Assembly (NCBI GenBank): GCA_015233135.1
Contig: JADFYH010000005.1
Location: 1 to 64,000 of the forward strand
Origin: Deltaproteobacteria bacterium
GTDB lineage: Bacteria; UBA10199; JADFYH01
DNA: 64,000 nucleotides
Direction: 5' to 3'
The position numbers were made by a program, and so were the translations under genes. The notes beneath the pieces are model-generated. The model did no database searches and was not told the origin of the DNA. It worked only from the letters and a program-made list of their open reading frames with translations. How positions within the stretch are numbered: the stretch's first letter is position 1; each line of letters opens with the position of its first letter. Positions 1-64,000 of the stretch are shown in pieces.

Positions 1-50
1 CCGAAATCTTCCGCTAGTTCTATCCGAACGATCAGTTCGTAGCTGATCAT
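1..50 (-). CDS. 5' end of an unidentified gene, cut by window edge
   Basis: Only the first 16 codons are visible (ATG at 50, reading leftwards, beginning MISYELIVRIELAEDF). An AGGAG Shine-Dalgarno core lies about 8 nt before this ATG (complement of 59-63), which supports a true start. Too little is present to name a family. Confidence 0.4.
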   Translation of the reverse strand, partial: MISYELIVRIELAEDF

Positions 51-184
51 AGGCGAGGCTCCTTTCTTGTCCTTTTCAAACCAAGAAATCCTCGCCTTCT
101 TTTTATCTCTAAGCAAAATTAAACTTTTCTTACTTTTTGCTCTTTTTTACCCCCAGTAATTAAATGCATCCTTTTAATTAAAAC

Positions 185-213
185 TTAGCAACATTTTTGG
201 AAACCAGACGATA
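185..213 (+). promoter_or_regulatory. Candidate ECF-type promoter, shared with 44440-44468
   Basis: TTAGCAACA at 185 and CGATA at 209 recur with identical 24-nt spacing at 44440 and 44464. In both places they precede a gene for an envelope-type protein. An AAC-containing -35 and a CGA-containing -10 about 16 nt apart fit the general pattern of ECF sigma promoters. The assignment is inference from two sites. Confidence 0.35.
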
Positions 214-225
214 CCTGCTTAGGTT

Positions 226-1170
226 ATGAATATTTATGAATCCTTAGGCCTTTTGATTACTCGGGTTGTGTTAAGTGCGAATGAACAGCTGAACCCGCCT
301 CATTCCGTTCACTGCCAGGCTGCGCCACAGCAGAGCAGCAGCTTTTTTACTGATTTTTCCCAAAACAATAGGGCGTGGAATCTTGATTTGCGTGGGGATA
401 GGCAATCTCGCTTTTTTTGGGCTAATCCCGGGCGACTTTATTTGCAGGGGCGCTCCGTTTCGAATCCTTCTCCCGCGCTATCAGGGCCCAGTGGGGGAAG
501 CGAAATTGTGAGTCGAGATTCCTTTGGTTATGGGACTTACCGTTTTCGAGTACAATTTTCCGTTTGTGACCGTGAAATTCGAAATGAAAACCTGATCAAT
601 GGACTATTTGTTTATTTGAACGATGGAATGGACCACGATCAAAATCATCTTGTGGACAATCGCGAAATTGATTTCGAGTTTGCTTGCGACGAGCCCCATT
701 CCCTTTATCTCAGCTCCTGGACGGATTATAGCGATGAGACCCATCTGCGGAAAGTGACACGCAGAATTAATTTCGAAACAGGAGAAGTGGCACAAACGGC
801 AAGAGGCGGAGAAGGGGCTTATGGCCTTGGTTCTCGTTTTAGAGAAATCCGGTTTCGACATCCTGAACTTTCACTGAATACCCAATTCAACGAAATGGGA
901 TTTCGTTGGACGCCTTCACTTCTGAGTTTTTTTATTGTGCTTGGAGGGCGAGAAGTAAATTTGTGGAATGTAAGGGAGCAGACCTTAATTCCTCTAGCCC
1001 CTGCACAGCTGCATTTCAATTTATGGTTCCCCGCTCAACATTGGGATACAGGGCAAGCAGCCCAATTTCCTCGAGAGGACTCCAATTTGTTGTTGGATTG
1101 CTTCAGTTTCTCTGCTTTTATCGCTGCTGCTGAATTCCCTCATAATGCAGGCCTTTCCCCAGGCTATTGA
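226..1170 (+). CDS. GH16-like glucanase/lectin-fold protein
   Basis: A 314-residue protein. Around residues 99-155 it has FGYGTYRFRVQFS followed by REIDFEF, matching the glycoside hydrolase 16 active-site pattern E-x-D-x-E, where the outer two Glu act as nucleophile and acid/base. The rest is rich in beta-strand-like W/F/Y segments, as expected of a concanavalin-type sandwich. The N-terminus is only weakly hydrophobic, so a secretion signal is uncertain. No clear SD precedes ATG 226, and ATG 235 is an alternative. Its 3' end overlaps the convergent VWA gene by 53 bp. It probably acts on a beta-glucan or galactan; the substrate cannot be inferred. Confidence 0.7.
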   Translation: MNIYESLGLLITRVVLSANEQLNPPHSVHCQAAPQQSSSFFTDFSQNNRAWNLDLRGDRQSRFFWANPGRLYLQGRSVSNPSPALSGPSGGSEIVSRDSFGYGTYRFRVQFSVCDREIRNENLINGLFVYLNDGMDHDQNHLVDNREIDFEFACDEPHSLYLSSWTDYSDETHLRKVTRRINFETGEVAQTARGGEGAYGLGSRFREIRFRHPELSLNTQFNEMGFRWTPSLLSFFIVLGGREVNLWNVREQTLIPLAPAQLHFNLWFPAQHWDTGQAAQFPREDSNLLLDCFSFSAFIAAAEFPHNAGLSPGY

Positions 1171-2554
1171 GGCTTTCTGCGGGTTTGCCGCTTCCATAAG
1201 CCTTGTCCATGTCTGACTTTATTTTATCCGCTGCATTCATTTGACCCGCCAGTGCGCTAGAAGGCGCGGCAGCATTGGCTTCCGAGACCTTCGATTTGTA
1301 GTCTTGTATTACTTTGTAGGCCCCTTGTGGATTCCCCTCGGAGATTTTCTTGGCGCTTTCCTGGAGGGCTCGTCCGTAATTGTTTTTGGTCCAGCTGTCT
1401 TCATACACCTTTTTGTTGATGGATTCTTCGGCCTCGTAACGTTGTGAAGGGTGCAGGCAGGCCACGTAAAGATCGGAGTTTATAAGGGGAGTCTGATAAA
1501 AAATTCCCTGCACATAAAACGAGAGGGCCATGTTTCCGATGGGTCGTGAGGGATAGGTATAAGAGTTGGGCAGGCCGAGGCTGAGGTAAATCACTTTTTT
1601 CTGTCCGTTGTAGAGATGCCCGGGTTGAACGGTGTAATGATTTCCCTCACGGCTGATGGGGTATCCGGAGGCATCCAGCAGTGAAATATCGGGAGGTAAA
1701 TCGATTTGCAGCTGCAGGTTTGAGGCATAAATGGAAGAGGCCACCCGGAATTCTTCCGACAAAATATTGTACATGCCGCTGGGGTTTTGCAGATAGTGAT
1801 AGCTGCCCCGTCCATGATCGGCAAGGTTGGAGAGCAGGTATTCATTAAAATCCAGCCCCACTCCAATGCTCGAAAGTGAAAACATCCCCTGTTCCTGAGG
1901 TCCATAACCATAAACAGATTGGGGAGAAACCAGGTTGGCCAGGGCTTCAGGATTCACAATTCCGCGATTGGCGAGGCCATCCGAAATGAGCAGTATCCTC
2001 TCCGAACGGTAGGGGCTGTTGTTTTCGCGTATCATCTGAAGGGCCGAACTTAAGCCCGCGGAGATATTCGTATTCCCCCGGGGATTAATCGCCCAGATCT
2101 TTTGCTGGAGCTGGGCTTTTTCCACCGCAGAAACCGGGCTCAAATAATGATGAACCTCGGCCGTATCATCGAAGGAAACCAGTCCGAAGCGATCTTCGGG
2201 AGACAGCTGTTGCACCAGCGTTTGCAGGGCCTGGTGAGCATATTCCATTTTATTAGCAGCGCTCATGCTGCCGCTGCGATCCAGTACCACCACGAAATCG
2301 GTGGGCCTTCGCTGCGACACAAAGCCTCGTGAATATTCCGGTGCATCCAGATCGATTTGCAGATAGACGACGCCGTCTGATCCTTGCAGGATCTTGCTCT
2401 GCGAAAGCGAGGCCCTGGCCCTGATTTGCGGGGTTTCCTTTAGAATCGTGTTTGATGTCTCCCTCACCGTTTTTGCCCCCGCACTGCAAGCCGGCAAAAG
2501 CCCTTGGGTGATGAGGAGGGTGAAGAGGCTAATTTTTTTTAATATTTTTTTCAT
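1118..2554 (-). CDS. VWA-domain lipoprotein
   Basis: Start chosen at ATG 2554 (MKKILKK), which has an AAAGGA SD 8 nt upstream; an upstream start at 2599 would only lengthen the signal region. The signal peptide ends in a lipobox (LLPAC), predicting an outer-membrane or periplasmic lipoprotein of about 478 residues. A von Willebrand A domain follows, with the MIDAS motif DRSGSMS and later conserved Thr and Asp (ISDGLANRG). The C-terminal part resembles YfbK-type proteins (Ca-activated chloride-channel-like), with a long Ala/Ser-rich helix. It probably binds a partner through a metal ion; no specific role is evident. Its 3' end overlaps the convergent GH16-like gene. Confidence 0.8.
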   Translation of the reverse strand: MKKILKKISLFTLLITQGLLPACSAGAKTVRETSNTILKETPQIRARASLSQSKILQGSDGVVYLQIDLDAPEYSRGFVSQRRPTDFVVVLDRSGSMSAANKMEYAHQALQTLVQQLSPEDRFGLVSFDDTAEVHHYLSPVSAVEKAQLQQKIWAINPRGNTNISAGLSSALQMIRENNSPYRSERILLISDGLANRGIVNPEALANLVSPQSVYGYGPQEQGMFSLSSIGVGLDFNEYLLSNLADHGRGSYHYLQNPSGMYNILSEEFRVASSIYASNLQLQIDLPPDISLLDASGYPISREGNHYTVQPGHLYNGQKKVIYLSLGLPNSYTYPSRPIGNMALSFYVQGIFYQTPLINSDLYVACLHPSQRYEAEESINKKVYEDSWTKNNYGRALQESAKKISEGNPQGAYKVIQDYKSKVSEANAAAPSSALAGQMNAADKIKSDMDKAYGSGKPAESLNSLGKGLHYEGIQQQR

Positions 2555-2703
2555 GGTGTTTTCCTTTCTTGTTTTACACAATGCAGGAAGCCGTTTCAAA
2601 AAATGAGGCCTTTGATTGTAAAAAGAAGAGAGGGAGTTTTTACAAAGGTTTTACAAAGAGTGAGAATGGAGTTTGCTATATTTTGAGTGTATTTCCGCTT
2701 CCA

Positions 2704-2822
2704 CCCCCTCTTGGGCTAAGAGGGGGCAGGGGGAGTTACTGTGAAAGAAAAGTACCTTAATTAAATTGGAATCAAATTGTTCATAACGCCCCCCAACCCC
2801 CTCTTAGCTTAAGAGGGGGAGA
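2704..2822. repeat. REPIN-like doublet, CTTAGCTTAAG type
   Basis: Two palindromic units (2704-2737 and 2782-2821) with stems of the form CCCCCTCTTAG...CTAAGAGGGGG face each other. They are joined by a linker containing AAATTGGAATCAAATTG, related to the linkers at 25085-25125 and 61100-61130. The right unit ends just before the response-regulator gene and its SD. Confidence 0.7.
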
Positions 2823-2837
2823 TTAAGGATAATGCTT

Positions 2838-3557
2838 ATGAGAGCCGAAAAAAATAAAATCCTGATCGCCGAAGACGAAGCCAGCATACGCCTGGGTCTC
2901 ATTGATGTTTTCACCTATCACGGTTACGAAGTGACTGCGGTCGAAAATGGGGCAGAGGCCCTAAAACAGGCCCTTAGCGGAGCTTATCATCTGCTGCTTC
3001 TGGACGTGATGCTTCCTGAGGTGGATGGATTCAAGATTTGCGATGAGGTGCGAAAAAAAGACAGGGCCCAGCCCATCCTCCTGCTGACGGCAAAAGGGGA
3101 TGAAGAGGATATCCTCCAAGGGCTCAAGCTGGGGGCGGATGATTATGTCACCAAACCTTTTTCGGTGCGGGAGTTGCTGGCACGTTGTGAGTCGGTGCTA
3201 CGCCGGAGTCCTAAACTTCAGGTGGAAAAACAAAAAATTGTTTGGGGAGCTTTAACGCTGGATCCGCTCAATCTCACCCTGCAGACGCCGCAGGCAGAAC
3301 TCGAGCTCACGCGGCGAGAGGTGGATTTGCTGCGTTACCTCATGAAAAACACCGCGCGTCCGGTGTCTCGGCAGGAGTTGTTGAAAGAGGTTTGGGGTTA
3401 TCCCAATGCGCAGATGGATACGCGGACGGTGGATATTCATATTACGAAGTTGCGCAAGAAAATTGAGGTGGATGCAGAGAATCCAAAACTGATTATTACG
3501 GTGCGGGGGGAAGGATATAGGATGCCTCCATTCCCCTCTCTGCCATCTAAAAATTAA
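2838..3557 (+). CDS. OmpR/PhoB-family response regulator
   Basis: The N-terminal receiver domain (residues ~6-118) carries the acidic pair in AEDEAS, the phospho-acceptor Asp in LLLDVMLP, the Thr switch in LLTAKGD and the Lys in VTKPF. The C-terminal winged helix (~145-235) has the OmpR-type region RTVDIHITKLRKKIE. ATG 2838 is preferred over ATG 2832 because AAGGA lies 8 nt before it but only 2 nt before the earlier ATG. The sensor kinase follows at 3681, so this is a two-component pair with unknown stimulus. The upstream REPIN doublet leaves little room for a conventional promoter, so the promoter may lie beyond or within the repeat. Confidence 0.9.
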   Translation: MRAEKNKILIAEDEASIRLGLIDVFTYHGYEVTAVENGAEALKQALSGAYHLLLLDVMLPEVDGFKICDEVRKKDRAQPILLLTAKGDEEDILQGLKLGADDYVTKPFSVRELLARCESVLRRSPKLQVEKQKIVWGALTLDPLNLTLQTPQAELELTRREVDLLRYLMKNTARPVSRQELLKEVWGYPNAQMDTRTVDIHITKLRKKIEVDAENPKLIITVRGEGYRMPPFPSLPSKN

Positions 3558-3645
3558 AACTGCAGTTTTTGATGCAATTAGATCTCCCTCCCCTCCTGGG
3601 GGGAGGGAGCAAATCAGATAAATTTCGACTGCAGTTTTAAAATTT
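3556..3645. repeat. REP palindrome with ACTGCAGT flanks
   Basis: The central palindrome at 3584-3609 (CTCCCTCCCC/GGGGGGAGGGAG) is flanked on both sides by ACTGCAGTTTT (3558-3568 and 3628-3638). It sits between the response regulator and its kinase and could act as an intra-operon hairpin. Confidence 0.5.
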
Positions 3646-3680
3646 AGGATAAGGAAAAGTTAATTCCCCTCTCCCTTGAT

Positions 3681-5603
3681 ATGAAAAAACTCCGCCTCCA
3701 ATTTTTTGCCTTCTTTTTGTTGCTGCAGCTGGGCCTCCTCTTTCTGCTTTTGAATTCCTATCGTCAGATGGGCATCGAAGAAAAGAGTTTGTGGGAATCC
3801 GAAAGTACGAAGGTCTACAACCAGATGCAGGCGCAGATGAGCGATTTGCTGAATCTGGAGGACGCGCGTTCCTTTAAGGAATATCGTTTTTTTGGTGCGT
3901 CCGCCTTGTCCAATCTGGGTTATCCCAAAGGCTGGGTTGGCTATTTTCAGGTGGATCCCGATGGAAGTTTCAGCACGCCTTATCTCCCCGCTTCGGAGGA
4001 GGCGAAGGCCTTGCCGGATTATTCCCTGCGCCTCAATAAACAAAAGGAGATTGAAAAAAGCACCTCGGACTTTCGAAAGGGAATGAAGGGCGCCTTTGCC
4101 GATCGTTCGGTGAAGGGCGAAGGTAAACCGAAAGCAAGGGTCCTTCCCAATATCTATCCCAATCCGATCCGCAGAAAACAGCTGGAGAGCGCTGCTCCTG
4201 CTCCCTCGGCAATTCAGGGAGCAATGAAGGATAACGATAAGAAACTGGATTTTGCCCCTGCAGAGCTTGAGTCGCAAGTGGCCAGGCGCCAAGAGGCGGT
4301 GCCTGCGGGCTCTGTGAAGACTTTTGAGCAAAATTTTGTAGAATCCAAAAAGCCGATGCCATTAAAGTCGTTGCCCCTGGAAAAACCAAAACCACAAGTG
4401 TTTTTGGGTGATGTAGGCGGGAAAGTGGCTGCAACTGGGCAAGGGCTGGCCGAGGCAACGCCTCTTCGTGAAAAGGCCCCTTCCTCCGTGGTTTGGCTCG
4501 ACCCCTTTCAGGCCAAGGTTTCGGGGGCCTCTCTCATTTTCTTTCGTCGGGTTTGGGTAGAAGAAAAAATGTATCTGCAGGGTTTTGTGCTGCAGGCCCA
4601 GCCCTTTTTTGAAGCGCTGATGCAAGGCAGTTTTGACAATTCCGATCTGCCGCGATTTTCCGGCGCTCGCTGGATGTATGAGAAACAGCCGCTTGCGCAG
4701 TATGGTCGTGTGGAGGCCGCTGCCAATCCGCAGAACATCCTCTATTCACACCCCATGGATTATCCCCTCGCCTCTATTCGCTGGGAAATCCTCGGGAGAT
4801 CCTGGCCGCAAATTTCCACGCGTCTTTACCTGAATCTTTTTTCGGGGGGATTGTTTTTGTTTGCCACCCTGGGCCTGTTCTGGATTTACCGTTCTTCGTC
4901 CGAGCACATCCGCCTCTCCCAAAAAAGGCAGGATTTTGTCGCCGCCGTCAGCCACGAACTCAAGACGCCTCTCACGTCCATCCGTATGTACAGCGAAATG
5001 CTGGAAGACGGTTGGGTGAAAGATGAAAGTAAACAGCAGGAGTATTACCGCAACATTCACCAGGAAAGCGAGCGCCTGTCGCGTCTCATCGAAAACGTCT
5101 TGCAGATGGCCCGGCTTGAGAAGCAGACCTGTCCCCTCAACCTCATCCGCCAAAGCCCGCTACAGGACTTGCAGGCCTGGGAAAGGCAATTTGCCGAACT
5201 GGCGGCCCGCGAAGGTTTTGTTTTTCGTTTGAATATAGAAGGGGAGCTTCCTGCCATCCAATACGAGCCCGAGGCCCTCAAAGAGGTGCTGCTGATTCTG
5301 CTGGAAAACAGCATCAAATTCTCCCGCGCCTCCGCCGGGAAAAATCTCAGTTTGCAGGTCAAAGGCGGCCCATCCTTTCTGCAGCTGATTTGGAGAGACC
5401 AAGGCCCGGGCGTGCCGGCCAGGGAACTGAAGCAGATTTTCGAAAAATTTTACCGCGTTGAAAACGAACTCACCCGCAAAACCAAGGGCACCGGCATCGG
5501 CCTGGCTATTGCGCAAGCCACGGTGCAAGCCATGGGTGCCAAGATTGAGGCCAGAAATGCCGAAGGGGGAGGGCTGGAGATTGAGATTCGCTGGGGAGGG
5601 TGA
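3681..5603 (+). CDS. Membrane sensor histidine kinase
   Basis: A 640-residue kinase with a TM helix at ~8-27, a large periplasmic domain (~28-385) and a second TM helix at ~386-404. The cytoplasmic part carries the H-box SHELKTPLTSIRMYSEML (phospho-His near residue 425), N-box LLENSIKFS, G1 DQGPGVP, F-box FEKFYR and G2 KGTGIGLAIAQ, so DHp and HATPase_c domains are complete. The periplasmic region is unusually long and rich in Lys, Pro and Ala, with no sensor family I recognise. Partner of the regulator at 2838. The last codons (Trp-Gly-Gly-stop) lie in a G-rich stretch resembling a REP half-site. Confidence 0.88.
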   Translation: MKKLRLQFFAFFLLLQLGLLFLLLNSYRQMGIEEKSLWESESTKVYNQMQAQMSDLLNLEDARSFKEYRFFGASALSNLGYPKGWVGYFQVDPDGSFSTPYLPASEEAKALPDYSLRLNKQKEIEKSTSDFRKGMKGAFADRSVKGEGKPKARVLPNIYPNPIRRKQLESAAPAPSAIQGAMKDNDKKLDFAPAELESQVARRQEAVPAGSVKTFEQNFVESKKPMPLKSLPLEKPKPQVFLGDVGGKVAATGQGLAEATPLREKAPSSVVWLDPFQAKVSGASLIFFRRVWVEEKMYLQGFVLQAQPFFEALMQGSFDNSDLPRFSGARWMYEKQPLAQYGRVEAAANPQNILYSHPMDYPLASIRWEILGRSWPQISTRLYLNLFSGGLFLFATLGLFWIYRSSSEHIRLSQKRQDFVAAVSHELKTPLTSIRMYSEMLEDGWVKDESKQQEYYRNIHQESERLSRLIENVLQMARLEKQTCPLNLIRQSPLQDLQAWERQFAELAAREGFVFRLNIEGELPAIQYEPEALKEVLLILLENSIKFSRASAGKNLSLQVKGGPSFLQLIWRDQGPGVPARELKQIFEKFYRVENELTRKTKGTGIGLAIAQATVQAMGAKIEARNAEGGGLEIEIRWGG

Positions 5604-5659
5604 GGGGGATAAAATAAAAATTCCCTATATTTCAAATTAAAAGTGAACTAAAGACGATT

Positions 5660-6070
5660 CCCCTCTCCCCTTGGGGGAGAGGGCAGGGTGAGGGGAAAAA
5701 TGAGTAAATTGATTTGTCTTTCAAAATCTCTCAGGAAAAACTCAACTCATACAGAAAACGATCTCTGGTATTATTTAAGATCGAGGCGATTAAATGGATT
5801 GAAATTTAGAAGACAGCATCCTCTTGGACCATACATTGTAGATTTTGTATGTCTTGAGAAGCTCATTGTTATTGAATTGGACGGTGGGCAACATGCTGCA
5901 GCTCAAAATAAAGATAAGAAACGAGATGAATGGTTGAAAGCAGAAGGATACCAACGTATTACATTTTTGGAACTCTGAATTTTATGAAAATCGTGAAGGG
6001 GTGTTGAGTCAAATTTTAGCAGCAAGTGAATGAACCCCTCACCCTGCCCTCTCCCACAAGGGGAGAGGGG
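5660..6070. mobile_element. DUF559 nuclease element with 36-bp terminal inverted repeats
   Basis: Positions 5660-5695 and 6035-6070 are inverted copies of the same 36-bp palindrome-containing unit, differing at one base. Between them lies only the DUF559 gene. Its SD (GAGGGG) and a possible GTG start lie inside the left repeat, and its TGA stop is 1 nt before the right repeat. The trinucleotide ATT directly abuts both outer ends and may be a target duplication. The unit belongs to the REP family dispersed in this window. Reading it as a mobile element is inference. Confidence 0.65.
5700..6033 (+). pseudogene. DUF559 (Vsr-like PD-(D/E)XK) nuclease, frameshifted
   Basis: The translation matches the DUF559 family: an N-terminal E-x-x-LWYYLRSRRLNG helix, KFRRQHPLGPYIVDF, then IVIELDGGQH. 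The Asp of VDF and the Glu/Asp of IELDG form the PD-(D/E)XK core. The frame breaks in a T5 run near 5959-5965. With four Ts it continues as FWNSEFYENREGVLSQ to a TGA at 6031-6033, giving the normal family length (~110 aa). The gene is therefore disrupted by one extra T, unless slippage or a sequence error is involved. ATG 5700 has the repeat-borne GAGGGG 5 nt upstream; GTG 5688 is the alternative. Confidence 0.75.
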
Positions 6071-6114
6071 ATTATTAAAAGTCCACTTTTAAAATTTAGC
6101 AATTCAACAAAAAT

Positions 6115-6169
6115 AAGTATGTTCGATTTTAACAAATACTTGCAAAAAATCGACATACTTACCTACAAT
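6115..6169 (+). promoter_or_regulatory. Promoter with inverted-repeat operator for the ATPase gene
   Basis: The arms at 6115-6130 and 6146-6160 are inverted copies (AAGTATGT...CGATTTT). A -35 TTGCAA at 6140 and a -10 TACAAT at 6164 (18-bp spacer) straddle the right arm. The -10 ends 5 nt before ATG 6175, so the transcript would be leaderless or nearly so. Confidence 0.5.
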
Positions 6170-6174
6170 GTTTT

Positions 6175-7341
6175 ATGCCTCACCAACGCGCCAGACATGT
6201 CCTTCCTCTCCTCTTGAAACGCCTTAAATTGTGGCCTGTGCTGGGAATTCTGGGCGCTCGCCAGGTGGGTAAAAGCACCCTGTTGCGTGACCAGCTTGCA
6301 ACCCATATTGAGGCCCTCTATCAAACCATGGACAACAAAGAGTTGCGCAGTCAGGCTGAAAAACGGCCCAATTATTTTCTGGATAGGGAAGTGGAAAAAA
6401 CGCTCATTATTGACGAAGTCCAAAAAGCCCCCGATCTGTTTGATGCGATCAAGGTACGGGTGGATGAAAAACGCAGACCGGGTCGTTTTCTGTTGTCAGG
6501 ATCCACCGAGTTTTCGCAGAAAACGGGCATTCGGGAATCGCTGACGGGACGCATTGGCATCTTCAGGCTTTACCCGCTTACCCTGGCAGAAAGTGAAGAA
6601 AAAAAGTTTTCGAACCCCTGGGTGAGTGGGCATTTTTCAAGCCCTGCTGTTCCGTTTAAAAATCTTCAGCGAAGAATGCATCAGGGAGGAATGCCCGGGA
6701 TTTGTTTTTTAAGAAGTGAAGAAGAAAGGCGTGCTGCTTTTGATTCGTGGCTTGAAACCACCTGTTATCGGGATATTCAGCAAATTCGGGGGGCGAAAAT
6801 CAGCGGGGATCTGGCGATGGAAATTTTGTCCATCCTTCCCCAGCTTGAGGAACCCACGCTGGCTGAGATTTCGCTGGCCTTAAGAGTGGATTCCAGAAAA
6901 ATAAAAAATCATCTGGATGCACTGGAGAGTGTTTTTGTGCTGAACCGACTGAACGCCCACCGACTCGGAACAGGCAAGGCACAGTATTATCTTTTCGATT
7001 CGGGTCTCTGTTATCATTTGGGGGGAAGCCCTCGTCTGTTGCTCAAAACCTGGCTCTTCAATGAATGTCTTGCCCAGTTTGAATATAGCGGAGTGAAGGT
7101 GAAGGTTTGCCATTATCGATCCTCCCGAAAATCCAGCATCGATTGGGTGCTGGAACGGGAAAGGCAAAGGAGCGCCTATATTTTAACTGAAGAACAGGCT
7201 CCGGGAACCTATGTGTTTCGTGCTGCAGAGGCCTTTCTCAAAAAAGCCCCCCAGACAAAGGTGTTTGTGCTGGCCCCGGTGGATAAACCTTATCCGGAAA
7301 CAAAAAATATCCAGGTGCTTCCCTATGGAGGCCTGGGGTAA
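6175..7341 (+). CDS. AAA_14/DUF4143 orphan ATPase
   Basis: A 388-residue protein with Walker A GARQVGKSTLL near residue 27, a Walker-B-like TLIIDEVQKAPD and the sensor-like FLLSGSTEF typical of AAA_14. A DUF4143 C-terminal half has winged-helix and restriction-nuclease-like parts. Such ATPases are common, horizontally mobile genes of unknown role in bacteria and archaea. The start is fixed by the Walker A spacing; no SD is present, which fits the leaderless promoter just upstream. The gene is bordered by the DUF559 element on the left and REP/MITE elements on the right, so it lies in an accessory patch. A broken relative lies at 34121-34815. Confidence 0.82.
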   Translation: MPHQRARHVLPLLLKRLKLWPVLGILGARQVGKSTLLRDQLATHIEALYQTMDNKELRSQAEKRPNYFLDREVEKTLIIDEVQKAPDLFDAIKVRVDEKRRPGRFLLSGSTEFSQKTGIRESLTGRIGIFRLYPLTLAESEEKKFSNPWVSGHFSSPAVPFKNLQRRMHQGGMPGICFLRSEEERRAAFDSWLETTCYRDIQQIRGAKISGDLAMEILSILPQLEEPTLAEISLALRVDSRKIKNHLDALESVFVLNRLNAHRLGTGKAQYYLFDSGLCYHLGGSPRLLLKTWLFNECLAQFEYSGVKVKVCHYRSSRKSSIDWVLERERQRSAYILTEEQAPGTYVFRAAEAFLKKAPQTKVFVLAPVDKPYPETKNIQVLPYGGLG

Positions 7342-7376
7342 ATCACCTAAATCCGTCAGTAGATGGATTTAGCAAT

Positions 7377-7402
7377 CCCCCCTCTCGAAGGGAGAGAGCC
7401 CC
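7377..7402. repeat. Single REP palindrome
   Basis: The short hairpin CCCCCCTCTCGAAGGGAGAG starts at 7377, about 35 bp after the ATPase stop. It belongs to the same family as the other CTCTCCC/GGGAGAG palindromes. Confidence 0.55.
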
Positions 7403-7435
7403 ATTCTATAGTTTTTTCCAAGATGTAAAAAAGCA

Positions 7436-7468
7436 ATGCAAAATTACATTAGTGATGTAATTTTGCAT
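7436..7468. promoter_or_regulatory. Perfect 14-bp inverted repeat, 5-nt spacer
   Basis: ATGCAAAATTACAT and ATGTAATTTTGCAT are separated by TAGTG. The same geometry (long perfect arms, 5-nt spacer) occurs over the start of the other ATPase gene at 36418-36456. No gene starts here now. It may be an orphan operator left by a lost ATPase gene, or a hairpin. Confidence 0.4.
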
Positions 7469-7499
7469 TTATCGTTCACCTTGCGCGATATTTGTAATA

Positions 7500-7709
7500 A
7501 CTTGAGTTCCGCAGATTTTAAAAATGAAAACTGATTCAAAGTCCTCTCTCCCTTGAGGGGAGAGAGTCAGAGAGAGGGTGATCCTGAGTGCACTAGAAAG
7601 ACCCCTCACCCTAACCCTCTCCCTCAAGGGGAGAGGGGAAATGCTTTTCAGATAAGCATTTGCCAAGAATTAGCAAAAAAATGATTCTTAAAATCTGCGG
7701 AACTCAAGT
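7500..7709. mobile_element. MITE-like element enclosing a REP doublet
   Basis: Perfect 22-bp terminal inverted repeats (7500-7521 and 7688-7709, beginning ACTTGAGTTCCGCAG) are flanked by the 4-bp direct repeat AATA (7496-7499 and 7710-7713). Inside lie two opposed REP units (7542-7580 and 7601-7638). There is no coding capacity, so any movement would need a transposase in trans. Terminal repeats plus target duplication fit a miniature transposable element. Confidence 0.6.
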
Positions 7710-7731
7710 AATAACTTGGTTACACAACAAT

Positions 7732-7757
7732 CCCCTCTCCACTTGGGGGAGAGGGGA
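7732..7757. repeat. Single REP palindrome; rest of 7758-8055 gene-free
   Basis: A CCCCTCTCC/GGAGAGGGG hairpin starts here. The following ~300 bp up to the lipoprotein contain AT-rich tracts, a T-rich run near 7950-7965 and another G/C-rich palindrome at 8013-8036, but no coding sequence that I can support. Confidence 0.5.
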
Positions 7758-8055
7758 AGGACTAAATATCCCTTCACCAATTTCCTCCACCCCTTAACAA
7801 CGGTTAACAATTCCAGGCAGTTCTAGGCAAAAATTTCCTACCTTCTCAAATTCAAAAAGGAAAAATTTTCCATTTTTTCTTTACCCGTTTCCCCTCTGAC
7901 ATTTTCCAAGCAAAAATAATTTTTATTTTTTAGATACTTATTAAACGACAGTTTTTTTTTTTTTGGTATTATTTTTGCTTACTTAAACAGAGAAATTTTT
8001 TTTAATAAAAAACTCCCTCCCCCTCGACAGGGGAGGAGAATACGGGAGGGCTGCC

Positions 8056-8370
8056 TTGAAAAAGCAATATCTTGGTTTACTTGCAATCTCCATTTTGTCC
8101 TTTAGTGCCTGCGGGTCTGGGTCTTCTACCAGCAGCGATACTTCCGGTACGGGGACGGGCACGGTGACTGTATCTCCTGCTTCGCCTACTGCGGCAGGGG
8201 CTGCCACGGTTTCTTCTTCCACCAATTTTCGGGCAGTGAGTTTGGGTTCTTCCACCGCCCTTCAAGGCGTTCAGCAAAGCGCCCATTATCGGCAAATCGA
8301 TCCCTCTATAGAAATGAATAAAGAGCGTGTGCAAGGCACGACCGCGACGACGACTACGAATCATAAATAA
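8056..8370 (+). CDS. Small Ser/Thr-rich lipoprotein
   Basis: A 104-residue protein starting at TTG 8056, with GGGAGGG 5 nt upstream; the SD lies at the end of a REP-like stretch. The signal peptide ends in the lipobox LSFSAC, followed by a low-complexity Ser/Thr/Gly/Ala region and no recognisable domain. It lies 36 bp before the large surface protein on the same strand, so the two are probably co-transcribed; it may be a small partner or anchoring lipoprotein. No homolog family is recognised. Confidence 0.6.
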   Translation: MKKQYLGLLAISILSFSACGSGSSTSSDTSGTGTGTVTVSPASPTAAGAATVSSSTNFRAVSLGSSTALQGVQQSAHYRQIDPSIEMNKERVQGTTATTTTNHK

Positions 8371-8406
8371 AAATTTTTATTAACAAACCAAGCCGAGGAG
8401 AAAAAA

Positions 8407-11400
8407 ATGAAACTCAAGCGCCACCCGTTATTGTCCGTTACCCTTTTGGGGGTCCTATCGCTGGCCAGCCTTCCCCTGCATTCGGCCAGTTCTGTCTTGC
8501 CGGTTCAGGGCTATATTGTTGATGCGACTAGCGGCAATCCCTTAACTAGCGATACTGCCATGGTTTTTAATCTGTACGCCACTTGTGACGATACCGCTCC
8601 CGTTGCCACCTTTAGCAAAACCGTCAGCTTCAGCTCGGGGGTTTATAATACCACCTTGGATCTCACGACTCTTGACACCACACATCAAGCCGCTGTGACT
8701 GCGGCCGATCATCTTTGCCTGGGCATTGCGGTCGGAAGCGATGCCGAGATGACCCCCCGATCGGAGTATGAATCGGGTGTGTATGCCCTGCATGCGAATA
8801 CGGCCACCAGCGCCACCACAGCCACCACGGCCACTACCGCTCTCACTTGTTCGGGTGTGGCTTCTACAGTCCCCGATGCCCTGGCAGGTACCGGGCTTAC
8901 TTCCAGTGGTGGACAAATCAACTTAAACACCGCTTCCAGCCTGAGCTGGTCGGGTTCCAATACCTACAGCGGTCAGGTGATTGTCTCCAAAGCCCCGGCC
9001 GACACCACTTCCGCAAACGCCGCTTTTCTGATTCAACCGGGGAGTGGTGCTGTTACCGGTGGAAAATTTTTGGCGGTGAAAGATGGTAGCACAGACCTTC
9101 TGACCGTAAATAAAGCCGGTGATCTTTATGCGGCGGGAGCAGTGAACCTGGCGGGAACAGTCACCTTGAGTAAGAGCAGCTATACCACCTGTGGCTCTTT
9201 AAGCACCGTTGCTGGCGTAGTCACCTGCGGCGTTGGGGGCTCCGGAATTACGGCACTCACGGCAGATGCTGGTGGCTCTGCAAATGGCTCAACAATTACT
9301 TTGGCGGGGGGTACCAATGGAATTGATACCGCTCGCAGTGGTGATATTATTACCCTCAATTTAGATACCACCGAGATTGGTACTAGCACCTTTGGTGCGG
9401 GTTCTGCTGATTTCGCCTGGACCTTTAATGTCTCGGGTGCAAACGACCCTCTACTGGCCTTTCTCGATGGTCTTGTTGGCATTAAAGGTTCTGGTGGTGC
9501 AAAGGCGGGCTTGGCCCTTTATGATAATGCCGGTACCCATTATGTGGATCTTAAAGCCCCTGATAGCGTAGCAAGCAATATCACTTTCACCCTCCCTGGG
9601 ACTGTTGGAAGTGCGAATCAAGTTTTAACCACAAATGGAAGCGATGGTACCTTAAGTTGGGCCGCCCCAGTGGTCTCTTCGCTAGATGGTGCTGTGATTG
9701 GTGGAAGTACTGCTGCTGCAGGAACTTTCACCACGTTACATGCAACTGGTGCGACTACGTTGGATGGAGATGTTGCAGTCAATACAAACAAATTTAATGT
9801 CACGGCATCTAATGGAAATACAGCAGTTGCAGGAACCCTAGGTGTGACGGGAGATGTTGCTATCAACACCAATAAATTTACCGTGACAGGAACAAGTGGA
9901 AATACAGTAGTGGCGGGGACTCTCAGCACAGCTGGACAAGCTCTGTTTACTAAAAATCCTGGTGATGGAGGGACAGATACCACCTCTGGTAGTGCCTCTG
10001 TACTAATTCAACCTTCGACTGCAGCACAAACAAATGAAAAACTTCTTGCGATTAAAACCAGCGGTGGCATTTCTGAGCTATTCACCGTCGATTATGAAGG
10101 GGATACCGTTATTGCGGGAACCCTAAACGTGACAGGAGGTATCACGGGTGCAATTACAGGAAACGCTGATACGGCGACGGCTTTGGCTGCAACTCCTAGC
10201 GGCTGTACAAATCAATTTGCCAGCAGTATTGCTGCCAATGGTAACCTCGGGTGTGCATCTGTTATAAACGCCGATATTGGTGTAGGTGCCGCGATTGCTT
10301 ACAGTAAATTGGCCTCACTAAGTACAGGACAAATTCTAGTTGGAAATTCCGGAACTCCAACTGCAACCACAATGGGAGGTGATGCAAGCATCGGAGCTAC
10401 GGGTACAGTAACCGTTACAGGTGCCTCTGGAGCTTTTGCTGTAACGGGGCAGACGACGGTTGAATCACCAGGGACAGCACTTGCGCCCTCAATTGCTTTT
10501 ACAGGAGATGCGGACACAGGAATATACAATCCTAGCTCAAATGTGATTGGTTTTTCGGTTGGTAATTCTGAACAGGTAACCATAACAAGTACAGGTATTA
10601 ATGCTGCTGCAATTGGAGCAACTACACCAAGCACTGGTAAATTTACGACCTTAGAAACAAGCAGCACAGCCACCATTGATGGGCAACTTTTTGCCGATGG
10701 GCAAGCTAAGTTTATACATAATGGAGATGCCTCTGCTAACAATGCCGCTGTACTGATTGAACCTACGGGCACAACCGCAGATCAGATATTGCTTGCGATT
10801 GAAAATAACGGTGGATCACCTCTTTTCACCGTCGATTATGAAGGGGATACAGCGATAACAGGAGACATTGCTGTCAACACCAACAAATTTAATGTGACGG
10901 GAAGTTCAGGAAATACTGCAATAAATGGCACCCTCGGGGTTATCGGGAACGCTACTTTTGGAGATGTTGCTGGTTCAAACCGTGGCATAATAAAAATGTA
11001 TTCTAATACTGCTGGGAAATATGTAACCTTTACCCCTGCAGATGCTATGGGTGGGCCTGTCAATTACATCCTTCCTGTCGGTGATGGATCTGGTGTGAAT
11101 GAATTTTTGAAAACAGACGGAGCTGGTAACTTAAGTTGGGCAGCCCCAGCTGCTGCTACCTCGGTTGCTGCTGACTCGGTAGCTCTGGGAACCGATACTA
11201 CAGGAAATTATGTGGCGACAATTGCAGCAGGTACAGGCGTTACGGTTTCGGGCTCTGGTTCTGAAACTGCGGCAGTTACCGTAGGATTGAGTTATTCGGA
11301 TACCTTAGCTTCTAACACTTTCACTGCAGGTCAGGCGGTGTTTGATTCGAGTGATGCACAGGGTGGTGTTTTGTTTGAAGGAGCAACGGTGAACTCATTT

Positions 11401-12504
11401 CAAACTCTTTTAACGGTTGCCGAGCCCACGGCTGATCGCACTCTCACGCTTCCCAATGAATCGGGAACTATCTTGAGTACTGCAGGTATCAATGCTACTA
11501 CAATTGGAGCAACTACACCAAGCACTGGTAAATTTACTACGCTAACTGTTTCAAGCGGCCAGACGAATTTAGCCGCAGGCACTAACGCTCTCCCAGGATT
11601 AATCTTTGGTGACGCTGACCATGATACAGGGATATTCCAGCCTGCCGATGATGTCCTCGGCTTCTCAGCCGACGGAGTTGAACGGGCAAGGATAACAGCC
11701 ACAGGGTTAAGAGTGGGTGATAGTAACGGTGGTTACTTTACCGTGGATGGAACTACTGGTAACGCTACCACTCAAGGATACTTAATCTCTCAGGCTGATG
11801 TTGGTCATACTAAGGGTGGTTTTCTGCTTGAGGAGTCGACTGGGTACCCTACTTTTTATGTGGCTCATGATGGAGGTTTGGGGATCTTAAATGGTTTACA
11901 TGCTGGTGGTGATGATTCCTTTGATCCACCCGTTTTTGCTGTGAGTAATCTTGGTGCGTTGAATGCTGTAGCAATAGATAGTACCCCGATTGGAGGAACA
12001 ACCCCCGCTGCTGGACATTTCACTACCCTAGATGCAACAGCAGGTAATGGCCTTGACGCCGCTTCAGCGGGTGCTTTAAATATAGGCGCTACTACAGCAA
12101 CCTCAGTGAATGTGGGTAATGCCGGTGCAACAACTACGGTGGTTGGGAATCTAGATGTTGCTAAAAATGTGAGATTAACTCCCCCTGCGTCAGTTATTCA
12201 CATTACAGCTGATAATCAAGTTGTTGCAGAATCGGGAAATACTGGGCAGTCCTATATTAGATTGGACTCAGATAATGCAGTAGCGGCAAACCGTACCATC
12301 GTTCTTACACAATCAACCCGTGAAGGCCAAGTTCTTATAATCGAGTGGGTTGGAGCAAATGCAGGCGAAATCTTGAATAATGGTGCACTATCTGGTGGTG
12401 GTGACATTCGCTTAAGTGCGGATTGGACGCCAACACAGTATAGTACTTTGACTTTGATTAGTAATGGTACTGAGTGGTTAGAAACAGCACGGAGTATTCA
12501 TTAA
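8407..12504 (+). CDS. Giant repetitive surface/fibre-like protein
   Basis: A 1365-residue protein with an N-terminal signal peptide (MKLKRHPLLSVTLLGVLSLA, cleavage near PLHSAS) and SD GAGGAG 8 nt upstream. After an N-terminal domain with a VPVQGYIVDATSG motif, the chain is built of degenerate beta-rich repeats: VNTNKFNVTxSxGNTAVAGTL, GATTPSTGKFTTL, FTVDYEGDT and ILPxGDGSGxNEFLKTDGxGxLSWAAP. These resemble phage tail-fibre or large exported fibre proteins. The C-terminus is compact and not a recognised autotransporter barrel or S74 chaperone. It is probably secreted or surface-exposed. Codon use drifts in the central repeats, suggesting internal duplication. Repeat A, a terminator, follows directly. 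Confidence 0.7.
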   Translation: MKLKRHPLLSVTLLGVLSLASLPLHSASSVLPVQGYIVDATSGNPLTSDTAMVFNLYATCDDTAPVATFSKTVSFSSGVYNTTLDLTTLDTTHQAAVTAADHLCLGIAVGSDAEMTPRSEYESGVYALHANTATSATTATTATTALTCSGVASTVPDALAGTGLTSSGGQINLNTASSLSWSGSNTYSGQVIVSKAPADTTSANAAFLIQPGSGAVTGGKFLAVKDGSTDLLTVNKAGDLYAAGAVNLAGTVTLSKSSYTTCGSLSTVAGVVTCGVGGSGITALTADAGGSANGSTITLAGGTNGIDTARSGDIITLNLDTTEIGTSTFGAGSADFAWTFNVSGANDPLLAFLDGLVGIKGSGGAKAGLALYDNAGTHYVDLKAPDSVASNITFTLPGTVGSANQVLTTNGSDGTLSWAAPVVSSLDGAVIGGSTAAAGTFTTLHATGATTLDGDVAVNTNKFNVTASNGNTAVAGTLGVTGDVAINTNKFTVTGTSGNTVVAGTLSTAGQALFTKNPGDGGTDTTSGSASVLIQPSTAAQTNEKLLAIKTSGGISELFTVDYEGDTVIAGTLNVTGGITGAITGNADTATALAATPSGCTNQFASSIAANGNLGCASVINADIGVGAAIAYSKLASLSTGQILVGNSGTPTATTMGGDASIGATGTVTVTGASGAFAVTGQTTVESPGTALAPSIAFTGDADTGIYNPSSNVIGFSVGNSEQVTITSTGINAAAIGATTPSTGKFTTLETSSTATIDGQLFADGQAKFIHNGDASANNAAVLIEPTGTTADQILLAIENNGGSPLFTVDYEGDTAITGDIAVNTNKFNVTGSSGNTAINGTLGVIGNATFGDVAGSNRGIIKMYSNTAGKYVTFTPADAMGGPVNYILPVGDGSGVNEFLKTDGAGNLSWAAPAAATSVAADSVALGTDTTGNYVATIAAGTGVTVSGSGSETAAVTVGLSYSDTLASNTFTAGQAVFDSSDAQGGVLFEGATVNSFQTLLTVAEPTADRTLTLPNESGTILSTAGINATTIGATTPSTGKFTTLTVSSGQTNLAAGTNALPGLIFGDADHDTGIFQPADDVLGFSADGVERARITATGLRVGDSNGGYFTVDGTTGNATTQGYLISQADVGHTKGGFLLEESTGYPTFYVAHDGGLGILNGLHAGGDDSFDPPVFAVSNLGALNAVAIDSTPIGGTTPAAGHFTTLDATAGNGLDAASAGALNIGATTATSVNVGNAGATTTVVGNLDVAKNVRLTPPASVIHITADNQVVAESGNTGQSYIRLDSDNAVAANRTIVLTQSTREGQVLIIEWVGANAGEILNNGALSGGGDIRLSADWTPTQYSTLTLISNGTEWLETARSIH

Positions 12505-12519
12505 TTTGATCAAATAAAA

Positions 12520-12603
12520 AAACAGTGACAGAGGAAAACTCATTTTCCTCACCCCAGCTTGCAAAAAAGCCCTCCGAGGATGAATCGGGGGGCTTTTTTT
12601 TTT
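12520..12603 (+). repeat. Cassette-array repeat A (two-hairpin terminator)
   Basis: First of six copies of an ~80-bp unit: GTGACAGAGG, hairpin 1 (GAGGAAAA-CTCA-TTTTCCTC), ACCCCAGCTTGC, then hairpin 2 (AAAAAAGCCCTCCGA / TCGGGGGGCTTTTTT). Hairpin 2 is a bidirectional rho-independent terminator. This copy directly follows the surface-protein stop codon and may be the ancestral terminator. Confidence 0.8.
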
Positions 12604-12607
12604 GTGA

Positions 12608-13069
12608 TCAAATTCTATGATCGAGCTCTTTAATTTTAAGATCCTGTTTTTCAACTTTTTCAACTACTTGATCTATCTTGTCATTTAACTCTTCGCGGGT
12701 TTCTCCTAATTCTTGACGTGTTTTTTTCAATTCTTCCTCCAATCGATCAAATCTTTTATCTACAGCATCAAATTTTTTATCTACAGCATCAAATCTTTTG
12801 TCTATGCTATCAAATTTTTTATCTACTGCCAAAAACCTCATATCCACTTGTTGAAAAGATCTACTTACCTCCATCTTAAACTCATTCAACTCTTTTGAAA
12901 TTTCTTTCGAAAGCTCCTTTTTTTGAAGATCGGTATTTTCATTCACGGCCTTCAACTGACTTCGAATATCTTCCAGAACAATAGCCAGATAACGGTCTTT
13001 TTCAGGAGTATCTTTTAGAGTAGAATTCTTGGTTTTTGATTTTATTTTTTTGTTTTTTTCTGTTGCCAT
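12608..13069 (-). CDS. Coiled-coil hypothetical protein
   Basis: A 153-residue, highly charged protein. The N-terminal ~25 residues are Lys/Thr-rich and the rest is predicted continuous coiled coil, including tandem 7-residue units of the form DKKFDAVDKRFDAVD in the middle. It has no signal peptide, TM segment or catalytic motif. Similar coiled-coil proteins with repeated D-x-R-F units are common but functionally unassigned. It is the sole gene between terminator repeats A and B, reading against the repeat orientation. Confidence 0.6.
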   Translation of the reverse strand: MATEKNKKIKSKTKNSTLKDTPEKDRYLAIVLEDIRSQLKAVNENTDLQKKELSKEISKELNEFKMEVSRSFQQVDMRFLAVDKKFDSIDKRFDAVDKKFDAVDKRFDRLEEELKKTRQELGETREELNDKIDQVVEKVEKQDLKIKELDHRI

Positions 13070-13130
13070 TTTTTACCTCGTTTTTAGCCAATTCTCGGCC
13101 ATACGAGAATAAAGGGGAGAAGTAAAACGG

Positions 13131-13207
13131 AAAAAATAAAAAACTCATTTTCCTCACCCCCGCTTACAAAAAAGCCCTCCGAGGATGAATCGGGGGGCTT
13201 TTTTTTT
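13131..13207 (+). repeat. Cassette-array repeat B (5'-truncated)
   Basis: Matches the repeat unit from AACTCATTTTCCTCACCCC to the terminator T-run but lacks the GTGAC-GAGGAG start, so hairpin 1 is lost while terminator hairpin 2 is intact. Confidence 0.75.
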
Positions 13208-13216
13208 GGGTAGTTT

Positions 13217-13588
13217 TCAGGTGATAACTAATTCCAGAGTGACATGATCTGAAAGTAGAATGGGTTTCACTTGTTTTCTATTGGCTCGTGTCTCTTCAAG
13301 CTCTACCAGCCCAACTTCTGAAAGATAAAACAAATCTTGTGATACATTTTTCATGTCTTTGTTCAGAGCTTTGGCAAGTTCGTAGATAGAGCCTGGTTGT
13401 TTTTGTTTTAAATAGCGGAGAATTCTGATACGTTCCGGTGTCAGAATTTTTCGAACGGCTTCCAGACTTGAAAAATAAATTCCACTTTTGGTCTTACCCC
13501 CCTTGCCATTTTGAGCCTTTTTGAAGGCCTTTGAAAAATCCTTCAGCCCTTCGTCTAATGTTTTAATTCTTATGGTCTTTGCTTTCAT
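13217..13588 (-). CDS. TumA-like winged-helix antitoxin
   Basis: A 123-residue protein. The C-terminal two-thirds is an ArsR/MarR-like winged helix: LTPERIRILRYLKQKQPGSIYELAKALNKDMKNVSQDLFYLSEVGLVEL. It overlaps the upstream toxin-like gene by 4 bp, the usual toxin-first TumE-TumA order. The product probably neutralises the toxin and represses the module promoter at 13881-13900. A relic of a second copy of its 3' end lies at 14144-14188, beyond repeat C. Confidence 0.65.
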   Translation of the reverse strand: MKAKTIRIKTLDEGLKDFSKAFKKAQNGKGGKTKSGIYFSSLEAVRKILTPERIRILRYLKQKQPGSIYELAKALNKDMKNVSQDLFYLSEVGLVELEETRANRKQVKPILLSDHVTLELVIT

Positions 13589-13863
13589 ATTAAAAATTTC
13601 TCCACATCCGTTTTAAAATCCTGAATTAATTTTTGAATACTCATCCATTCATACTCAGTCTCAGTTTTTCCGTAATGCCTATGTGGCCCTTTTGGAAAAT
13701 GATTGTCATAACCTACCAACACTTCGCCATTTTTAACCAGGTAAAGAGAGTATTTCACTCCCAATGGATAATGAGTTGTTTTCTCTAGCTGCCATATTTT
13801 TATTTCTACCACTGAGGCATCTTCGTTAATAATTTTCTCGTGAAGCAATAAACCGGCTTTCAT
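13585..13863 (-). CDS. TumE-like (DUF6516) toxin
   Basis: A 92-residue protein with start ATG 13863, preceded by GGAG at 7 nt. The segment VLVGYDNHFPKGPHRHYGKTE matches the signature of the TumE/DUF6516 family (GYDN-x-H/KG-x-HRHY), proposed type II toxins, possibly nucleases. The 4-bp overlap with the helix-turn-helix partner supports a toxin-antitoxin module. Reading direction is opposite to the flanking terminator repeats B and C, which isolate the module. Confidence 0.65.
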   Translation of the reverse strand: MKAGLLLHEKIINEDASVVEIKIWQLEKTTHYPLGVKYSLYLVKNGEVLVGYDNHFPKGPHRHYGKTETEYEWMSIQKLIQDFKTDVEKFLI

Positions 13864-13880
13864 GATCAAACTCCATATAG

Positions 13881-13900
13881 GGTATCATATACCTATTATA
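13881..13900 (-). promoter_or_regulatory. TumEA promoter and palindromic operator
   Basis: On the minus strand a perfect -10 TATAAT (13900-13895) is followed directly by the palindrome GGTATATGATACC (13893-13881), 18 nt before the toxin ATG. This is a plausible autoregulatory site for the winged-helix antitoxin. No good -35 is visible. Confidence 0.5.
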
Positions 13901-14040
13901 GGGCAACAAGAATTAGATGAAGTTTGATGAAGCAATGACTGTGCCACAGGAATAGGTGCATTAAAATGAAATTTAGATGAACCAAGTGTCCGAATTCTGG
14001 ACAGGGGAGTTGGATTTTCAGAATAAAAAATAGAAAAAAC

Positions 14041-14139
14041 AAAAAACAGTGACGGAGGAGAACTCATTCGGAGGAGAACTCATTTTCCTCACCCCAGCTT
14101 GCAAAAAAGCCCTCCGAGGATGAATCGGGGGGCTTTTTT
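14041..14139 (+). repeat. Cassette-array repeat C with internal duplication
   Basis: Full repeat unit in which CGGAGGAGAACTCATT is tandemly duplicated (about 14053-14084) before hairpin 1. The terminator hairpin is intact. The non-coding stretch 13901-14040 between the TumE promoter and this repeat contains nothing else I can identify. Confidence 0.75.
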
Positions 14140-14143
14140 AATT

Positions 14144-14188
14144 TCAGGTGATGATTAATTCCCGTGTGGTCGCTGTCTCACATTTGGG
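14144..14188 (-). pseudogene. Relic of a TumA-like 3' end
   Basis: Directly after repeat C, the minus strand reads PKCETATTRELIIT-stop. At DNA level about 25 of the last 30 nt match the end of the TumA-like gene (TTCAGGTGATAACTAATTCC...), in the same position relative to its repeat. No start or upstream part remains. It marks a former second module that was replaced. Confidence 0.5.
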
Positions 14189-14225
14189 GTTTTAGTTTTG
14201 TTGAACGTGTGGAATTGTTGGGAAA

Positions 14226-14543
14226 TTAAGCAGCGCTTTTGGATAGAGATTGAATGGACAAACGAAATCCTAACCCCTGCAAAATAGCTCCCACTGTTTC
14301 TATTGTGGGATTACCTTTTGCAGAAAGGGCTTTATATAAGTTTTGTCTATTTAATAAGGTGCGCTCGGATAGCCTAGAGAGGCCTCCCTGAGCTTCAGCA
14401 ACATCACGAATGGCTTGAAGGAAGCTAGCCTTGTCTTGATCTTTTTCATATTCTTCCAAGGCTACCTCTAAGTAAATTTTAGCAGCTTTTTTGGTGTTTA
14501 ATTTGCCGATATGATACTCTCTAAATTTTTTTAAATTTTTCAT
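14226..14543 (-). CDS. HigA-like antitoxin
   Basis: A 105-residue protein with an Xre-type helix-turn-helix in the second half (GGLSRLSERTLLNRQNLYKALSAKGNPTIETVGAILQGLGFRLSI), the pattern of HigA-like addiction-module antidotes. It overlaps the upstream toxin by 4 bp (toxin first, as in higBA). It lies between array repeats C and D. Confidence 0.8.
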   Translation of the reverse strand: MKNLKKFREYHIGKLNTKKAAKIYLEVALEEYEKDQDKASFLQAIRDVAEAQGGLSRLSERTLLNRQNLYKALSAKGNPTIETVGAILQGLGFRLSIQSLSKSAA

Positions 14544-14875
14544 TTTTTACCCCTGAGAAAGTTATTCCAATACTCTTTTGCTTTTTTTATATCTTTACTT
14601 TGAGAACTCTTATCTCCTCCATTCAAAAGAAGGATTAACTTGTTTTTTTCTCTTCCAAAGTAAATTCTATAACCCGGTCCAAAAAAGAATCTTAATTCTT
14701 GGACCCCATCTCCTACAGAAGAATGATCTCCAAAATTTCCCTTTTCTAATCGTGTCAAGCGATGACGAATTCGAGCTTGATCTTTAAGATCTAATCCTTC
14801 TAACCAGTCTATAAAATAGGACTTCCCTGATTCATTTTGATAAAATTCAATTTCGAATAAAATATCATCTGCCAT
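14540..14875 (-). CDS. RelE/HigB-family toxin
   Basis: A 111-residue protein with the RelE/HigB fold: SYFIDWLEGLDLKDQARIRHRLTRLEKGNFGD, then VQELRFFFGPGYRIYFGREKNKLILLLNGGDKSSQ-x-DI-x-KAKEY, the conserved end of this mRNA-interferase family. It is the first gene of the higBA pair. ATG 14875 lies only 5 nt after the -10 box, so the message is probably leaderless. Confidence 0.85.
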   Translation of the reverse strand: MADDILFEIEFYQNESGKSYFIDWLEGLDLKDQARIRHRLTRLEKGNFGDHSSVGDGVQELRFFFGPGYRIYFGREKNKLILLLNGGDKSSQSKDIKKAKEYWNNFLRGKK

Positions 14876-14880
14876 GATTG

Positions 14881-14909
14881 ATTGTCTTTTTTAAGCGACA
14901 GAGTGTCAA
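14881..14909 (-). promoter_or_regulatory. Leaderless promoter of the higBA module
   Basis: Minus strand: -35 TTGACA (14909-14904), 17-bp spacer, -10 GACAAT (14886-14881), then 5 nt to ATG 14875. Spacing and -35 match are good. A transcription start at or next to the ATG is inferred. Confidence 0.6.
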
Positions 14910-14916
14910 TCGAAAT

Positions 14917-15001
14917 AAAAAGAATGGTGACGGAGGAGAACTTATTTCCTCACCAATTTGCAAAAAAGCCCTCCGAGGATGAATCGGGGGGCTTTTTTTT
15001 T
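14917..15001 (+). repeat. Cassette-array repeat D
   Basis: Full unit with small changes (GAACTTATTTCCTCACCAATTTGC) and an intact terminator hairpin. The bases after the T-run (TGTGATCA) are shared with repeat A, so homology extends slightly beyond the unit there. Confidence 0.75.
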
Positions 15002-15088
15002 GTGATCAGCATCCTAAGGATTGACAATAGAGATCATCTGTTGCACCATGATCCTCAATACTACCCCTGTTGCCTCGGCACAGGGCGC

Positions 15089-15117
15089 AGGCCGCCTTCG
15101 GGCGGCTTTTGCTTTTC
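15089..15117 (+). terminator. Rho-independent terminator ahead of the NYN gene
   Basis: GCCGCC-TTCG-GGCGGC is followed by a T-rich tract (CTTTTGCTTTTC). It lies between repeat D and the NYN gene and would stop read-through from the left. The NYN gene has its own -10 (TATAAT at 15121) 8 nt before its ATG. Confidence 0.7.
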
Positions 15118-15134
15118 TAATATAATTTCATTTC

Positions 15135-15758
15135 ATGAAAACAAATATTTACGTAGATGCTTTTAATCTTTATTTTGGAGCTCTTAAGGGAACACCATTC
15201 AAATGGTTGAATCTTGCCAACATGTGCAAGGTGATGCTGCCAAAAAATCAAATTCATAAAATAAAATATTTTACAGCCCTTGTGAAACCCAGACCTAATG
15301 ACCCTCAACAACCTATTCGACAGCAAACTTATCTTCGGGCACTTCGGCTACTACCTAATGTAGAAATTATTTTGGGGCATTATCTCAGCCATGAAGTCAT
15401 GATGCCATTAGCAGACTCCCCACGTAATAAACCAAAATATGTTAAGGTTATCAAAACTGAAGAAAAAGGATCTAATGTAAATCTTGCAACTCATCTTTTG
15501 CAAGATGCCTATAAGAATGATTTTGAAGTAGCAGTAGTGATTTCAAACGATTCGGATTTACTGGCACCTATTCAGATCATCAGAACAGATTTTAGAAAAA
15601 AAGTAGGAATATTAAATCCACATAAACATCCGAGCCAAACCTTGTTAAGAAATTCTGACTTTTTCAAAACGATTCGACCTAGCGCTTTGAAAGAATCATT
15701 ATTTCCTTCAAGCTTAAATGATTCTATAGGCGAATTTCATAAGCCAACCAATTGGTAG
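15135..15758 (+). CDS. NYN/PIN-like ribonuclease-domain protein
   Basis: A 207-residue NYN-domain protein. The PIN-like acidic residues are visible in IYVDAFNLYF (N-terminal Asp), EKGSNVNLATHLLQDAY (central Glu and Asp) and ISNDSDLLAPI (Asp pair), consistent with a metal-dependent RNase of the LabA/NYN group. It is the only plus-strand gene of the cassette array, preceded by terminator 15089-15117 and a perfect -10 TATAAT at 15121. No antitoxin-like partner is present. Such genes are frequent in accessory regions and may act in RNA decay or defence; the role here is unknown. Confidence 0.75.
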   Translation: MKTNIYVDAFNLYFGALKGTPFKWLNLANMCKVMLPKNQIHKIKYFTALVKPRPNDPQQPIRQQTYLRALRLLPNVEIILGHYLSHEVMMPLADSPRNKPKYVKVIKTEEKGSNVNLATHLLQDAYKNDFEVAVVISNDSDLLAPIQIIRTDFRKKVGILNPHKHPSQTLLRNSDFFKTIRPSALKESLFPSSLNDSIGEFHKPTNW

Positions 15759-15766
15759 CGCCGTAC

Positions 15767-16039
15767 AAAAAAAACGGTGACGGAAGAGAACTCATTTTCC
15801 TCACCCCAGCTTGCAAAAAAGCCCTCCGAGGAACCTAGATTCGGCAGTAACCGAATCTAGCAAGCCTTTGCAATTGTCCCAGCTCTTCGTTGGGAGCCAT
15901 TCCCCCGTCAGTCCACGTAGCGCATGCTACGCCTCCTTCCGGGCGAATGGCCCCCGCCTCAATCTGGAACAATTTCAAAACCTTGACCTGGAAAAAGCGA
16001 TACAACTGCTTTTTCCAGGATGAATCGGGGGGCTTTTTT
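15767..16039 (+). repeat. Cassette-array repeat E carrying the 185-bp insert
   Basis: Repeat unit whose terminator loop is split at AGG by a 185-bp sequence (15832-16016), with AGG on both sides (15829-15831 and 16017-16019). Arms of the interrupted terminator remain on either side. Confidence 0.8.
15832..16016. mobile_element. 185-bp structured insert, copy 1
   Basis: Non-coding, multi-hairpin sequence: CTAGATTCGG/CCGAATCTAG with a 6-nt loop; a long interrupted stem AATTGTCCCAG...CTGGAACAATT enclosing CCATTC/GAATGG and CGTAGC-GCAT-GCTACG; and a final hairpin GGAAAAAGC/GCTTTTTCC. It is flanked by AGG on both sides. Copy 2 at 16900-17084 differs at two positions. It could be a MITE-like element or a small structured RNA. 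Confidence 0.55.
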
Positions 16040-16138
16040 AATTAGAAAACAAAATGGTAAGGCAATTTGGGAAACTGTGTGATTTCCCATGAGATTGAAA
16101 TTCAGCTGTTGCAATCCAGGTTTCACTGACGCGCTGAA

Positions 16139-16606
16139 TTAATCTTTAGAGGACGACTTTTGTAATGCCAATTGTCTTTGAATTTCTTCCAAATAACGTA
16201 GATCTTCCAAATCTTTGGGGCGAGCGGCAGCTTTTTTCATTTTGATGAGGTCGTCTAAAGAGGCAAAGTAAGTGGGCTCTCCCTCGAACATACCACGCAC
16301 TTTATTTTTTAGTCCTTTTTCTGTTTCTATTCCCTTGGCTGTGGGATGAATATCCAAGGCATACCAGTATTGGCGAAAGAGAATTTTTTTGGTCTGGAAA
16401 TCTTCGAGGCTTGCATCGCTGGTGTCGTAACCAAATTTTTCGAGTGCCTTCCTGGCTCTGCTAATATTTTCTTCGCTTGGATTGATCAGGATGTCGATGT
16501 CCTGAGTCGCTCGGACATGACCATGATGGGCACAGGCTTCAGCGCCAATGAGCATATACTCAGTGTGCACTTCGTTTAATAATTTGATAAGGTCTTCTCG
16601 TTTCAT
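16139..16606 (-). CDS. MNT-type nucleotidyltransferase-fold protein
   Basis: A 155-residue protein from ATG 16606 (SD AGGA 4-5 nt upstream). The motif YMLIGAEACAHHGHVRATQDIDILI contains the G-x-A, H-x-H-G and RAT-x-DIDI elements of nucleotidyltransferase-fold proteins of the AbiEii/DUF6036 type. A C-terminal LDDLIKMKKAAARPKDLEDLRYLEEI helix is also typical. Partnered with the small upstream gene, whose 3' end it overlaps by 47 bp. Such pairs resemble MNT/HEPN or AbiE-type toxin-antitoxin systems, but the partner is not a recognised HEPN protein. Confidence 0.65.
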   Translation of the reverse strand: MKREDLIKLLNEVHTEYMLIGAEACAHHGHVRATQDIDILINPSEENISRARKALEKFGYDTSDASLEDFQTKKILFRQYWYALDIHPTAKGIETEKGLKNKVRGMFEGEPTYFASLDDLIKMKKAAARPKDLEDLRYLEEIQRQLALQKSSSKD

Positions 16607-16748
16607 ATTTTCCTGCAAGTTTTAAAACATGTTCGGAAAGTAAGTGAAGTTTCTTGATTCTATCTTCTGGTTTAATTGTCAAAGCGCACTTTACCTCAAA
16701 TTCCAGCTCTTTTTGAAGGTCCTCTTTATCTAAAATAAGCATGGGCAT
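16560..16748 (-). CDS. Small partner of the nucleotidyltransferase gene
   Basis: A 62-residue protein from ATG 16748, chosen because AGGAG lies 7 nt upstream; a TTG start at 16808 would add 20 residues. The predicted helical chain (LQKELEFEVKCALTIKPEDRIKKLHLLSEHVLKLAGKY, in two parts) matches no domain I know. The long overlap with the next gene suggests translational coupling. Size and position suit an antitoxin-like or accessory partner, but this is inference. Confidence 0.5.
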   Translation of the reverse strand: MPMLILDKEDLQKELEFEVKCALTIKPEDRIKKLHLLSEHVLKLAGKYETRRPYQIIKRSAH

Positions 16749-16832
16749 AGCTTGACTCCTGCTTTGGAGGTGTTCCACTTCGATGTCCGATGCATTTTCA
16801 TTGTTCAATTTTACGAAGGACTTTTCAACTAT

Positions 16833-17107
16833 AAAAACAAACGGGTGACAGAGGAGAACTCATTTTCCTCACCCCAGCTTGCAAAAAAGCCCTCCGAGGA
16901 ACCTAGATTCGGCAGTAACCGAATCTAGCAAGCCTTTGCAATTGTCCCAGCTCTTCGTTGGGAGCCATTCCCCCGTCAGTCCACGTAGCGCATGCTACGC
17001 CTCCTTCCGGGTGAATGGCCCCCGCCTCAATCTGGAACAATTTCAAAACCTTGACCTGGAAAAAGCGATACAACTGCTTTTTTCAGGATGAATCGGGGGG
17101 CTTTTTT
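16833..17107 (+). repeat. Cassette-array repeat F carrying the 185-bp insert
   Basis: Near-identical to repeat E, including the insert at the same AGG site and the same bases after the terminator (TTTTTTAATTAGA). It closes the array. Confidence 0.8.
16900..17084. mobile_element. 185-bp structured insert, copy 2
   Basis: Same sequence as 15832-16016 except two substitutions (GCG to GTG near 17012 and C to T near 17083). Same AGG flanks (16897-16899 and 17085-17087). The similarity of the whole repeat suggests duplication of repeat plus insert rather than two insertion events. Confidence 0.55.
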
Positions 17108-17123
17108 AATTAGACCTCTTTTA

Positions 17124-17479
17124 TTAATTTACAGATAAGTTATTGTTTTTTCTTAGTCCAAAACGTGTACGACGATTTCTATAGCGTTCCGATAAAATCT
17201 TAAAAATCTTCAAACTGCGAATCAGGCTGAAGCTTCACTTAAACCGTAGTCGAGTCCAATGTGAAAGTAAGTCCTATATTCTCTCCAGTACATCAGCGTC
17301 ATTAAAAGCTGATCTTCTACTTTCAATTTGCAGGGACGACGACGGTGAGGATGCTTCCGAATTTCCTTCAATCCTTGCTTGATGACTTCCACCATCTTTT
17401 CGAAGGTCCGACGGGAAATACCCGTCGCTCGACGGAATGCTGGAGCTTTCAAATTTTGTATATTTTCCCATTTCACCAA
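17124..17479 (-). pseudogene. IS5-family transposase remnant, internally deleted
   Basis: An N-terminal piece of ~85 residues (RRTFEKMVEVIKQGLKE..., LLMTLMYWREYRTYFHIGLDYGLSEASA) matches the helix-turn-helix region of IS5-like DDE transposases. After a stop at 17222, another frame reads IFKILSERYRNRRTRFGLR to TAA at 17124, which is the typical C-terminus of the same family. The catalytic middle is missing, so this is an internally deleted relic. Confidence 0.65.
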
Positions 17480-17529
17480 GAAATTTTAAACACACGCCTT
17501 TTTATTCTCAACACTTATCTGCTTACTAA

Positions 17530-17767
17530 TAAAAGAGATCTATTGTATTTATCTTCCTATTCACCCAATTTGAATTTAATTGAAAGGCTTTGGAAATTTG
17601 TGAAAAAGGAATGTTTGTACTCGAAATATTACTCAGATTTTGCAAAGTTTAAGAAAGCGATTGAGGAGTGTTTGTCGCATACACACGACCAGCATAAAGA
17701 GAAATTAGATTCTCTACTTACTCTCAATTTCCAAACTTTTAAAAATGAAAAACTTGTGCCCGGTTAA
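17530..17767 (+). pseudogene. IS630-family transposase 3' remnant
   Basis: The reading frame ending at 17767 contains LYLSSYSPNLNLIERLWKFVKKECLYSKYYSDFAKFKKAIEECL (shown in parts by the family as the C-terminal DDE segment with its Glu in NLIERLWK). The N-terminal two-thirds is absent; the junction with the IS5 remnant lies near 17480-17530. Confidence 0.65.
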
Positions 17768-17813
17768 AGTATAACAGCAAAAAAATCCGACTGGGAAAAA
17801 CGAAAGGCCACAC

Positions 17814-17819
17814 TTGACA
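17814..17819 (+). promoter_or_regulatory. Candidate -35 of the dnaJ-like gene
   Basis: A perfect TTGACA lies 45 nt before ATG 17864. No convincing -10 stands at 16-18 bp, so only the -35 is marked. Confidence 0.25.
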
Positions 17820-17863
17820 GCTTTGTCCTTTACCCAGAAAACTCCTAAATTTAGAACATCCTT

Positions 17864-18808
17864 ATGAAACTTCTCAAATACCTCGAAATCTTGGGCCTGC
17901 AAGAAGGAGCCAAACCCGACGATATTAAAAAGGCCTTTCGCGATTTGGCCTTTCAGTATCATCCCGATCGTAATCCGGGCAGCAAGGCGGCGGAAGATCA
18001 GTTTAAAAAAATTGCCGAGGCTTATGCGTATCTCACCGACAATGCTGAATTGCTTCACGCGATTCATCGGCCTCAAGCTAATACTTCCAAAAACACCCAA
18101 TTTTATAGCGATATCTTTGATGAACTTTTTGGGGTTCAAGCTCAAAGTACGGTGCAAAAAGGCAAAGATGTTTTTCAGGTGGCGGAATTGAGTTTGAAAG
18201 AGGCCTTTTTGGGTAAAAAAGAGACTTTTGTTTACTGGCGGGAATTGCGCTGCGAAAAATGCCTGGGGCTTGGGGCAGCAGCGGGAAAAAAATCACCCAC
18301 CTGCAGTTATTGTTTTGGTCTGGGAAATATTCAGACGGCGCATCGCTGGGAAAAAATAGAAAAGAAGTGCCCCAAGTGTTTGGGGCTGGGCCGTATTCCT
18401 CAAGATCCTTGCAAAAAATGTCGTGGAAAAGGTCTGCTGCCCCATCAGGAAAAATTAAATTATCTCCTTCCTCCTAAAGTGAGGCACGGCCAGGAAATTC
18501 GTGTGGTGGCCAAGGGTTCTTTTGCCCCCCGTGCGGCTTCTGCTGGCGATTTGGTGATTCAAATTTACCTAAAAAAGGAAGCGTCCTTTACGTTTGACGG
18601 CCCAAATGTTCTATGCGAGGTTTCCATTTCCCCCGAAAAAGCAGCTCAAGGGGGGAGTCTGATTGTGCCCACCTTAATGGGGGAAAGAGAAATAGAGCTG
18701 GTTCCCGGCCAAAAGGGAGAGGCGGTTTACTCCATTAAAGATTATGGCCTTGGAGGGGATCAGTTTGTGATTGTACAGGTGAAAAATTCGAAGAGATTAC
18801 AGAAATAA
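17864..18808 (+). CDS. DnaJ-type co-chaperone
   Basis: A 314-residue protein with a J domain (residues 1-60, HPD in FQYHPDRNPGSK), no long Gly/Phe linker, four CxxCxGxG-type zinc motifs (CEKCLGLG, CSYCFGLG, CPKCLGLG, CKKCRGKG) and a substrate-binding C-terminal domain. This is the type I DnaJ layout, shorter than the usual ~375 residues and truncated in the second C-terminal beta-domain region. It stimulates an Hsp70 (DnaK) ATPase. No dnaK or grpE lies nearby, so it may be a secondary DnaJ. No SD precedes the ATG. Confidence 0.88.
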   Translation: MKLLKYLEILGLQEGAKPDDIKKAFRDLAFQYHPDRNPGSKAAEDQFKKIAEAYAYLTDNAELLHAIHRPQANTSKNTQFYSDIFDELFGVQAQSTVQKGKDVFQVAELSLKEAFLGKKETFVYWRELRCEKCLGLGAAAGKKSPTCSYCFGLGNIQTAHRWEKIEKKCPKCLGLGRIPQDPCKKCRGKGLLPHQEKLNYLLPPKVRHGQEIRVVAKGSFAPRAASAGDLVIQIYLKKEASFTFDGPNVLCEVSISPEKAAQGGSLIVPTLMGEREIELVPGQKGEAVYSIKDYGLGGDQFVIVQVKNSKRLQK

Positions 18809-18951
18809 CTCATGTTACGCAATTTTTATTCCCCACCCTCTCCCTCGACGGGAGAGGGCAGGGAGAGGGTGCATAACAGAAAAGTACAATATTGAATTAA
18901 GGTATTTTTTGTTCCCCCTCTCCCCGACCCTCCCCCTCCAGGGGGGAGGGA
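18805..18951. repeat. REP pair between dnaJ and the lipoprotein gene
   Basis: The unit at 18805-18871, including its left arm AACTCAT..TACGC.ATTTTTATTCC, is almost identical to 63906-63972. A second palindrome lies at 18911-18951. The remaining bases up to 18982 carry only the SD (AAAAGG) of the next gene. Confidence 0.65.
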
Positions 18952-18982
18952 GCTACATGAGTATAAAATAAAAGGTTTAATC

Positions 18983-20920
18983 ATGAAGAAAACAATCTCA
19001 TCTATAATCTTAGTACTCATGCTGCTTTTTCTGAACCATTGCGGCACCACAGGAAGCGTCTCTCCCTCCAAAGTGAAATACCCCAATGCTGTGAGCTCCG
19101 AGGCCAAAACAGATTTTAATAGGGCTGAAAAATTATTTGAAACTGCCAACTATGAGGAAGCAGATAAGCTCTACAAGGCCTATCTCAAGCAATATCCCTA
19201 CAATGAGTTGAGTGATAAAAGTGACTTTAGACTGGGGCAGATTTTGATGCTCAGGCAGAATTATGCTCAAGCCGTTCAAAGCTTCAAAGCCCTCATCAAG
19301 AAAAGTCCCAGTCTGGAAATTAAATCCAAGTCGAATTTGAAATTGGCCCTCTGTTATTATCGTTTGCAAAAAATGGGTGAAACCCTTTCGAGTTTCGCAA
19401 TGGTGGAGCCCAAATATGCCGACCCTCGTGAAAAAGTAAAAATGAGTTCGGTGGCCCTGAAAATCTTGGGCAAGGAAGATGTCAATAAAAGGGCATTTTA
19501 TCTGGCTTTGCTGGTGGATGAATATGAAGGTTTTTCCGACGATGCGGAGATCCAAAAACAATTTGGAAAAGAAGCCCCCTCCAAAGCCGAAGTGGAAAAG
19601 CAGTTTCAGGAGTGGGTAAAGCTGGCCACGCCGATAGAGGCGATAGACCGTCGTTTGCTCGATTATCGGGGAAAAAGCAGCGGGGCCTCTCTGGATTTCA
19701 AGATTGGGAAATCTTATTACGAATCGAAAAATAATGCCAAGGCCAAGGAATATCTCAAGCGCTATGTGTCGAAATATCCCAAACACAACTTTGTGGAGGA
19801 GGCCAACAAAATATTGGCAGGCTTGGGAGCGGCGGCGGTTCCCGTGATCGATAACAAAAACGGGATTAAGATTGGAGTGATTCTGCCCCTGAGCGGAAAG
19901 TTAGAGCAGTATGGAAATTACGCCCTAAAAGGGATGGAATGTGCGGCTTCCCTCAAACCCGAATGTAAAGGAGGGGTGAGCAATGTGAAGTTGCTGGTGA
20001 AAGATTCGATGGGCGATGCACAAAAATCGGCCACTTTGGTGGAAGAATTGGTGAAGGAAAAAGTGAGCCTAATTTTAGGTCCCTTGCCTTCCGCAGAAGT
20101 GGAAACGGCAGCGGCCAAGGCAAAAGAGTTGGGGGTGGTACTGGTGGCCCTTTCCCAGAAAAAAGATATTCCTGCCTTGGGTGAAAATATCTTCCGATTT
20201 AGTTTGACGCCAGCCGCCCAGACCAGGGCCATCCTCAAGCATCTTTCGAGCCAGAAAGATCAAAATCATTTGGCCATTTTTTATCCAAACAATAATTATG
20301 GGCAGGAATTTTTAAGCGAGTTTGAAAGTCAGGTTTCTGGCTATGGGGTAAAAATTGTATCGAAGCAATCCTTTGCGCCCACAAAGGCCGATCTCACCGG
20401 AGAACTCCGTCAGCTCAAGCTGAATAGTACTAATGTTAAAGAAAATGGAAAATTATTTGATTCCATTTTTATCCCTGATTCTTATCAAAACATTGGCAAA
20501 ATTGCGGCGGGTTTTGAAAAAGCCGAACTTTCGGGCTTAAGTGTCATCGGTAGCAATGCCTGGAACGATGCCTCGATTATTTCCAAGTTCAACAATTCGC
20601 TAAACTCCGGTTTGTTTGTAGATCTTTATTTTAAAGATTCTACCAAAGAAATTACTCAAAACTTTAATCGTGAATTTCAAAATGCCTACAGCTATGCGCC
20701 TTCCAGTTTGGAAGCCATGGGCTATGATATCGTTCGTTTTGTTTCCCAAGCCTTGGGAAACAAGAAAGTTTCTGCGAAGGATCAGGTAAAGTCTGCCTTG
20801 GTTCAAATTCAAAATTACAATGGAGTGACGGGTTTAAAAGGATTTGACGATTCGCGTGAGGCTCTCATCAGCCCTGTGTTTATAGGCGTGGATGCGAATG
20901 GGTTTAAGGAAATTCAGTAG
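18983..20920 (+). CDS. Lipoprotein with TPR and periplasmic-binding domains (LpoA-like)
   Basis: A 645-residue protein: signal peptide with lipobox (LFLNHC), TPR/YbgF-like repeats at ~40-275 (FNRAEKLFETANYEEADKLY, AKEYLKRYVSKYPKHNF), then a type-1 periplasmic-binding domain from ~295 (IKIGVILPLSGKLEQYGNYALKGMECA). This layout is that of penicillin-binding-protein activators such as LpoA and of branched-chain amino-acid receptor-like lipoproteins. It probably acts at the outer membrane, stimulating peptidoglycan synthesis, although ligand binding is possible. SD AAAAGG precedes the ATG. Confidence 0.78.
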   Translation: MKKTISSIILVLMLLFLNHCGTTGSVSPSKVKYPNAVSSEAKTDFNRAEKLFETANYEEADKLYKAYLKQYPYNELSDKSDFRLGQILMLRQNYAQAVQSFKALIKKSPSLEIKSKSNLKLALCYYRLQKMGETLSSFAMVEPKYADPREKVKMSSVALKILGKEDVNKRAFYLALLVDEYEGFSDDAEIQKQFGKEAPSKAEVEKQFQEWVKLATPIEAIDRRLLDYRGKSSGASLDFKIGKSYYESKNNAKAKEYLKRYVSKYPKHNFVEEANKILAGLGAAAVPVIDNKNGIKIGVILPLSGKLEQYGNYALKGMECAASLKPECKGGVSNVKLLVKDSMGDAQKSATLVEELVKEKVSLILGPLPSAEVETAAAKAKELGVVLVALSQKKDIPALGENIFRFSLTPAAQTRAILKHLSSQKDQNHLAIFYPNNNYGQEFLSEFESQVSGYGVKIVSKQSFAPTKADLTGELRQLKLNSTNVKENGKLFDSIFIPDSYQNIGKIAAGFEKAELSGLSVIGSNAWNDASIISKFNNSLNSGLFVDLYFKDSTKEITQNFNREFQNAYSYAPSSLEAMGYDIVRFVSQALGNKKVSAKDQVKSALVQIQNYNGVTGLKGFDDSREALISPVFIGVDANGFKEIQ

Positions 20921-20924
20921 CACC

Positions 20925-21042
20925 GCATCCCAGAAATTCCCTGATCCTTCGTTGTCTTTCGTCGGGATATCCTCGACGTACTATTCAGTACGCCTGCGGT
21001 ACCCTCCTCAAGACGCCTCGACTCAGGAAATTTCTGGGATGC
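20925..21042. repeat. 118-bp palindromic stem-loop
   Basis: Arms 20925-20944 and 21023-21042 pair over 20 bp with one mismatch (GCATCCCAGAAATT...). Nested inside is CGTACT-ATTC-AGTACG. It starts 4 nt after the lipoprotein stop codon and ends 15 nt before thiL. Its architecture, with an inner palindrome followed by CGCCT and a CGCCTC before the outer arm, recalls the 185-bp insert at 15832. Confidence 0.6.
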
Positions 21043-21057
21043 TAGGTAGAATCAAAG

Positions 21058-21999
21058 ATGCAAACTCTCCAACAATTTGGCGAAAAAAAGCTCCATCGTT
21101 TTTTGGGGCAATTCAAAGGGGTGGGGGATGATGCAGCAGTTATTCCTTTTCAAAATTCTCAATTAGTTTTTACGACAGATGCCCTGGAAGAAGAGCTTCA
21201 TTTTTCCTTTCGCTGGATGGCTGTGACTCAACTGGCCTCCAAACTCTTGGCCGTTAATTTGAGCGATTTGGCCGCCATGGGCGCACAACCCAGATGGGCA
21301 CTGCTTTCTCTGGCGCTTCCAAAAAAAACACCCATTTTAAAATTGAAAACTTTTTTTAAAGCGCTGCAAAAATATTGTCAGCAATTTGGAGTTCAGCTGA
21401 TTGGCGGAGACACCGACGCCTCGGATAAATGGCGGCTTTCTTTAACTCTAATCGGGGAAGTGAAAAATGCGATTTATCGATCGGGGGCAAAAGTAGGGGA
21501 GGATCTCTGGGTGACCGGGAATCCAGGCCATTCGGCCCTGGGGCTTTATGCCTTGCAACAAAATTTGGATCAAAAAAAATTTCGACCTTATATTCAAAAG
21601 CATCTTTGCCCACTTCCTCGATTACAAGAAGGCCATTTGCTTTCCACAAAAAAAATAGCCACCGCGATGATCGACGTGAGTGATGGATTATTATTAGATC
21701 TAGAGCGACTTTGTGAGGCGTCCAAAGTTGGGGCTGAAATAAAATTACCACAAAATCCGAGCTGGCCTTCTGAGACAAAAGACAAAGAACAGGAATTTGT
21801 GGCATGTGGGGGAGAAGATTATGAACTTTTATTTTCTTCTTCTGAGAAAAATAGGAAAGCTATTATGGGTCTTTTTCAGAAGTTGAAAACCCCTTTGCAT
21901 TTTTTGGGGAAAATCAAAGTTCAAAGATATGGGATCAGCGCGTTGGACTTAGAGGGAAAAGAAATTAAATTTTCCATAAAGGGCTATCAGCATTTTTAA
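21058..21999 (+). CDS. thiL: Thiamine-monophosphate kinase
   Basis: A 313-residue protein with the ThiL/PurM-like ATP-binding fold: KGVGDDAAVI near residue 21, TDALEEELHF, AVNLSDLAAMGAQPRWALLSLALP and IGGDTDAS, then IDVSDGLLLDLERL and CGGEDYELLFS. It phosphorylates thiamine monophosphate to the diphosphate, the last step of thiamine cofactor synthesis. It heads a tight run (thiL-rlmD-csd, 8-bp gap then 4-bp overlap). No THI-box riboswitch is recognisable upstream; the palindrome at 20925 occupies that position. Confidence 0.88.
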   Translation: MQTLQQFGEKKLHRFLGQFKGVGDDAAVIPFQNSQLVFTTDALEEELHFSFRWMAVTQLASKLLAVNLSDLAAMGAQPRWALLSLALPKKTPILKLKTFFKALQKYCQQFGVQLIGGDTDASDKWRLSLTLIGEVKNAIYRSGAKVGEDLWVTGNPGHSALGLYALQQNLDQKKFRPYIQKHLCPLPRLQEGHLLSTKKIATAMIDVSDGLLLDLERLCEASKVGAEIKLPQNPSWPSETKDKEQEFVACGGEDYELLFSSSEKNRKAIMGLFQKLKTPLHFLGKIKVQRYGISALDLEGKEIKFSIKGYQHF

Positions 22000-22007
22000 A
22001 TTTTAGT

Positions 22008-23099
22008 ATGAAAACTCCCCTTGAAATTTCAATTACTCAACTGGCCTTTGGTGGTGAAGGTCTGAGTGAACTGAATGGGAAAAAAGTGTTCGTCCCTTAT
22101 GCCGTTCCCGGCGATGTGCTCAAAATAAAAATTATAGAAGATAAAAAAGATTATGCCCGAGCGGAGCTTTTAGAAGTTGTGAAAGCCTCTTCCTTGCGAG
22201 TGAAAGTGGAGTGCGAATATTTTTATAAGTGTGGGGGCTGTCAGTGGCAGCACATTCGCTATGCAGATCAGCTGCGTTACAAGCATCAGCTGCTGGAGCA
22301 GGCTTTGCAGCGCATTGCTAAAATTGAGACGCCACGAATTTTAGCTCCACTTGCTTCTCCAAAAGAATGGAATTATCGAAACCGTATTCGGCTTCAGGTG
22401 ACTAAGCAAGGTCGTCTTGGTTTTTATAAACCTCATTCTCATGAAGTGCTGCCTATTCGGCAGTGTTTGATTGCCGAAGATGCAATCAATGAACAAATCC
22501 CTCAAGTGAAAACCAGTGCTCACGAAATTGAACTCAGTTCTTTTCCAGGAAAAAATCAAACTTTTGCGAATCAAAAAGAAGAGCACTTCTCTCAGGTGAA
22601 TTCTTTGCAAAATGAAGTTCTCAAAGAGAGGGTAAAAGAATATTTAAATTTAAATCCAAAAATAAATTTGCTTGAGCTTTATGCAGGGGAGGGGAATTTT
22701 AGTTTTGATTTGGCCTCTCAGGTTAAACAAGTAACAGCTGTAGAACTGGGTGAAATTGCGGTGCAGAAGGCGCAGGAAAAAATAAAAAAAGAACATCGCC
22801 GTAATATTGAATTTATTCAGTCTTCCAGCTTTCGGGCCCTGGACCAATTTAAAAAAGCGGAGAGGGTTTTTGATCGGGTATTGTTGGATCCGCCCCGCAA
22901 AGGCGCCGTGGAGTGTCTGGAAGTGCTTGCTACCTTGAATATTCCTGAAATGATTTATGTCTCCTGCGACCCCGCTACCTTGGCTCGGGATGTGAAAAAG
23001 TTGATCGATTTGGGTTACCAGCACGATTTTTCACAGGTCCTTGATATGTTTCCTCAGACTTATCATATTGAATCGATCACTCACTTGGTGAAGATATGA
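22008..23099 (+). CDS. rlmD: 23S rRNA m5U methyltransferase (RlmD/TrmA family)
   Basis: A 363-residue protein with an N-terminal TRAM domain (ISITQLAFGGEGLSELNGKKVFVPYAVPGD), the 4Fe-4S ligands in CEYFYKCGGCQW plus a later Cys, the SAM site LELYAGEGNFSFDLA, DPPRKG and the catalytic Cys in YVSCDPATLARD. The family makes 5-methyluridine in 23S rRNA (U1939 for RlmD). It is shorter than E. coli RlmD (433) because the central domain is reduced. The assignment to RlmD rather than RlmC or TrmA is by the Fe-S cluster and TRAM domain. The stop overlaps the next start (ATGA). Confidence 0.78.
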   Translation: MKTPLEISITQLAFGGEGLSELNGKKVFVPYAVPGDVLKIKIIEDKKDYARAELLEVVKASSLRVKVECEYFYKCGGCQWQHIRYADQLRYKHQLLEQALQRIAKIETPRILAPLASPKEWNYRNRIRLQVTKQGRLGFYKPHSHEVLPIRQCLIAEDAINEQIPQVKTSAHEIELSSFPGKNQTFANQKEEHFSQVNSLQNEVLKERVKEYLNLNPKINLLELYAGEGNFSFDLASQVKQVTAVELGEIAVQKAQEKIKKEHRRNIEFIQSSSFRALDQFKKAERVFDRVLLDPPRKGAVECLEVLATLNIPEMIYVSCDPATLARDVKKLIDLGYQHDFSQVLDMFPQTYHIESITHLVKI

Positions 23100-24250
23100 G
23101 TACTAACCCACAAAAACGCATTTACTTAGACCATGCCGCCACTTCCTTTCCCAAGGCCCCTGGAGTAGCGGAAGCCATTCAAAATTATTTATCCGAATGT
23201 GGCGCCTCAGCCGGAAGAGGGGCTTACCAAGAGGCCTTTGAAGCCAAAGATTTGCTGGATGAAGTGAGAGAAGACCTGGCCGATCTCATTGCTGCAAAAG
23301 ATCCCAAACGCCTTATTTTTACACTCAATGCCTCGGACGCCCTGAATCTTGCCCTCAAAGGAATTTTAAAATTAAAAGATCATGTGGTGGTTTCTGGTAT
23401 AGAACACAACTCGGTTTGCCGTCCCTTGCATGAACTGAAAAAACGTTTAGAAATTGAATTTACGAAAATCCCGGTCAGTCTCGAAGGAGAACTTGATTTT
23501 AAACTTTTAGAAAAATCTATTCGCCCTACTACCAGGCTTCTGGCTTTTTTGCAGGGGAGCAATGTTTCAGGTACCTTGCTGCCTTTGGAACTTCTCTCAG
23601 ATTTTTCTTTTAAAAAAGGGATTCCACTTTTAGTCGATGCCTCGCAAACCTTAGGGGCTTACCCTTTGGATGTGACTAAAATCAAAATCGATTTACTTGC
23701 CTTTCCGGGGCATAAAAGTTTGCTGGGGCCTTTAGGGACAGGCGGACTTTGGGTTCGCGAGGGTCTAGATCTTCAAACTTTAAAAGAAGGGGGAACCGGT
23801 TCTTTTTCGGAAGAAGATACCCAGCCAAAATTCTGGCCCGATATTCACGAAAGTGGTTCGCATAATTTGCTGGGCATTGCGGGCCTGGGTGCAGCACTAA
23901 AATTTTTGAAAGCCACGGGAGTGGAAAAAATTCGTCAGCACAAAGAAAACTTGCTCCAGCAATTTATGGAAGGTCTAAAAAATATTCCCTCGCTGAAAGT
24001 GATTGCGGCACCGGTCAAACAAAATGCGGGGGTGATTTCTCTGCAACATCCCCGATTAAATCCCCAAGAATTTGCTCTCGCCCTGGATGCGCAATTTCGT
24101 ATCCAAGTGCGTCCGGGCCTACATTGCGCGCCTTGGGCCCATCAGACCTTTGGCACTTATCCTCAAGGAACGGTGAGGATGAGCATTGGATATTCGAATA
24201 CGGTTCAAGAAGTGGAAGCGGTGTTGAAGGCGCTGAGGAGTTTTTCTTGA
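23096..24250 (+). CDS. Cysteine desulfurase-family aminotransferase (class V)
   Basis: A 384-residue PLP enzyme starting YLDHAATSFPKAPGVAEAI. The PLP lysine is in LLAFPGHKSLLGPLGTGG, and a candidate catalytic Cys is in RPGLHCAPWAHQTFGT. This matches the SufS/IscS-like subgroup (class V aminotransferase related to TIGR01977). It would release sulfur from cysteine as a persulfide for Fe-S or thio-cofactor synthesis. It overlaps rlmD by 4 bp, so translation is coupled. No isc or suf scaffold genes are present. Confidence 0.82.
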   Translation: MSTNPQKRIYLDHAATSFPKAPGVAEAIQNYLSECGASAGRGAYQEAFEAKDLLDEVREDLADLIAAKDPKRLIFTLNASDALNLALKGILKLKDHVVVSGIEHNSVCRPLHELKKRLEIEFTKIPVSLEGELDFKLLEKSIRPTTRLLAFLQGSNVSGTLLPLELLSDFSFKKGIPLLVDASQTLGAYPLDVTKIKIDLLAFPGHKSLLGPLGTGGLWVREGLDLQTLKEGGTGSFSEEDTQPKFWPDIHESGSHNLLGIAGLGAALKFLKATGVEKIRQHKENLLQQFMEGLKNIPSLKVIAAPVKQNAGVISLQHPRLNPQEFALALDAQFRIQVRPGLHCAPWAHQTFGTYPQGTVRMSIGYSNTVQEVEAVLKALRSFS

Positions 24251-24276
24251 TGTTATTGCGAGGAGCGAGAGCGAGG
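24251..24276. repeat. Fragment of a widespread GCGAGGAGCGA repeat
   Basis: ATTGCGAGGAGCGAGAGCGA between csd and the RHH gene matches the core of the dispersed repeat usually read as TCATTGCGAGGAGCGAAGCGACG. A second, reverse-complement fragment is at 54605-54632. Confidence 0.4.
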
Positions 24277-24278
24277 TA

Positions 24279-24485
24279 CTAATTTTTCCGAGATAAGTCT
24301 CCGAAAGAATGTAGTAAACTCAGCTGTTCACCCGGTAAATTGGACTGATACTTCTCCAAAATCAAATCAATCCCCTGGCGGATATACTCTGCAGTAGGCA
24401 CCTTGGTTCTCTCGTGCAAGGTCTTGAGCTTTTCGTTTTGCTCGGGGGTGATATAGATGGTGGTGGTAATTTTTTTTCGGGCCAT
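24279..24485 (-). CDS. Ribbon-helix-helix regulator
   Basis: A 68-residue protein with an N-terminal beta-strand (KKITTTIYITPEQNEKL) and two helices (LKTLHERTKVPTAEYIRQGI), i.e. a CopG/MetJ-type RHH DNA-binding fold. It lies 6 bp after the SPOR gene on the same strand and is likely the last gene of the M16-argS-spor unit. It could be an autoregulator or an orphan antitoxin; no toxin is adjacent. Confidence 0.75.
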   Translation of the reverse strand: MARKKITTTIYITPEQNEKLKTLHERTKVPTAEYIRQGIDLILEKYQSNLPGEQLSLLHSFGDLSRKN

Positions 24486-24491
24486 AATGCA

Positions 24492-25025
24492 CTATTGCTC
24501 CGTCAACACGACCTGCGGACTCACATTTTCTTTTTCTTTGATTTTTTTTGCAAATTCAGTCGCCGATTCTTCATCTCCAAAATTTCCAATATTCACTCGA
24601 TACCATTTCCCACGGTCGTGGATATCTTCCACCGAAAGATAGGCCATATAACCTTTTTGTTTCCACTCACCCACCACTTGTATGGCAGAGCTTTCTTCGG
24701 GAAAGGAGGCGATTTGCAGGGTATACTCGGAGTTTGCACTCGATTTGATTCGCACGACGGTGTTGCTCTTCTCAAAAGTATTCAGTTTTTTCGCAGCGGG
24801 AACACTTTCCGGCACGACCGCATTTTCCTGGTTTTTTTGAGGCAATAAATTGGAGAGCTCCACATCTTTTTGCACCGCTTTTTTCTCGCCAAACGCAGGG
24901 CTGGAATTCCCAAATTTTGTCCCCAGGTAAAAAGCCCCTCCTAAAAATGCGACTTGGAGCAGAAGGAACAAAAGTAATTGGGTGAAAGTGAATTGGAGAT
25001 TTTTGTTTTCGTTAGTGTTGTTCAT
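24492..25025 (-). CDS. SPOR-domain inner-membrane protein
   Basis: A 177-residue protein: short cytoplasmic N-terminus, one TM helix (FTQLLLFLLLQVAFLGGAFYLG), a linker, and a C-terminal SPOR domain from ~98 (EYTLQIASFPEESSAIQVVGEWKQKG... WYRVNIGNFGDEESA). SPOR domains bind denuded peptidoglycan at the division site. Gene order argS-spor is common in Deltaproteobacteria. A REPIN doublet separates it from argS. Confidence 0.82.
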   Translation of the reverse strand: MNNTNENKNLQFTFTQLLLFLLLQVAFLGGAFYLGTKFGNSSPAFGEKKAVQKDVELSNLLPQKNQENAVVPESVPAAKKLNTFEKSNTVVRIKSSANSEYTLQIASFPEESSAIQVVGEWKQKGYMAYLSVEDIHDRGKWYRVNIGNFGDEESATEFAKKIKEKENVSPQVVLTEQ

Positions 25026-25028
25026 TAT

Positions 25029-25157
25029 GAATACCCCCTCTTAAGCTAATGAGGAAAAACGATAACGATTTATCGTTTTTCCAGGGGGTGTTATGACAAT
25101 TGGATTCGAATTGACCATAACCCCTCCTAACCTCCCCTTAGCTTAAGGGGAGGGACT
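25029..25157. repeat. REPIN-like doublet between argS and spor
   Basis: Two opposed CTTAGCTTAAG-type units joined by an imperfect palindromic linker GTTATGACAATTGGATTCG.../...AATTGACCATAAC. The left arm also contains AAAAACGATAAC/GTTATCGTTTTT-like pairing (25054-25081). The same layout is found at 61053-61163. Confidence 0.7.
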
Positions 25158-26855
25158 TCAGGAAAACGATTCAATATTTTGATGCATCTCTTCAGGTGCA
25201 GAAATTCCTACAATTTCAAAACCTGCCCTCAGTACTTTTCTCAGCGCAAAAAGTAAACTCAGCTTCGCTGAACTTGCTTCTTTATTTTCGCTCAACACCT
25301 TGTATCGCACATCTTGCTTTGCCTTACTATAATAAGCTTGAAAAAGCTTGGCTAAATCCATCAAATAAAAAGCAACGGCATGAGGCTCTAGCTCCAGTGC
25401 CGCTTTTTTCAACATTTCAGGATATTCACTCATTTTTTGAATCAGCTCAAATTCTTCGGGAAGTTTTATATTTTCCAAAGAAGAAAAATATTTTTCATCC
25501 CCCACAAACCCTTCGGCCTGACCTTTTCTTAAAATGGAAGCAATGCGTGCATGGGCATACTGAATATAAAACACCGGGTTTTCAGAACTTTGCTTTTGCG
25601 CCAGATCCAGATCAAAATCCAGTTGGGCAGAGGCTGAGCGCAACAAAAAGAAAAATCTTGTCGCATCAGACCCCACTTCATCCACCACTTCACGCAAAGT
25701 CACATAAGTGCCACTGCGTTTGGACATTTGCACACGCTCTGCGCCACGCTTGAGATTCACCATTTGAATGAGTAACACTTTCAACTTTGCCGCATCAAAA
25801 CCCAAGGCCTGCAAGGCCGCACGAATACGGGGCACATAACCGCCATGATCTGCACCCCAGACATTAATATAAAGATCAAAGTTTCGATCAAATTTATTTT
25901 TGTGGTACGCAATGTCCGGAGTGAAATAGGTGTAAGAGCCATCACTTTTTTTCAAGACTCGATCTTTATCATCGCCGCAAGCCGTAGTCTTCAGCCAGAC
26001 GGCCCCCTGATCTTCAAAAATTTGGCCTTTGCTTTTCAACAAGTCCAAGACCTTGGAAATCTGATCGTCTTCATATAAAGAAAACTCGGAAAAATATTGA
26101 TCAAAGTGAATATCGATACTGGCCAAATCTTCTTTTACTTTTTTCAGCAGATGTAGCCCTGCTGCCTTTCCCAGCTTTGCGATATCTCCCACAAAAGGCT
26201 TAAACTCTTCGGCATGCGCTTCGACCAGTTCTTGCAGGTAAATTCCCTGATAAGACCCTTCAGGAGGGGCATCCAAACTTTGAGAAGGGAAAAATATTTT
26301 TTTCAGATAATAATCGACAGAGTTTCCCAGGGTTTTGATTTGCACCCCGTAATCGTTCACATAAAACTCTTTGTGCACCTGGTAACCGGTTTTGGAAAGC
26401 AGGCGTGCCAGGGTATCGCCCACCACCGCATTGCGCCCATGGCCAATGTGCATAGGCCCCGTGGGATTTGCGCTGACATATTCCAAAAGCACTTTTTGAT
26501 TTTGCCCCACCTGAACTTGTAAAAAAGTTGAATGCTTTAAAATTTCTTCTAAACTTTTTTGGTAGGCCTTAGGAGAAAGAAAAAAATTCAAAAATCCAGG
26601 CCCCGCAATTTCAATTTTTTCGATAGAGAATTCGCTATCCTGAATATTTTTTTGGAGGAGTTCCGCAATCTCTCGAGGTTTTCGCTTGAGCCTTGAGGCC
26701 AAAGCCATCGCGATGTTGCAAGAAAAATCTCCATGAGTTTTTGCTGAAGGCACTTCAATTTGAATAGGGTTTTGCAGGCAAGAGGCCTCCAGCACAGCCT
26801 CTGTGACAAGTTTGCAAAGGGTAGTTTTTAAGATATTTTCGACGAGTTGTTTCAT
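25158..26855 (-). CDS. argS: Arginyl-tRNA synthetase
   Basis: A 565-residue class I synthetase with the Arg-specific N-terminal domain, the HIGH signature in SANPTGPMHIGHGRNAVVGD and a KMSKS-like VQMSKRSGTYVTL. The DALR anticodon-binding domain is at the C-terminus (FYIQYAHARIASILR...). Normal length. It follows the second M16 gene with a 6-bp gap, so it is probably read as part of one minus-strand operon. It charges tRNA-Arg. Confidence 0.95.
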   Translation of the reverse strand: MKQLVENILKTTLCKLVTEAVLEASCLQNPIQIEVPSAKTHGDFSCNIAMALASRLKRKPREIAELLQKNIQDSEFSIEKIEIAGPGFLNFFLSPKAYQKSLEEILKHSTFLQVQVGQNQKVLLEYVSANPTGPMHIGHGRNAVVGDTLARLLSKTGYQVHKEFYVNDYGVQIKTLGNSVDYYLKKIFFPSQSLDAPPEGSYQGIYLQELVEAHAEEFKPFVGDIAKLGKAAGLHLLKKVKEDLASIDIHFDQYFSEFSLYEDDQISKVLDLLKSKGQIFEDQGAVWLKTTACGDDKDRVLKKSDGSYTYFTPDIAYHKNKFDRNFDLYINVWGADHGGYVPRIRAALQALGFDAAKLKVLLIQMVNLKRGAERVQMSKRSGTYVTLREVVDEVGSDATRFFFLLRSASAQLDFDLDLAQKQSSENPVFYIQYAHARIASILRKGQAEGFVGDEKYFSSLENIKLPEEFELIQKMSEYPEMLKKAALELEPHAVAFYLMDLAKLFQAYYSKAKQDVRYKVLSENKEASSAKLSLLFALRKVLRAGFEIVGISAPEEMHQNIESFS

Positions 26856-26861
26856 AGTCTT

Positions 26862-28271
26862 CTATTCTTTCCATTCCCGCTTCTCAAACTTCCCCAACTT
26901 CTCCAAATCTTTCGCGAGTTTTTCTTCATCTCCCACAATTAAAACGGTGAGGGCATCGGGCTTGAGATATTCTGCGGCCACTCTTTTGATGTCTCCCAAG
27001 CTCACTTGAGCCAGCTTCTCTCGAAACACATCGTAATAATTTTCTGGATATCCGTAAAAACTGAGACGCGCACGATCTTTTACAAAATTAAAGCGGGGTT
27101 CCCAATCGTTTACCATACGGTTTAAAATGGATTCCTTGGCCTCTTGCAGACGGACCTCACTTAAATCTTCTCCCCGCTGAAATTTTTCGATTTCTTTTTT
27201 AATCACGCTGATAACTTCTGCTGTAGCTTCCACACGGGTTTGAGCGGAGGCGAAAAACAAGCCGTAATCACTTTCCAAACCGAAATGCGAATACACAGAA
27301 TAGGCCAAACCCCGATTCGAACGTATTTCTTCTCCCAATCGGGATGAAAAAACATCTCCCCCCAAAAGATAATTCATTAAAAGCAGGGCAAATTTATCGG
27401 GGTTAAAACGTTTGTCGCCCCAATGTCCTATCACTAAAGTGGATTGCGCTGTTTTTTGCGGAATAATAATATTTTGAGCCTTGAATTTTTTCTCTAAAGG
27501 CGCTGGAGCGGCTATCGCTTGATTGGCCTTAGGCCAGGCTTGAGTGAGTGATTCTATTTTCTGAACCAATTCTTCTTTTTTAAAATCGCCAGCAATGGCC
27601 AAAATAATATTTTCTGGATGCAGAAACTGTTGATGTATTTTTTTAAGGTCGGCCACTTGAACGGATTCTACACTTTTCAAATTTTCACTTCTCGCCCAGA
27701 CATTGTTTTCCCCATAAATAAGCTTGGGAAATTCTCGAAAGGCAATTTTTTCTGGATCTTCTTTCAATCGTTTTAAGGACTCGATTTTTTTTAGTTTTGC
27801 GAGCTGCAAGGCCTTGGCATCAAAACGAGGTTTTTGAAGGATCTCAAAAAATAAATTAAACATCTGAGACTGATCTTTGGCCAGGCAATTCAACATAAAC
27901 GTGGAATACTCCGCCGCAATGCCCGATTCGATGGAGGCCCCATGATCTTCCAAAAGTTTATCCACTTCTTGCACCGAACGTTTTTCGGTTCCACCCGTAC
28001 GCATCACGGCCAAACTCAGAGCCGCTTCGCCGAGACGCGCAGCATCTTCCTGATTTTCTCCCCCCTTGATGTAGGCAAAGGCCTTAAGGAGAGGAAGCTC
28101 GTGGTCTTCCTGCAAGTAAAGCTTCATTCCATTTTTCAAGTTTACGATGTCGACCGCGGGAGATTTCCAAACTTGCAATTTCTGCGCAGCAAGTTTTTTG
28201 ACTGCGGGGTCTTGGGCTAGAAGAAGGTGAGGAGAAGAAATAAGAAAAAAGAAAAGAAGATATTTTTTCAT
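26862..28271 (-). CDS. M16-family peptidase-like subunit, no zinc motif
   Basis: A 469-residue protein from ATG 28271, 2 nt after the stop of the preceding M16 gene. The signal peptide is MKKYLLFFFLISSPHLLLAQ. It has two M16 halves, but at the HxxEH position it reads ENQEDAARLGEAALSLAV, so it lacks zinc ligands. It therefore likely serves as the non-catalytic partner of the following-numbered upstream gene, as in known two-subunit M16B enzymes. The second half contains the R/Y pair region RSNRGLAYSVYSHFG used in substrate closure. Confidence 0.85.
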   Translation of the reverse strand: MKKYLLFFFLISSPHLLLAQDPAVKKLAAQKLQVWKSPAVDIVNLKNGMKLYLQEDHELPLLKAFAYIKGGENQEDAARLGEAALSLAVMRTGGTEKRSVQEVDKLLEDHGASIESGIAAEYSTFMLNCLAKDQSQMFNLFFEILQKPRFDAKALQLAKLKKIESLKRLKEDPEKIAFREFPKLIYGENNVWARSENLKSVESVQVADLKKIHQQFLHPENIILAIAGDFKKEELVQKIESLTQAWPKANQAIAAPAPLEKKFKAQNIIIPQKTAQSTLVIGHWGDKRFNPDKFALLLMNYLLGGDVFSSRLGEEIRSNRGLAYSVYSHFGLESDYGLFFASAQTRVEATAEVISVIKKEIEKFQRGEDLSEVRLQEAKESILNRMVNDWEPRFNFVKDRARLSFYGYPENYYDVFREKLAQVSLGDIKRVAAEYLKPDALTVLIVGDEEKLAKDLEKLGKFEKREWKE

Positions 28272-28273
28272 AA

Positions 28274-29752
28274 TCAATGCCCCAACACCGAAACCGTTTT
28301 ATTTTGTGGTGTAAAATATTTTGCTGCCACTTGTTGAATTTGAGTACTAGAGATTTGTTCAATCGCCTTTTCGTGCTCCAACAAATAATGCCAATCCCCT
28401 GCGACTACTTCAAAATAGGAAAGCAGATCCGCTAAACCCAAATTGGAGGAAAGCTGAAAAAGCCGGTCGGACAAAAGTTGGTTTTTTGCCCGCTCCATTT
28501 CTTCTTGGCTCACCCCGTTTTTAATCATTTTGGAGATTTCTTCATCAATCCCCTGCTCCAATTTTTGAGGAGAAGTTTTTCCCAAGGGAGCCGCATAAAT
28601 CCAGAAGAGGTTGGACAAACGTGAGCCTGGGGTGGAGGGATCGCAAGACACACCCGAAGCCAAATGCCCTTTCTCGACCAATACCACGTACAAACGGGAA
28701 GTTCTTCCTCCGCATAAGATTTGATCGATCATATCAAAAACATAATCGTCTTTTTCTGGGAGAGTGGGCTTGTGATAGGCCATCATCAATTGAGAGCGGG
28801 CGGCATCTTTTACCAGGCTGCGTTTTTCCTTCGTTTGAATTTCCATTTCATTCTTGGGCAGAGGAGGTTTTGCTCCCGCTGGAATCTTTCCAAAATACTC
28901 CTCCAGAATTTTTTTGGTCTTGGCGAGATCGATATCCCCAACCACTGCTCCCACCATATTTTGCGGCACATAATAAGTGTCGTAAAATTTTTTGAGATCG
29001 CTGGCGGTGAGCAAGGCAATCTCATCGGCATAACCAATCGTAGGGAATTTGTAAGGACTGTTTTCAAAAGCAGTCCCTAAAAGATTTTCATAATTTTTTC
29101 CAAAGGGACTGTCTTCCACACGCATGCGGCGCTCTTCCATCACCACATCCCTCTCCTTATAGAACTCCCGGAAGACAGGTTCTTTAAGGCGTTGCGATTC
29201 TAAATAGGCCCAAAGTTCCAACTTGGAATTGGGAAGTTCCACAAAATAACTGGTGAGATCTTTCGAAGTAGTGGCATTGAAGTTGGAGGCCCCGTTTTGA
29301 AGATAGAGGCGAGAAAATTCATCCTTTACAATGAATCCCGCTTCTTTTTTCTGTAAGGCTTTTTGTTGCTTTTCTAGATCTAACAGTGTTGAGTTCGATG
29401 AATTTTCTTTCTTCTTTTTCAACTCCATAATCTCTACACCCAATTTTTCGATCTCGTCCAACAAGGGTTTTTCTTTCGAATAATTTTTTGTCCCAATTTT
29501 AGAAGTACCCTTGAAAGCCATGTGTTCCAACATGTGGGCGATACCTGTTTGCCCTTGATGCTCATCCGCACCGCCGACATTCACTCGGATATAGCCGGTA
29601 AATACGGGAACTCCAGGACGCGAAAGAAGCAAAAAACGCATCCCATTTTTTAAGGTGTAACGCTCTACTTTTGTTTCCAAAAAATCTGCTTCGGCAAATA
29701 GATGGGGTGAAAATAAAAAAAAGAGGAAAAACGGGAGAGTTTTTTTGAACAT
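28274..29752 (-). CDS. Zinc-dependent M16B peptidase, catalytic subunit
   Basis: A 492-residue protein with a signal peptide (LPFFLFFLFSPHLFAEA) and the inverted zinc motif HMLEH in QTGIAHMLEHMAFKGT, with the downstream Glu in the SNFNATTSKDLTSYF region. Periplasmic or outer-membrane-associated protein or peptide processing is likely. It forms a heterodimer-like pair with the neighbouring M16 gene; the two nearly overlap. It is first in the operon M16-M16-argS-spor-RHH. Confidence 0.88.
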   Translation of the reverse strand: MFKKTLPFFLFFLFSPHLFAEADFLETKVERYTLKNGMRFLLLSRPGVPVFTGYIRVNVGGADEHQGQTGIAHMLEHMAFKGTSKIGTKNYSKEKPLLDEIEKLGVEIMELKKKKENSSNSTLLDLEKQQKALQKKEAGFIVKDEFSRLYLQNGASNFNATTSKDLTSYFVELPNSKLELWAYLESQRLKEPVFREFYKERDVVMEERRMRVEDSPFGKNYENLLGTAFENSPYKFPTIGYADEIALLTASDLKKFYDTYYVPQNMVGAVVGDIDLAKTKKILEEYFGKIPAGAKPPLPKNEMEIQTKEKRSLVKDAARSQLMMAYHKPTLPEKDDYVFDMIDQILCGGRTSRLYVVLVEKGHLASGVSCDPSTPGSRLSNLFWIYAAPLGKTSPQKLEQGIDEEISKMIKNGVSQEEMERAKNQLLSDRLFQLSSNLGLADLLSYFEVVAGDWHYLLEHEKAIEQISSTQIQQVAAKYFTPQNKTVSVLGH

Positions 29753-29835
29753 GAAAGATCCTATTGAATTTAAAAGAGGATCTTTTTATGACTTGAAGAA
29801 CGAAGTTTCAATCTCTTTTTGAAGCAATTTTAGCC

Positions 29836-29876
29836 AAAAAAAATCCCTATCCGTTTTCACGAACAGGGATTTTTCA
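29836..29876 (-). terminator. Rho-independent terminator of the Lys-rich small gene
   Basis: AAAAATCCCT and AGGGATTTTT form a 10-bp stem with a T-run on either strand. It lies just after the 27-codon gene (minus strand) and before the M16 operon. Confidence 0.75.
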
Positions 29877-29894
29877 ATCTCATAAAGAAGACCC

Positions 29895-29978
29895 TTATTT
29901 CTTTTTCTTAGCGACTTTTTTAGCAGGAGCTTTTTTCGCGGGTTTCTTTTTTGCTGCTTTTTTCTTTGTGGTGGCCAT
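29895..29978 (-). CDS. 27-aa Lys/Ala/Pro-rich histone-H1-like peptide
   Basis: ATG 29978 to TAA 29895, encoding MATTKKKAAKKKPAKKAPAK followed by KVAKKKK. A strong SD (AAGGAGG) lies 6-7 nt upstream. A promoter (30036-30064) and terminator (29836-29876) frame it, so it is a complete transcription unit. The composition resembles histone H1 or HU C-terminal tails, suggesting binding to DNA or RNA. It may also be a remnant of such a tail; function unknown. Confidence 0.65.
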   Translation of the reverse strand: MATTKKKAAKKKPAKKAPAKKVAKKKK

Positions 29979-30035
29979 TACGCCCTCCTTATTTGGTGTT
30001 ACGCCCCTCACAAATGAGGAGCCGTTATTTATGTA

Positions 30036-30064
30036 AACATATTTTATTTATTGCTTAAGGTCAA
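30036..30064 (-). promoter_or_regulatory. Promoter of the Lys-rich small gene
   Basis: Minus strand: -35 TTGACC (30064-30059), 17-bp spacer, -10 TATGTT (30041-30036). The transcript would have a ~50-nt 5' UTR with the strong SD. The AT-rich stretch 30065-30270 on the other side shows no gene. Confidence 0.5.
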
Positions 30065-30270
30065 TAACATTTCATTAAATTATATTAAATTTGATTAAAA
30101 TTTATCTGAATGATGAGAAAATACTCTGTCGAATAAACATGTAGACAAAAACTAATACAAGATCTATACAATCACACGTTTTCAAGGATCAAAAGCGCTT
30201 CAATGATAAATGAACGGCAACAACTTTGAAAACTTGAGAAAAAAAACTTGAAATTAAAAAAATAAATTAT

Positions 30271-30344
<74 letters not shown>

Positions 30345-30345
30345 T

Positions 30346-30377
30346 AAAAACCTCATTCATGTGAATGAGGTTTTTTT
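30346..30377 (+). terminator. Rho-independent terminator of tRNA-fMet
   Basis: AAAAACCTCATTCA and TGAATGAGGTTTTTTT form a 14-bp stem with a 2-nt loop and T-run. It also serves the minus strand weakly, downstream of the phospholipase gene. Confidence 0.85.
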
Positions 30378-30411
30378 ATTGTGCGGGATTTGAAAAAGAG
30401 GAAGAGAGAAA

Positions 30412-31317
30412 TCAAAGAATATCTGGCAACTCTGCAGGCTTGTAGATCCCATCTCTCAAGGCGATACGAATATCTTCTATCAGAAGATCCGCCTGTTTGC
30501 TGTTCATTTCCTTACGATGTCTCGCCCTGCGAAACTTTGAGACCATTTCTTTTGCATATAAAAGTTTCAATTTACCGGTAGGATCTGCTTGAAAGGCGAA
30601 GGCCTTGTCGGGATGCTTTAAAAAATCGACTGACACTTTGTAACAAAGCCCTTTGAAGTCTTCTACATCTTCCATGTGCAAGGAATAAGTGGAAAGATTG
30701 GTTAAGATCTGGGCCGCATTTCGCCAACGTCGGGTGCGTTGAAGCAGTAAAATATTATCGAAAATTTTCTTCGTGGTCTTGAAAGAAAACAGGGCCCTCC
30801 GGAGTGTGTTTGATAAAAGCTCATCATTTTTGCTGTAATCTTCTTTTCCAATTTCTTCCAAAACACTCCAAACTCGTTCGGGCATTTTTAAGTCATATCG
30901 CATTTCCCAATAAGTATGCCGTAAGGTAAGCGCTTCATAACTTCGAATGATTTGATAAGGGACAAAATAATTATGTGCGACTGTATCCACTGACAAATGC
31001 GTAAGGTACCCGTAGATAAAAGCCTTTTGAGAATCCGTTTTGGCTCGATCCAAAAGGGGCAATGCGACATCCCAATGGTGGCAATGATACAATTCTCCTG
31101 CAAATTTTTTTCCGAAAATAATATCCGCGGCCAAATTGCCATATAAAAAATCTTTGGGATATTTTTTGAGAAGCAACTTTACCGCAGGAGCCAAGACTGT
31201 CAGATGGGACAAGGCATTGAGGGCATATTCCAAATGCGCTCCGGGACCCCAGGCCTGGGCAAGAGTTGAAGAAAAGAAATAGACAAAGAAAACAAATAAG
31301 AAATAGAACACGACCAT
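30412..31317 (-). CDS. Zinc-dependent phospholipase C-family protein
   Basis: A 301-residue protein from ATG 31317, which has GGAAGGGG 5-6 nt upstream. The signal peptide is VVFYFLFVFFVYFFSSTLAQA, and the mature protein starts with WGPGAH, where the N-terminal Trp and His are zinc ligands in PLC-type enzymes. Further ligand candidates are YGNLAADI, HCHHWD and YLTHLSVDTVAHNYF. The family hydrolyses phospholipids or acts as S1/P1-like nuclease-fold proteins. The ATG overlaps another ATG of the divergent strand, but the UDG start is placed downstream. Confidence 0.82.
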   Translation of the reverse strand: MVVFYFLFVFFVYFFSSTLAQAWGPGAHLEYALNALSHLTVLAPAVKLLLKKYPKDFLYGNLAADIIFGKKFAGELYHCHHWDVALPLLDRAKTDSQKAFIYGYLTHLSVDTVAHNYFVPYQIIRSYEALTLRHTYWEMRYDLKMPERVWSVLEEIGKEDYSKNDELLSNTLRRALFSFKTTKKIFDNILLLQRTRRWRNAAQILTNLSTYSLHMEDVEDFKGLCYKVSVDFLKHPDKAFAFQADPTGKLKLLYAKEMVSKFRRARHRKEMNSKQADLLIEDIRIALRDGIYKPAELPDIL

Positions 31318-31462
31318 GAATCCCCTTCCAAATAAGATCTTAGAATATCTTAAATTCCAACAAGCCTTGAATTTATTGCCTTCTTTTTTCTGGAAAGAAA
31401 ACGATTCCTTTCGAACACAGCCTAACAAAGAAAGCGATACTATTACTAGAGGAGAAAATGCC

Positions 31463-32071
31463 TTGAGCAAGACAAAATCACTTCCCGACATTCACAAATT
31501 GATTGGCGATTGCAAACGCTGCAGACTTTCTGAAGGCAGGAGCAACATCGTCTTTGGCGTAGGAAACCCTGAAGCTGAGCTCATGTTCGTGGGGGAAGCG
31601 CCCGGGAGGGATGAAGATTTAAAAGCGGAACCTTTTGTAGGAAGGGCGGGACAACTCCTCACCAAAATTATTGAGGCCATGGGGTTTACCCGAAAAGATA
31701 TTTACATTGCCAATGTTGTCAAATGCCGCCCCCCTGAAAACAGAAACCCCGCTCCCGATGAAATATCTATTTGCTCCCCTTTTCTTTTTCAGCAAATCGA
31801 AACCATCAACCCCAAAGTGATTGTCTGCCTGGGAACCTTTGCTGCCCAAACTTTGCTGGCGACTGAAGAAAAAATCAAAACGCTTCGAGGTAAATTTCAC
31901 CCTTGGCCCAATTCTGTGGTTCAAAAAGTATTGGGAGTAAAAATTCCCCTAGAGAAAATCCAACTCATGCCCACTTACCATCCCGCATTTTTGTTGAGAA
32001 ATCCGAATATGAAAAAACCCGTGTGGGAGGATATGCAGAAGGTGATGGGGGTTCTTCGTACCTCACCCTAA
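31463..32071 (+). CDS. Type-4 (Fe-S) uracil-DNA glycosylase
   Basis: A 202-residue protein. TTG 31463 is preferred because GGAG lies 8 nt upstream and homologs start near this point; ATG 31316 would add 49 poorly conserved residues. Motifs: GDCKRCRL (two Fe-S Cys), motif A GEAPGRDEDLKAEPFVGRAGQLL, ANVVKCRPPENRNP, a later Cys, VCLGTFAA and motif B HPAFLLRN. It removes uracil from DNA. The last three codons (Thr-Ser-Pro) and the TAA are inside a REP repeat starting at 32061. Confidence 0.9.
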   Translation: MSKTKSLPDIHKLIGDCKRCRLSEGRSNIVFGVGNPEAELMFVGEAPGRDEDLKAEPFVGRAGQLLTKIIEAMGFTRKDIYIANVVKCRPPENRNPAPDEISICSPFLFQQIETINPKVIVCLGTFAAQTLLATEEKIKTLRGKFHPWPNSVVQKVLGVKIPLEKIQLMPTYHPAFLLRNPNMKKPVWEDMQKVMGVLRTSP

Positions 32072-32169
32072 CCCTCTCCTACCCTAGGAGAGGGGACAGA
32101 AGGGAAAGTAAAATTGAGGGCCCAGCCTCTTTTATCCCTCTCCTAGGGTAGGAGAGGGCTGGGGTGAGG
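32061..32169. repeat. REP pair overlapping the UDG stop codon
   Basis: Inverted units: CCTCACCCTAACCCTCTCC... (32061-32096) and ...GGAGAGGGCTGGGGTGAGG (32136-32169). The UDG reading frame ends in CCC-TAA of the first unit. Confidence 0.75.
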
Positions 32170-32179
32170 TATATCCACT

Positions 32180-33103
32180 TCACACCACTACCACCTGCAA
32201 CTTCGGCCCCGCTCGGACAATAATCTCTTTTTGCCCTTCCAACATATCTCCGTCGAGGGTATAAGGTTGCGCTTCTTCAAAGACCATTTTCATTTCTGAC
32301 ACGGGTTCTTCAATGAGTTCCGGACATTTCGAGGGTTTGCCTAAAAACATAAAAGGCACATAGCGTAAAATGTTGCGAGGCGGCGTGGAAAAGCCTACGG
32401 CGTGGAATTTTCCTGCCATGGCCGAATAATGAAACACCCTGAAGTTCAAACCCAACTGTTCTACCGAGCCCGCATAGATGGCCGAATAATTCTTGAAGGC
32501 CCATTTTTTCCCATCGACAAGCACTTCACCTTCATAACGTTCGAACATCTTGCGCGAGTATTCGGTATTAAAAATAGCCGAAAAAATGGAATGGCCCAGA
32601 GTTTGAGCGGCGCGGAAAGGGGAAGGCTTCCCTTCGTAATAACTCTTCATGAAACGATAGAGAACTCCCGTCCCAAAGATAAATCCAAATTCGCCATTTA
32701 CTTCGAGTAAATTAATTTCTTTGATCTTGAGCGTTTCATCCTCGTGATATTTGTAGATGAGATTCGAAAGTATTTTTTCCGGACTGCCGTAAATACCGCA
32801 AGAAGCGGCAATAGTATTGAGGGTGCCTCCCCGTAAAAAGGTGATTTTTGGCAAAGGCTGATCTTGATAAATACGAATGAGATACGTCAATACGACATGA
32901 TTGGTACCATCCCCTCCTCCTATGCCCAACACTTCGATCTGACGTTGTTTGAATTCGCTGATGACTTCCTTGAGATCTTCAAAAGAATGTGTCTGCCTGC
33001 AAGAGCCCCTGTCTCCCACAATAAAACCCAAGCGCTCCATACGGCCCGGGTCTTGTTTATGCTTTTTCGAATGAGGATTTAAGATGATTCCAATGCCGGG
33101 CAT
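32180..33103 (-). CDS. Diacylglycerol/sphingosine kinase-family lipid kinase
   Basis: A 307-residue protein with a DAGK catalytic domain: GIILNPHSKK near the start, the nucleotide motif GIGGGDGTNHVV at ~60-72, FLRGGTLNTIA, and a C-terminal beta-domain ending in PYTLDGDMLEG. This group (YegS/DgkB-like) phosphorylates diacylglycerol or related lipids with ATP. Complete length. It is downstream of kce on the same strand, separated by a REPIN doublet, so it is probably not part of lysine catabolism. Confidence 0.85.
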   Translation of the reverse strand: MPGIGIILNPHSKKHKQDPGRMERLGFIVGDRGSCRQTHSFEDLKEVISEFKQRQIEVLGIGGGDGTNHVVLTYLIRIYQDQPLPKITFLRGGTLNTIAASCGIYGSPEKILSNLIYKYHEDETLKIKEINLLEVNGEFGFIFGTGVLYRFMKSYYEGKPSPFRAAQTLGHSIFSAIFNTEYSRKMFERYEGEVLVDGKKWAFKNYSAIYAGSVEQLGLNFRVFHYSAMAGKFHAVGFSTPPRNILRYVPFMFLGKPSKCPELIEEPVSEMKMVFEEAQPYTLDGDMLEGQKEIIVRAGPKLQVVVV

Positions 33104-33111
33104 GTAGAAAA

Positions 33112-33196
33112 CATAACCCCTCCCAACCTCCCCTTAGCTTAAGGGGAGGAGCCTATTTTCCCCCTCTTGAGGTAAGAGGGGGTTAGGGGGCGTTAT
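33112..33196. repeat. REPIN-like doublet overlapping the kce stop codon
   Basis: Outer ends CATAACCCC/GGGGCGTTATG are inverted, inner ends CCTCCCCTTAGCTTAAGG and CCCCCTCTTGAGG form stems. On the minus strand the kce frame ends CAT-AAC-GCC-CCC-TAA inside it. Confidence 0.7.
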
Positions 33197-34019
33197 GAAA
33201 CTCGTCTAGACTCAACATCTCTCTCGCCTCTTCAACACTCGCTACAGGACGAGAATATTTTTTCGCAAGTGCAACAACCTTCGCTACCAACTCTGCATTC
33301 GTTTTGGCAAGCACCCCTTTTTCTAAATAGATATTATCTTCAAAACCTACCCGACAATGCCCACCCCATTTTATGGCATATTCCATCATCGAGAATTGAG
33401 AACGACCAATAGCCGCCAGGCTCCAAGTGGCTTCTTCAGGAAGTCCATCGACTAAAAATTTTAAATTTCTTTCATTTGCAGACAAGGCCCCTGGAACCCC
33501 CAAAACAAATTGAAAATGCCCAGGACTTTTCACCAGGCCTTTTTGAAGCAATCGGATTCCATTTTCCAACATGGCCACATCAAAAATTTCCATCTCGGGT
33601 TTGATGTTTTTTTGAAGTATTTCTGAAGCGAGTTTTTCAACAAAAGGAGTGGGGTTTAAGAAGACAGCATTTCCAAAATTGATGGATCCGGTGGAAAGTG
33701 AGGCCATATCCGGATTTGCAAGTAGAGGTTGAAAGCGTGCTGCTTCGCTATCTCCCACAGCACCGCCTGTAGACACCTGAAGAATGGCCCGGCTTTGTTT
33801 ACGGATTTTTTGAATCACTTCAGCAAATATTTTCTCATCACAAGTAGGATGGCCTTGAGCATCCCGCACATGCAGATGGATGATCGCGGCACCGGCATCA
33901 ATGGCTTCAAGTGCGCTTTGGATAATTTCATCCGCTGTCAGTGGAAGATAAGGCTGTTCCTTGCGGCTCAGTTCTGCACCGACTAGCGCGGCAGTGATGA
34001 TGAGAGGAATGGAGTTCAT
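33183..34019 (-). CDS. kce: 3-keto-5-aminohexanoate cleavage enzyme
   Basis: A 278-residue BKACE-family protein. Zinc ligands lie in IIHLHVRDAQGHPT (His-x-His), with a later Glu in VGFEDNIYLEKG; STGGAVGDSEAARFQPL and STGSINFGN are typical. It condenses 3-keto-5-aminohexanoate with acetyl-CoA to yield 3-aminobutyryl-CoA and acetoacetate. This step links Kdd and Kal, which lie on the same strand 2.5-9 kb upstream. It is separated from them by two ATPase loci. BKACE paralogs with other substrates exist; the kam context supports Kce. C-terminal HNAP and the stop come from a REP repeat. Confidence 0.87.
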   Translation of the reverse strand: MNSIPLIITAALVGAELSRKEQPYLPLTADEIIQSALEAIDAGAAIIHLHVRDAQGHPTCDEKIFAEVIQKIRKQSRAILQVSTGGAVGDSEAARFQPLLANPDMASLSTGSINFGNAVFLNPTPFVEKLASEILQKNIKPEMEIFDVAMLENGIRLLQKGLVKSPGHFQFVLGVPGALSANERNLKFLVDGLPEEATWSLAAIGRSQFSMMEYAIKWGGHCRVGFEDNIYLEKGVLAKTNAELVAKVVALAKKYSRPVASVEEAREMLSLDEFHNAP

Positions 34020-34120
34020 TGCAGGATTGTAAGGGGCTGGCTGAAATAATCAAGGGTTTGAATGGAATAAAGCTTCAAATAAAAAACTGACTATTCGGAG
34101 GTAGTATTCACAATAGCCCC

Positions 34121-34815
34121 ATGCAACGTTGGTTAGAAAAAGCAATTCAAAAAGACCTAAAAGAAAAAATTGTGCTACTGGCAGGCCCCAGGCAAGTCGG
34201 TAAAACCACGGTTTCCAGGTCGCTTTTTTCGAAAAAGTTCGAGACATCAAATCGATTGAACTACTGATCGATTTACTTCGAGGCCGGGTGGGTTCTACGG
34301 TTTCTTATGCTTCACTAGCTAATGATCTTCAAGTTTTTGCCCACACTGTGAAGTACTGGCTGCAAATTCTTGAAAATCTTTATGTCATTTTTCCAGTACG
34401 CAGCTATCATCACAATATTGCCAGCAGCATTTTAAAAGACAGCAAATATTATTTTTTTGACACAGGTCAAGTGGAAGGAAATGAAGGTCAACGCCTGGAA
34501 AACACGGTAGCCTGTGCCTTACTGGCCGAACTTCACAAATTAGAAGACACCCAGGGCAAAAAAACTTCGCTGCATTTTCTGAGAGATAAAGAAAAACGTG
34601 AAATTGATTTTTTGACAGTAGTAGATAAACGCCCCACTTGTTTGGTGGAAGTGAAATGGGACGATCAAAATATCTCAAAAAATTTTAATGCCTTCCTGAA
34701 GTATTTGGGTCCTCTGCCCGCTTATCAAATTGTTTATCAACTGAAGCGCCCTCTCACAACACCTCAAGTAAGCCTGGTGGCTGCTGAAGATTTTTTGGTG
34801 GAACTCAAGATTTAA
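34121..34815 (+). pseudogene. AAA_14/DUF4143 ATPase, internally deleted
   Basis: ATG 34121 opens MQRWLEKAIQKDLKEKIVLL then Walker A AGPRQVGKTT. The frame then ends at a TGA about 34267. Near 34225-34240 the homology jumps to another frame carrying the C-terminal half (VRDIKSIELLIDLLRGRVGSTVSYASLANDL, DSKYYFFDTG, REIDFLTVV, LVEVKWDD). The central ~150 residues, including Walker B, are lost. A -10-like CACAAT lies 6 nt before the ATG. It sits between kce and the other ATPase, breaking up the lysine genes. Confidence 0.75.
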
Positions 34816-34992
34816 TCTAAATGAAGCCACTGCTCAATTCAATTCAAAGCCCTAAGCCCCTTACAAAAGGAGATTTATAATGCGTTTGGATTAGTCCGAA
34901 AACAAAAGGCCACTTTACTGACCGTATAAAAAAGAAAAATGTAGTGCCCCCTTATTTTTATAAGCTATTGTTTTTTAAAGAATCTGTAACCG

Positions 34993-36426
34993 CTAGTGTG
35001 GAAGTCGGGAAAAAATTTCTTGAATAGGCAAAATATGGTGGAAGTACTCAGATTCTTTTACAGCATCTGTTGCATCATTTACACAAATGAGAACTTTTTC
35101 GAGAGTATAGGCTCGGGGGATTTTCAGTAGTTTAGTTTTTCTTTCAACTTCTGCAATAATTTTTGTTCCAATCGGTTCACGATTATATTTAATTTCGCAG
35201 ACCGTGATCACCTGATCTGCACGGGAGTAGATCATATCAATCTGAAATTGACGATCTCCTCTCCCAAAATAAGGTGCCACCTGCAGCACCGCGTCAGAGA
35301 ATCCCAGCACACGAGCAATGGGGTGAGCATGTTTTATACAGAATCTCTCAAAAGCCAAGCCACACCAAACTTCCCAACTGTCTTTCGTAAGAAGCTCGAA
35401 GATTCGCGAAGAAGAACTTTCTTTAATCGTTCTTAAATGAGGGGACATGTATTTAAAATAAAAAAGTAAAAACTCATCGAACAAACGATATTTTTTAAAC
35501 TTGGTATTCTGGTTTTGATCAAAGGAAATGTAAGAACGGATAAACTCAGCTTCCTCGAGCTGGTGAATATAACGTAATAATCCACCTCCGGAAGAAGTCT
35601 TCAAATTTTTACTTAATTCATCCAGGCTAAACATCTTATCCTTGAGGCTCTTAACAATGCGAATATAAGTCTGATAAGTTTTGAATTGGCTGAAGAAAAT
35701 TTTCTCAAATTCAGTGAGGAGAAGGGCATGGGAATGAAAGCACAGTTCATTCATATTTTGGCCGAAGGATTTTTTCAAATCGATCATTTCCAAATACTTT
35801 GGCACGCCCCCGAAAACAAAAAGATATTGAAGAATTTCACCCAGACCACGTTTGTTTTTAAACATCCCAATGGATTCGTGTGGGGACAATCCTTTCAGGT
35901 GGATTTCACCCGTAATACGCCCATACAAGGCCTTTGAACGGATAACCTGATGCACCATAAAGGAAGCAATTGAACCACAAAGAATCAACAGGAGTTTTTT
36001 CTTTTTCCACTCCTTATCCCAATACGATTTAATGAGACTCACCAACTTGCCCTGGCCCGCAGCCATCCACTGCAGCTCGTCAAAAACAAGCACCATTTTT
36101 TCACCCCGAACAGGAATTTTGGCAGTCAGATAATCGAAAGCAGCAATCCAGGAATCAAAATTTACGCTTTCAAGAATGGGATCTTTGAGTTGTTTTTGCA
36201 GAGTAGCTGTAAAATACTTGATTTGCGACTTGGTCTGCTCGCCCTCGAGACCTTCAAATTGAAGAGAGTTTTTTTCATTGCAGAATTTTTCGATGAGAAC
36301 ACTTTTTCCTATACGACGTCTGCCTACGACCACAATCATTTCGGCAGAGCTGGAATGATATTTCTTTTCCAGCAGAGCCAACTCTTCTTCTCTGCCAACA
36401 AATAGGGGTGGGCTAATAATCCGCAT
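34993..36426 (-). CDS. Archaeal-type ATPase with DUF234 nuclease-like domain
   Basis: A 477-residue protein. LFVGREEELALLE, Walker A VVVGRRRIGKSVLIEKF, Walker B KMVLVFDELQWM and LLLILCGSIASFM make an ATPase_2/MNS-type AAA domain. A winged-helix linker follows, then DUF234 with QIDMIYSRADQVITVCEIKY (D...ExK, PD-(D/E)XK-like). These orphan ATPases are mobile accessory genes of unknown function. A 17-bp perfect inverted repeat spans its start codon. The 34816-34992 stretch downstream shows no gene. Confidence 0.85.
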   Translation of the reverse strand: MRIISPPLFVGREEELALLEKKYHSSSAEMIVVVGRRRIGKSVLIEKFCNEKNSLQFEGLEGEQTKSQIKYFTATLQKQLKDPILESVNFDSWIAAFDYLTAKIPVRGEKMVLVFDELQWMAAGQGKLVSLIKSYWDKEWKKKKLLLILCGSIASFMVHQVIRSKALYGRITGEIHLKGLSPHESIGMFKNKRGLGEILQYLFVFGGVPKYLEMIDLKKSFGQNMNELCFHSHALLLTEFEKIFFSQFKTYQTYIRIVKSLKDKMFSLDELSKNLKTSSGGGLLRYIHQLEEAEFIRSYISFDQNQNTKFKKYRLFDEFLLFYFKYMSPHLRTIKESSSSRIFELLTKDSWEVWCGLAFERFCIKHAHPIARVLGFSDAVLQVAPYFGRGDRQFQIDMIYSRADQVITVCEIKYNREPIGTKIIAEVERKTKLLKIPRAYTLEKVLICVNDATDAVKESEYFHHILPIQEIFSRLPH

Positions 36427-36456
36427 AAATAGTTACTACAACTATTTATGCGGATT
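36418..36456 (-). promoter_or_regulatory. Perfect 17-bp inverted repeat over the ATPase start
   Basis: Arms 36418-36434 and 36440-36456 with spacer ACTAC are perfect inverted copies; the left arm contains the ATG (36426-36424). Minus strand TTTACA ... TAGTAA with an 18-bp spacer, then 6 nt to ATG, makes a leaderless promoter embedded in the palindrome. An autoregulatory operator or an mRNA start hairpin is likely. Confidence 0.55.
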
Positions 36457-36506
36457 TGTAAATTAAAAAACAGTTAATCCGCTCAAATTGTTTTAGGAAC
36501 GCATAT

Positions 36507-36872
36507 TCACTTCACCACACAAGTGCCCACGGCCTTACACACCAACACGGGAGAAGAAAGTATTTTCGCCTTCGAAGAATTCTGGAGGGCTTCAATTACT
36601 TTATAGGCTTCAAACTTCATTTTGCGAGAAGTCTTACCACGAGAAATAATCTCCGCATGGATTTCCAAAAAGTCACCGGCGTACACCGGCGCCAAAAAGT
36701 CTACCGATTCATAGGCACGAAACAAGCCTTCGTCGCCTGACTCTTGAATGCAAAGCTCTGTCGCTATATCGCCAAAGCATTGCAGCAGGCGTGCCCCATC
36801 CACTAAATTACCACCGTAGTGGGCATCGCTTTGATTGAGGCGGATTTTATGGATGGTTTTATGATTATTCAT
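36507..36872 (-). CDS. kal: 3-aminobutyryl-CoA ammonia lyase
   Basis: A 121-residue hotdog-fold protein; IRLNQSDAHYGGNLVDGARLLQCFGDIATEL and VDFLAPVYAGDFLEIHAEII match Kal of lysine fermenters. It removes ammonia from 3-aminobutyryl-CoA to give crotonyl-CoA. The ATG (36872) lies inside the last codons of the YoeB-like toxin gene (8-bp overlap ATGAATAA), so expression is coupled to the toxin-antitoxin module. There is no separate promoter between them. Confidence 0.85.
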   Translation of the reverse strand: MNNHKTIHKIRLNQSDAHYGGNLVDGARLLQCFGDIATELCIQESGDEGLFRAYESVDFLAPVYAGDFLEIHAEIISRGKTSRKMKFEAYKVIEALQNSSKAKILSSPVLVCKAVGTCVVK

Positions 36873-37131
36873 AATGAGACCAGAGACGAAGAATTTTTAT
36901 CGATTTGGATTTATCATAGATTTGATAAACCAAACGATGTTGAATATTAATTCTGCGTGAACAACATCCAGCAAGATCTCCTCTTAATTTTTCAAAGGGT
37001 GGGGGTTTTTGATAAGGATTACTCTCTAATACTTTTAAAAGTTTTTCCGCTTTTTCTTTTAAACCAGAACGCTCAAGTTTTTTTGAATCTTTACAAGCCT
37101 GATCTGTAAAAAATAATTTCCACTTTACCAC
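36865..37131 (-). CDS. YoeB/Txe-family toxin
   Basis: An 88-residue protein closely following the YoeB pattern: TDQACKDSKKLERSGLKEKAEKLL, NPYQKPPPFEKLRGDLAGCCSRRINIQHRLVYQI and ILRLWSHYE. This is a ribosome-dependent mRNA interferase with catalytic Glu, Arg and His of the RelE fold present. It overlaps the antitoxin gene by 7 bp and kal by 8 bp, so it sits inside the lysine operon. Confidence 0.92.
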   Translation of the reverse strand: MVKWKLFFTDQACKDSKKLERSGLKEKAEKLLKVLESNPYQKPPPFEKLRGDLAGCCSRRINIQHRLVYQIYDKSKSIKILRLWSHYE

Positions 37132-37367
37132 GGCAGTTTTCTCTTACACTTTTTCAAAGGCGTATCTTTACCCTTTAATATCGATTCCCGCATCCCTGGA
37201 ATTGAAATCAAATAAAGTGTTTCTTGTACAGATTTCCAATCTTCTTCAGAAACTAATACCGCATTTGCTCTCTTTCCTGAAATCTGAATAGTCTCATGAG
37301 ATTCAGCAAGTTCATCTACAAGTCGGTAGAGATTAGCGCGAGCTTCTGTAACATTCAAATGATTCAT
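37125..37367 (-). CDS. YefM/Phd-family antitoxin
   Basis: An 80-residue protein starting MNHLNVTEARANLYRLVDEL, with the Phd/YefM fold continuing through ISGKRANAVLVSEEDWKSVQETLYL. It neutralises the adjacent YoeB-like toxin and usually represses its own promoter. It begins 43 bp after the kamE stop; ACGTACG at about 37388 might be a small operator, but the space is tight. Confidence 0.9.
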   Translation of the reverse strand: MNHLNVTEARANLYRLVDELAESHETIQISGKRANAVLVSEEDWKSVQETLYLISIPGMRESILKGKDTPLKKCKRKLPW

Positions 37368-37410
37368 AGTGAATTCCTCAGAGCTGACGTACGTAAAACA
37401 GGACGTGAAG

Positions 37411-38217
37411 TCAATTTGCTTTTTTCGTCAATTCCCCCACAATAAAACTGGCTACTTCACTGGGTAAAGTACCCGTTCCAAAGCCCGCATCAAAGCCTGC
37501 GCGTTTTGCAATCGCATGCGTGATTCGTGGCCCACCGACAATTTTAATCAGATGGGGATTCAATCCCTTTTCTTTTTTGAGAAGTAGCGTGAGATCTTTC
37601 AAATCTTTCAGATGCTGATCTTGCTGAGTGACGAGTTTGGACACTAAAATGGCATCTGCCTTGAACTCTCGGGCTTTCTTCAGCAGAGTTTCGTTTTCTA
37701 CCTGGGCCCTTAAATTGTAAACTTTAAAGCCCTGGTAGGATTCTAAACCATAATCGCCCTTATAACCCTTGCGATTCAGGATGGCATCTATGCCCACCGT
37801 ATGGGCGTCGCTTCCTGTCGTGGCGCCCACCACTACAATTTTTCTTTTGAGGGTATTTTTGATTTTCGATTCGATCTCTTCACGCGAAAAAATTTCAAAC
37901 TCTGCTTTGGGAACTTTCACCCGGGTGAAATCGAGCACCTGCCTGGAATGTCCATAGACCACAAAAAAACTGAAGGACTCCCCTATGCGTTCCGCACTGG
38001 CCACAATCACTTTTTCCAGACCCATTCTCTCCGCATAAATCTTAGCTGCTTCCTTCGCTTCCGGACTCATCGCGAGGGGCAAGGTAAAAGAAAGCTGCAT
38101 GGCGCCATCCCCCAGGTGATCGCCGTAGGGTTTGATTTTTTTTAAATCGACTTTGGCTTCAGGAGAATTTTTACTTTCGTCTCCAAAAAGCCAGGTTTTT
38201 ATTTTATGTACGGGCAT
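37411..38217 (-). CDS. kamE: Beta-lysine 5,6-aminomutase, beta subunit
   Basis: A 268-residue protein with the B12-binding motif GSDAHTVGIDAILNRKGY (D-x-H-x-x-G) and downstream LESYQGFKVYNLRAQV and DAILVSKLVTQQDQHL, as in KamE/OraE-type proteins. Together with KamD it uses adenosylcobalamin and PLP to move the terminal amino group of beta-lysine, giving 3,5-diaminohexanoate. It lies 33 bp downstream of kamD. The PLP lysine is provided by this subunit (within the Rossmann region). Confidence 0.92.
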   Translation of the reverse strand: MPVHKIKTWLFGDESKNSPEAKVDLKKIKPYGDHLGDGAMQLSFTLPLAMSPEAKEAAKIYAERMGLEKVIVASAERIGESFSFFVVYGHSRQVLDFTRVKVPKAEFEIFSREEIESKIKNTLKRKIVVVGATTGSDAHTVGIDAILNRKGYKGDYGLESYQGFKVYNLRAQVENETLLKKAREFKADAILVSKLVTQQDQHLKDLKDLTLLLKKEKGLNPHLIKIVGGPRITHAIAKRAGFDAGFGTGTLPSEVASFIVGELTKKAN

Positions 38218-38250
38218 AAGTTTAGTTACCAGTCGTTAATGTCACATCAA

Positions 38251-39861
38251 TTAATTGCGTCTCTCCTTCTCCTCCTGTGCCAGTCGCCTCAAGTCCTCTG
38301 CTTCATTTCCACGCGCATGCTCTTTTTTCTTTTCAAAAAAAGGATTAAAATAACTTCTATCTTTTTGAAACACGCCCTCCAAGCCTTTGCCACCCTCTTT
38401 CGCACGTTCCATGTGTGCAAATAATCCTTGTTCAATGGATTGCATCAGCCCCAGTTTTTCTACTTTTTTAAGCAAGATCAAAGCTTGGTCTAACATCTGC
38501 CTTGCACGCCTCACAATTTTTCCATTGGGTTTGAATTCGACTTCATCCGCCAAGGCCGAGGCACCCTTAAAAATATAGTTCGCATTTTTTAAACCAACGA
38601 ATCGATCCATCAAATAAGGATTATGAATGGCCTCGGTCATCATCCCTAAAAGTTGAATACTTTGACCCGTCATGGCGCCCGCCAGATTAAAGAGGCCATC
38701 ATACAAATTGGCAGAAAAGATATCGCCCGTTTTATGTTTGGTGGGGGGCATGAATTTAATGGGGGAATGAGGAAAGAGTTCTCTTACCAACTGGGCCTGC
38801 GCAATTTCGTGGGCAATGTTGTCTTCAAAATCAGGATCCATCTCAAAGGCGTGTCCCAGGGCCAACTGATGCTCGCGCATGCCGGCTCTTTTGGCGAAGG
38901 ATTCATTGAGCAACTGCGAACTGAGCACCTGAAACCAATAATGAAAAGACTCGGCGGTGGTCAGATAATTGTCCTCGCCCGTCATAATCGTAATATCGGC
39001 TGCGGCACAGATCTGGCGTGAAAAATATTGGTCGGTGAAGGTTCGCTTCATGTTGATGTCACGAAATAAAATTCCGTACATCGAATCGTTCAACAGATAA
39101 TCCAAGCCCTCCAAGGCGCCCATGGCGGCTATTTCTGGCATGCACAGGCCGGAAGAATAATTGGTAAGCCCGATATAGCGTTTGAGTTTGTGGGTAGAAT
39201 CATTCAGCGCCTCGCGCATGATCTGAAAATTTTTCTGGGTCGCGAAGGTCCCCCCAAAGCCTTCGGTGGTGGCGCCTTCAGGAACAAAATCCAGCAGACT
39301 TTGCGCCGTAGAGCGTATCACGGCAATGATGTCGGCCCCCATCTCCGCCGAGGCCTTGGCGTTCACCACATCTTCATGAATATTTCCGGTGGCGATAATA
39401 ATATATTTTAGAGGCCCCTGAATATTGGACCTGAATTTACTCTTGAGTTGAGCCCTTTTGTTTGCCCTGTCCTTGATTTTTTTAAGGGCCTGATGGGCAA
39501 GGTTTTTGGCGATGAGCTCCACCTTGTCGCGTGGAGCTTCTGCTAATTCGCCCAGCCTGATTTTTTTTTCGGCCACCGCCTGAGCCAGTTCTTGAACCGA
39601 CAATTTAGGATGATGAAACAAACCCAGGCAAAACCAGTACGCAATCCCCCGAGCCAATTTTGGTTTATCAAGAGTATCCACAATTTCATTCACCAAAGGC
39701 AGATGAGTTCCATAACCCTGTACACCAAACAAGCGAAGCACTGTACGTTCGATGGAAACCGTGGAATGGTAATCGACGTAGCGCAACACGGGACCGGTAA
39801 TGTTTTCAGCCAGGTTTCGTGCCTCGTTTATTTTGTCGTGGTCTAGATTGAGTTTGTTCAT
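38251..39861 (-). CDS. kamD: Beta-lysine 5,6-aminomutase, alpha subunit
   Basis: A 536-residue protein from ATG 39861 (MNKLNLDHDKINEARNLAENI, matching the family N-terminus); a TTG at 39882 would add seven residues. The TIM-barrel catalytic subunit (LTNYSSGLCMPEIAAMGALEG, FHYWFQVLSSQLLNESFAKRAGM). Its start overlaps the RelE-like toxin stop (ATGA), so translation is likely coupled to the toxin gene. Reaction as for KamE. Length is near normal (~516). Confidence 0.92.
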   Translation of the reverse strand: MNKLNLDHDKINEARNLAENITGPVLRYVDYHSTVSIERTVLRLFGVQGYGTHLPLVNEIVDTLDKPKLARGIAYWFCLGLFHHPKLSVQELAQAVAEKKIRLGELAEAPRDKVELIAKNLAHQALKKIKDRANKRAQLKSKFRSNIQGPLKYIIIATGNIHEDVVNAKASAEMGADIIAVIRSTAQSLLDFVPEGATTEGFGGTFATQKNFQIMREALNDSTHKLKRYIGLTNYSSGLCMPEIAAMGALEGLDYLLNDSMYGILFRDINMKRTFTDQYFSRQICAAADITIMTGEDNYLTTAESFHYWFQVLSSQLLNESFAKRAGMREHQLALGHAFEMDPDFEDNIAHEIAQAQLVRELFPHSPIKFMPPTKHKTGDIFSANLYDGLFNLAGAMTGQSIQLLGMMTEAIHNPYLMDRFVGLKNANYIFKGASALADEVEFKPNGKIVRRARQMLDQALILLKKVEKLGLMQSIEQGLFAHMERAKEGGKGLEGVFQKDRSYFNPFFEKKKEHARGNEAEDLRRLAQEEKERRN

Positions 39862-40163
39862 GAGTGTAGTCTTGAAATCCAATAGTTTGGTTTTCTCTTA
39901 AGATGAATAATCGCTAGTATATAGAGAATAGATTCTTCTTTTACAGAATAAATAATCCCATAAGGAAAACGCTTTAATAAAAACTGACGTTGCCCCCCAG
40001 GCATTATTTTACCTGTATTGGGGAATTCAACAATGGTACGTATGGAGTTATACAATTCTCCAAGCAATCGATCTCCAAGTTCTTCTTTTTGTAACTCGTA
40101 ATATTCATAGGCCTCCCAAAGCTCGTTTTGAGCTTTGTCATGTATTAAGATTTTTTTAAGCAT
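39858..40163 (-). CDS. RelE/ParE-family toxin
   Basis: A 101-residue protein: ILIHDKAQNELWEAYEYYELQKEELGDRLLGELYNSI, PNTGKIMPGGQRQFLLKRFPYGIIYSVKEESILYILAIIHLKRKPNYW. This is the ParE/RelE fold with the KRFPYGIIY core. It overlaps the antitoxin gene by 19 bp and kamD by 4 bp (ATGA). Target unknown (gyrase or mRNA). Confidence 0.88.
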   Translation of the reverse strand: MLKKILIHDKAQNELWEAYEYYELQKEELGDRLLGELYNSIRTIVEFPNTGKIMPGGQRQFLLKRFPYGIIYSVKEESILYILAIIHLKRKPNYWISRLHS

Positions 40164-40387
40164 TTTATATTCTCATTAATCTTTCCCCAAAACTCTTCTT
40201 CACTCAGCCAGCAAGCTTTGTTGTTTTCAATATCTGCAGTCCTTCTTTCAATTTCTTCTTTCCAAGCGTCATCTAGTTCAAAAACCTCTTCGTTCTGATG
40301 AATACTATCGATTAAATCCGTTACTAACATCTCCCTTTCATGAATATCCAATTTAAGTGCCTCTTCTTTTAATTTTTCAAAATTCAT
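40145..40387 (-). CDS. Addiction-module antitoxin (TIGR02574-type)
   Basis: An 80-residue protein, LKEEALKLDIHEREMLVTDLIDSI ... WKEEIERRTADIENNKACWLSEEEFW, matching the small addiction-module component family that pairs with RelE/ParE toxins. It begins 13 bp after kamA, so it is inside the lysine operon. SD AGGAG lies 6-8 nt upstream. Confidence 0.85.
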   Translation of the reverse strand: MNFEKLKEEALKLDIHEREMLVTDLIDSIHQNEEVFELDDAWKEEIERRTADIENNKACWLSEEEFWGKINENIKCLKKS

Positions 40388-40400
40388 AATTTCTCCTTTC

Positions 40401-41672
40401 CTATTTCGTCCTTCCCGTCACCTCATGAGGTTCCAGCATCGCCTGCGAATCACCGAATAAATGAGAAACCCCCGAAGAATCGTCATAGGTATTATTTGCT
40501 ACCGATTCCGAAGTAGAGCAATGGCAATCGTGCTCTTCGGGTTCGGGATAACTTCCTATCAGGCCTTCGTAATTTCTCAAGATAGATTTATTGTCCGAAT
40601 GCGAAATCAAATAATTGGGCATCACCGGTACTTTGCCGCCGCCTCCAGGCATGTCGACCACAAATTCCGGAACCGCCAAACCTGAGGTGTGGCCCCGAAG
40701 ATATTCGATAATTTCAATCCCTTTCCCGAGCGGCGTTCTAAAATGCGAAAGCCCTTCGGACAAATCGCACTGATAGATGTAATAGGGTTTCACTCGAATG
40801 CGCAACAATTCTTGCATGAGTTTTTTCATGATCACCGGATCGGAATTGATTTTACGCAACAAGACCGTCTGATTCATTACCGGGATACCATGATCCACCA
40901 GGCGTGCGCAGGCCTCTGCAGACTCGGGCGTAATCTCAAAAGGATGATTAAAATGGGTCATGAAAAAAACAGGCTGATATTTTTTGATCATCCTCGCCAA
41001 TTCATCGGTGATGCGCATGGGCATGACACAAGGGACTTTGGAGGCGATGCGAATAATTTCCACATGAGGGATAGCCCGCAACCCCTTGAGCCAGCTTTCC
41101 AAAATGGATCCCGTCACCACTGCATCGCCACCGGAAAGGATGACATCGCGGATTTCCCTATGCTGACCGATGTACTCCAGAATACGTTCTATTTGTCCTC
41201 GCTTCAGATGTCCTTCCTTGTCGAGGATGAGGCGTCGCCTCGTACAAAAACGGCAGTAAAGCGAACAGATACTGGTAATCAAAACCAGCACACGATCGGG
41301 ATAACGATGGGTCAGGCCTGGCACGGGAGAATCCACATCTTCACCCAGGGGATCTTCAAGATCCACTTCCGCCACGCTCAATTCACTGGGCGTGGGCACC
41401 GCTTGCAACAGAAAAGGACATTCGGGATTTTTCTCATCGATGAGAGAGGCCCAATAGGGAGTGACGGCAAACTTGTATTTGCTGAGGGTAGAATCGATGC
41501 GATCGCGTGCCTCGTCACTGAGGGGAATTATTTTTTGAAGATGGGCACCTGTAGTAATAGTATTCTTCATCTGCCATTTGTAGTCCATCCATTGTTCGCG
41601 GGACACCTTGTTCCAGAGGGGAAATTTTTGGAAGTAGAGAGGATTGGTATTGTTGATGTAGGGAAGTTTCAT
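40401..41672 (-). CDS. kamA: Lysine 2,3-aminomutase
   Basis: A 423-residue radical-SAM enzyme: CSLYCRFCTRRRL supplies the CxxxCxxC cluster ligands, with VILSGGDAVVTG, THFNHPFEITPESAEACARLVDHGIPV and the PLP region PYYIYQCDLSEGLSHFRTPLGKGIEII. C-terminal Cys residues HDCHCS resemble zinc ligands of KamA. It converts L-lysine to L-beta-lysine. The start overlaps kdd by 4 bp. YodO/EpmB-like paralogs are less likely given the context. Confidence 0.93.
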   Translation of the reverse strand: MKLPYINNTNPLYFQKFPLWNKVSREQWMDYKWQMKNTITTGAHLQKIIPLSDEARDRIDSTLSKYKFAVTPYWASLIDEKNPECPFLLQAVPTPSELSVAEVDLEDPLGEDVDSPVPGLTHRYPDRVLVLITSICSLYCRFCTRRRLILDKEGHLKRGQIERILEYIGQHREIRDVILSGGDAVVTGSILESWLKGLRAIPHVEIIRIASKVPCVMPMRITDELARMIKKYQPVFFMTHFNHPFEITPESAEACARLVDHGIPVMNQTVLLRKINSDPVIMKKLMQELLRIRVKPYYIYQCDLSEGLSHFRTPLGKGIEIIEYLRGHTSGLAVPEFVVDMPGGGGKVPVMPNYLISHSDNKSILRNYEGLIGSYPEPEEHDCHCSTSESVANNTYDDSSGVSHLFGDSQAMLEPHEVTGRTK

Positions 41673-42697
41673 ATTTTATATTTCTCCTCAAACCATTTCC
41701 TCAAACCCGTATGATTTCGATACACGTCCAGTGCCAACTCCGCATGCCCCTGCGCATAGCCGTTTCCAATAATGAATTCGGCGTCTTTGCCTATCCCTTC
41801 AGCACCCAGCGCCACTTTTCCAAACGCAGTGGCCATGCTGAAGAAGAGGATGCGTCCTCTTTCTTTCACGGCCAGGATGGAACTCATTTCTGTGCCGGGA
41901 ACATTGGCGACGTTGACAACCAGATCATAATTGTTACAGAGTTCGGGCGCGGCGAGCAGCGCCCCTACAGATGTGGCATCTATTTTAAAAATCTCATCGG
42001 CCAGTTTCATTTGTTTCATTTCTTTCAAACTCCCTTGAGAGATATCGAGCGCATGAATTTGAATCTGACCTTCCCATTTATTTTTCAAGGCCGCCGCAGA
42101 AAGCCTGGCCGACTTTCCGGATCCAACAAAAAGAATTTTATCCCCTGCTCGGGCATAGCGCTGCACCAAAGCCGGTGCGCCGCAGACATCCAAAAGCGCC
42201 AGGGCAATGTTTTGAGGGATATCCGCAGGCAAGCTTGCCGCAATTCCGGTTTCAAAAAGAATGGCATGTCCCGAACAAGCAACCTGACCCGTTTTAAAAT
42301 CGATACGATCAATTTTTTCGAGATGAAGGGGAGTAAGGGTGAGAGAAACCAGCGTGGCAATTTCGTCTCCTGTTTTCAGAGGGAGAGGGCCCTGGTAATT
42401 TTTTCCGATTTCCTTCACTCGTCCAATCAGCATGCCACCCGAGTTGGTGACTGGGTTGTGCATCTTTCCACATTGGGTCACGATCTCTAAAATTTTTGCC
42501 CGTACTTTTTCTCCGGTAACTTCACTTTTCACAATCTGACAAAAACTGGTCGAATCAATATTGAGTTTTTTTACTTCAATTAAAATTTCGTTGCTAAAGA
42601 GGGGAAGTGCCACATTCAGTTGAATGGCCGCTTGAGGCAGTACTCCCCGGGGAGAAATGACGCGATGCGTTCCATAAGGGTTGGGTTCGATGCGCAT
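41669..42697 (-). CDS. kdd: L-erythro-3,5-diaminohexanoate dehydrogenase
   Basis: A 342-residue protein beginning MRIEPNPYGTHRVISPRGVLPQAA, the conserved Kdd N-terminus. It has a Rossmann region (KILFVGSGKSARLSAAALKN) and a medium-chain-dehydrogenase-like plan. It oxidatively deaminates 3,5-diaminohexanoate to 3-keto-5-aminohexanoate with NAD+. First gene of the lysine operon. Its ATG lies only 6 nt after a perfect -10, so the mRNA is probably leaderless. Confidence 0.9.
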   Translation of the reverse strand: MRIEPNPYGTHRVISPRGVLPQAAIQLNVALPLFSNEILIEVKKLNIDSTSFCQIVKSEVTGEKVRAKILEIVTQCGKMHNPVTNSGGMLIGRVKEIGKNYQGPLPLKTGDEIATLVSLTLTPLHLEKIDRIDFKTGQVACSGHAILFETGIAASLPADIPQNIALALLDVCGAPALVQRYARAGDKILFVGSGKSARLSAAALKNKWEGQIQIHALDISQGSLKEMKQMKLADEIFKIDATSVGALLAAPELCNNYDLVVNVANVPGTEMSSILAVKERGRILFFSMATAFGKVALGAEGIGKDAEFIIGNGYAQGHAELALDVYRNHTGLRKWFEEKYKI

Positions 42698-42703
42698 ACC
42701 GTA

Positions 42704-42734
42704 ATTATAGCGAGAGTGGAGATTATTGTGTAAA
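42704..42734 (-). promoter_or_regulatory. Leaderless promoter of the lysine operon
   Basis: Minus strand: -35 TTTACA (42734-42729) or TTACAC, spacer 18-19 bp, -10 TATAAT (42709-42704), then 6 nt to the kdd ATG. A start site at the ATG is inferred. Confidence 0.55.
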
Positions 42735-42772
42735 CAAAAAAGCCCCCCGATTTATCGAGAGGCTTTTTTTCT
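42735..42772 (-). terminator. Bidirectional terminator, array-repeat type
   Basis: AAAAAAGCCCCCCGA-TTTA-TCGAGAGGCTTTTTTT. Read on the minus strand it closely matches hairpin 2 of the 12.5-17.1 kb repeats, so that hairpin is a genome-wide terminator type. It ends the lipoprotein gene at 42790. Confidence 0.8.
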
Positions 42773-42789
42773 TTAAAGAACAACAATCA

Positions 42790-44232
42790 CTACGGATGCG
42801 GCTGATGCTGTTGCTGCATCTGATTCTGTGCAGTAAATACGGCATTCATCGCATTTTGTACGGCGTCACTATTACAGAAATTCATGTTCTGCCAATGCTG
42901 TTCGCAGGCTGATACAACGGGTGCCATGGCCGTTGTTCCCATATCCATATTGAGTTCAATATCGGGGGTAGTAGAACAATCATAATTACTCAGCGATGCG
43001 GTCAAGGTGGTGTCTTCTGCCAGACTCGAATAAAAAGCATCTGTGTCAAAACTAAAGGCTGATACGGCATCATAGTAGGTTCCAGAAGTCACAGGAACAT
43101 AGTGATCGGTTTGCCATTCGGTTCCAGTACTAAAGGTATTGGAGCTATCCCCCGAACCAAACGTATTTGCAACCCCACCCTGGTAGAAAAACACATTTTT
43201 TCTACCGGAGGCGCTAACGGAGGTGCTAATTTGACTCTTCGAATAATTTTTATTGCTTTGAGGGACACCATTAAAGGTATTGGAGTTGTAACTCTTGTTG
43301 GTCAACTGATCTCCCAGTACATGAATGCTGGCCTTGAAATCTCCCTGATTGGAAGAAAACATGTCGGAAGAACGCGCCTGATCGGGATCAAAAGTAAAGC
43401 TCCCATCACTTTGGGCCAAGAGCGAGGCTGAAAAGATATTTTGATAGATCCCTCCCTTTTCACCATTCACCGAGGTATCGGTCATAATTTTGCTTGTAGA
43501 ATTGTAGCGAATATTTTCAGCCTGGCCCGCAGCACCGCTTGAACAAAACCACAAATCGGCCGCAAAACCTGCAGAACCTTCAGTAGAGGAAGATCCAAAA
43601 ATTTTGATGAAGATAGTCTGGGAATTTCCCCCTGGCCGATTACGCCCTGGCATATTGGTTGCGTTTATTTTGATCACCTTGGTATTTGCCTCTTGAGACA
43701 TGACGGCATCCGCAGCAGTCGCGGGTGTCACCGCATCTGCAGGAATCACAGCAGGCGCCCGCTTCATATAGCAAAGGCTGGTTCCCGAGCTTTCAATATT
43801 CTGCATCGAAAATCCCACACCCTGGGCCATGTAGCATTGAGCGCTTTCTCTAAAAAAGTTATTGATGGTTTGCTGATCGGTCAAAACCACCGTGGAAGGA
43901 GTTGCATTAATACCGGCAAGCATTCCATTCCAGAAGATGGCATCCGCGTTGGAGCCAGACATATCTTGTATGGCGGGCGTATTGGAGGTACCAGAGACAG
44001 CGGATCGGATGAGCGAGCGCGAAATAGAGGCAGAAGAAGTGCTATCGAGCATACTGCTTAAATCGGGCAATTTGGAAAGCGAACTTACCTGAGTTGTTAC
44101 AGCGGGTGTATTGGGATTATTGACTGGGGTGTCTTGACTTCCCACGTTTCCATCCGAGCTGGCACCACCACAAGCAGCACTTAAAGCTACTATAGATAAC
44201 ACCATAAAACTTCTAGCAAAAGCACTTTTCAT
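42790..44232 (-). CDS. Large secreted lipoprotein of unknown function
   Basis: A 480-residue protein from ATG 44232, with AAAGGAGG 6-8 nt upstream. The signal peptide ends LSAACGG (lipobox). A Ser/Thr/Asn-rich region follows, with repeated Ser/Thr stretches, several Cys and a Gln/Met/His-rich tail (QNQMQQQHQPHP). No domain is recognised. It is monocistronic, between a terminator and a divergent promoter region. The C-terminal tail could bind metal, but this is speculation. Confidence 0.65.
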   Translation of the reverse strand: MKSAFARSFMVLSIVALSAACGGASSDGNVGSQDTPVNNPNTPAVTTQVSSLSKLPDLSSMLDSTSSASISRSLIRSAVSGTSNTPAIQDMSGSNADAIFWNGMLAGINATPSTVVLTDQQTINNFFRESAQCYMAQGVGFSMQNIESSGTSLCYMKRAPAVIPADAVTPATAADAVMSQEANTKVIKINATNMPGRNRPGGNSQTIFIKIFGSSSTEGSAGFAADLWFCSSGAAGQAENIRYNSTSKIMTDTSVNGEKGGIYQNIFSASLLAQSDGSFTFDPDQARSSDMFSSNQGDFKASIHVLGDQLTNKSYNSNTFNGVPQSNKNYSKSQISTSVSASGRKNVFFYQGGVANTFGSGDSSNTFSTGTEWQTDHYVPVTSGTYYDAVSAFSFDTDAFYSSLAEDTTLTASLSNYDCSTTPDIELNMDMGTTAMAPVVSACEQHWQNMNFCNSDAVQNAMNAVFTAQNQMQQQHQPHP

Positions 44233-44439
44233 AATCCCTCCTTTAATTAATAACAGTTTGTACAAAACCAATTCAGGGTCTCTAACGGCAAAATTTAATG
44301 AAACTTTAATGAAATGTGAAAAGTACTCAAAATGGCTTAAAGGTACTCAAAATACTTTGCCTTGCCAACCCAGCTAAAAAATAAAATAAAAAATTTTTAT
44401 TGTTTTATTTCATGCAGATAGTTAGACGCTAAAAGAATG

Positions 44440-44468
44440 TTAGCAACACTTTTGCGGGGAGACCGATA
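44440..44468 (+). promoter_or_regulatory. Candidate ECF-type promoter (twin of 185-213)
   Basis: TTAGCAACA at 44440 and CGATA at 44464, the same words and spacing as upstream of the GH16-like gene. About 42 nt before ATG 44511. The rest of the divergent intergenic region (44272-44439) is AT-rich with no other site that I can support. Confidence 0.35.
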
Positions 44469-44510
44469 ATAGTACTGGTTTTGATCAGTATTTTTAACAG
44501 GAGATGTTGT

Positions 44511-45386
44511 ATGACTGATAGAATCTCGAGTGTCGCTTCAAACTTTTTTCCCCCTTTACCCCACGTGGAGCTCATTTCCGGAGTTTCTAAGGTCACCCAA
44601 ACCCTGCACAATGAGGGGCTTCAATTTATTCAATCCTTGCAAGGTTCAACTGAAGGCTTGGGCAATACCGCAAGACGTTTTGCTCCAATTCTCTGTGTTG
44701 CAGGGGCAGCGGTAGCCGCTGTTGTTCTGGGCCGAGCTTGCCCAACTTTAATAGCCTCCTTGTCTCGATTTATTTCTTCCTCTCCTCAAAAACTTGTCTT
44801 GACTGCTTTAGTAGCGGGGATAGCAGGCTGCGGTGCAACAGCCGTTGGCAGCAACAAAGATTCTGAGGATGCTTCTCCAGCAAATCCCCCTCAAGACGTA
44901 TCTCATTCAGAAGTTGCGGGTGGCGATGCAGGTGCCGCTGCATGCCCACAAAATCCAGGGGTTTTGTATATGTCGAGCGCCGCTCAGCGTGTCAGCGATG
45001 GAATCCTCCTCACTGTGGGTGCAGAATCGTTTAGCCCTTGTGCCAGGGGAATCGCATTATTCAGGTTTGATGGATCTTGTGAGGAAGTCCGGGCAGCCAA
45101 TGCCGCCAGAACTTATCCAAACTGCTCTATGGATGCACACAGCGCTCTTATTTCATTAGATGACAATCACCTGCAAATACTCCGTGATACTGTAAGGAAC
45201 CAGCAGATTCAAATTGTAGATCCCATGCCAATAGCTGCCTCCTTGCATAGCGCTTGCTATCTCTTTGTGCCTTACAATGGGCCACTGCCTTCTACTGTTC
45301 CGCCCCCACGCAGCCCTGCAGATGGCACGGCCTGCCCACAACCTGAGGCCCCCAGCATTTATTCTCAGTCTGTAACAATTGAATAA
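44511..45386 (+). CDS. Unrecognised protein with internal lipobox-like segment
   Basis: A 291-residue protein from ATG 44511 (AGGAG 8 nt upstream). There is no N-terminal signal peptide; instead a hydrophobic region (~55-75, ILCVAGAAVAAVVLG) and a second one (~90-105) ending LVAGIAGCGA, which looks like a lipobox far from the N-terminus. The remaining part has four to six Cys (AACPQNPG, SCEEV, YPNCSMD, SACYLF, TACPQPE) that could form disulfides, and a Pro-rich end. Family unknown; likely cell-envelope. It precedes the Cys-rich-repeat protein. Confidence 0.5.
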   Translation: MTDRISSVASNFFPPLPHVELISGVSKVTQTLHNEGLQFIQSLQGSTEGLGNTARRFAPILCVAGAAVAAVVLGRACPTLIASLSRFISSSPQKLVLTALVAGIAGCGATAVGSNKDSEDASPANPPQDVSHSEVAGGDAGAAACPQNPGVLYMSSAAQRVSDGILLTVGAESFSPCARGIALFRFDGSCEEVRAANAARTYPNCSMDAHSALISLDDNHLQILRDTVRNQQIQIVDPMPIAASLHSACYLFVPYNGPLPSTVPPPRSPADGTACPQPEAPSIYSQSVTIE

Positions 45387-45505
45387 TAAATGGTTCCCAG
45401 AAAAAGGCTTGCTTTACTACTGCAGCTTAAGTTCTATAGCCCCTGTGTAGTCATCCATAACCCCGCATTTACAAATAATGCGAAGACAGCCTGAGAGGCG
45501 ATTGT

Positions 45506-48136
45506 ATGAAAAAAAATAAACTTGTTGTGGTAGCAGTAAGCGTTTTTTCTTTCATGTTTCTCCCTCATCCGGGATACACTCAAATATTTCAAAACTCAGA
45601 TACAGCCTGTGAGTCTGTGCCCGTTTTATGCAGTTCGGCTTCCACCGCGCCCTACACCACTTGTACCAGTTATGCGAATTCCATCAGCTGCAAAAGTAAA
45701 TTTTCAAAAACAGACATGAACAACGACGGCTACACCGATTGTGTTTTATTGAATGCTACAGATCGTATTGCCACTTCGTGGCCCACATTCAGTGTGATGC
45801 TAAATGCAGGGTCCTCTCAAAGTGCCTGTGGAACTGCACCCGGCGTTTTTAATAATACTACAGACTACATGGTTGTCCCCATCGACATGAATATACAGGA
45901 GAGAAGAAATGGATCTGTTGTAACCGGTCGTCTTGCAAATACAGACCCTGGAGATTACGTTTGGTTCGATAGAAATTATGCTGAATATCCCTCTTACATC
46001 GGGGTACTTTTACCTGGTTTCGATTTGACTACTGACGAACCCGCCTCTCCATTAATAGAGCTAATGTCCAATGCCCCTGCAGACTACACCAATGGAGAAG
46101 CCTGGCCCAGCATGGTGTTATCAAATTGTGGGGGCCAAGGCCTGGCAACAGATCTTTACTACCCCTTGGTTTACAGACTAAACGCCGAGAAGCTGCAAAT
46201 TCATGCCCTGAGGTATGGGGCCTATGATACCAATATCAGCACCGGGATTGTTGCATCTCAACACGCAACTGTTTCCATTGCCCTGGGCGATTTTAATGAA
46301 GACGGTCAAAATGACGTAGCATTGGCAGTCAATGATGCCGTATCCGATGGTGGGCTTGGGAGTCAATTGGTCATCTGCCTCAGCACTGGAGCCTGTTCTA
46401 CAGGCAGCATTGGGTTTAATTGCAGCACGGTTCAAATTATGGGCGCTGGCAGTAGCCATACTACAGCAGACGACTTGAAATTGATGTCGATAGTCACTGG
46501 GGATTTTAACGGAGACCACCATCAGGATATTGCAATCACAGAATCCGGTTTTGTCGACCCTACCCATAGAGGAGTTCATGTTTTTCAAGGAAAGGGAAAT
46601 GGCTCCTTTGTTAGCCCGGGAATCCATATCGATGGGAATTTAAATGGCAACCCTAGTGCGGTTCCCTATGCTTTGACCACGGGATGTTTCAACAACGACA
46701 ACTACGAAGATATTGCCTACAGTTATGACGATGGCGTCAAAGGTGCGGTAGGATTGATTTTGTCCGAAGTGAATGGGTCGGGGGATATTGCTTCCAGCAC
46801 CCCCAGCAAGCTCTCTTTCATTTCGGGTTCAGCTGCAGCCGCAACGGTAAGAGGGATAGACGCTGCGGACTTCGACGGGCTGGGAGGTGATGATATTGTT
46901 GCCTTAGCTACCAATGGTTCTTCTGTCAGATCTGCCTACATCTTCATGAACAAAATAGAACTTGTGCATGCCGATGCAGGCCCGCCAGCCTCGGTGAATG
47001 TTGGAGTGAATTTGCCTATTACCGGTGCTTCTTGCAGCATCGACCCTACTGAAACTGTTTCATACAACATCAACTGGTTAACAAGTTCCACGCCGCCGGG
47101 TGCAGCAGCCCCCACTTATTCGAGCACCACGACCCTTGCTCCCACGGTTAATTTTTCTTCCGCAGGGACGTACATCTTAAAACTCAGATGTGAGGTCTCG
47201 CGCTGTGGAAACAGTGGCAGTAACTTCAGGGGCACAGCCGCCAAGATCGTCAATGTCAGTTCACCCGCTGTTTGCGGCAACGGTATTCCAGAACCTGGTG
47301 AGCAATGTGATCATGGAGCTTTAAATGGAACTCCAGGTGACAGATGTTCTTCTACCTGCGCTTCCCTCACATGTGGAGACGGTATTGTTCAGGCAGACCT
47401 TGGAGAGCAATGTGATCATGGTGTCGCCAATGGAACTCAAGGAAACAGCTGTTCCTCCACTTGCACTTCCCTAAAATGTGGAGACGGCATTGTTCAAAGA
47501 GATCTTGGAGAAGAATGCGATGATGGAAACAACATCAATGGAGATGGTTGCGATCAACAGTGCAGAATAGAAAGATGTGGAAATGGAAGGATTGATCAGG
47601 GAGAACAATGCGACGATGGCAACAACATCAGCGGAGATGGTTGCGATTCCAGCTGCAAAATTGAAGTCTGCGGAGACCATATTATAGACGCCCATGAACA
47701 ATGCGACGATGGCAACACGGTTTCTGGCGATGGGTGTTCTTCTACTTGTCAAACCGAAGGAACCATTCAATGTGGCAATCATATAATAGAAACAGGCGAG
47801 GGTTGCGATGATGGCGCTCTCAATGGAACCCCCGGAGATCCTTGTTCTGCCGATTGTAAAGTCATTACAGCAAACCCTGTCTGTGGCAATCGTGTCATAG
47901 AAACGGGAGAGGCTTGTGATGATGGGAACACACAGAGTGGAGATGGATGCAGCAGCTCTTGCACACTTGAAAACGTAGCAAATCCACCTCCTGTCTTGCC
48001 TTCTGGCTTCGACAGCCAGGGGGGCTGCGCGGCTTCGTTGAATCCTCAGACGCCGTTATCGCCAACGAATTTCATTCTCATTATCAGTGGTGCTGTTATT
48101 TTATTGGTGGTGCGGAAAGACAAGCAAAAAAAATGA
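45506..48136 (+). CDS. Secreted FG-GAP protein with DUF4215 Cys-rich repeats
   Basis: An 876-residue protein with a signal peptide (VVVAVSVFSFMFLPHPGYTQ), VCBS/FG-GAP-like integrin repeats (DMNNDGYTDCVLL, GDFNEDGQNDVALAV, GDFNGDHHQDIAI, DFDGLGGDDIVAL), a PKD/Ig-like middle, then seven to eight myxococcal DUF4215-type repeats (CGNGRIDQGEQCDDGNNISG). The C-terminus is GGCAAS, a TM helix (FILIISGAVILLVV) and basic residues, a tripartite tail like MYXO-CTERM sorting signals. Probably cell-surface and adhesive. Confidence 0.8.
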   Translation: MKKNKLVVVAVSVFSFMFLPHPGYTQIFQNSDTACESVPVLCSSASTAPYTTCTSYANSISCKSKFSKTDMNNDGYTDCVLLNATDRIATSWPTFSVMLNAGSSQSACGTAPGVFNNTTDYMVVPIDMNIQERRNGSVVTGRLANTDPGDYVWFDRNYAEYPSYIGVLLPGFDLTTDEPASPLIELMSNAPADYTNGEAWPSMVLSNCGGQGLATDLYYPLVYRLNAEKLQIHALRYGAYDTNISTGIVASQHATVSIALGDFNEDGQNDVALAVNDAVSDGGLGSQLVICLSTGACSTGSIGFNCSTVQIMGAGSSHTTADDLKLMSIVTGDFNGDHHQDIAITESGFVDPTHRGVHVFQGKGNGSFVSPGIHIDGNLNGNPSAVPYALTTGCFNNDNYEDIAYSYDDGVKGAVGLILSEVNGSGDIASSTPSKLSFISGSAAAATVRGIDAADFDGLGGDDIVALATNGSSVRSAYIFMNKIELVHADAGPPASVNVGVNLPITGASCSIDPTETVSYNINWLTSSTPPGAAAPTYSSTTTLAPTVNFSSAGTYILKLRCEVSRCGNSGSNFRGTAAKIVNVSSPAVCGNGIPEPGEQCDHGALNGTPGDRCSSTCASLTCGDGIVQADLGEQCDHGVANGTQGNSCSSTCTSLKCGDGIVQRDLGEECDDGNNINGDGCDQQCRIERCGNGRIDQGEQCDDGNNISGDGCDSSCKIEVCGDHIIDAHEQCDDGNTVSGDGCSSTCQTEGTIQCGNHIIETGEGCDDGALNGTPGDPCSADCKVITANPVCGNRVIETGEACDDGNTQSGDGCSSSCTLENVANPPPVLPSGFDSQGGCAASLNPQTPLSPTNFILIISGAVILLVVRKDKQKK

Positions 48137-48193
48137 AGAAGATGAGTGCCGATGCCTTAGTCAATGTTGCTTTAAGTAAGACTGTATAGATAC

Positions 48194-48883
48194 ATGCCTA
48201 TTCAAATCCTCGTCGTCGAAGACGAACCTGATATCGCCGGCCTCATTGCCTTTAACTTAAAGCAAGAAGGTTACCTCTGCTTTTTGGCGATAGATGCAAG
48301 GTCAGCCCTTGAAAAAATTAAAAAAGAAAAAATTGATTTTATTATTTTGGATTTAATGCTTCCGGGCATGAATGGTCTCGATCTCTGCCGCAATTTGAAG
48401 GCGAATCCTAAAACGCAAAAAATTCCTGTGCTGATTCTTACAGCCAAAGGGGGAGAAATTGATCGTGTTGTAGGTTTTGAATTGGGGGCGGACGATTACA
48501 TGGTGAAACCCTTCAGCCCGCGGGAACTGATTCTGCGCATTAAGGCAATTCTCAAGCGGATGAGTGAGCCTAAAAACAAAGGGGCTCAATTTTATCAGCA
48601 TGGGCTGCTGCGTTTGGATACTGATCAACATCGTGTCTGGGTGAAGGAAAAAGAACTGCAATTCACTGCGACAGAATTCAAACTGCTGGAATTTTTTCTC
48701 AAGAGTCATTCGCGTATCCTTACCCGAGAAATTCTACTCGACCAGGTGTGGGGTTATGAGGTGGCGGTGACCACGCGAACCATAGACACCCACGTGAAGC
48801 GCCTCCGTGAAAAGTTGGGGGAGGCCGGGGAATATATTGAAACGGTCCGCGGGGTGGGATATCGCTTAGCGGAGGAAGCCTGA
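48194..48883 (+). CDS. PhoB-like response regulator
   Basis: A 229-residue OmpR/PhoB-family regulator: VVEDEPDIAGLIAFNL, phospho-acceptor in FIILDLMLPGMNGLDL, ADDYMVKPFSPREL, and a winged helix with RTIDTHVKRLREKL. The PhoB-like plan and the PhoR-like kinase 8 bp downstream suggest phosphate or envelope-stress control, but no pho box or pst genes are in view. Confidence 0.9.
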   Translation: MPIQILVVEDEPDIAGLIAFNLKQEGYLCFLAIDARSALEKIKKEKIDFIILDLMLPGMNGLDLCRNLKANPKTQKIPVLILTAKGGEIDRVVGFELGADDYMVKPFSPRELILRIKAILKRMSEPKNKGAQFYQHGLLRLDTDQHRVWVKEKELQFTATEFKLLEFFLKSHSRILTREILLDQVWGYEVAVTTRTIDTHVKRLREKLGEAGEYIETVRGVGYRLAEEA

Positions 48884-48890
48884 ATTTCTC

Positions 48891-50060
48891 ATGAATTTTA
48901 TTTCCCTCCTATTTTTATTGATTCTCCTTTTTTTGGTTTATCGCTTGCGAGCCGATTATTTAGGCAAACTGCAGGTTCTGGAACAAGCCAACACCCTCAA
49001 TATAAAAAAAAATATTACGGATTTGAAGTTGCTCGAGTCAGAAACCCTAAGGCTGAGAGCCGTGCTGGAAGGCATGCAGGAAGGGGTGATGCTGATCGAC
49101 GAAAATCGAAGAATCAGATTGGTGAATACAAGTCTTTTAAAAATTTTTAATCTTCAGGAAAGCCCTCTGGGAAAAACTCCCCTGGAAGTGTTTAGAAATA
49201 TCGCCCTGGAAAAAATGTTGGAGAAAATTTTTAGCGATTGTGAATTTTGTGAGCAAGAGATTGTTTTGGAGGGGCCCGTCCCCAGTTATCTTCAGGTGCA
49301 TTCGGGGCGCGTGAAAAATACTCAAGGGGCCGTGATTGTGTTTCATGATGTGACTCATCTGAGAAAACTCGAACAGGTGCGTCGCGAATTTGTGGCGAAT
49401 GCCTCCCACGAACTCAAAACTCCTCTGGCGGCCATTAAGGGATACACCGAAACCTTGCTGGCTGGGGCTTACCGGGATGAAACCCATGCACTCAAATTTT
49501 TAAAAATCATCGAAACTCATGCCAACCGACTCCATGCGATTATCAACGATTTGCTCGACCTTTCCAAAATGGAATCGGCGCAATATCAGCTCAAGATAGA
49601 AAAAATTGAGGTTGCGGCTTTGTTCGAAGAATTGAGAGCTACCTTTGCACAAGCTTGTGAACAAAAAAATATCCGCTTTGAAATTTCTCCTTTTCAACAG
49701 CAGCAGGTCTGGGCCGATTTACCCGCGCTGCGGCAGATTCTTTCCAACCTCCTTGAGAATGCGATCAAGTACAGTCCAACGGCTGCGCGCATCAGCTTGA
49801 GTTTGGAAACGCAAGGTGAAAAGGTCGTGTTTCAAGTGAAAGATACCGGCCCGGGCATAGCGCCAGAGCATTTATCCCGTCTCTTCGAAAGGTTCTACCG
49901 AGTCGACCCTTCCCGCTCCAGAGAGCAGGGGGGCACAGGCTTGGGTCTACCGATTGTCAAACACCTCGTGCAACATCATGGCGGCCGGGTGTGGGTAGAA
50001 AGCCACTTTGGAGAAGGGGCTTGTTTTTATGTCGAGTTACCGCAACGGGGGATGATCTAG
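48891..50060 (+). CDS. PhoR-like sensor histidine kinase
   Basis: A 389-residue kinase: one N-terminal TM helix (FISLLFLLILLFLVYRL), coiled linker, a PAS domain (~55-155, LEGMQEGVMLIDENRRIRLVN), H-box NASHELKTPLAAIKGYTETLL, N-box LLENAIKYSP, G1 DTGPGIAP, F-box LFERFYRVD and G2 GGTGLGLPIVKHLV. This is the PhoR layout without a large periplasmic domain, so it may sense through partners. It pairs with the regulator at 48194. Confidence 0.9.
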   Translation: MNFISLLFLLILLFLVYRLRADYLGKLQVLEQANTLNIKKNITDLKLLESETLRLRAVLEGMQEGVMLIDENRRIRLVNTSLLKIFNLQESPLGKTPLEVFRNIALEKMLEKIFSDCEFCEQEIVLEGPVPSYLQVHSGRVKNTQGAVIVFHDVTHLRKLEQVRREFVANASHELKTPLAAIKGYTETLLAGAYRDETHALKFLKIIETHANRLHAIINDLLDLSKMESAQYQLKIEKIEVAALFEELRATFAQACEQKNIRFEISPFQQQQVWADLPALRQILSNLLENAIKYSPTAARISLSLETQGEKVVFQVKDTGPGIAPEHLSRLFERFYRVDPSRSREQGGTGLGLPIVKHLVQHHGGRVWVESHFGEGACFYVELPQRGMI

Positions 50061-50079
50061 TGTTTATCTATATATCTTC

Positions 50080-50150
50080 GCACGGGGTATGAACCCCGCG
50101 CTCGACCAAAGGGCGAGCACTACGTTGCTCCCCTTTGGAAACCCCATTGT
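50080..50150. other. Hairpin-rich intergenic segment
   Basis: GGGGT-ATGA-ACCCC is followed by a larger stem from CCAAAGGG (50117) to CCCTTTGG with inner GAGCA/TGCTC. It could be a terminator-like or small-RNA structure; a tRNA is excluded. The rest of 50151-50228 shows nothing. Confidence 0.3.
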
Positions 50151-50228
50151 ATAAGGTGCCCATGGTAAGCCACAGGGTAAATAAAATAATCTATTCTAAA
50201 AAAATGTGAAGTTACTCCCGTCTACGAC

Positions 50229-50462
50229 ATGCTGCCTATGCTGTATGCTCCCCAACAGCATCAATTGGTTTCCAGAGTTTTCGAGCCTGCTCCTCCCAAA
50301 CTCTCCGAGCTTTCGGTGTGGAATTCTGCTTTAAAAGCAGCCTGCGATTTTTGGCTGAAAGTTCAACGGCATTCGCAAATTTCAGATGCTTTTAAGAAAA
50401 TGATTGCGGAAAACGAATTGAAGTTGTCCCTGCTTTCTCAAATGAAAGTGCCAGGTTCATAA
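50229..50462 (+). CDS. Short hypothetical reading frame
   Basis: 77 residues (MLPMLYAPQQHQLVSRVFEP...), amphipathic but without a recognised domain or SD. It may be a gene fragment preceding the fic gene. Low support. Confidence 0.25.
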   Translation: MLPMLYAPQQHQLVSRVFEPAPPKLSELSVWNSALKAACDFWLKVQRHSQISDAFKKMIAENELKLSLLSQMKVPGS

Positions 50463-50464
50463 TT

Positions 50465-50522
50465 ATTCACCGCAAAATATGCGGAGATTAATCTTGTTTT
50501 CGCGGTGAATATCCCTTATCCT
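50465..50522 (+). promoter_or_regulatory. Operator-like inverted repeat and leaderless promoter of fic
   Basis: ATTCACCGC (50465) and GCGGTGAAT (50502) are inverted, with a small nested CCGCA/TGCGG. -35 TTGTTT (50494), 17-bp spacer and -10 TATCCT (50517) lead to ATG 50529 after 6 nt. The right arm lies in the spacer, well placed for repression. Confidence 0.45.
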
Positions 50523-50528
50523 TTTTTC

Positions 50529-51629
50529 ATGTATATTCATGAGAGAAAGCAGTGGCCCCACTTCAGTTGGGATAGTCAAAGGTTAGGCGCTCTTCTTGCG
50601 GATGTGCGACATTGGCAGGGGCGTTTACTTGGAAGGATGGAAGCTCTAGGGTTTTCGCTACGTGAAGAGGCGACACTCAAGGCCCTCACGCAAGAGGTAG
50701 TTAAAACCAGTCAAATTGAAGGTGAAAGTTTGAATACTGAGCAAGTGCGTTCTTCGATTGCCAGGCGCTTGGGTATTAAGATTGTGGCCCCCAGACCAGT
50801 CGATCGTTCTGTCGAAGGCATTGTTGAAGTTTTACTCGATGCTACCCGTCACTTTGAAAGTCCCCTGACAAAAAAAAGATTGTGTGCCTGGCATGCAGCG
50901 CTCTTTCCCAGCGGAAGAAGCGGGTTGCGAGAAATTAGTATGGGAGCCTGGAGGGGAAAATCCAGTGGTCCCATGCAAGTGGTTTCTGGCCCCTACGGAC
51001 ACGAGAAAGTGCACTATGAAGCACCCTCTTATAATCGCCTCGCGAAAGAAATGAAAGATTTCCTCCAATGGTTCAATGCTGAAAACGAAACAGATCTCCT
51101 CCTCAAATCGGCACTTGCTCATTTTTGGTTTGTTACACTTCATCCTTTTGAAGATGGCAATGGACGAATTGCTAGAGCCCTTGCCGATCTACTGCTTGCA
51201 AAATCGGAGGGAAGCCCACAACGCTTCTACAGCCTATCTTCCCAGATCGAAAGCGAACGCGAAGATTACTACGATATTCTGGAAAAATGCCAGAAGGGAT
51301 CCCTCGATATCTCACCTTGGATGGAATGGTTTTTGAACTGTTTAAAACGAGCGATTTTAAAATCTGAAGAGACGCTTGAAGATGTTTTGGGTAAATCAAA
51401 ATTTTGGAAAATACATGCTGAAGAATTATTCAATGAACGGCAGCGAGCAATCCTCAATCGTCTCTTAGATGGCTTTCAAGGAAATCTCACTTCCTCCAAA
51501 TGGGCCAAGCTAGCCAAGTGTTCTCAAGACACGGCCTTGAGAGATCTGAATGATTTGGTGGAACGTAAAATTTTGAAAAAAAATAATGCGGGAGGACGCA
51601 GTACTCATTATCGGCTTATCCTCAGTTAG
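50529..51629 (+). CDS. Fic/DOC AMP-transferase, class II
   Basis: A 366-residue protein from ATG 50529, matching the DUF4172 N-terminus ([14 protein letters not shown]); a GTG at 50505 is possible. The N-terminal inhibitory helix has TSQIEGE (S/T-xxx-E-G/N). The Fic core is [19 protein letters not shown], complete with catalytic His, followed by a winged-helix domain (~310-366). Family members transfer AMP to hydroxyl side chains of target proteins and auto-inhibit. The stop overlaps the convergent cysA stop by 4 bp. Target unknown; it borders the sulfate locus. Confidence 0.9.
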
Positions 51630-52693
51630 CCCATTCCCTCCAAAAAAACCTTCACTGAGCGCGGCTTCACAAACACTTTTTCCCCTTTTTGAAACAGATC
51701 TTTTGAAAATTCATTCTTGTTCATTTCCACTTCAATAAAGGCACCGGTGTCGTGGCGTTTGAGTTCGATGCGCACGCGAGGGCCGACGGCGATGATGCTT
51801 TCCACGGTGGCACTCAGGGCGTTTTCGTCGGTTTTTTCGCGAGTGATTTCCATTTCGTGAGGGCGCACGTAAGCGACGGCGTTTTTGGCTTCCTGGATGG
51901 CGTTGTTGGGAATCTCCAGGGTCATGCCTTCCAAAACCGCTTTGCCTTCCTGAATTCGGCCATGAAATAAATTCACGTCGCCCAGAAAGTCATATACAAA
52001 AGGCGTTGCCGGGTGGTCATAGACTTCCTCCGGAGAACCCACCTGTTCAATCTTGCTTTGGTGCATGATGACGACACGATCGGCCACTTCGAGGGCCTCT
52101 TCCTGATCGTGGGTCACAAAAATGCTGGTAATTTTGACTTCATCGTGCAGGCGACGCAGCCAGCGCCTCAGATCTTTTCGAACTTTCGCGTCGAGGGCAC
52201 CGAAGGGTTCATCCAATAATAAAACAGAAGGCTCTACCGCCAAGGCACGGGCCAAGGCGATACGCTGGCGTTGTCCGCCGGAAAGTTGCGCGGGATAACG
52301 ATGGGCCAGGCCTTCGAGTTGCACCATTTTTAAAAGATTCATGACGCGTTCTTGGATTTCACTTTTAGAAGGGCGATTTTTTCTGGGGCGCACTTGCAGA
52401 CCAAAGGCAATGTTGTTGAAGACGCTCATGTGTTTGAAGAGGGCATAATGCTGAAACACAAAGCCCACGCGTCTTTGCCGGGCATCGCGGTAAGTGCTGT
52501 CTTCGTCATCAATCATTACCATGCCGCTACTGGGAACCTCGAGGCCGGCGATGAGTCTCAGTAAGGTGGTTTTTCCGGATCCCGAGGGACCAATTAAGGC
52601 AACGAGTTCCCCCGGATTCACTTTTAAATTGATGTCGTGAAGTGCGGTGAAGTTGCCGAAGTGTTTGTAGAGATGGACTATATCAATACTCAT
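51626..52693 (-). CDS. cysA: Sulfate/thiosulfate ABC transporter ATPase
   Basis: A 355-residue ABC ATPase: Walker [10 protein letters not shown], signature [15 protein letters not shown], Walker [14 protein letters not shown]-loop THDQEEA, and a C-terminal TOBE-like regulatory domain ([11 protein letters not shown]). The order cysT-cysW-cysA and the sbp gene nearby mark it as the CysA subunit. It powers sulfate or thiosulfate import. A REP pair separates it from cysW. Confidence 0.92.
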
Positions 52694-52697
52694 GTGA

Positions 52698-52813
52698 AAT
52701 CCTTAAAGCTCTCTCTCCCTTGAGGGGAGAGAGTTGGAGAGAGGGTGATAATGGATTCAAATTGATTTCCAGGTATTCCCCCTCTCCCTGACCCTCTCCC
52801 TCCAGGGGAGAGG
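52698..52813. repeat. REP pair between cysW and cysA
   Basis: Opposed CTCTCCC/GGGAGAG units at 52701-52745 and 52775-52812 with linker GGATTCAAATTGA, matching the family linker. Intra-operon position: it may attenuate or stabilise the mRNA. Confidence 0.65.
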
Positions 52814-52816
52814 GAA

Positions 52817-53692
52817 TTATTTTTTTACAGAAACCTTCACTTCCTTTTCCAAAAGTGTTTTTAAAATTAATGTCACCATCGCCAGCAAGGCCAAAACAGA
52901 CGCAACGGCAAAAGCGGCGGCGAATTCGTATTCGTTGTAGAGAATTTCAACATGCAAGGGAATGGTGTTGGTCTGCCCACGGATATGGCCGGAGACCACG
53001 GAGACGGCGCCGAATTCTCCCATCGCCCGCGCGTTGCAGAGGATGACTCCGTAAAGTAAGCCCCATTTGATATTGGGCAAGGTGATTCTGAAAAAAGTCT
53101 GAAGACCGGAAGCTCCCAATACTCGGGCGGCCTCTTCCTCTTCCTTGCCTTGGGCCTGCATCAGCGGGATGAGCTCACGCGCAACAAAAGGGAAGGTGAT
53201 GAAAAGGGTGGCGAGTACAATGCCGGGAAGTGCAAACATGATTTTGATATTATGCTCGCTCAGCCAGGCTCCAAACCAACCCTGCAAACCAAACAAAAGC
53301 ACGAAGATCATGCCGGCAATCACAGGGGATATGGCAAAAGGCAGATCAATCAAGGTGAGCAGGATGTTCTTTCCACGAAATTCGAATTTTGCCAGACACC
53401 AGGCAGCGATGATTCCAAAGATAGTGTTTACCGACACGGCAAGTCCAGCCGTGAGGAGTGTGAGCTTGATGGCCGAAAGGGCATCGGGCTGAATCAAGGC
53501 CGCCCAATAAGCCTCAAGTCCCTTTTGCAAGGCCTCATAAAAAACACTTACCAAGGGGACAATAAGAAAAAGAAGCAGAAAAGAGAGGGCCAGCAAAATT
53601 AACAGCAGCCTGAACCAGAGCGGTTCTTTTTCGGCAATGGAGCGAATTTTAGAGGCGCGAACCACTTCCCAATAATGCGGATTTTCACTCAT
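52817..53692 (-). CDS. cysW: Sulfate ABC transporter permease CysW
   Basis: A 291-residue permease with six predicted TM segments and the EAA loop ([32 protein letters not shown]). Signature stretches such as [19 protein letters not shown] and [22 protein letters not shown] are typical of CysW. Start overlaps cysT by 4 bp. Inner-membrane channel half. Confidence 0.92.
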
Positions 53693-54516
53693 GCCGATCT
53701 CCGTGCCTGCCAGGATTGCAGCAGGTTAATGCCAAGCAACAAGGCAAAAGAAGCGACCAGCATCACTAAGGCAATGGCTGTGGCTCCTGCATAATCGAAT
53801 TGTTCGAGTTTGGTCATGATGAGCAAAGGGGTAATTTCTGTTTTTAAGGGCATGTTTCCCGAGATGAAGACCACCGACCCGTATTCTCCCAATGCTCTTG
53901 CAAAGGCCAGGGCAAAGCCGGTGAGCAGGGCGGGAAGAAGATGGGGGAAGATTACAGCGGTGAAGGTCTTGAGTCGACTGGCCCCCAGGCTGGAGGCAGC
54001 TTCTTCCATTTCGGGATCCAAATCTTGAATCACGGGTTGCAGGGTTCGAACGACAAAAGGGAGTCCAATAAAAGTGAGAGCCACCATAATTCCCAAGGGA
54101 GTATAGGCCACTTTGATTCCCCATTTTTCGAGAAAATGCCCTATCCATCCATGAGAAGAATACAAGTTGGTGAGGGCAATTCCTGCCACAGCGGTAGGCA
54201 GGGCAAAAGGCAAATCCACCAAGGCATCAAACACACGCTTTCCGGGAAAGGGATAACGCACCAAAACCCAGGCGACCAGCAAACCCAGGACGGCATTGAT
54301 ACTGGCGGCAATAAAGGAGGCGCCAAAGGTGAGTTTATAAGAAGCGACCACTCGGGCGCTGGTGACGGTTTGAATGAAATCAGACCCACCGAGATGGGCG
54401 GTTTTGATGAAAAGCGAAGAAAGCGGAATCAGCACAATGAGGCTTAGGTATAAAACCGTGAGCCCCAGGCTGAGACGAAAACCAGGTAAGATGGATCGGG
54501 TTTGGATGCGTTTCAT
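53689..54516 (-). CDS. cysT: Sulfate ABC transporter permease CysT
   Basis: A 275-residue permease with six TM segments, [19 protein letters not shown] loop [21 protein letters not shown], and [23 protein letters not shown], as in CysT/CysU. It pairs with CysW. First gene of the minus-strand cysTWA unit, divergent from the porin-sbp unit. Minus-strand promoter not convincing; TTATAT abuts the ATG. Confidence 0.92.
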
Positions 54517-54546
54517 ATAACCGTGTCACTTTAGTTCCACACCCCA

Positions 54547-54632
54547 AGTCCCCTCTCCCTTGAGGGGAGAGGGTTAGGGAGAGGGTGAAAGATCAAAGGC
54601 TGCCACGTCGCTTTGCTCCTCGCAATGACAAA
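54547..54632. repeat. REP unit plus fragment of a GCGAGGAGC-type repeat
   Basis: A 40-bp CTCTCCC/GGGAGAG palindrome unit (54547-54586) is followed by CACGTCGCTTTGCTCCTCGC (54605-54624), the reverse complement of the dispersed ATTGCGAGGAGC repeat seen at 24251. Confidence 0.6.
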
Positions 54633-54654
54633 ATCACTTCTTATTTTTTCTCAC

Positions 54655-54682
54655 TTGACAAAAATCTAACTTTTCCTTTACC
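54655..54682 (+). promoter_or_regulatory. Promoter of the cysteine leader/porin-sbp unit
   Basis: -35 TTGACA at 54655-54660 and a weak -10 TTTACC at 54677 (16-bp spacer). Transcription would start near 54689, only a few nt before the leader-peptide ATG at 54694, giving a leaderless or near-leaderless uORF. Confidence 0.45.
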
Positions 54683-54693
54683 CCTGTAAAAGC

Positions 54694-54789
54694 ATGTCGG
54701 GTCATTTTACACAAACTCTCCTCTCTAAGCCGTACAACACCTGTTGTTGCCGTTGCTGCATGTGCATGTGTATGTGCATCTGTATCTAG
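54694..54789 (+). CDS. Cysteine-rich leader peptide (attenuator uORF)
   Basis: 31 codons, ATG 54694 to TAG 54787-54789. The peptide begins MSGHFTQTLLSKPYNT and ends CCCRCCMCMCMCICI: nine Cys in the last 15 residues. That is the hallmark of a transcription-attenuation leader sensing charged tRNA-Cys. It precedes alternative hairpins and a terminator, then genes for a porin, sulfate-binding protein, serine acetyltransferase and cysteine synthase. No conventional SD, consistent with near-leaderless translation. It is too short for usual gene callers. Confidence 0.85.
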   Translation: MSGHFTQTLLSKPYNTCCCRCCMCMCMCICI

Positions 54790-54906
54790 CCGGTTGCTTA
54801 GAGAAGCTCAGATTTTTTGTAAAAGTCTCAATTAAAATCCAGTCTCAATGATAAAGAAGCTCCCCTCTAAGAAATCGGCTCCCCGGTCACGGTGGAGCTT
54901 TTTTTT
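54722..54906 (+). promoter_or_regulatory. Cysteine-responsive transcription attenuator
   Basis: Segment 1 (54722-54730, TCTCTAAGC) lies in the uORF just before the Cys codons. Segment 2 (54796-54804, GCTTAGAGA) pairs with it over 9 bp. Segment 3 (54865-54871, CTCTAAG) can instead pair with segment 2 over 7 bp. Segment 3 lies within the terminator hairpin 54853-54863/54894-54904 (AAAGAAGCTCC with GGAGCTTTTTT, then T-run). A ribosome stalled at the first Cys codon would cover segment 1, allow 2:3 pairing and prevent termination; normal translation would favour termination. Sequence shows the pairing; the mechanism is inferred. Confidence 0.75.
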
Positions 54907-54969
54907 ATTCTCCACCCTCTTGTTTAAACATCTACATAAACGAAATCTAAAATAAGAAAGAACAAATAT

Positions 54970-56373
54970 ATGAAAAAAATCAAATGGCTTTTAGCGGACC
55001 TCATCCTGGGCACAAGTTTAATTACCCTTCCCCAAACAGGCTTTGCAAAAAGCAAAAAAACGGTGACAGAAAATACGAGTTCCCTTCAAGAACGCATCAA
55101 CGAACTGGAACAAAATCAAAAAATTCTCCAGCGCAAATGGGAAATCGAGCAAGAAAAAGCAGAACAAAAAGACAAACCCAAGGAGAGCCTCAATGCCGGC
55201 TTCAATAGCAAAGAAGGCTTTTATCTTAAAAGTAGTGAGGGAGGAACCGCCATTCGTTTGAGAGGATTACTTCAGGCCGATGGGCGTTTTTTTCTTAACG
55301 ATGAAGGAGACAAGCTTGTAAATCAGTTTATTGGCCGACGCCTTCGTCCTATTGTGGAAGGCGATATTGGAAAATATTTTGGTTTCAAGTTTACGCCCGA
55401 TTTTGGCGGGGGAACCGCAAGCATACAAGATGCCTATGCAGACATCAAACCCTTCAAGGCCTTAAGTTTTCGTGTGGGTAAATTTACAGCGCCTCTGGGT
55501 TTAGAAAGATGGCAATCTTCTGCCAATTTACTTTCTGTAGAACTTGGGCTTCCTACCAATCTCGTTCCCAATCGGGATCTGGGAGCCCTGGTATTTGGGA
55601 CTATTGCGGACGGCGTATTTTCGTATTCTGCCGGGGTGTTTAATGGAACAATCGATGGGGGTTCCAACGACACCGATGTCAGCGACGGAAAAGATGTGGT
55701 CGCTCGCCTCTTCGCTCAACCCTTCAAAAACACAAAACTCAAAGCGCTAGAAAAACTTGGAGTGGGCGTGGCTGGAAGCTGGGGGAGCCAGTTTGGATCT
55801 GCCACTACGACAAACCTTGCTTCGCAAAAAAGCAGTGGCCAAAATACTTTCTTTTCTTTTAGGTCGGATGGCACCGCTCCCAATACTGTGTTTGCAGATG
55901 GCGACCGTTTGAGAATTTCACCCCAAGGCTACTATTATGTGGGCCCCTTTGGATTGTTTGGCGAATATGTCCTTTCTTCTCAAAAGGTAAATCTGGCGGG
56001 CGCAAAAACGGACATCGCAAACAAGGCCTGGCAAGTGGCTGCTTCTTATATCCTCACGGGTGAGGAAAGTTCTTTTTCCGGAATCAAAGTCAAAAACCCC
56101 ATCAATTTCAAAAAAGGAAACTGGGGTGCTGTGGAATTGGGTGCCCGTTATAATGATCTGAAGATTGATGATGCAGCATTTCCCGTCTTTGCCGACCCTG
56201 CCAAATCTGCTTCCCATGCAAAAGCCTGGGGTGTAGTGGCCAATTGGTATTTGACCAACAATTATAAATTTACGGTAAGCTATGATCATACAAATTTTAC
56301 AGGTGGAGCAAGTGGTGGTGCGGATAGAGCGCCGGAGCATGCTTTATTTACAAGATTGCAGGTGGCTTATTAA
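54970..56373 (+). CDS. OprO/OprP-family anion porin
   Basis: A 467-residue outer-membrane protein: signal peptide ending TGFAKS, a coiled-coil segment (~34-70, LQERINELEQNQKILQRKWEIEQEKAEQ), then a beta-barrel of the phosphate-selective porin O/P family (ADGRFFLNDEGD, RVGKFTAPLGLERWQS, PNRDLGALVFG), ending in an aromatic residue (LQVAY). Family members pass phosphate or pyrophosphate. Location behind a cysteine attenuator and before sbp suggests passage of sulfate or another sulfur anion here. Confidence 0.85.
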   Translation: MKKIKWLLADLILGTSLITLPQTGFAKSKKTVTENTSSLQERINELEQNQKILQRKWEIEQEKAEQKDKPKESLNAGFNSKEGFYLKSSEGGTAIRLRGLLQADGRFFLNDEGDKLVNQFIGRRLRPIVEGDIGKYFGFKFTPDFGGGTASIQDAYADIKPFKALSFRVGKFTAPLGLERWQSSANLLSVELGLPTNLVPNRDLGALVFGTIADGVFSYSAGVFNGTIDGGSNDTDVSDGKDVVARLFAQPFKNTKLKALEKLGVGVAGSWGSQFGSATTTNLASQKSSGQNTFFSFRSDGTAPNTVFADGDRLRISPQGYYYVGPFGLFGEYVLSSQKVNLAGAKTDIANKAWQVAASYILTGEESSFSGIKVKNPINFKKGNWGAVELGARYNDLKIDDAAFPVFADPAKSASHAKAWGVVANWYLTNNYKFTVSYDHTNFTGGASGGADRAPEHALFTRLQVAY

Positions 56374-56412
56374 TTCCCAGTATACAATTGGATTCAACCA
56401 AAGGAAACTCTT

Positions 56413-57423
56413 ATGAAAAACAAAAAACTAAAACTCATCACCCTCAGCCTCTTAGCCTTGCTAGGATTCAGCTCAACAAAACTCCAAGCGCAAACCAACT
56501 TCCTGAACGTCTCCTATGATCCCACCCGAGAACTCTATCAAGACTACAACCAAGCCTTCGGGAAATATTGGAAAGACAAAACCAAGCAAGACATTAAATT
56601 CAGCCAATCTCACGGAGGCTCCGGGAAACAGGCAAGATCTGTCATCGATGGTCTGGAAGCCGATGTCGTGACCTTAGCTCTGGCTTACGACATTGATGCC
56701 ATCGCCGAAAAAGCAAAACTACTTCCCGCCGATTGGCAAAAAAAATTACCTAATAATAGTTCGCCTTATACTTCCACCATCGTTTTTTTAGTGCGCAAAG
56801 GAAACCCCAAACAAATTAAAGATTGGAATGACCTCGTAAAACCTGGCATTGCTGTCGTCACCCCGAATCCCAAAACTTCAGGGGGCGCGCGCTGGAACTA
56901 TTTGGCCGCTTGGGCTTATGCCTTGAAGCAACCGGGTGGAGATGAAACCAAGGCCAAGGAATTTGCTTCGGCACTTTACAAAAATGTGCCCGTGTTAGAC
57001 TCCGGTGCACGCGGTGCCACCACTACTTTTGTGGAGCGCGGCATCGGCGATGTGCTTCTGGCCTGGGAAAATGAAGCGCTGCTGGCGGTAAAGGAATTGG
57101 GAAAAGATCGATTTGAAATCGTCTATCCGAGCATCAGTATCCTGGCTGAACCTCCCGTGGCTGTCGTCGAGAAGAATGCCAGCAAGCATGGCACACTCGA
57201 TTTAGCCAAGGCCTATCTGGAATATCTCTATACCAACGAAGGCCAGGAGATCGCGGCAAAACATTACTACCGACCTCGCCTGGCCGCCGTGGCGGCTCAA
57301 TATACAGCTCAATATCCCAAACTCAATTTGGTAACGATTGAGGATACTTTTGGAGGTTGGCAAAAGGCCCAGAAAATCCATTTTGCCGATGGCGGCAGCT
57401 TTGATCAAATTTATGGGAAGTAA
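56413..57423 (+). CDS. sbp: Sulfate-binding periplasmic protein
   Basis: A 336-residue protein with signal peptide ([17 protein letters not shown]). [56 protein letters not shown] and [16 protein letters not shown] are hallmarks of Sbp/CysP. It delivers sulfate to CysTWA, encoded on the other strand 2 kb away. It is 39 bp after the porin gene, in the attenuated unit. The 57424-57582 gap before cysE has no clear gene. Confidence 0.93.
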
Positions 57424-57582
57424 TTTTGTCATGAGAAAAAATAAGCAGGGAGATCAAAAACGACTCCAACTCCAGTCGCCCGCGGTTTTTCACGGAGGAG
57501 GAGCTGGATTTATTTTTTGAAATTACAAAACAATTAACAAAACTTTACTTTTGTGAGGGTTGTGGCATTAGTTAAAAAGATT

Positions 57583-58443
57583 ATGGATCTCATCAGCAGC
57601 CTTAATCAGCTCAGTTCAGAATTCACACCGGCCTTACTCCCCAAGGCCGATCGGGTTTTTTTCTGTCTTGAATCACTTTGGTTTATACTTTTTCCGGATC
57701 ATCGTTTTTCGAGTAAATATTTTTTGAAGGATGCCGCCAAAGAGAAAGCCTACTTGGTTTTAAGAGAATGCCGGCAGGAATTGGAAAAACAAGTGAGCCT
57801 GGCTTTTCAGGCTCAAAAGAAATCCGAGATGGAAGTGAAAACTCTGGTTGAAGATTTTTTTAATACCCTCCCCTCCGTAAAGAAAAAACTTTTGGACGAT
57901 GCCCAGGCGGCCCATGAAAGAGACCCCGCGGCAAACAGCATGGATGAAATCATTTTGTGTTATCCGGGTTTTTTGGCGATTCTCACCTATCGCCTCGCGC
58001 ACGAACTCTCCCTCCGCAAGGTTCCGTTGATTCCTCGCATGATGAGTGAATATGCCCACAGCCTCACCGGATGCGATATTCACCCCGAGGCCAAAATTGG
58101 CGAGAAATTTTTCATCGATCATGCCACAGGGACAGTGATTGGACAGACCTCGGTGATTGGAAATGGAGTCACTCTTTTTCAGGGAGTCACCCTGGGTGCC
58201 ATGGCACTCAATCCGCCGGGTATTCATAAAAGGCATCCCACCCTTGAAGACGATGTGACCGTCTATGCCAATGCCAGCATCCTGGGCGGAGAGACGGTGA
58301 TTGGCAAAGGCTCTATCATCGGAAGTTTTTGCTGGATCATGAGTTCCATTCCCAAAAAATCCAAAATCAGAATGGCCAAGCCCCATCTCATTCAGAGCTT
58401 TAGTGGAAAAACGAAAGAGTGTATTCCGAATTGGGAAATTTGA
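57583..58443 (+). CDS. cysE: Serine O-acetyltransferase
   Basis: A 286-residue protein from ATG 57583 (GTG 57553 or 57562 also possible; no strong SD for any). N-terminal helical domain, then the left-handed beta-helix of hexapeptide repeats: SEYAHSLTGCDIHPEAKIGEKFFIDHATGTVIGQTSVIGNGVTLFQGVTLGAMA (in parts), with catalytic His and Asp in FIDHATG. It makes O-acetylserine from serine and acetyl-CoA, the acceptor for sulfide in cysteine synthesis. Followed after 1 bp by fic. Confidence 0.9.
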   Translation: MDLISSLNQLSSEFTPALLPKADRVFFCLESLWFILFPDHRFSSKYFLKDAAKEKAYLVLRECRQELEKQVSLAFQAQKKSEMEVKTLVEDFFNTLPSVKKKLLDDAQAAHERDPAANSMDEIILCYPGFLAILTYRLAHELSLRKVPLIPRMMSEYAHSLTGCDIHPEAKIGEKFFIDHATGTVIGQTSVIGNGVTLFQGVTLGAMALNPPGIHKRHPTLEDDVTVYANASILGGETVIGKGSIIGSFCWIMSSIPKKSKIRMAKPHLIQSFSGKTKECIPNWEI

Positions 58444-58444
58444 A

Positions 58445-59194
58445 ATGCATTCACTACTCAAACAAATTGACGAGAAACAGCGTCAGCTAGCTACTTTTCA
58501 GCCCTTCACTCCATCGCTTCAAAAAAATATTCTGGACTACGCTCGTATTGAACTCACCTATAGTTCGAATGCCATTGAAGGAAACACCTTAAGTCTGCAA
58601 GAGACCGCCCTTGTCGTAGAAAAGGGAATTACGGTGGCAGGTAAAACAATTACTGAACACCTGGAAGCAGTGAATCATGCGAGTGCTTTCGATTATATTT
58701 GCACTTTGCAAAATCGGAATAGAAAAGATTTAACTGAAGAAACCCTATTGAAAATTCATGCCCATGTCTTAAAAGGAATAGGCGATTCCAATGCAGGAAT
58801 TTATCGTCAGGTTCCCGTGCGTATTTCCGGCTCTCGGGTAGTGATGCCCAATCCCCTAAAAGTTCCTTCTTTAATGCAAGATTTTGTGACATGGCTTCAG
58901 GGCGATCTCTCTCAACAGGCAGCAACGATTGCAGCGGAGGCGCATTTTAAATTAGTCAGCATTCATCCTTTTGTAGATGGCAATGGCCGGACAGCACGTC
59001 TCTTAATGAATTTATTGCTGATGCAAGCTGGATATCCTCCCGCTTCGATTAAACCCGAAAGTCGATTGGAATATATTCAGGCGCTTGAAAAAGCCCAACT
59101 CGGAAACGGTATGCAAGATTATTACCTGGTGATTTATAAGGCCCTGATTCAATCTCAGGATGAACTCTTAAAACTATTGGAGGCAAAATCATGA
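58445..59194 (+). CDS. Fic-domain AMP-transferase inside the cysteine operon
   Basis: A 249-residue protein from ATG 58445, 1 bp after the cysE stop. Inhibitory motif [10 protein letters not shown] (S-xxx-E-G), N-terminal helices, and Fic core [20 protein letters not shown] with the catalytic His. The end overlaps the cysK start (ATGA). Translation therefore links cysE, fic and cysK. Fic proteins usually AMPylate other proteins; a link to the cysteine synthase complex is suggestive but unproven. Confidence 0.9.
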
Positions 59195-60138
59195 AAATCT
59201 ATAACGACAATTCCCTCTCCATCGGTTGCACGCCCTTGGTGAAAATCAATCGCATCAACAATACCCAGGCCACGATCCTCGCTAAAATTGAAGGGCGCAA
59301 TCCGGCTTATTCGGTTAAATGCCGTATTGGCGCGGCCATGATTTGGGATGCCGAGAAAAAAGGCCTGCTCACCAAAGGGAAACGCATCATCGAACCCACC
59401 AGTGGTAATACCGGAATTGCCCTCGCTTTTGTCGCGGCTTCCCGCGGCTATCCGATTACGCTGACGATGCCTGAGACCATGAGTCATGAGCGACGCAAGC
59501 TTCTTAAAATCTTTGGAGCTGAACTGATTCTCACCGAAGGCGCCAAAGGCATGCCCGGTGCGATTGCAAAGGCCAAAGAGATTTATGAAAGTGATAAAGA
59601 AAAATATCTGCTGATGCAGCAATTCGAAAATCCCGCCAACCCGCAAATTCACGAAGAAACCACGGGGCCTGAGATTTGGGAAGATACCGAGGGTAAAATT
59701 GATATCCTCATTTCAGGGGTAGGTACCGGTGGAACAATTACAGGTGTCAGTCGCCATATTAAAAATAAACAGAATAAGAAAATTCTTTCGGTAGCCATTG
59801 AGCCCGAAGAAAGCCCGGTGATCACACAAACTCTTCAAGGCCAGGAAGTAAAACCCGGTCCGCACAAAATTCAGGGCATCGGTGCCGGCTTTGTGCCGAA
59901 AAATCTGGATTTGAGCATGGTTGATCGTGTGGAGCGCGTCAATAGCCTTGATGCCATGGCGATGGCAAAACGCCTGGCAGAAGAAGAAGGGATTATTTCC
60001 GGCATCTCCTGTGGTGCAGCGATGATTGGGGCACTTCGATTGGCCAATGAAAACCCCGGTAAAAATATCGTCGTCATTCTGCCCGATTCCGGTGAACGTT
60101 ATCTCTCGAGTGCCTTGTTTGAAGGGGTGACGGCATAA
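59191..60138 (+). CDS. cysK: Cysteine synthase (O-acetylserine sulfhydrylase)
   Basis: A 315-residue PLP enzyme: PLP lysine in [49 protein letters not shown], and [15 protein letters not shown]. It adds sulfide to O-acetylserine to make cysteine. The order cysE-fic-cysK is unusual. CysK versus CysM cannot be separated for certain; length and motifs favour CysK. Start overlaps fic by 4 bp. Confidence 0.92.
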
Positions 60139-60163
60139 GAGGTTTAATTAACCAATTTTTTTT

Positions 60164-60191
60164 TTGACAAGGGGTAGCAATTTGTTATGGC
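60164..60191 (+). promoter_or_regulatory. Promoter of the transketolase unit
   Basis: -35 TTGACA (60164), 16-bp spacer, -10 TATGGC (60186). A T-rich tract just before (60156-60165) may end the cysK transcript. ATG follows 35 nt later. Confidence 0.45.
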
Positions 60192-60226
60192 TGCAACCCA
60201 CCCTATTATCCAGTTTGGACAATTGA

Positions 60227-61063
60227 ATGCCTTCATCCGAAAAAATTAAAGAACTCCAAGAAATTAGTCGTCAGCTACGCATGGATGTCTTGCAGATGTT
60301 GCATAAGGCAAAATCCGGTCATACGGGTGGGCCTTTGGGGATGATGGAAATGATGGTGGCGCTCTATTTTTACAAAATGCACCATGATCCAAAAAATCCG
60401 CTTTGGGAAGATCGTGATCGCTTTATTCTCGCCAATGGTCACACGGCACCTGCCCTGTATGCCTGTCTCGCTCATGCGGGGTATTTTCCAAAATCTGAAT
60501 TCCAGAACTTGAGGCAGCTCGGTTCTCCTTTGCAAGGTCATCCCAAACGTAAACCCGAATGGGGAATCGAAATGTCCACGGGTTCTTTGGGTCAGGGGCT
60601 ATCGATAGCGAACGGCCTGGCCTTGGCGGCCCGTTTGGATAAGCGCAGTACCCGTATCTACAGCATGCACTCCGACGGGGAGGCCCAGGAAGGAATGTTG
60701 TGGGAAGGGGCCATGTCGGCCGGCTTTCGCAAGCTGGACAATCGTTGCTGTTTGCTCGATTTCAACAATGTGCAGATTGATGGTTTCAACAAAGATATCA
60801 AGGATGTTTCTCCGCTAGATGAGAAGTTTAGGGCCTTTGGGTGGCAGGTCTTCACGATCGATGGAAATAATATGGAAGAAGTGGTTTCTGCCCTGGATGA
60901 AGCCGAAAAAGTGAAGGGCAAACCTACAATGATTATTGCTAAGACACTGATAGGAAAAGGGGTTTCGATTTTCGAAAATAAGCCCGCTTATCATGGGGTG
61001 ACACCGAGTGATGCGGAGTTGGAGTTGGCCCTAGAAGAACTAAACCGAATTACCCCCTCTTAA
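60227..61063 (+). CDS. Transketolase, N-terminal half
   Basis: A 278-residue protein with thiamine-diphosphate-binding parts: KAKSGHTGGPLGMMEMMVALY, STGSLGQGLSIANGLAL, and the GDGE-like SDGEAQEGMLWEGAMSAGFRKLDN with NNVQIDGF. Normal for split transketolases. Together with the next gene it exchanges two-carbon units in the pentose phosphate path. The last residues Thr-Pro-Ser and the stop are in a REPIN unit that separates the halves. Confidence 0.92.
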   Translation: MPSSEKIKELQEISRQLRMDVLQMLHKAKSGHTGGPLGMMEMMVALYFYKMHHDPKNPLWEDRDRFILANGHTAPALYACLAHAGYFPKSEFQNLRQLGSPLQGHPKRKPEWGIEMSTGSLGQGLSIANGLALAARLDKRSTRIYSMHSDGEAQEGMLWEGAMSAGFRKLDNRCCLLDFNNVQIDGFNKDIKDVSPLDEKFRAFGWQVFTIDGNNMEEVVSALDEAEKVKGKPTMIIAKTLIGKGVSIFENKPAYHGVTPSDAELELALEELNRITPS

Positions 61064-61163
61064 GCTAAGAGGGAAATTCTGAGAAGAATTTCGGGGGCGT
61101 TATGTCAATTTGGATGCAATTAGACATAACTCCTCCCAACCTCCTCTTAGCTTAAGAGGAGGG
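61053..61163. repeat. REPIN-like doublet between transketolase halves
   Basis: ACCCCCTCTTAAGCTAAGAGG on the left and CTCCTCTTAGCTTAAGAGGAGG on the right, joined by GTTATGTCAATTTGGATGCAATTAGACATAAC-like pairing (61104-61135). The left unit overlaps the end of the first gene; the right one supplies a purine-rich stretch near the SD of the second. Confidence 0.7.
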
Positions 61164-61173
61164 GAGAAGGAAA

Positions 61174-62112
61174 ATGACTGATTATATTGCTACCCGAGAT
61201 GCCTACGGAAAAGCCCTTGCCAAACTGGGAGAAGGAGACTCTCGTGTGGTGGTGTTGGATGCCGATCTTTCGGGGTCAACCAAAACGGGTATTTTTGCAA
61301 AAAAATTTCCTGAGCGTTTTTTTAATATGGGGGTGGCTGAACAAGATCTAATCGGCACCGCGGCTGGTTTTGCCCTGGCGGGCAAAATTCCTTTTGCCTC
61401 CAGTTTTGCGATGTTTGCAGTCGGACGCGCTTGGGAGATTGTGCGGAACTCGGTGGCTTATCCTCATCTGAATGTGAAAATTTGCGCCTCACATGCAGGG
61501 CTTACGGTGGGTGAAGATGGGGCCTCGCATCAAATTATAGAAGACCTGGCCCTCACGCGGGTAATGCCCGGCATGACGGTACTGGTGCCTGCCGATGCGA
61601 CGGAGACCGAGCAAATGGTGAAGGCCGCTGCAGCGCACGAGGGCCCTGTATACATCCGTTTGGGTCGTTCCAAGGTTCCACAGCTCTTTGATTCGTCCTA
61701 TCAATTCAAAATCGGCAAGGCGAATGTGATTCGCGAAGGGAAAGACATCCTTCTGATTGCTTGTGGAATTATGGTTGCCCCTACCTTGGAAGCGGCAAGA
61801 ACCTTGGAAACCCAAGGTATTGCTGCAACGGTGGTGAATTGTGCCTCGATTAAGCCTTTGGATGCAGACACGATCATCCCTTTGGCGAAAAAAATTGGAA
61901 CTGTTTTAACCCTGGAGGAACATTCTATTATCGGGGGCCTGGGTTCTGCCATTTGCGAACTTTTGGGAGAGTTTCCGGGGATTGCAGTCCATCGTCATGG
62001 AGTGAATGACGAATGGGGCCAATCGGCGCCTGCAGAAGTTTTACTGAAGCATTATAAATTGATGCCTGAGGATATTGTGGAACGGGTGAAGAAAGTGAGA
62101 GGACAAACTTGA
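61174..62112 (+). CDS. Transketolase, C-terminal half
   Basis: A 312-residue protein: VVLDADLSGSTKTGIFAKKFPERFFNMGVAEQDLIGTAAGFAL (with the pyrimidine-domain Glu in VAEQDL), then VLVPADATETEQMVKAAA and a C-terminal domain (LLIACGIMVAPTLEAARTLE). Partner of the N-terminal half; SD AGAAGGAAA. It is followed by an overlapping TTG start of the protease gene (TTGA). Confidence 0.92.
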   Translation: MTDYIATRDAYGKALAKLGEGDSRVVVLDADLSGSTKTGIFAKKFPERFFNMGVAEQDLIGTAAGFALAGKIPFASSFAMFAVGRAWEIVRNSVAYPHLNVKICASHAGLTVGEDGASHQIIEDLALTRVMPGMTVLVPADATETEQMVKAAAAHEGPVYIRLGRSKVPQLFDSSYQFKIGKANVIREGKDILLIACGIMVAPTLEAARTLETQGIAATVVNCASIKPLDADTIIPLAKKIGTVLTLEEHSIIGGLGSAICELLGEFPGIAVHRHGVNDEWGQSAPAEVLLKHYKLMPEDIVERVKKVRGQT

Positions 62113-63290
62113 AGTCCTTAAAAAAAATATTACTGTTTTCCTTTCTGTTCCTCTCCCTGGCCTTTGCAGCCTCGGTCTACGCCTTTAGCGATAAGATCTA
62201 CCAGTCTCTCGAACAGTTTTCTAAAATTTTGCATTATGTTGAAGAAAACTATGTCGATGAAGTGGACGAGTCCAAACTCATTTTAGGTGCCATCAAGGGG
62301 ATGTTGGCTACTTTAGATCCTCATACTTTTTATTTGAGCCCCGATTTTTATAAAGAGCTTCGAGCCGATACTGCGGGGAAGTTTGGTGGTGTGGGTTTGG
62401 AAGTCAGTATCAAAGAGGATGTTTTGACGATTGTGTCTCCCATGGAAGGGAGCCCCGCAGATAGGGCAGGGATACAGCCTGGCGATAAAATCATTCGCAT
62501 TGATGGCAAACTGACTCACGACATGAATCTGGTGGATGCCGTGAAAAATATGCGTGGTTCCAACAAAACCAAAGTGGTGCTCACCTTATTTCGTGAGGGT
62601 TGGAAGAGCACCAGGGATTTCACTCTGACTCGGGAAATTATCAATGTGAAGAGCGTGAAGGCTGAATTGTTGGAACAAAAATATCTCTACGCCAAAATTA
62701 ATACCTTTCAGGAGAGAACTGCGCAAGATTTGCAGAAAGCCATCGAGGTGAATCAAAAGAAATCGGGCGGCCTGCAAGGTCTCATTATCGATTTGCGCAA
62801 TAACCCGGGGGGCTTGCTGGATGAGGCAGTGAGTGTCAGTGATTTGTTTGTAAAAGAAGGGGTCCTTGTTTCCGTAAAAGGGCGTGTAGGAAAACCCGAA
62901 GATCGCAAGGCCACAGGGAAGGCTCCCTATGCCGATTTGCCAATGGTTGTTTTGGTGAATGCAGGTTCTGCCTCGGCCTCTGAAATTTTTGCAGGAGCCA
63001 TGCAAGATTACGGAAGGGCCTTTGTGATGGGAACCAAAAGTTTTGGAAAAGGTTCTGTACAAACCGTGATGGAACTTGGTAATGGGGCTGGACTTAAACT
63101 GACTATTGCCCGCTACTATACGCCCAAGGGTCGCAAGATTGATGGGAAGGGAGTGCTTCCGGATGAGATCGTAGCACTTCCAAAAACAGAAAATAAAAAG
63201 GCTGAAGAAGATGAAATTCTTCCTGCTGCCAAAGAAGATAGCCAAAAACAGGCCGCTTTAAGGCACTTGAAACAAATGGAGCAAAAATAA
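62109..63290 (+). CDS. C-terminal processing protease, S41A
   Basis: A 393-residue protein starting at TTG 62109 (overlapping the transketolase TGA) or slightly downstream. Signal/TM region ILLFSFLFLSLAFAASVYAF, PDZ domain (~85-165, GGVGLEVSIKEDVLTIVSPMEGSPADRAGIQPGD), then the S41 core with VNAGSASASEIFAGAMQDYGRAFVMGTKSFGKGSVQT, giving the Ser/Lys dyad. Lys/Glu-rich tail. A CtpA-type protease of the periplasm. Confidence 0.93.
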   Translation: MKSLKKILLFSFLFLSLAFAASVYAFSDKIYQSLEQFSKILHYVEENYVDEVDESKLILGAIKGMLATLDPHTFYLSPDFYKELRADTAGKFGGVGLEVSIKEDVLTIVSPMEGSPADRAGIQPGDKIIRIDGKLTHDMNLVDAVKNMRGSNKTKVVLTLFREGWKSTRDFTLTREIINVKSVKAELLEQKYLYAKINTFQERTAQDLQKAIEVNQKKSGGLQGLIIDLRNNPGGLLDEAVSVSDLFVKEGVLVSVKGRVGKPEDRKATGKAPYADLPMVVLVNAGSASASEIFAGAMQDYGRAFVMGTKSFGKGSVQTVMELGNGAGLKLTIARYYTPKGRKIDGKGVLPDEIVALPKTENKKAEEDEILPAAKEDSQKQAALRHLKQMEQK

Positions 63291-63291
63291 A

Positions 63292-63900
63292 ATGAAACTG
63301 TATGAAATGCCAATGTCCCCGTACTGCCATCGCGTTCGTATTGCCTTGGCAGAGAAGCAACTCGATTGCCAAAGTGTTGGGATCGATTTGTTTAAAAAGG
63401 AAAATAAAACAGAGCAATTTTTGCGATTAAATCCTCTCGGGAAAGTTCCCGTGTTGGTGGATGAAGGTTTGATCTTGGCAGAATCCCTTGTGATCAATCA
63501 ATACCTGGAAGAAGAGTATCCTTATCCCGCTCTAATGCCCGAAGACGCCCAGTCTCGTGCCTTGGTACGATTGTGGTCTGCTCAAATCGACGCCATGGTT
63601 TTCACTCCCGGCATCCAGATACTCAGGGCAGAATGGGCACGCGACAAAGGTGAGAGTCTCGAAGAGGAAAGCTTGGAAGAATTTCGTGCGATAATTCAGC
63701 AATTTTTTGTACATGCCGCTCGTGCCTTAAAGAATCAGGATTTCCTTGTTGGTGCGTATTCCTTGGCCGATATTGCCTTTGCTCCCATGGTTTTCAAATT
63801 AGAGAAAATGAAAGTTGCTGTTCCTCAAGAATTGCCTCAGGTGGCTGCCTGGGTGAAACGGTTGGTGACTCGAGCGAGTGTGAACACCACCAAAGCCTAA
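63292..63900 (+). CDS. Glutathione S-transferase-like protein
   Basis: A 202-residue protein with a thioredoxin-fold N-terminal domain (LYEMPMSPYCHRVRIALAEKQL, with Ser/Cys near the active site; NPLGKVPVLVDEGLILAESLVINQYLEEEY) and a helical C-terminal domain (DFLVGAYSLADIAFAPMVFKLE). Stringent-starvation-protein-like or zeta-like GST; substrate unknown. It follows the protease by 1 bp, so same operon. Confidence 0.87.
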   Translation: MKLYEMPMSPYCHRVRIALAEKQLDCQSVGIDLFKKENKTEQFLRLNPLGKVPVLVDEGLILAESLVINQYLEEEYPYPALMPEDAQSRALVRLWSAQIDAMVFTPGIQILRAEWARDKGESLEEESLEEFRAIIQQFFVHAARALKNQDFLVGAYSLADIAFAPMVFKLEKMKVAVPQELPQVAAWVKRLVTRASVNTTKA

Positions 63901-63905
63901 AATTA

Positions 63906-63972
63906 GTAACTCATCATACGCGATTTTTATTCCCCACCCTCTCCCTCGACGGGAGAGGGCAGGGAGAGGGTG
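63906..63972. repeat. REP unit, near-identical to 18805-18871
   Basis: Both copies share an AACTCAT..TACGC.ATTTTTATTCC left arm and the same CTCTCCCTCGACGGGAGAGG palindrome with GCAGGGAGAGGGTG tail, over ~65 bp with about 3-4 differences. They are 45 kb apart. The window ends 28 bp later without another gene. Confidence 0.7.
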
Positions 63973-64000
63973 AAAGAACAATTGGAAATTAAGGACCAAA

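Follow-up and report, generated by a model that had tools for sequence, protein, structure and literature searches.

A putative cysteine-responsive attenuator ahead of sulfate uptake and cysteine synthesis genes in an uncultured bacterial class

The sulfate and cysteine genes and their leader

The window analysed here, a stretch of 64,000 nucleotides (positions 1 to 64,000 of the forward strand of contig JADFYH010000005.1, assembly GCA_015233135.1, Deltaproteobacteria bacterium, GTDB lineage UBA10199), contains a group of sulfate and cysteine genes preceded by a short upstream open reading frame (uORF) rich in Cys codons. The original prediction had placed porin, sbp, cysE, fic and cysK downstream of this leader, and HMM searches bore out all five assignments.

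54970..56373, plus strand: porin (Porin_O_P), first gene of the presumed controlled operon (Pfam PF07396, E 8.9e-29)
56413..57423, plus strand: sbp, sulfate-binding protein (NCBIfam NF008022, E 1.1e-161)
57553..58443, plus strand: cysE-like serine acetyltransferase, ATG start at 57586 possible (TIGR01172, E 3.2e-47, below cut-off; SATase_N in Pfam)
58403..59194, plus strand: fic, overlapping cysE and cysK (Pfam PF02661, E 4.7e-24)
59191..60138, plus strand: cysK, cysteine synthase A (TIGR01139, above cut-off)
51626..54516, minus strand: cysT, cysW and cysA, sulfate transporter genes (HMM), divergent and outside the control of the leader

The plus-strand genes lie close together: sbp begins 40 nt after porin, and cysE about 130-160 nt after sbp. 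Their functions, sulfate uptake and cysteine synthesis, agree with the codon enriched in the leader, which counts in favour of a cysteine attenuator. The fic gene lies between cysE and cysK in the window; in a relative, G005, the cysE-cysK pair is adjacent, without fic.

The promoter and coding elements of the leader are as follows.

54655..54660, plus strand: -35 element TTGACA, exact match
54678..54684, plus strand: putative -10 element, TTACCC (spacer 17) or TACCCC (spacer 18), placed by spacing alone; a poor TATAAT match and the weakest element
54694..54789, plus strand: leader-peptide uORF MSGHFTQTLLSKPYNTCCCRCCMCMCMCICI, 31 codons, probably near-leaderless, with homologues in six genomes of the class
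54742..54783, plus strand: nine Cys codons, putative control codons, read from the sequence

The C-terminal part of the peptide is CCCRCCMCMCMCICI, and nine of its last 15 residues are Cys, as originally described; short ATG-ORFs in 60 dinucleotide-shuffled windows reached at most 5 Cys per 15 residues. The second half of the Cys run (54742-54786) is a 6-nt simple repeat, ATGTGY, perhaps expanded by slippage, and the count of nine is thus inflated compared with the relatives (3-8 Cys). The last Cys codon (54781-54783) ends 5 nt ahead of GCCG, a spacing common to all seven leaders found in the class, and the TAG stop codon, starting at 54787, stands directly ahead of this motif in the window. 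A search of NCBIfam with five leader peptides gave no match, and a search of Rfam with the leader gave nothing above threshold (best E 0.24, chance level).

In six of the seven leaders an exact TTGACA ends 30-33 nt ahead of the uORF start codon, where it would occur by chance at 0.4% per random position; the seventh carries TTGACG (5/6 match) at 40 nt from the ATG. If a spacer of 17-18 nt is assumed, the ATG lies 7-10 nt past the predicted -10 element in six leaders and 17 nt past it in G005. With the ATG so near the -10 element, the 5' end of the mRNA would coincide with the AUG or lie a few nucleotides from it; in the window, a transcription start at about 54690-54691 is expected from the promoter spacing. 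The suggestion that the uORF may be near-leaderless is consistent with this spacing, on which it leans since the predicted -10 element is poor. Two brief intergenic sequences, palindromic or repeat-like and each single in the window, lie just upstream of the promoter (54550-54579 and 54609-54629); sequences of this kind are often dispersed in genomes.

Alternative helices and the terminator

Four RNA elements follow from the leader sequence.

54722..54730, plus strand: segment 1, TCTCTAAGC (anti-antiterminator strand), pairing with 54796-54804
54788..54808, plus strand: segment 2 (54796-54804 as first proposed), partner of segment 1 or segment 3
54858..54880, plus strand: segment 3 (54865-54871 as first proposed), antiterminator partner, overlapping the terminator 5' arm at 54877-54880
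54877..54906, plus strand: intrinsic terminator GGCUCCCCGGUCACGGUGGAGCU with U-run, 9-bp stem at 54877-54899 (GGCTCCCCG/CGG-T-GGAGCT)

The three segments were found where they had been predicted, and segment 2 can pair with segment 1 or with segment 3, the two pairings being mutually exclusive. Helix 1:2 has 9 bp without a mismatch (-13.9 kcal/mol), to which sequence upstream of segment 1 adds weaker pairing. Helix 2:3 also exists, but the 7 bp initially assigned to it were wrong: it joins 54788-54808 with 54858-54880 at -25.4 kcal/mol, and its core (54788-54803:54865-54880) is paired at 15 of 16 positions. The 7-bp version would stop at 54871, leaving the terminator untouched, and could have no antiterminator role, whereas the larger helix reaches 54880, inside the terminator stem, and takes the four basal terminator pairs that are nearest the U-run. 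An antiterminator role is thereby possible, and the attenuator model works with this larger helix. The distance from segment 1 to the first Cys codon (start 54742) is 11 nt instead of the 12 originally given, the codon lying just past segment 1 as proposed.

The terminator with a T-run to 54906 ahead of the porin was likewise confirmed, with a hairpin of -14.9 kcal/mol; none of 200 shuffles of the region reached -14. A stock terminator scanner made no call for 54877-54906, probably because the stem has a bulge. The outer 5' arm AAGCTCC (54857-54863) can substitute for the inner terminator arm. The predicted fold of the entire leader lies 3 standard deviations below that of shuffles, and both mutually exclusive helices are present in the window above shuffled controls.

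The effect of a ribosome was modelled by blocking the RNA from -18 to +13 relative to the A-site codon, in equilibrium folding and not kinetics. In the window, a ribosome on Cys codons 1, 2 and 3 gave antiterminator pair probabilities of 0.88, 0.86 and 0.69, with helix 1:2 at 0, 0 and 0.17. On Cys codon 4 the antiterminator was at 0.22, and with no ribosome, or with the ribosome on Cys codons 5-9 or the stop codon, it did not exceed 0.05. Helix 1:2 was at 0.91-0.96 in these non-stalled states, but at 0.37 with the ribosome at the stop codon, and the terminator 3' arm was 0.98-1.0 paired in those inspected. A stall at codon 1 lowered the pairing of the terminator bases beside the U-run to 0.22-0.31. 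The switch is thus confined mainly to the first Cys codons, which makes the CCC triplet the likely sensor, and the later MCMCMCICI run would contribute little according to the folding model. A point against the model is that, of the nine terminator pairs, the stalled state disrupts no more than about four.

Homologous leaders in the class

The genome set comprised 385 genomes, 46 of the class (the source and 45 others) and 339 outside it; the source genome has no close relative there. Relatives were sought via Sbp homologues in the class, whose surroundings were scanned for Cys-rich short ORFs. Such ORFs were found at sulfate genes in G010, G037, G031 and G005; an HMM built from five leaders added the leader of G021 (E 1.9, weak, obvious on inspection), and that of G042 was recognised by eye. 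The original prediction was to fall if relatives showed no conservation of the Cys codons, and it withstood this check, six class members from several families carrying homologous Cys-rich leaders at sulfate genes. An HMM of all seven sequences, trained on the very sequences it recovers, gave E <=3e-10 for the seven and E <=5e-13 for each of the six relatives. Across the 385 genomes it found nothing else better than E 0.0037, and no leader among the 339 outside the class; its best E in 40 named genomes with close Sbp proteins was 0.004. Class relatives with Sbp and no visible leader were L027, L028, L029, L031, L032 and L034.

Several further candidates were rejected. A subset of the weak HMM matches beyond the seven (E 0.0016 or worse) was inspected and no leader was accepted: the match in L156 is antisense within a recQ-like gene, and in L201, L203, L206, L209, L210, L213, L214 and L215 no short Cys leader could be recognised ahead of sulfur genes. 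Three named genomes (L073, L087, L120) have other short Cys-rich ORFs close to sbp, which seem to be other genes read out of frame. A DNA pattern combining Cys codons with CCGGC...GCCGG missed known cases, and the 76 genomes matching it appear to be chance matches.

In five of the six relatives the gene right after the leader belongs to a sulfate operon (porin, sbp or yezD).

G010 (L025) and G042 (L024): leader-yezD(DUF2292)-porin-sbp
G031: leader-sbp-cysTWA-porin
G037: leader-sbp, then the contig end
G005 (L035): leader-porin-sbp-cys transporter genes, with cysE-cysK just upstream
G021: leader at the contig end, just ahead of a yezD-like start

In G005 the start of the porin frame seems shifted (L035:7470-7530, minus strand), as an assembly error or in reality, and the listed ORFs miss this gene. 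The G042 leader (L024:6336-6434) keeps the helices and the promoter with just three Cys codons, and is possibly a weakened sensor.

All seven leaders have Cys codons (3-9), the motif TGT-N5-GCCG[G/A] and a TTGACA-type -35 element. The GCCG[G/A] opens segment 2; the triplet that is the TAG stop in the window is a sense codon in the relatives, where Pro-Ala/Thr codons follow. Helix 1:2b, formed between uORF nt 13-19 and a stretch lying 10-11 nt beyond segment 2a, is paired in 34 of 35 cells at these fixed positions in five leaders, and in 10-29 when slid. Helix 2a:3 is GCCGGCG:CGCCGGC in some leaders and GCCGACG:CGTCGGC in others. Over both helices, pairing holds in 97% of cells, 5 of 14 pairs changed on both sides, and the covariation score was matched by none of 500 shuffles, in a set of five leaders with an alignment built from excised segments and segment 3 placed by complementarity; even the full seven sequences are a small number for covariation. 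The window and L035 were excluded from this count because segment 1 sits elsewhere in them. Taken alone, the 2:3 helices of L030 and L033 are unexceptional for their composition, 31 of 300 shuffles in L030 and 24 of 300 in L033 being as good. The covariation expected of the hairpins is present as compensatory changes in the alternative helices.

These observations bear on two other explanations. The leader might be an open low-complexity (ATGTGY)n stretch that happens to lie beside an ordinary terminator, as the 6-nt repeat in the second half of the Cys run could suggest, but conservation refutes chance: six genomes from several families have homologues of the leader at the same operon, and these show compensatory changes, which makes this reading extremely improbable. 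The Cys-rich peptide might also sense by itself, either as a metal-binding nascent chain similar to CutF/CruR (copper) or as an arrest peptide: its Cys residues are dense, a stretch MC-x-x-P-A/T is conserved in six leaders, and copper-responsive uORFs exist (PMC9973294, PMC9426467). However, the genes downstream are sulfate and cysteine genes, with no recognised metal or copper gene among them, no export signal is evident in the leader peptide, and the peptides diverge strongly across the leaders while the helices are retained. Moreover, the window stop codon precedes the Pro-Ala codons and GCCGG is still kept past it, so that the conserved stretch works as RNA. Sensing by the peptide is therefore very unlikely.

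Proposed mechanism, known systems and regulatory output

The conserved leaders, the compensatory changes and the switch in constraint folding all support the original reading of the locus as a cysteine attenuator. We regard the leader, with a probability of about 0.84 on sequence and folding evidence, as a ribosome-mediated attenuator that responds to Cys-tRNA and governs sulfate import and cysteine synthesis; it would very probably turn the cluster on at low cysteine. The mechanism is well supported in silico, and the cysteine response is predicted. The transcript would begin at or a few nucleotides before the uORF AUG. When Cys-tRNA is ample, the ribosome would proceed to the stop codon at 54787; segment 2 would then be held by segment 1 or lie under the ribosome, leaving segment 3 to the terminator, and transcription would end at about 54906. 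When Cys-tRNA is scarce, the ribosome would stall on the first Cys codons (54742-54750) and mask segment 1, freeing segment 2 for pairing with segment 3. This would remove the terminator pairs beside the U-run, and RNA polymerase would enter porin-sbp-cysE-fic-cysK, so that falling cysteine would lead to more sulfate uptake and cysteine synthesis.

The enterobacterial trp, his and leu attenuators comprise control codons, segments pairing as 1:2 and 2:3, and a terminator. The window leader shares these parts and their logic, with a Cys-codon run, exclusive and conserved helices and a terminator competing with 2:3, but it would sense cysteine and its leader ORF is probably near-leaderless; in most relatives the uORF continues through segment 2, and the stop-codon geometry differs. 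To our knowledge, classical attenuation in Gram-negatives was long without a known case in which cysteine is sensed.

Cys-run leader peptides were first predicted in Mycobacterium, Propionibacterium and Bifidobacterium, without terminators (PMC1262725). Leaderless poly-Cys uORFs of M. smegmatis are cysteine-responsive attenuators (Canestrari et al. 2020, as presented in PMC9031893 and PMC13236596), and the later papers on mycobacterial leaders describe translational attenuation (PMC9031893, PMC13236596). Compared by description, the window leader and the mycobacterial uORFs are alike in the Cys run of a short uORF before sulfur or cysteine genes, in an AUG placed at, or close to, the 5' end of the mRNA (a prediction for the window leader) and in the proposed sensing of cysteine through ribosome speed. 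In the mycobacterial leaders no terminator hairpins were found (Seliverstov 2005), whereas the window leader has an intrinsic terminator and the 1:2/2:3 alternatives; it comes from a Gram-negative-type class unrelated to mycobacteria, and its operon includes an outer-membrane porin.

The uORFC-8-2 motif of Rhodobacterales, a tandem-Cys uORF with an intrinsic terminator upstream of cysS, has been predicted to perform ribosome-mediated transcription attenuation (PMC8632094). The claim of novelty made at first was thus too strong, a terminator-type attenuator with Cys codons having already been predicted. By description the two resemble each other in a Cys-codon uORF followed by an intrinsic terminator; uORFC-8-2 has two tandem Cys codons, targets a tRNA synthetase gene (cysS) and is confined to alpha-proteobacteria, whereas the leaders described here have 3-9 Cys codons, target sulfate import and cysteine synthesis and belong to another class. 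The kind is therefore known, while the target operon, the lineage and a poly-Cys leader with the full 1:2/2:3/terminator layout and compensatory support appear new, as far as the literature found shows. A conserved, helix-supported case in an uncultured class suggests that Cys-codon sensing arose more than once, or is older or wider than the mycobacterial case, and the near-leaderless uORF, parallel to that of mycobacteria, can serve to test whether leaderless initiation is a preferred sensor design.

Judged from its hairpins, the output is best read as transcriptional in the window and in L030, which alone have a recognisable intrinsic terminator; none was found in the other five relatives. 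The equilibrium fold of L030 is 2:3 with or without a stalled ribosome, and a kinetic argument is thus needed there. Segments that follow the uORF of L025 are complementary to the ribosome-binding site of yezD (CCTTTCGTA...GCCGGCC with GGCCGGCATACGAAAGG) at -25.4 kcal/mol; similar pairing occurs in L024 (-18.2 kcal/mol) and L035 (-16.9 kcal/mol), and no convincing intrinsic terminator is found in these three. This complementarity suggests translational output there, and would fit a mycobacteria-like mechanism in which a stall at the Cys codons makes the first gene's ribosome-binding site accessible. As an alternative to transcriptional attenuation this is unlikely: the terminator of the window is strong, the ribosome-binding region of its porin shows very little pairing (-6.5 kcal/mol), and constraint folding revealed no clear SD opening on stall in L025, L035, L024, L164 and L033. 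Translational output could be true of relatives though not of the window. Tentatively, and at somewhat less than even odds, the class may possess near-leaderless cysteine attenuators throughout, with a retained sensing module (Cys codons and segments 1-3) and an output, terminator or masking of the ribosome-binding site, that depends on lineage.

The first gene after the leader in L025 (2910-3092) and L024 (about 6616-6795) encodes a small DUF2292 (YezD-like) protein (Pfam E about 1e-18), by which this uncharacterised family is tied to sulfate uptake under a Cys leader.
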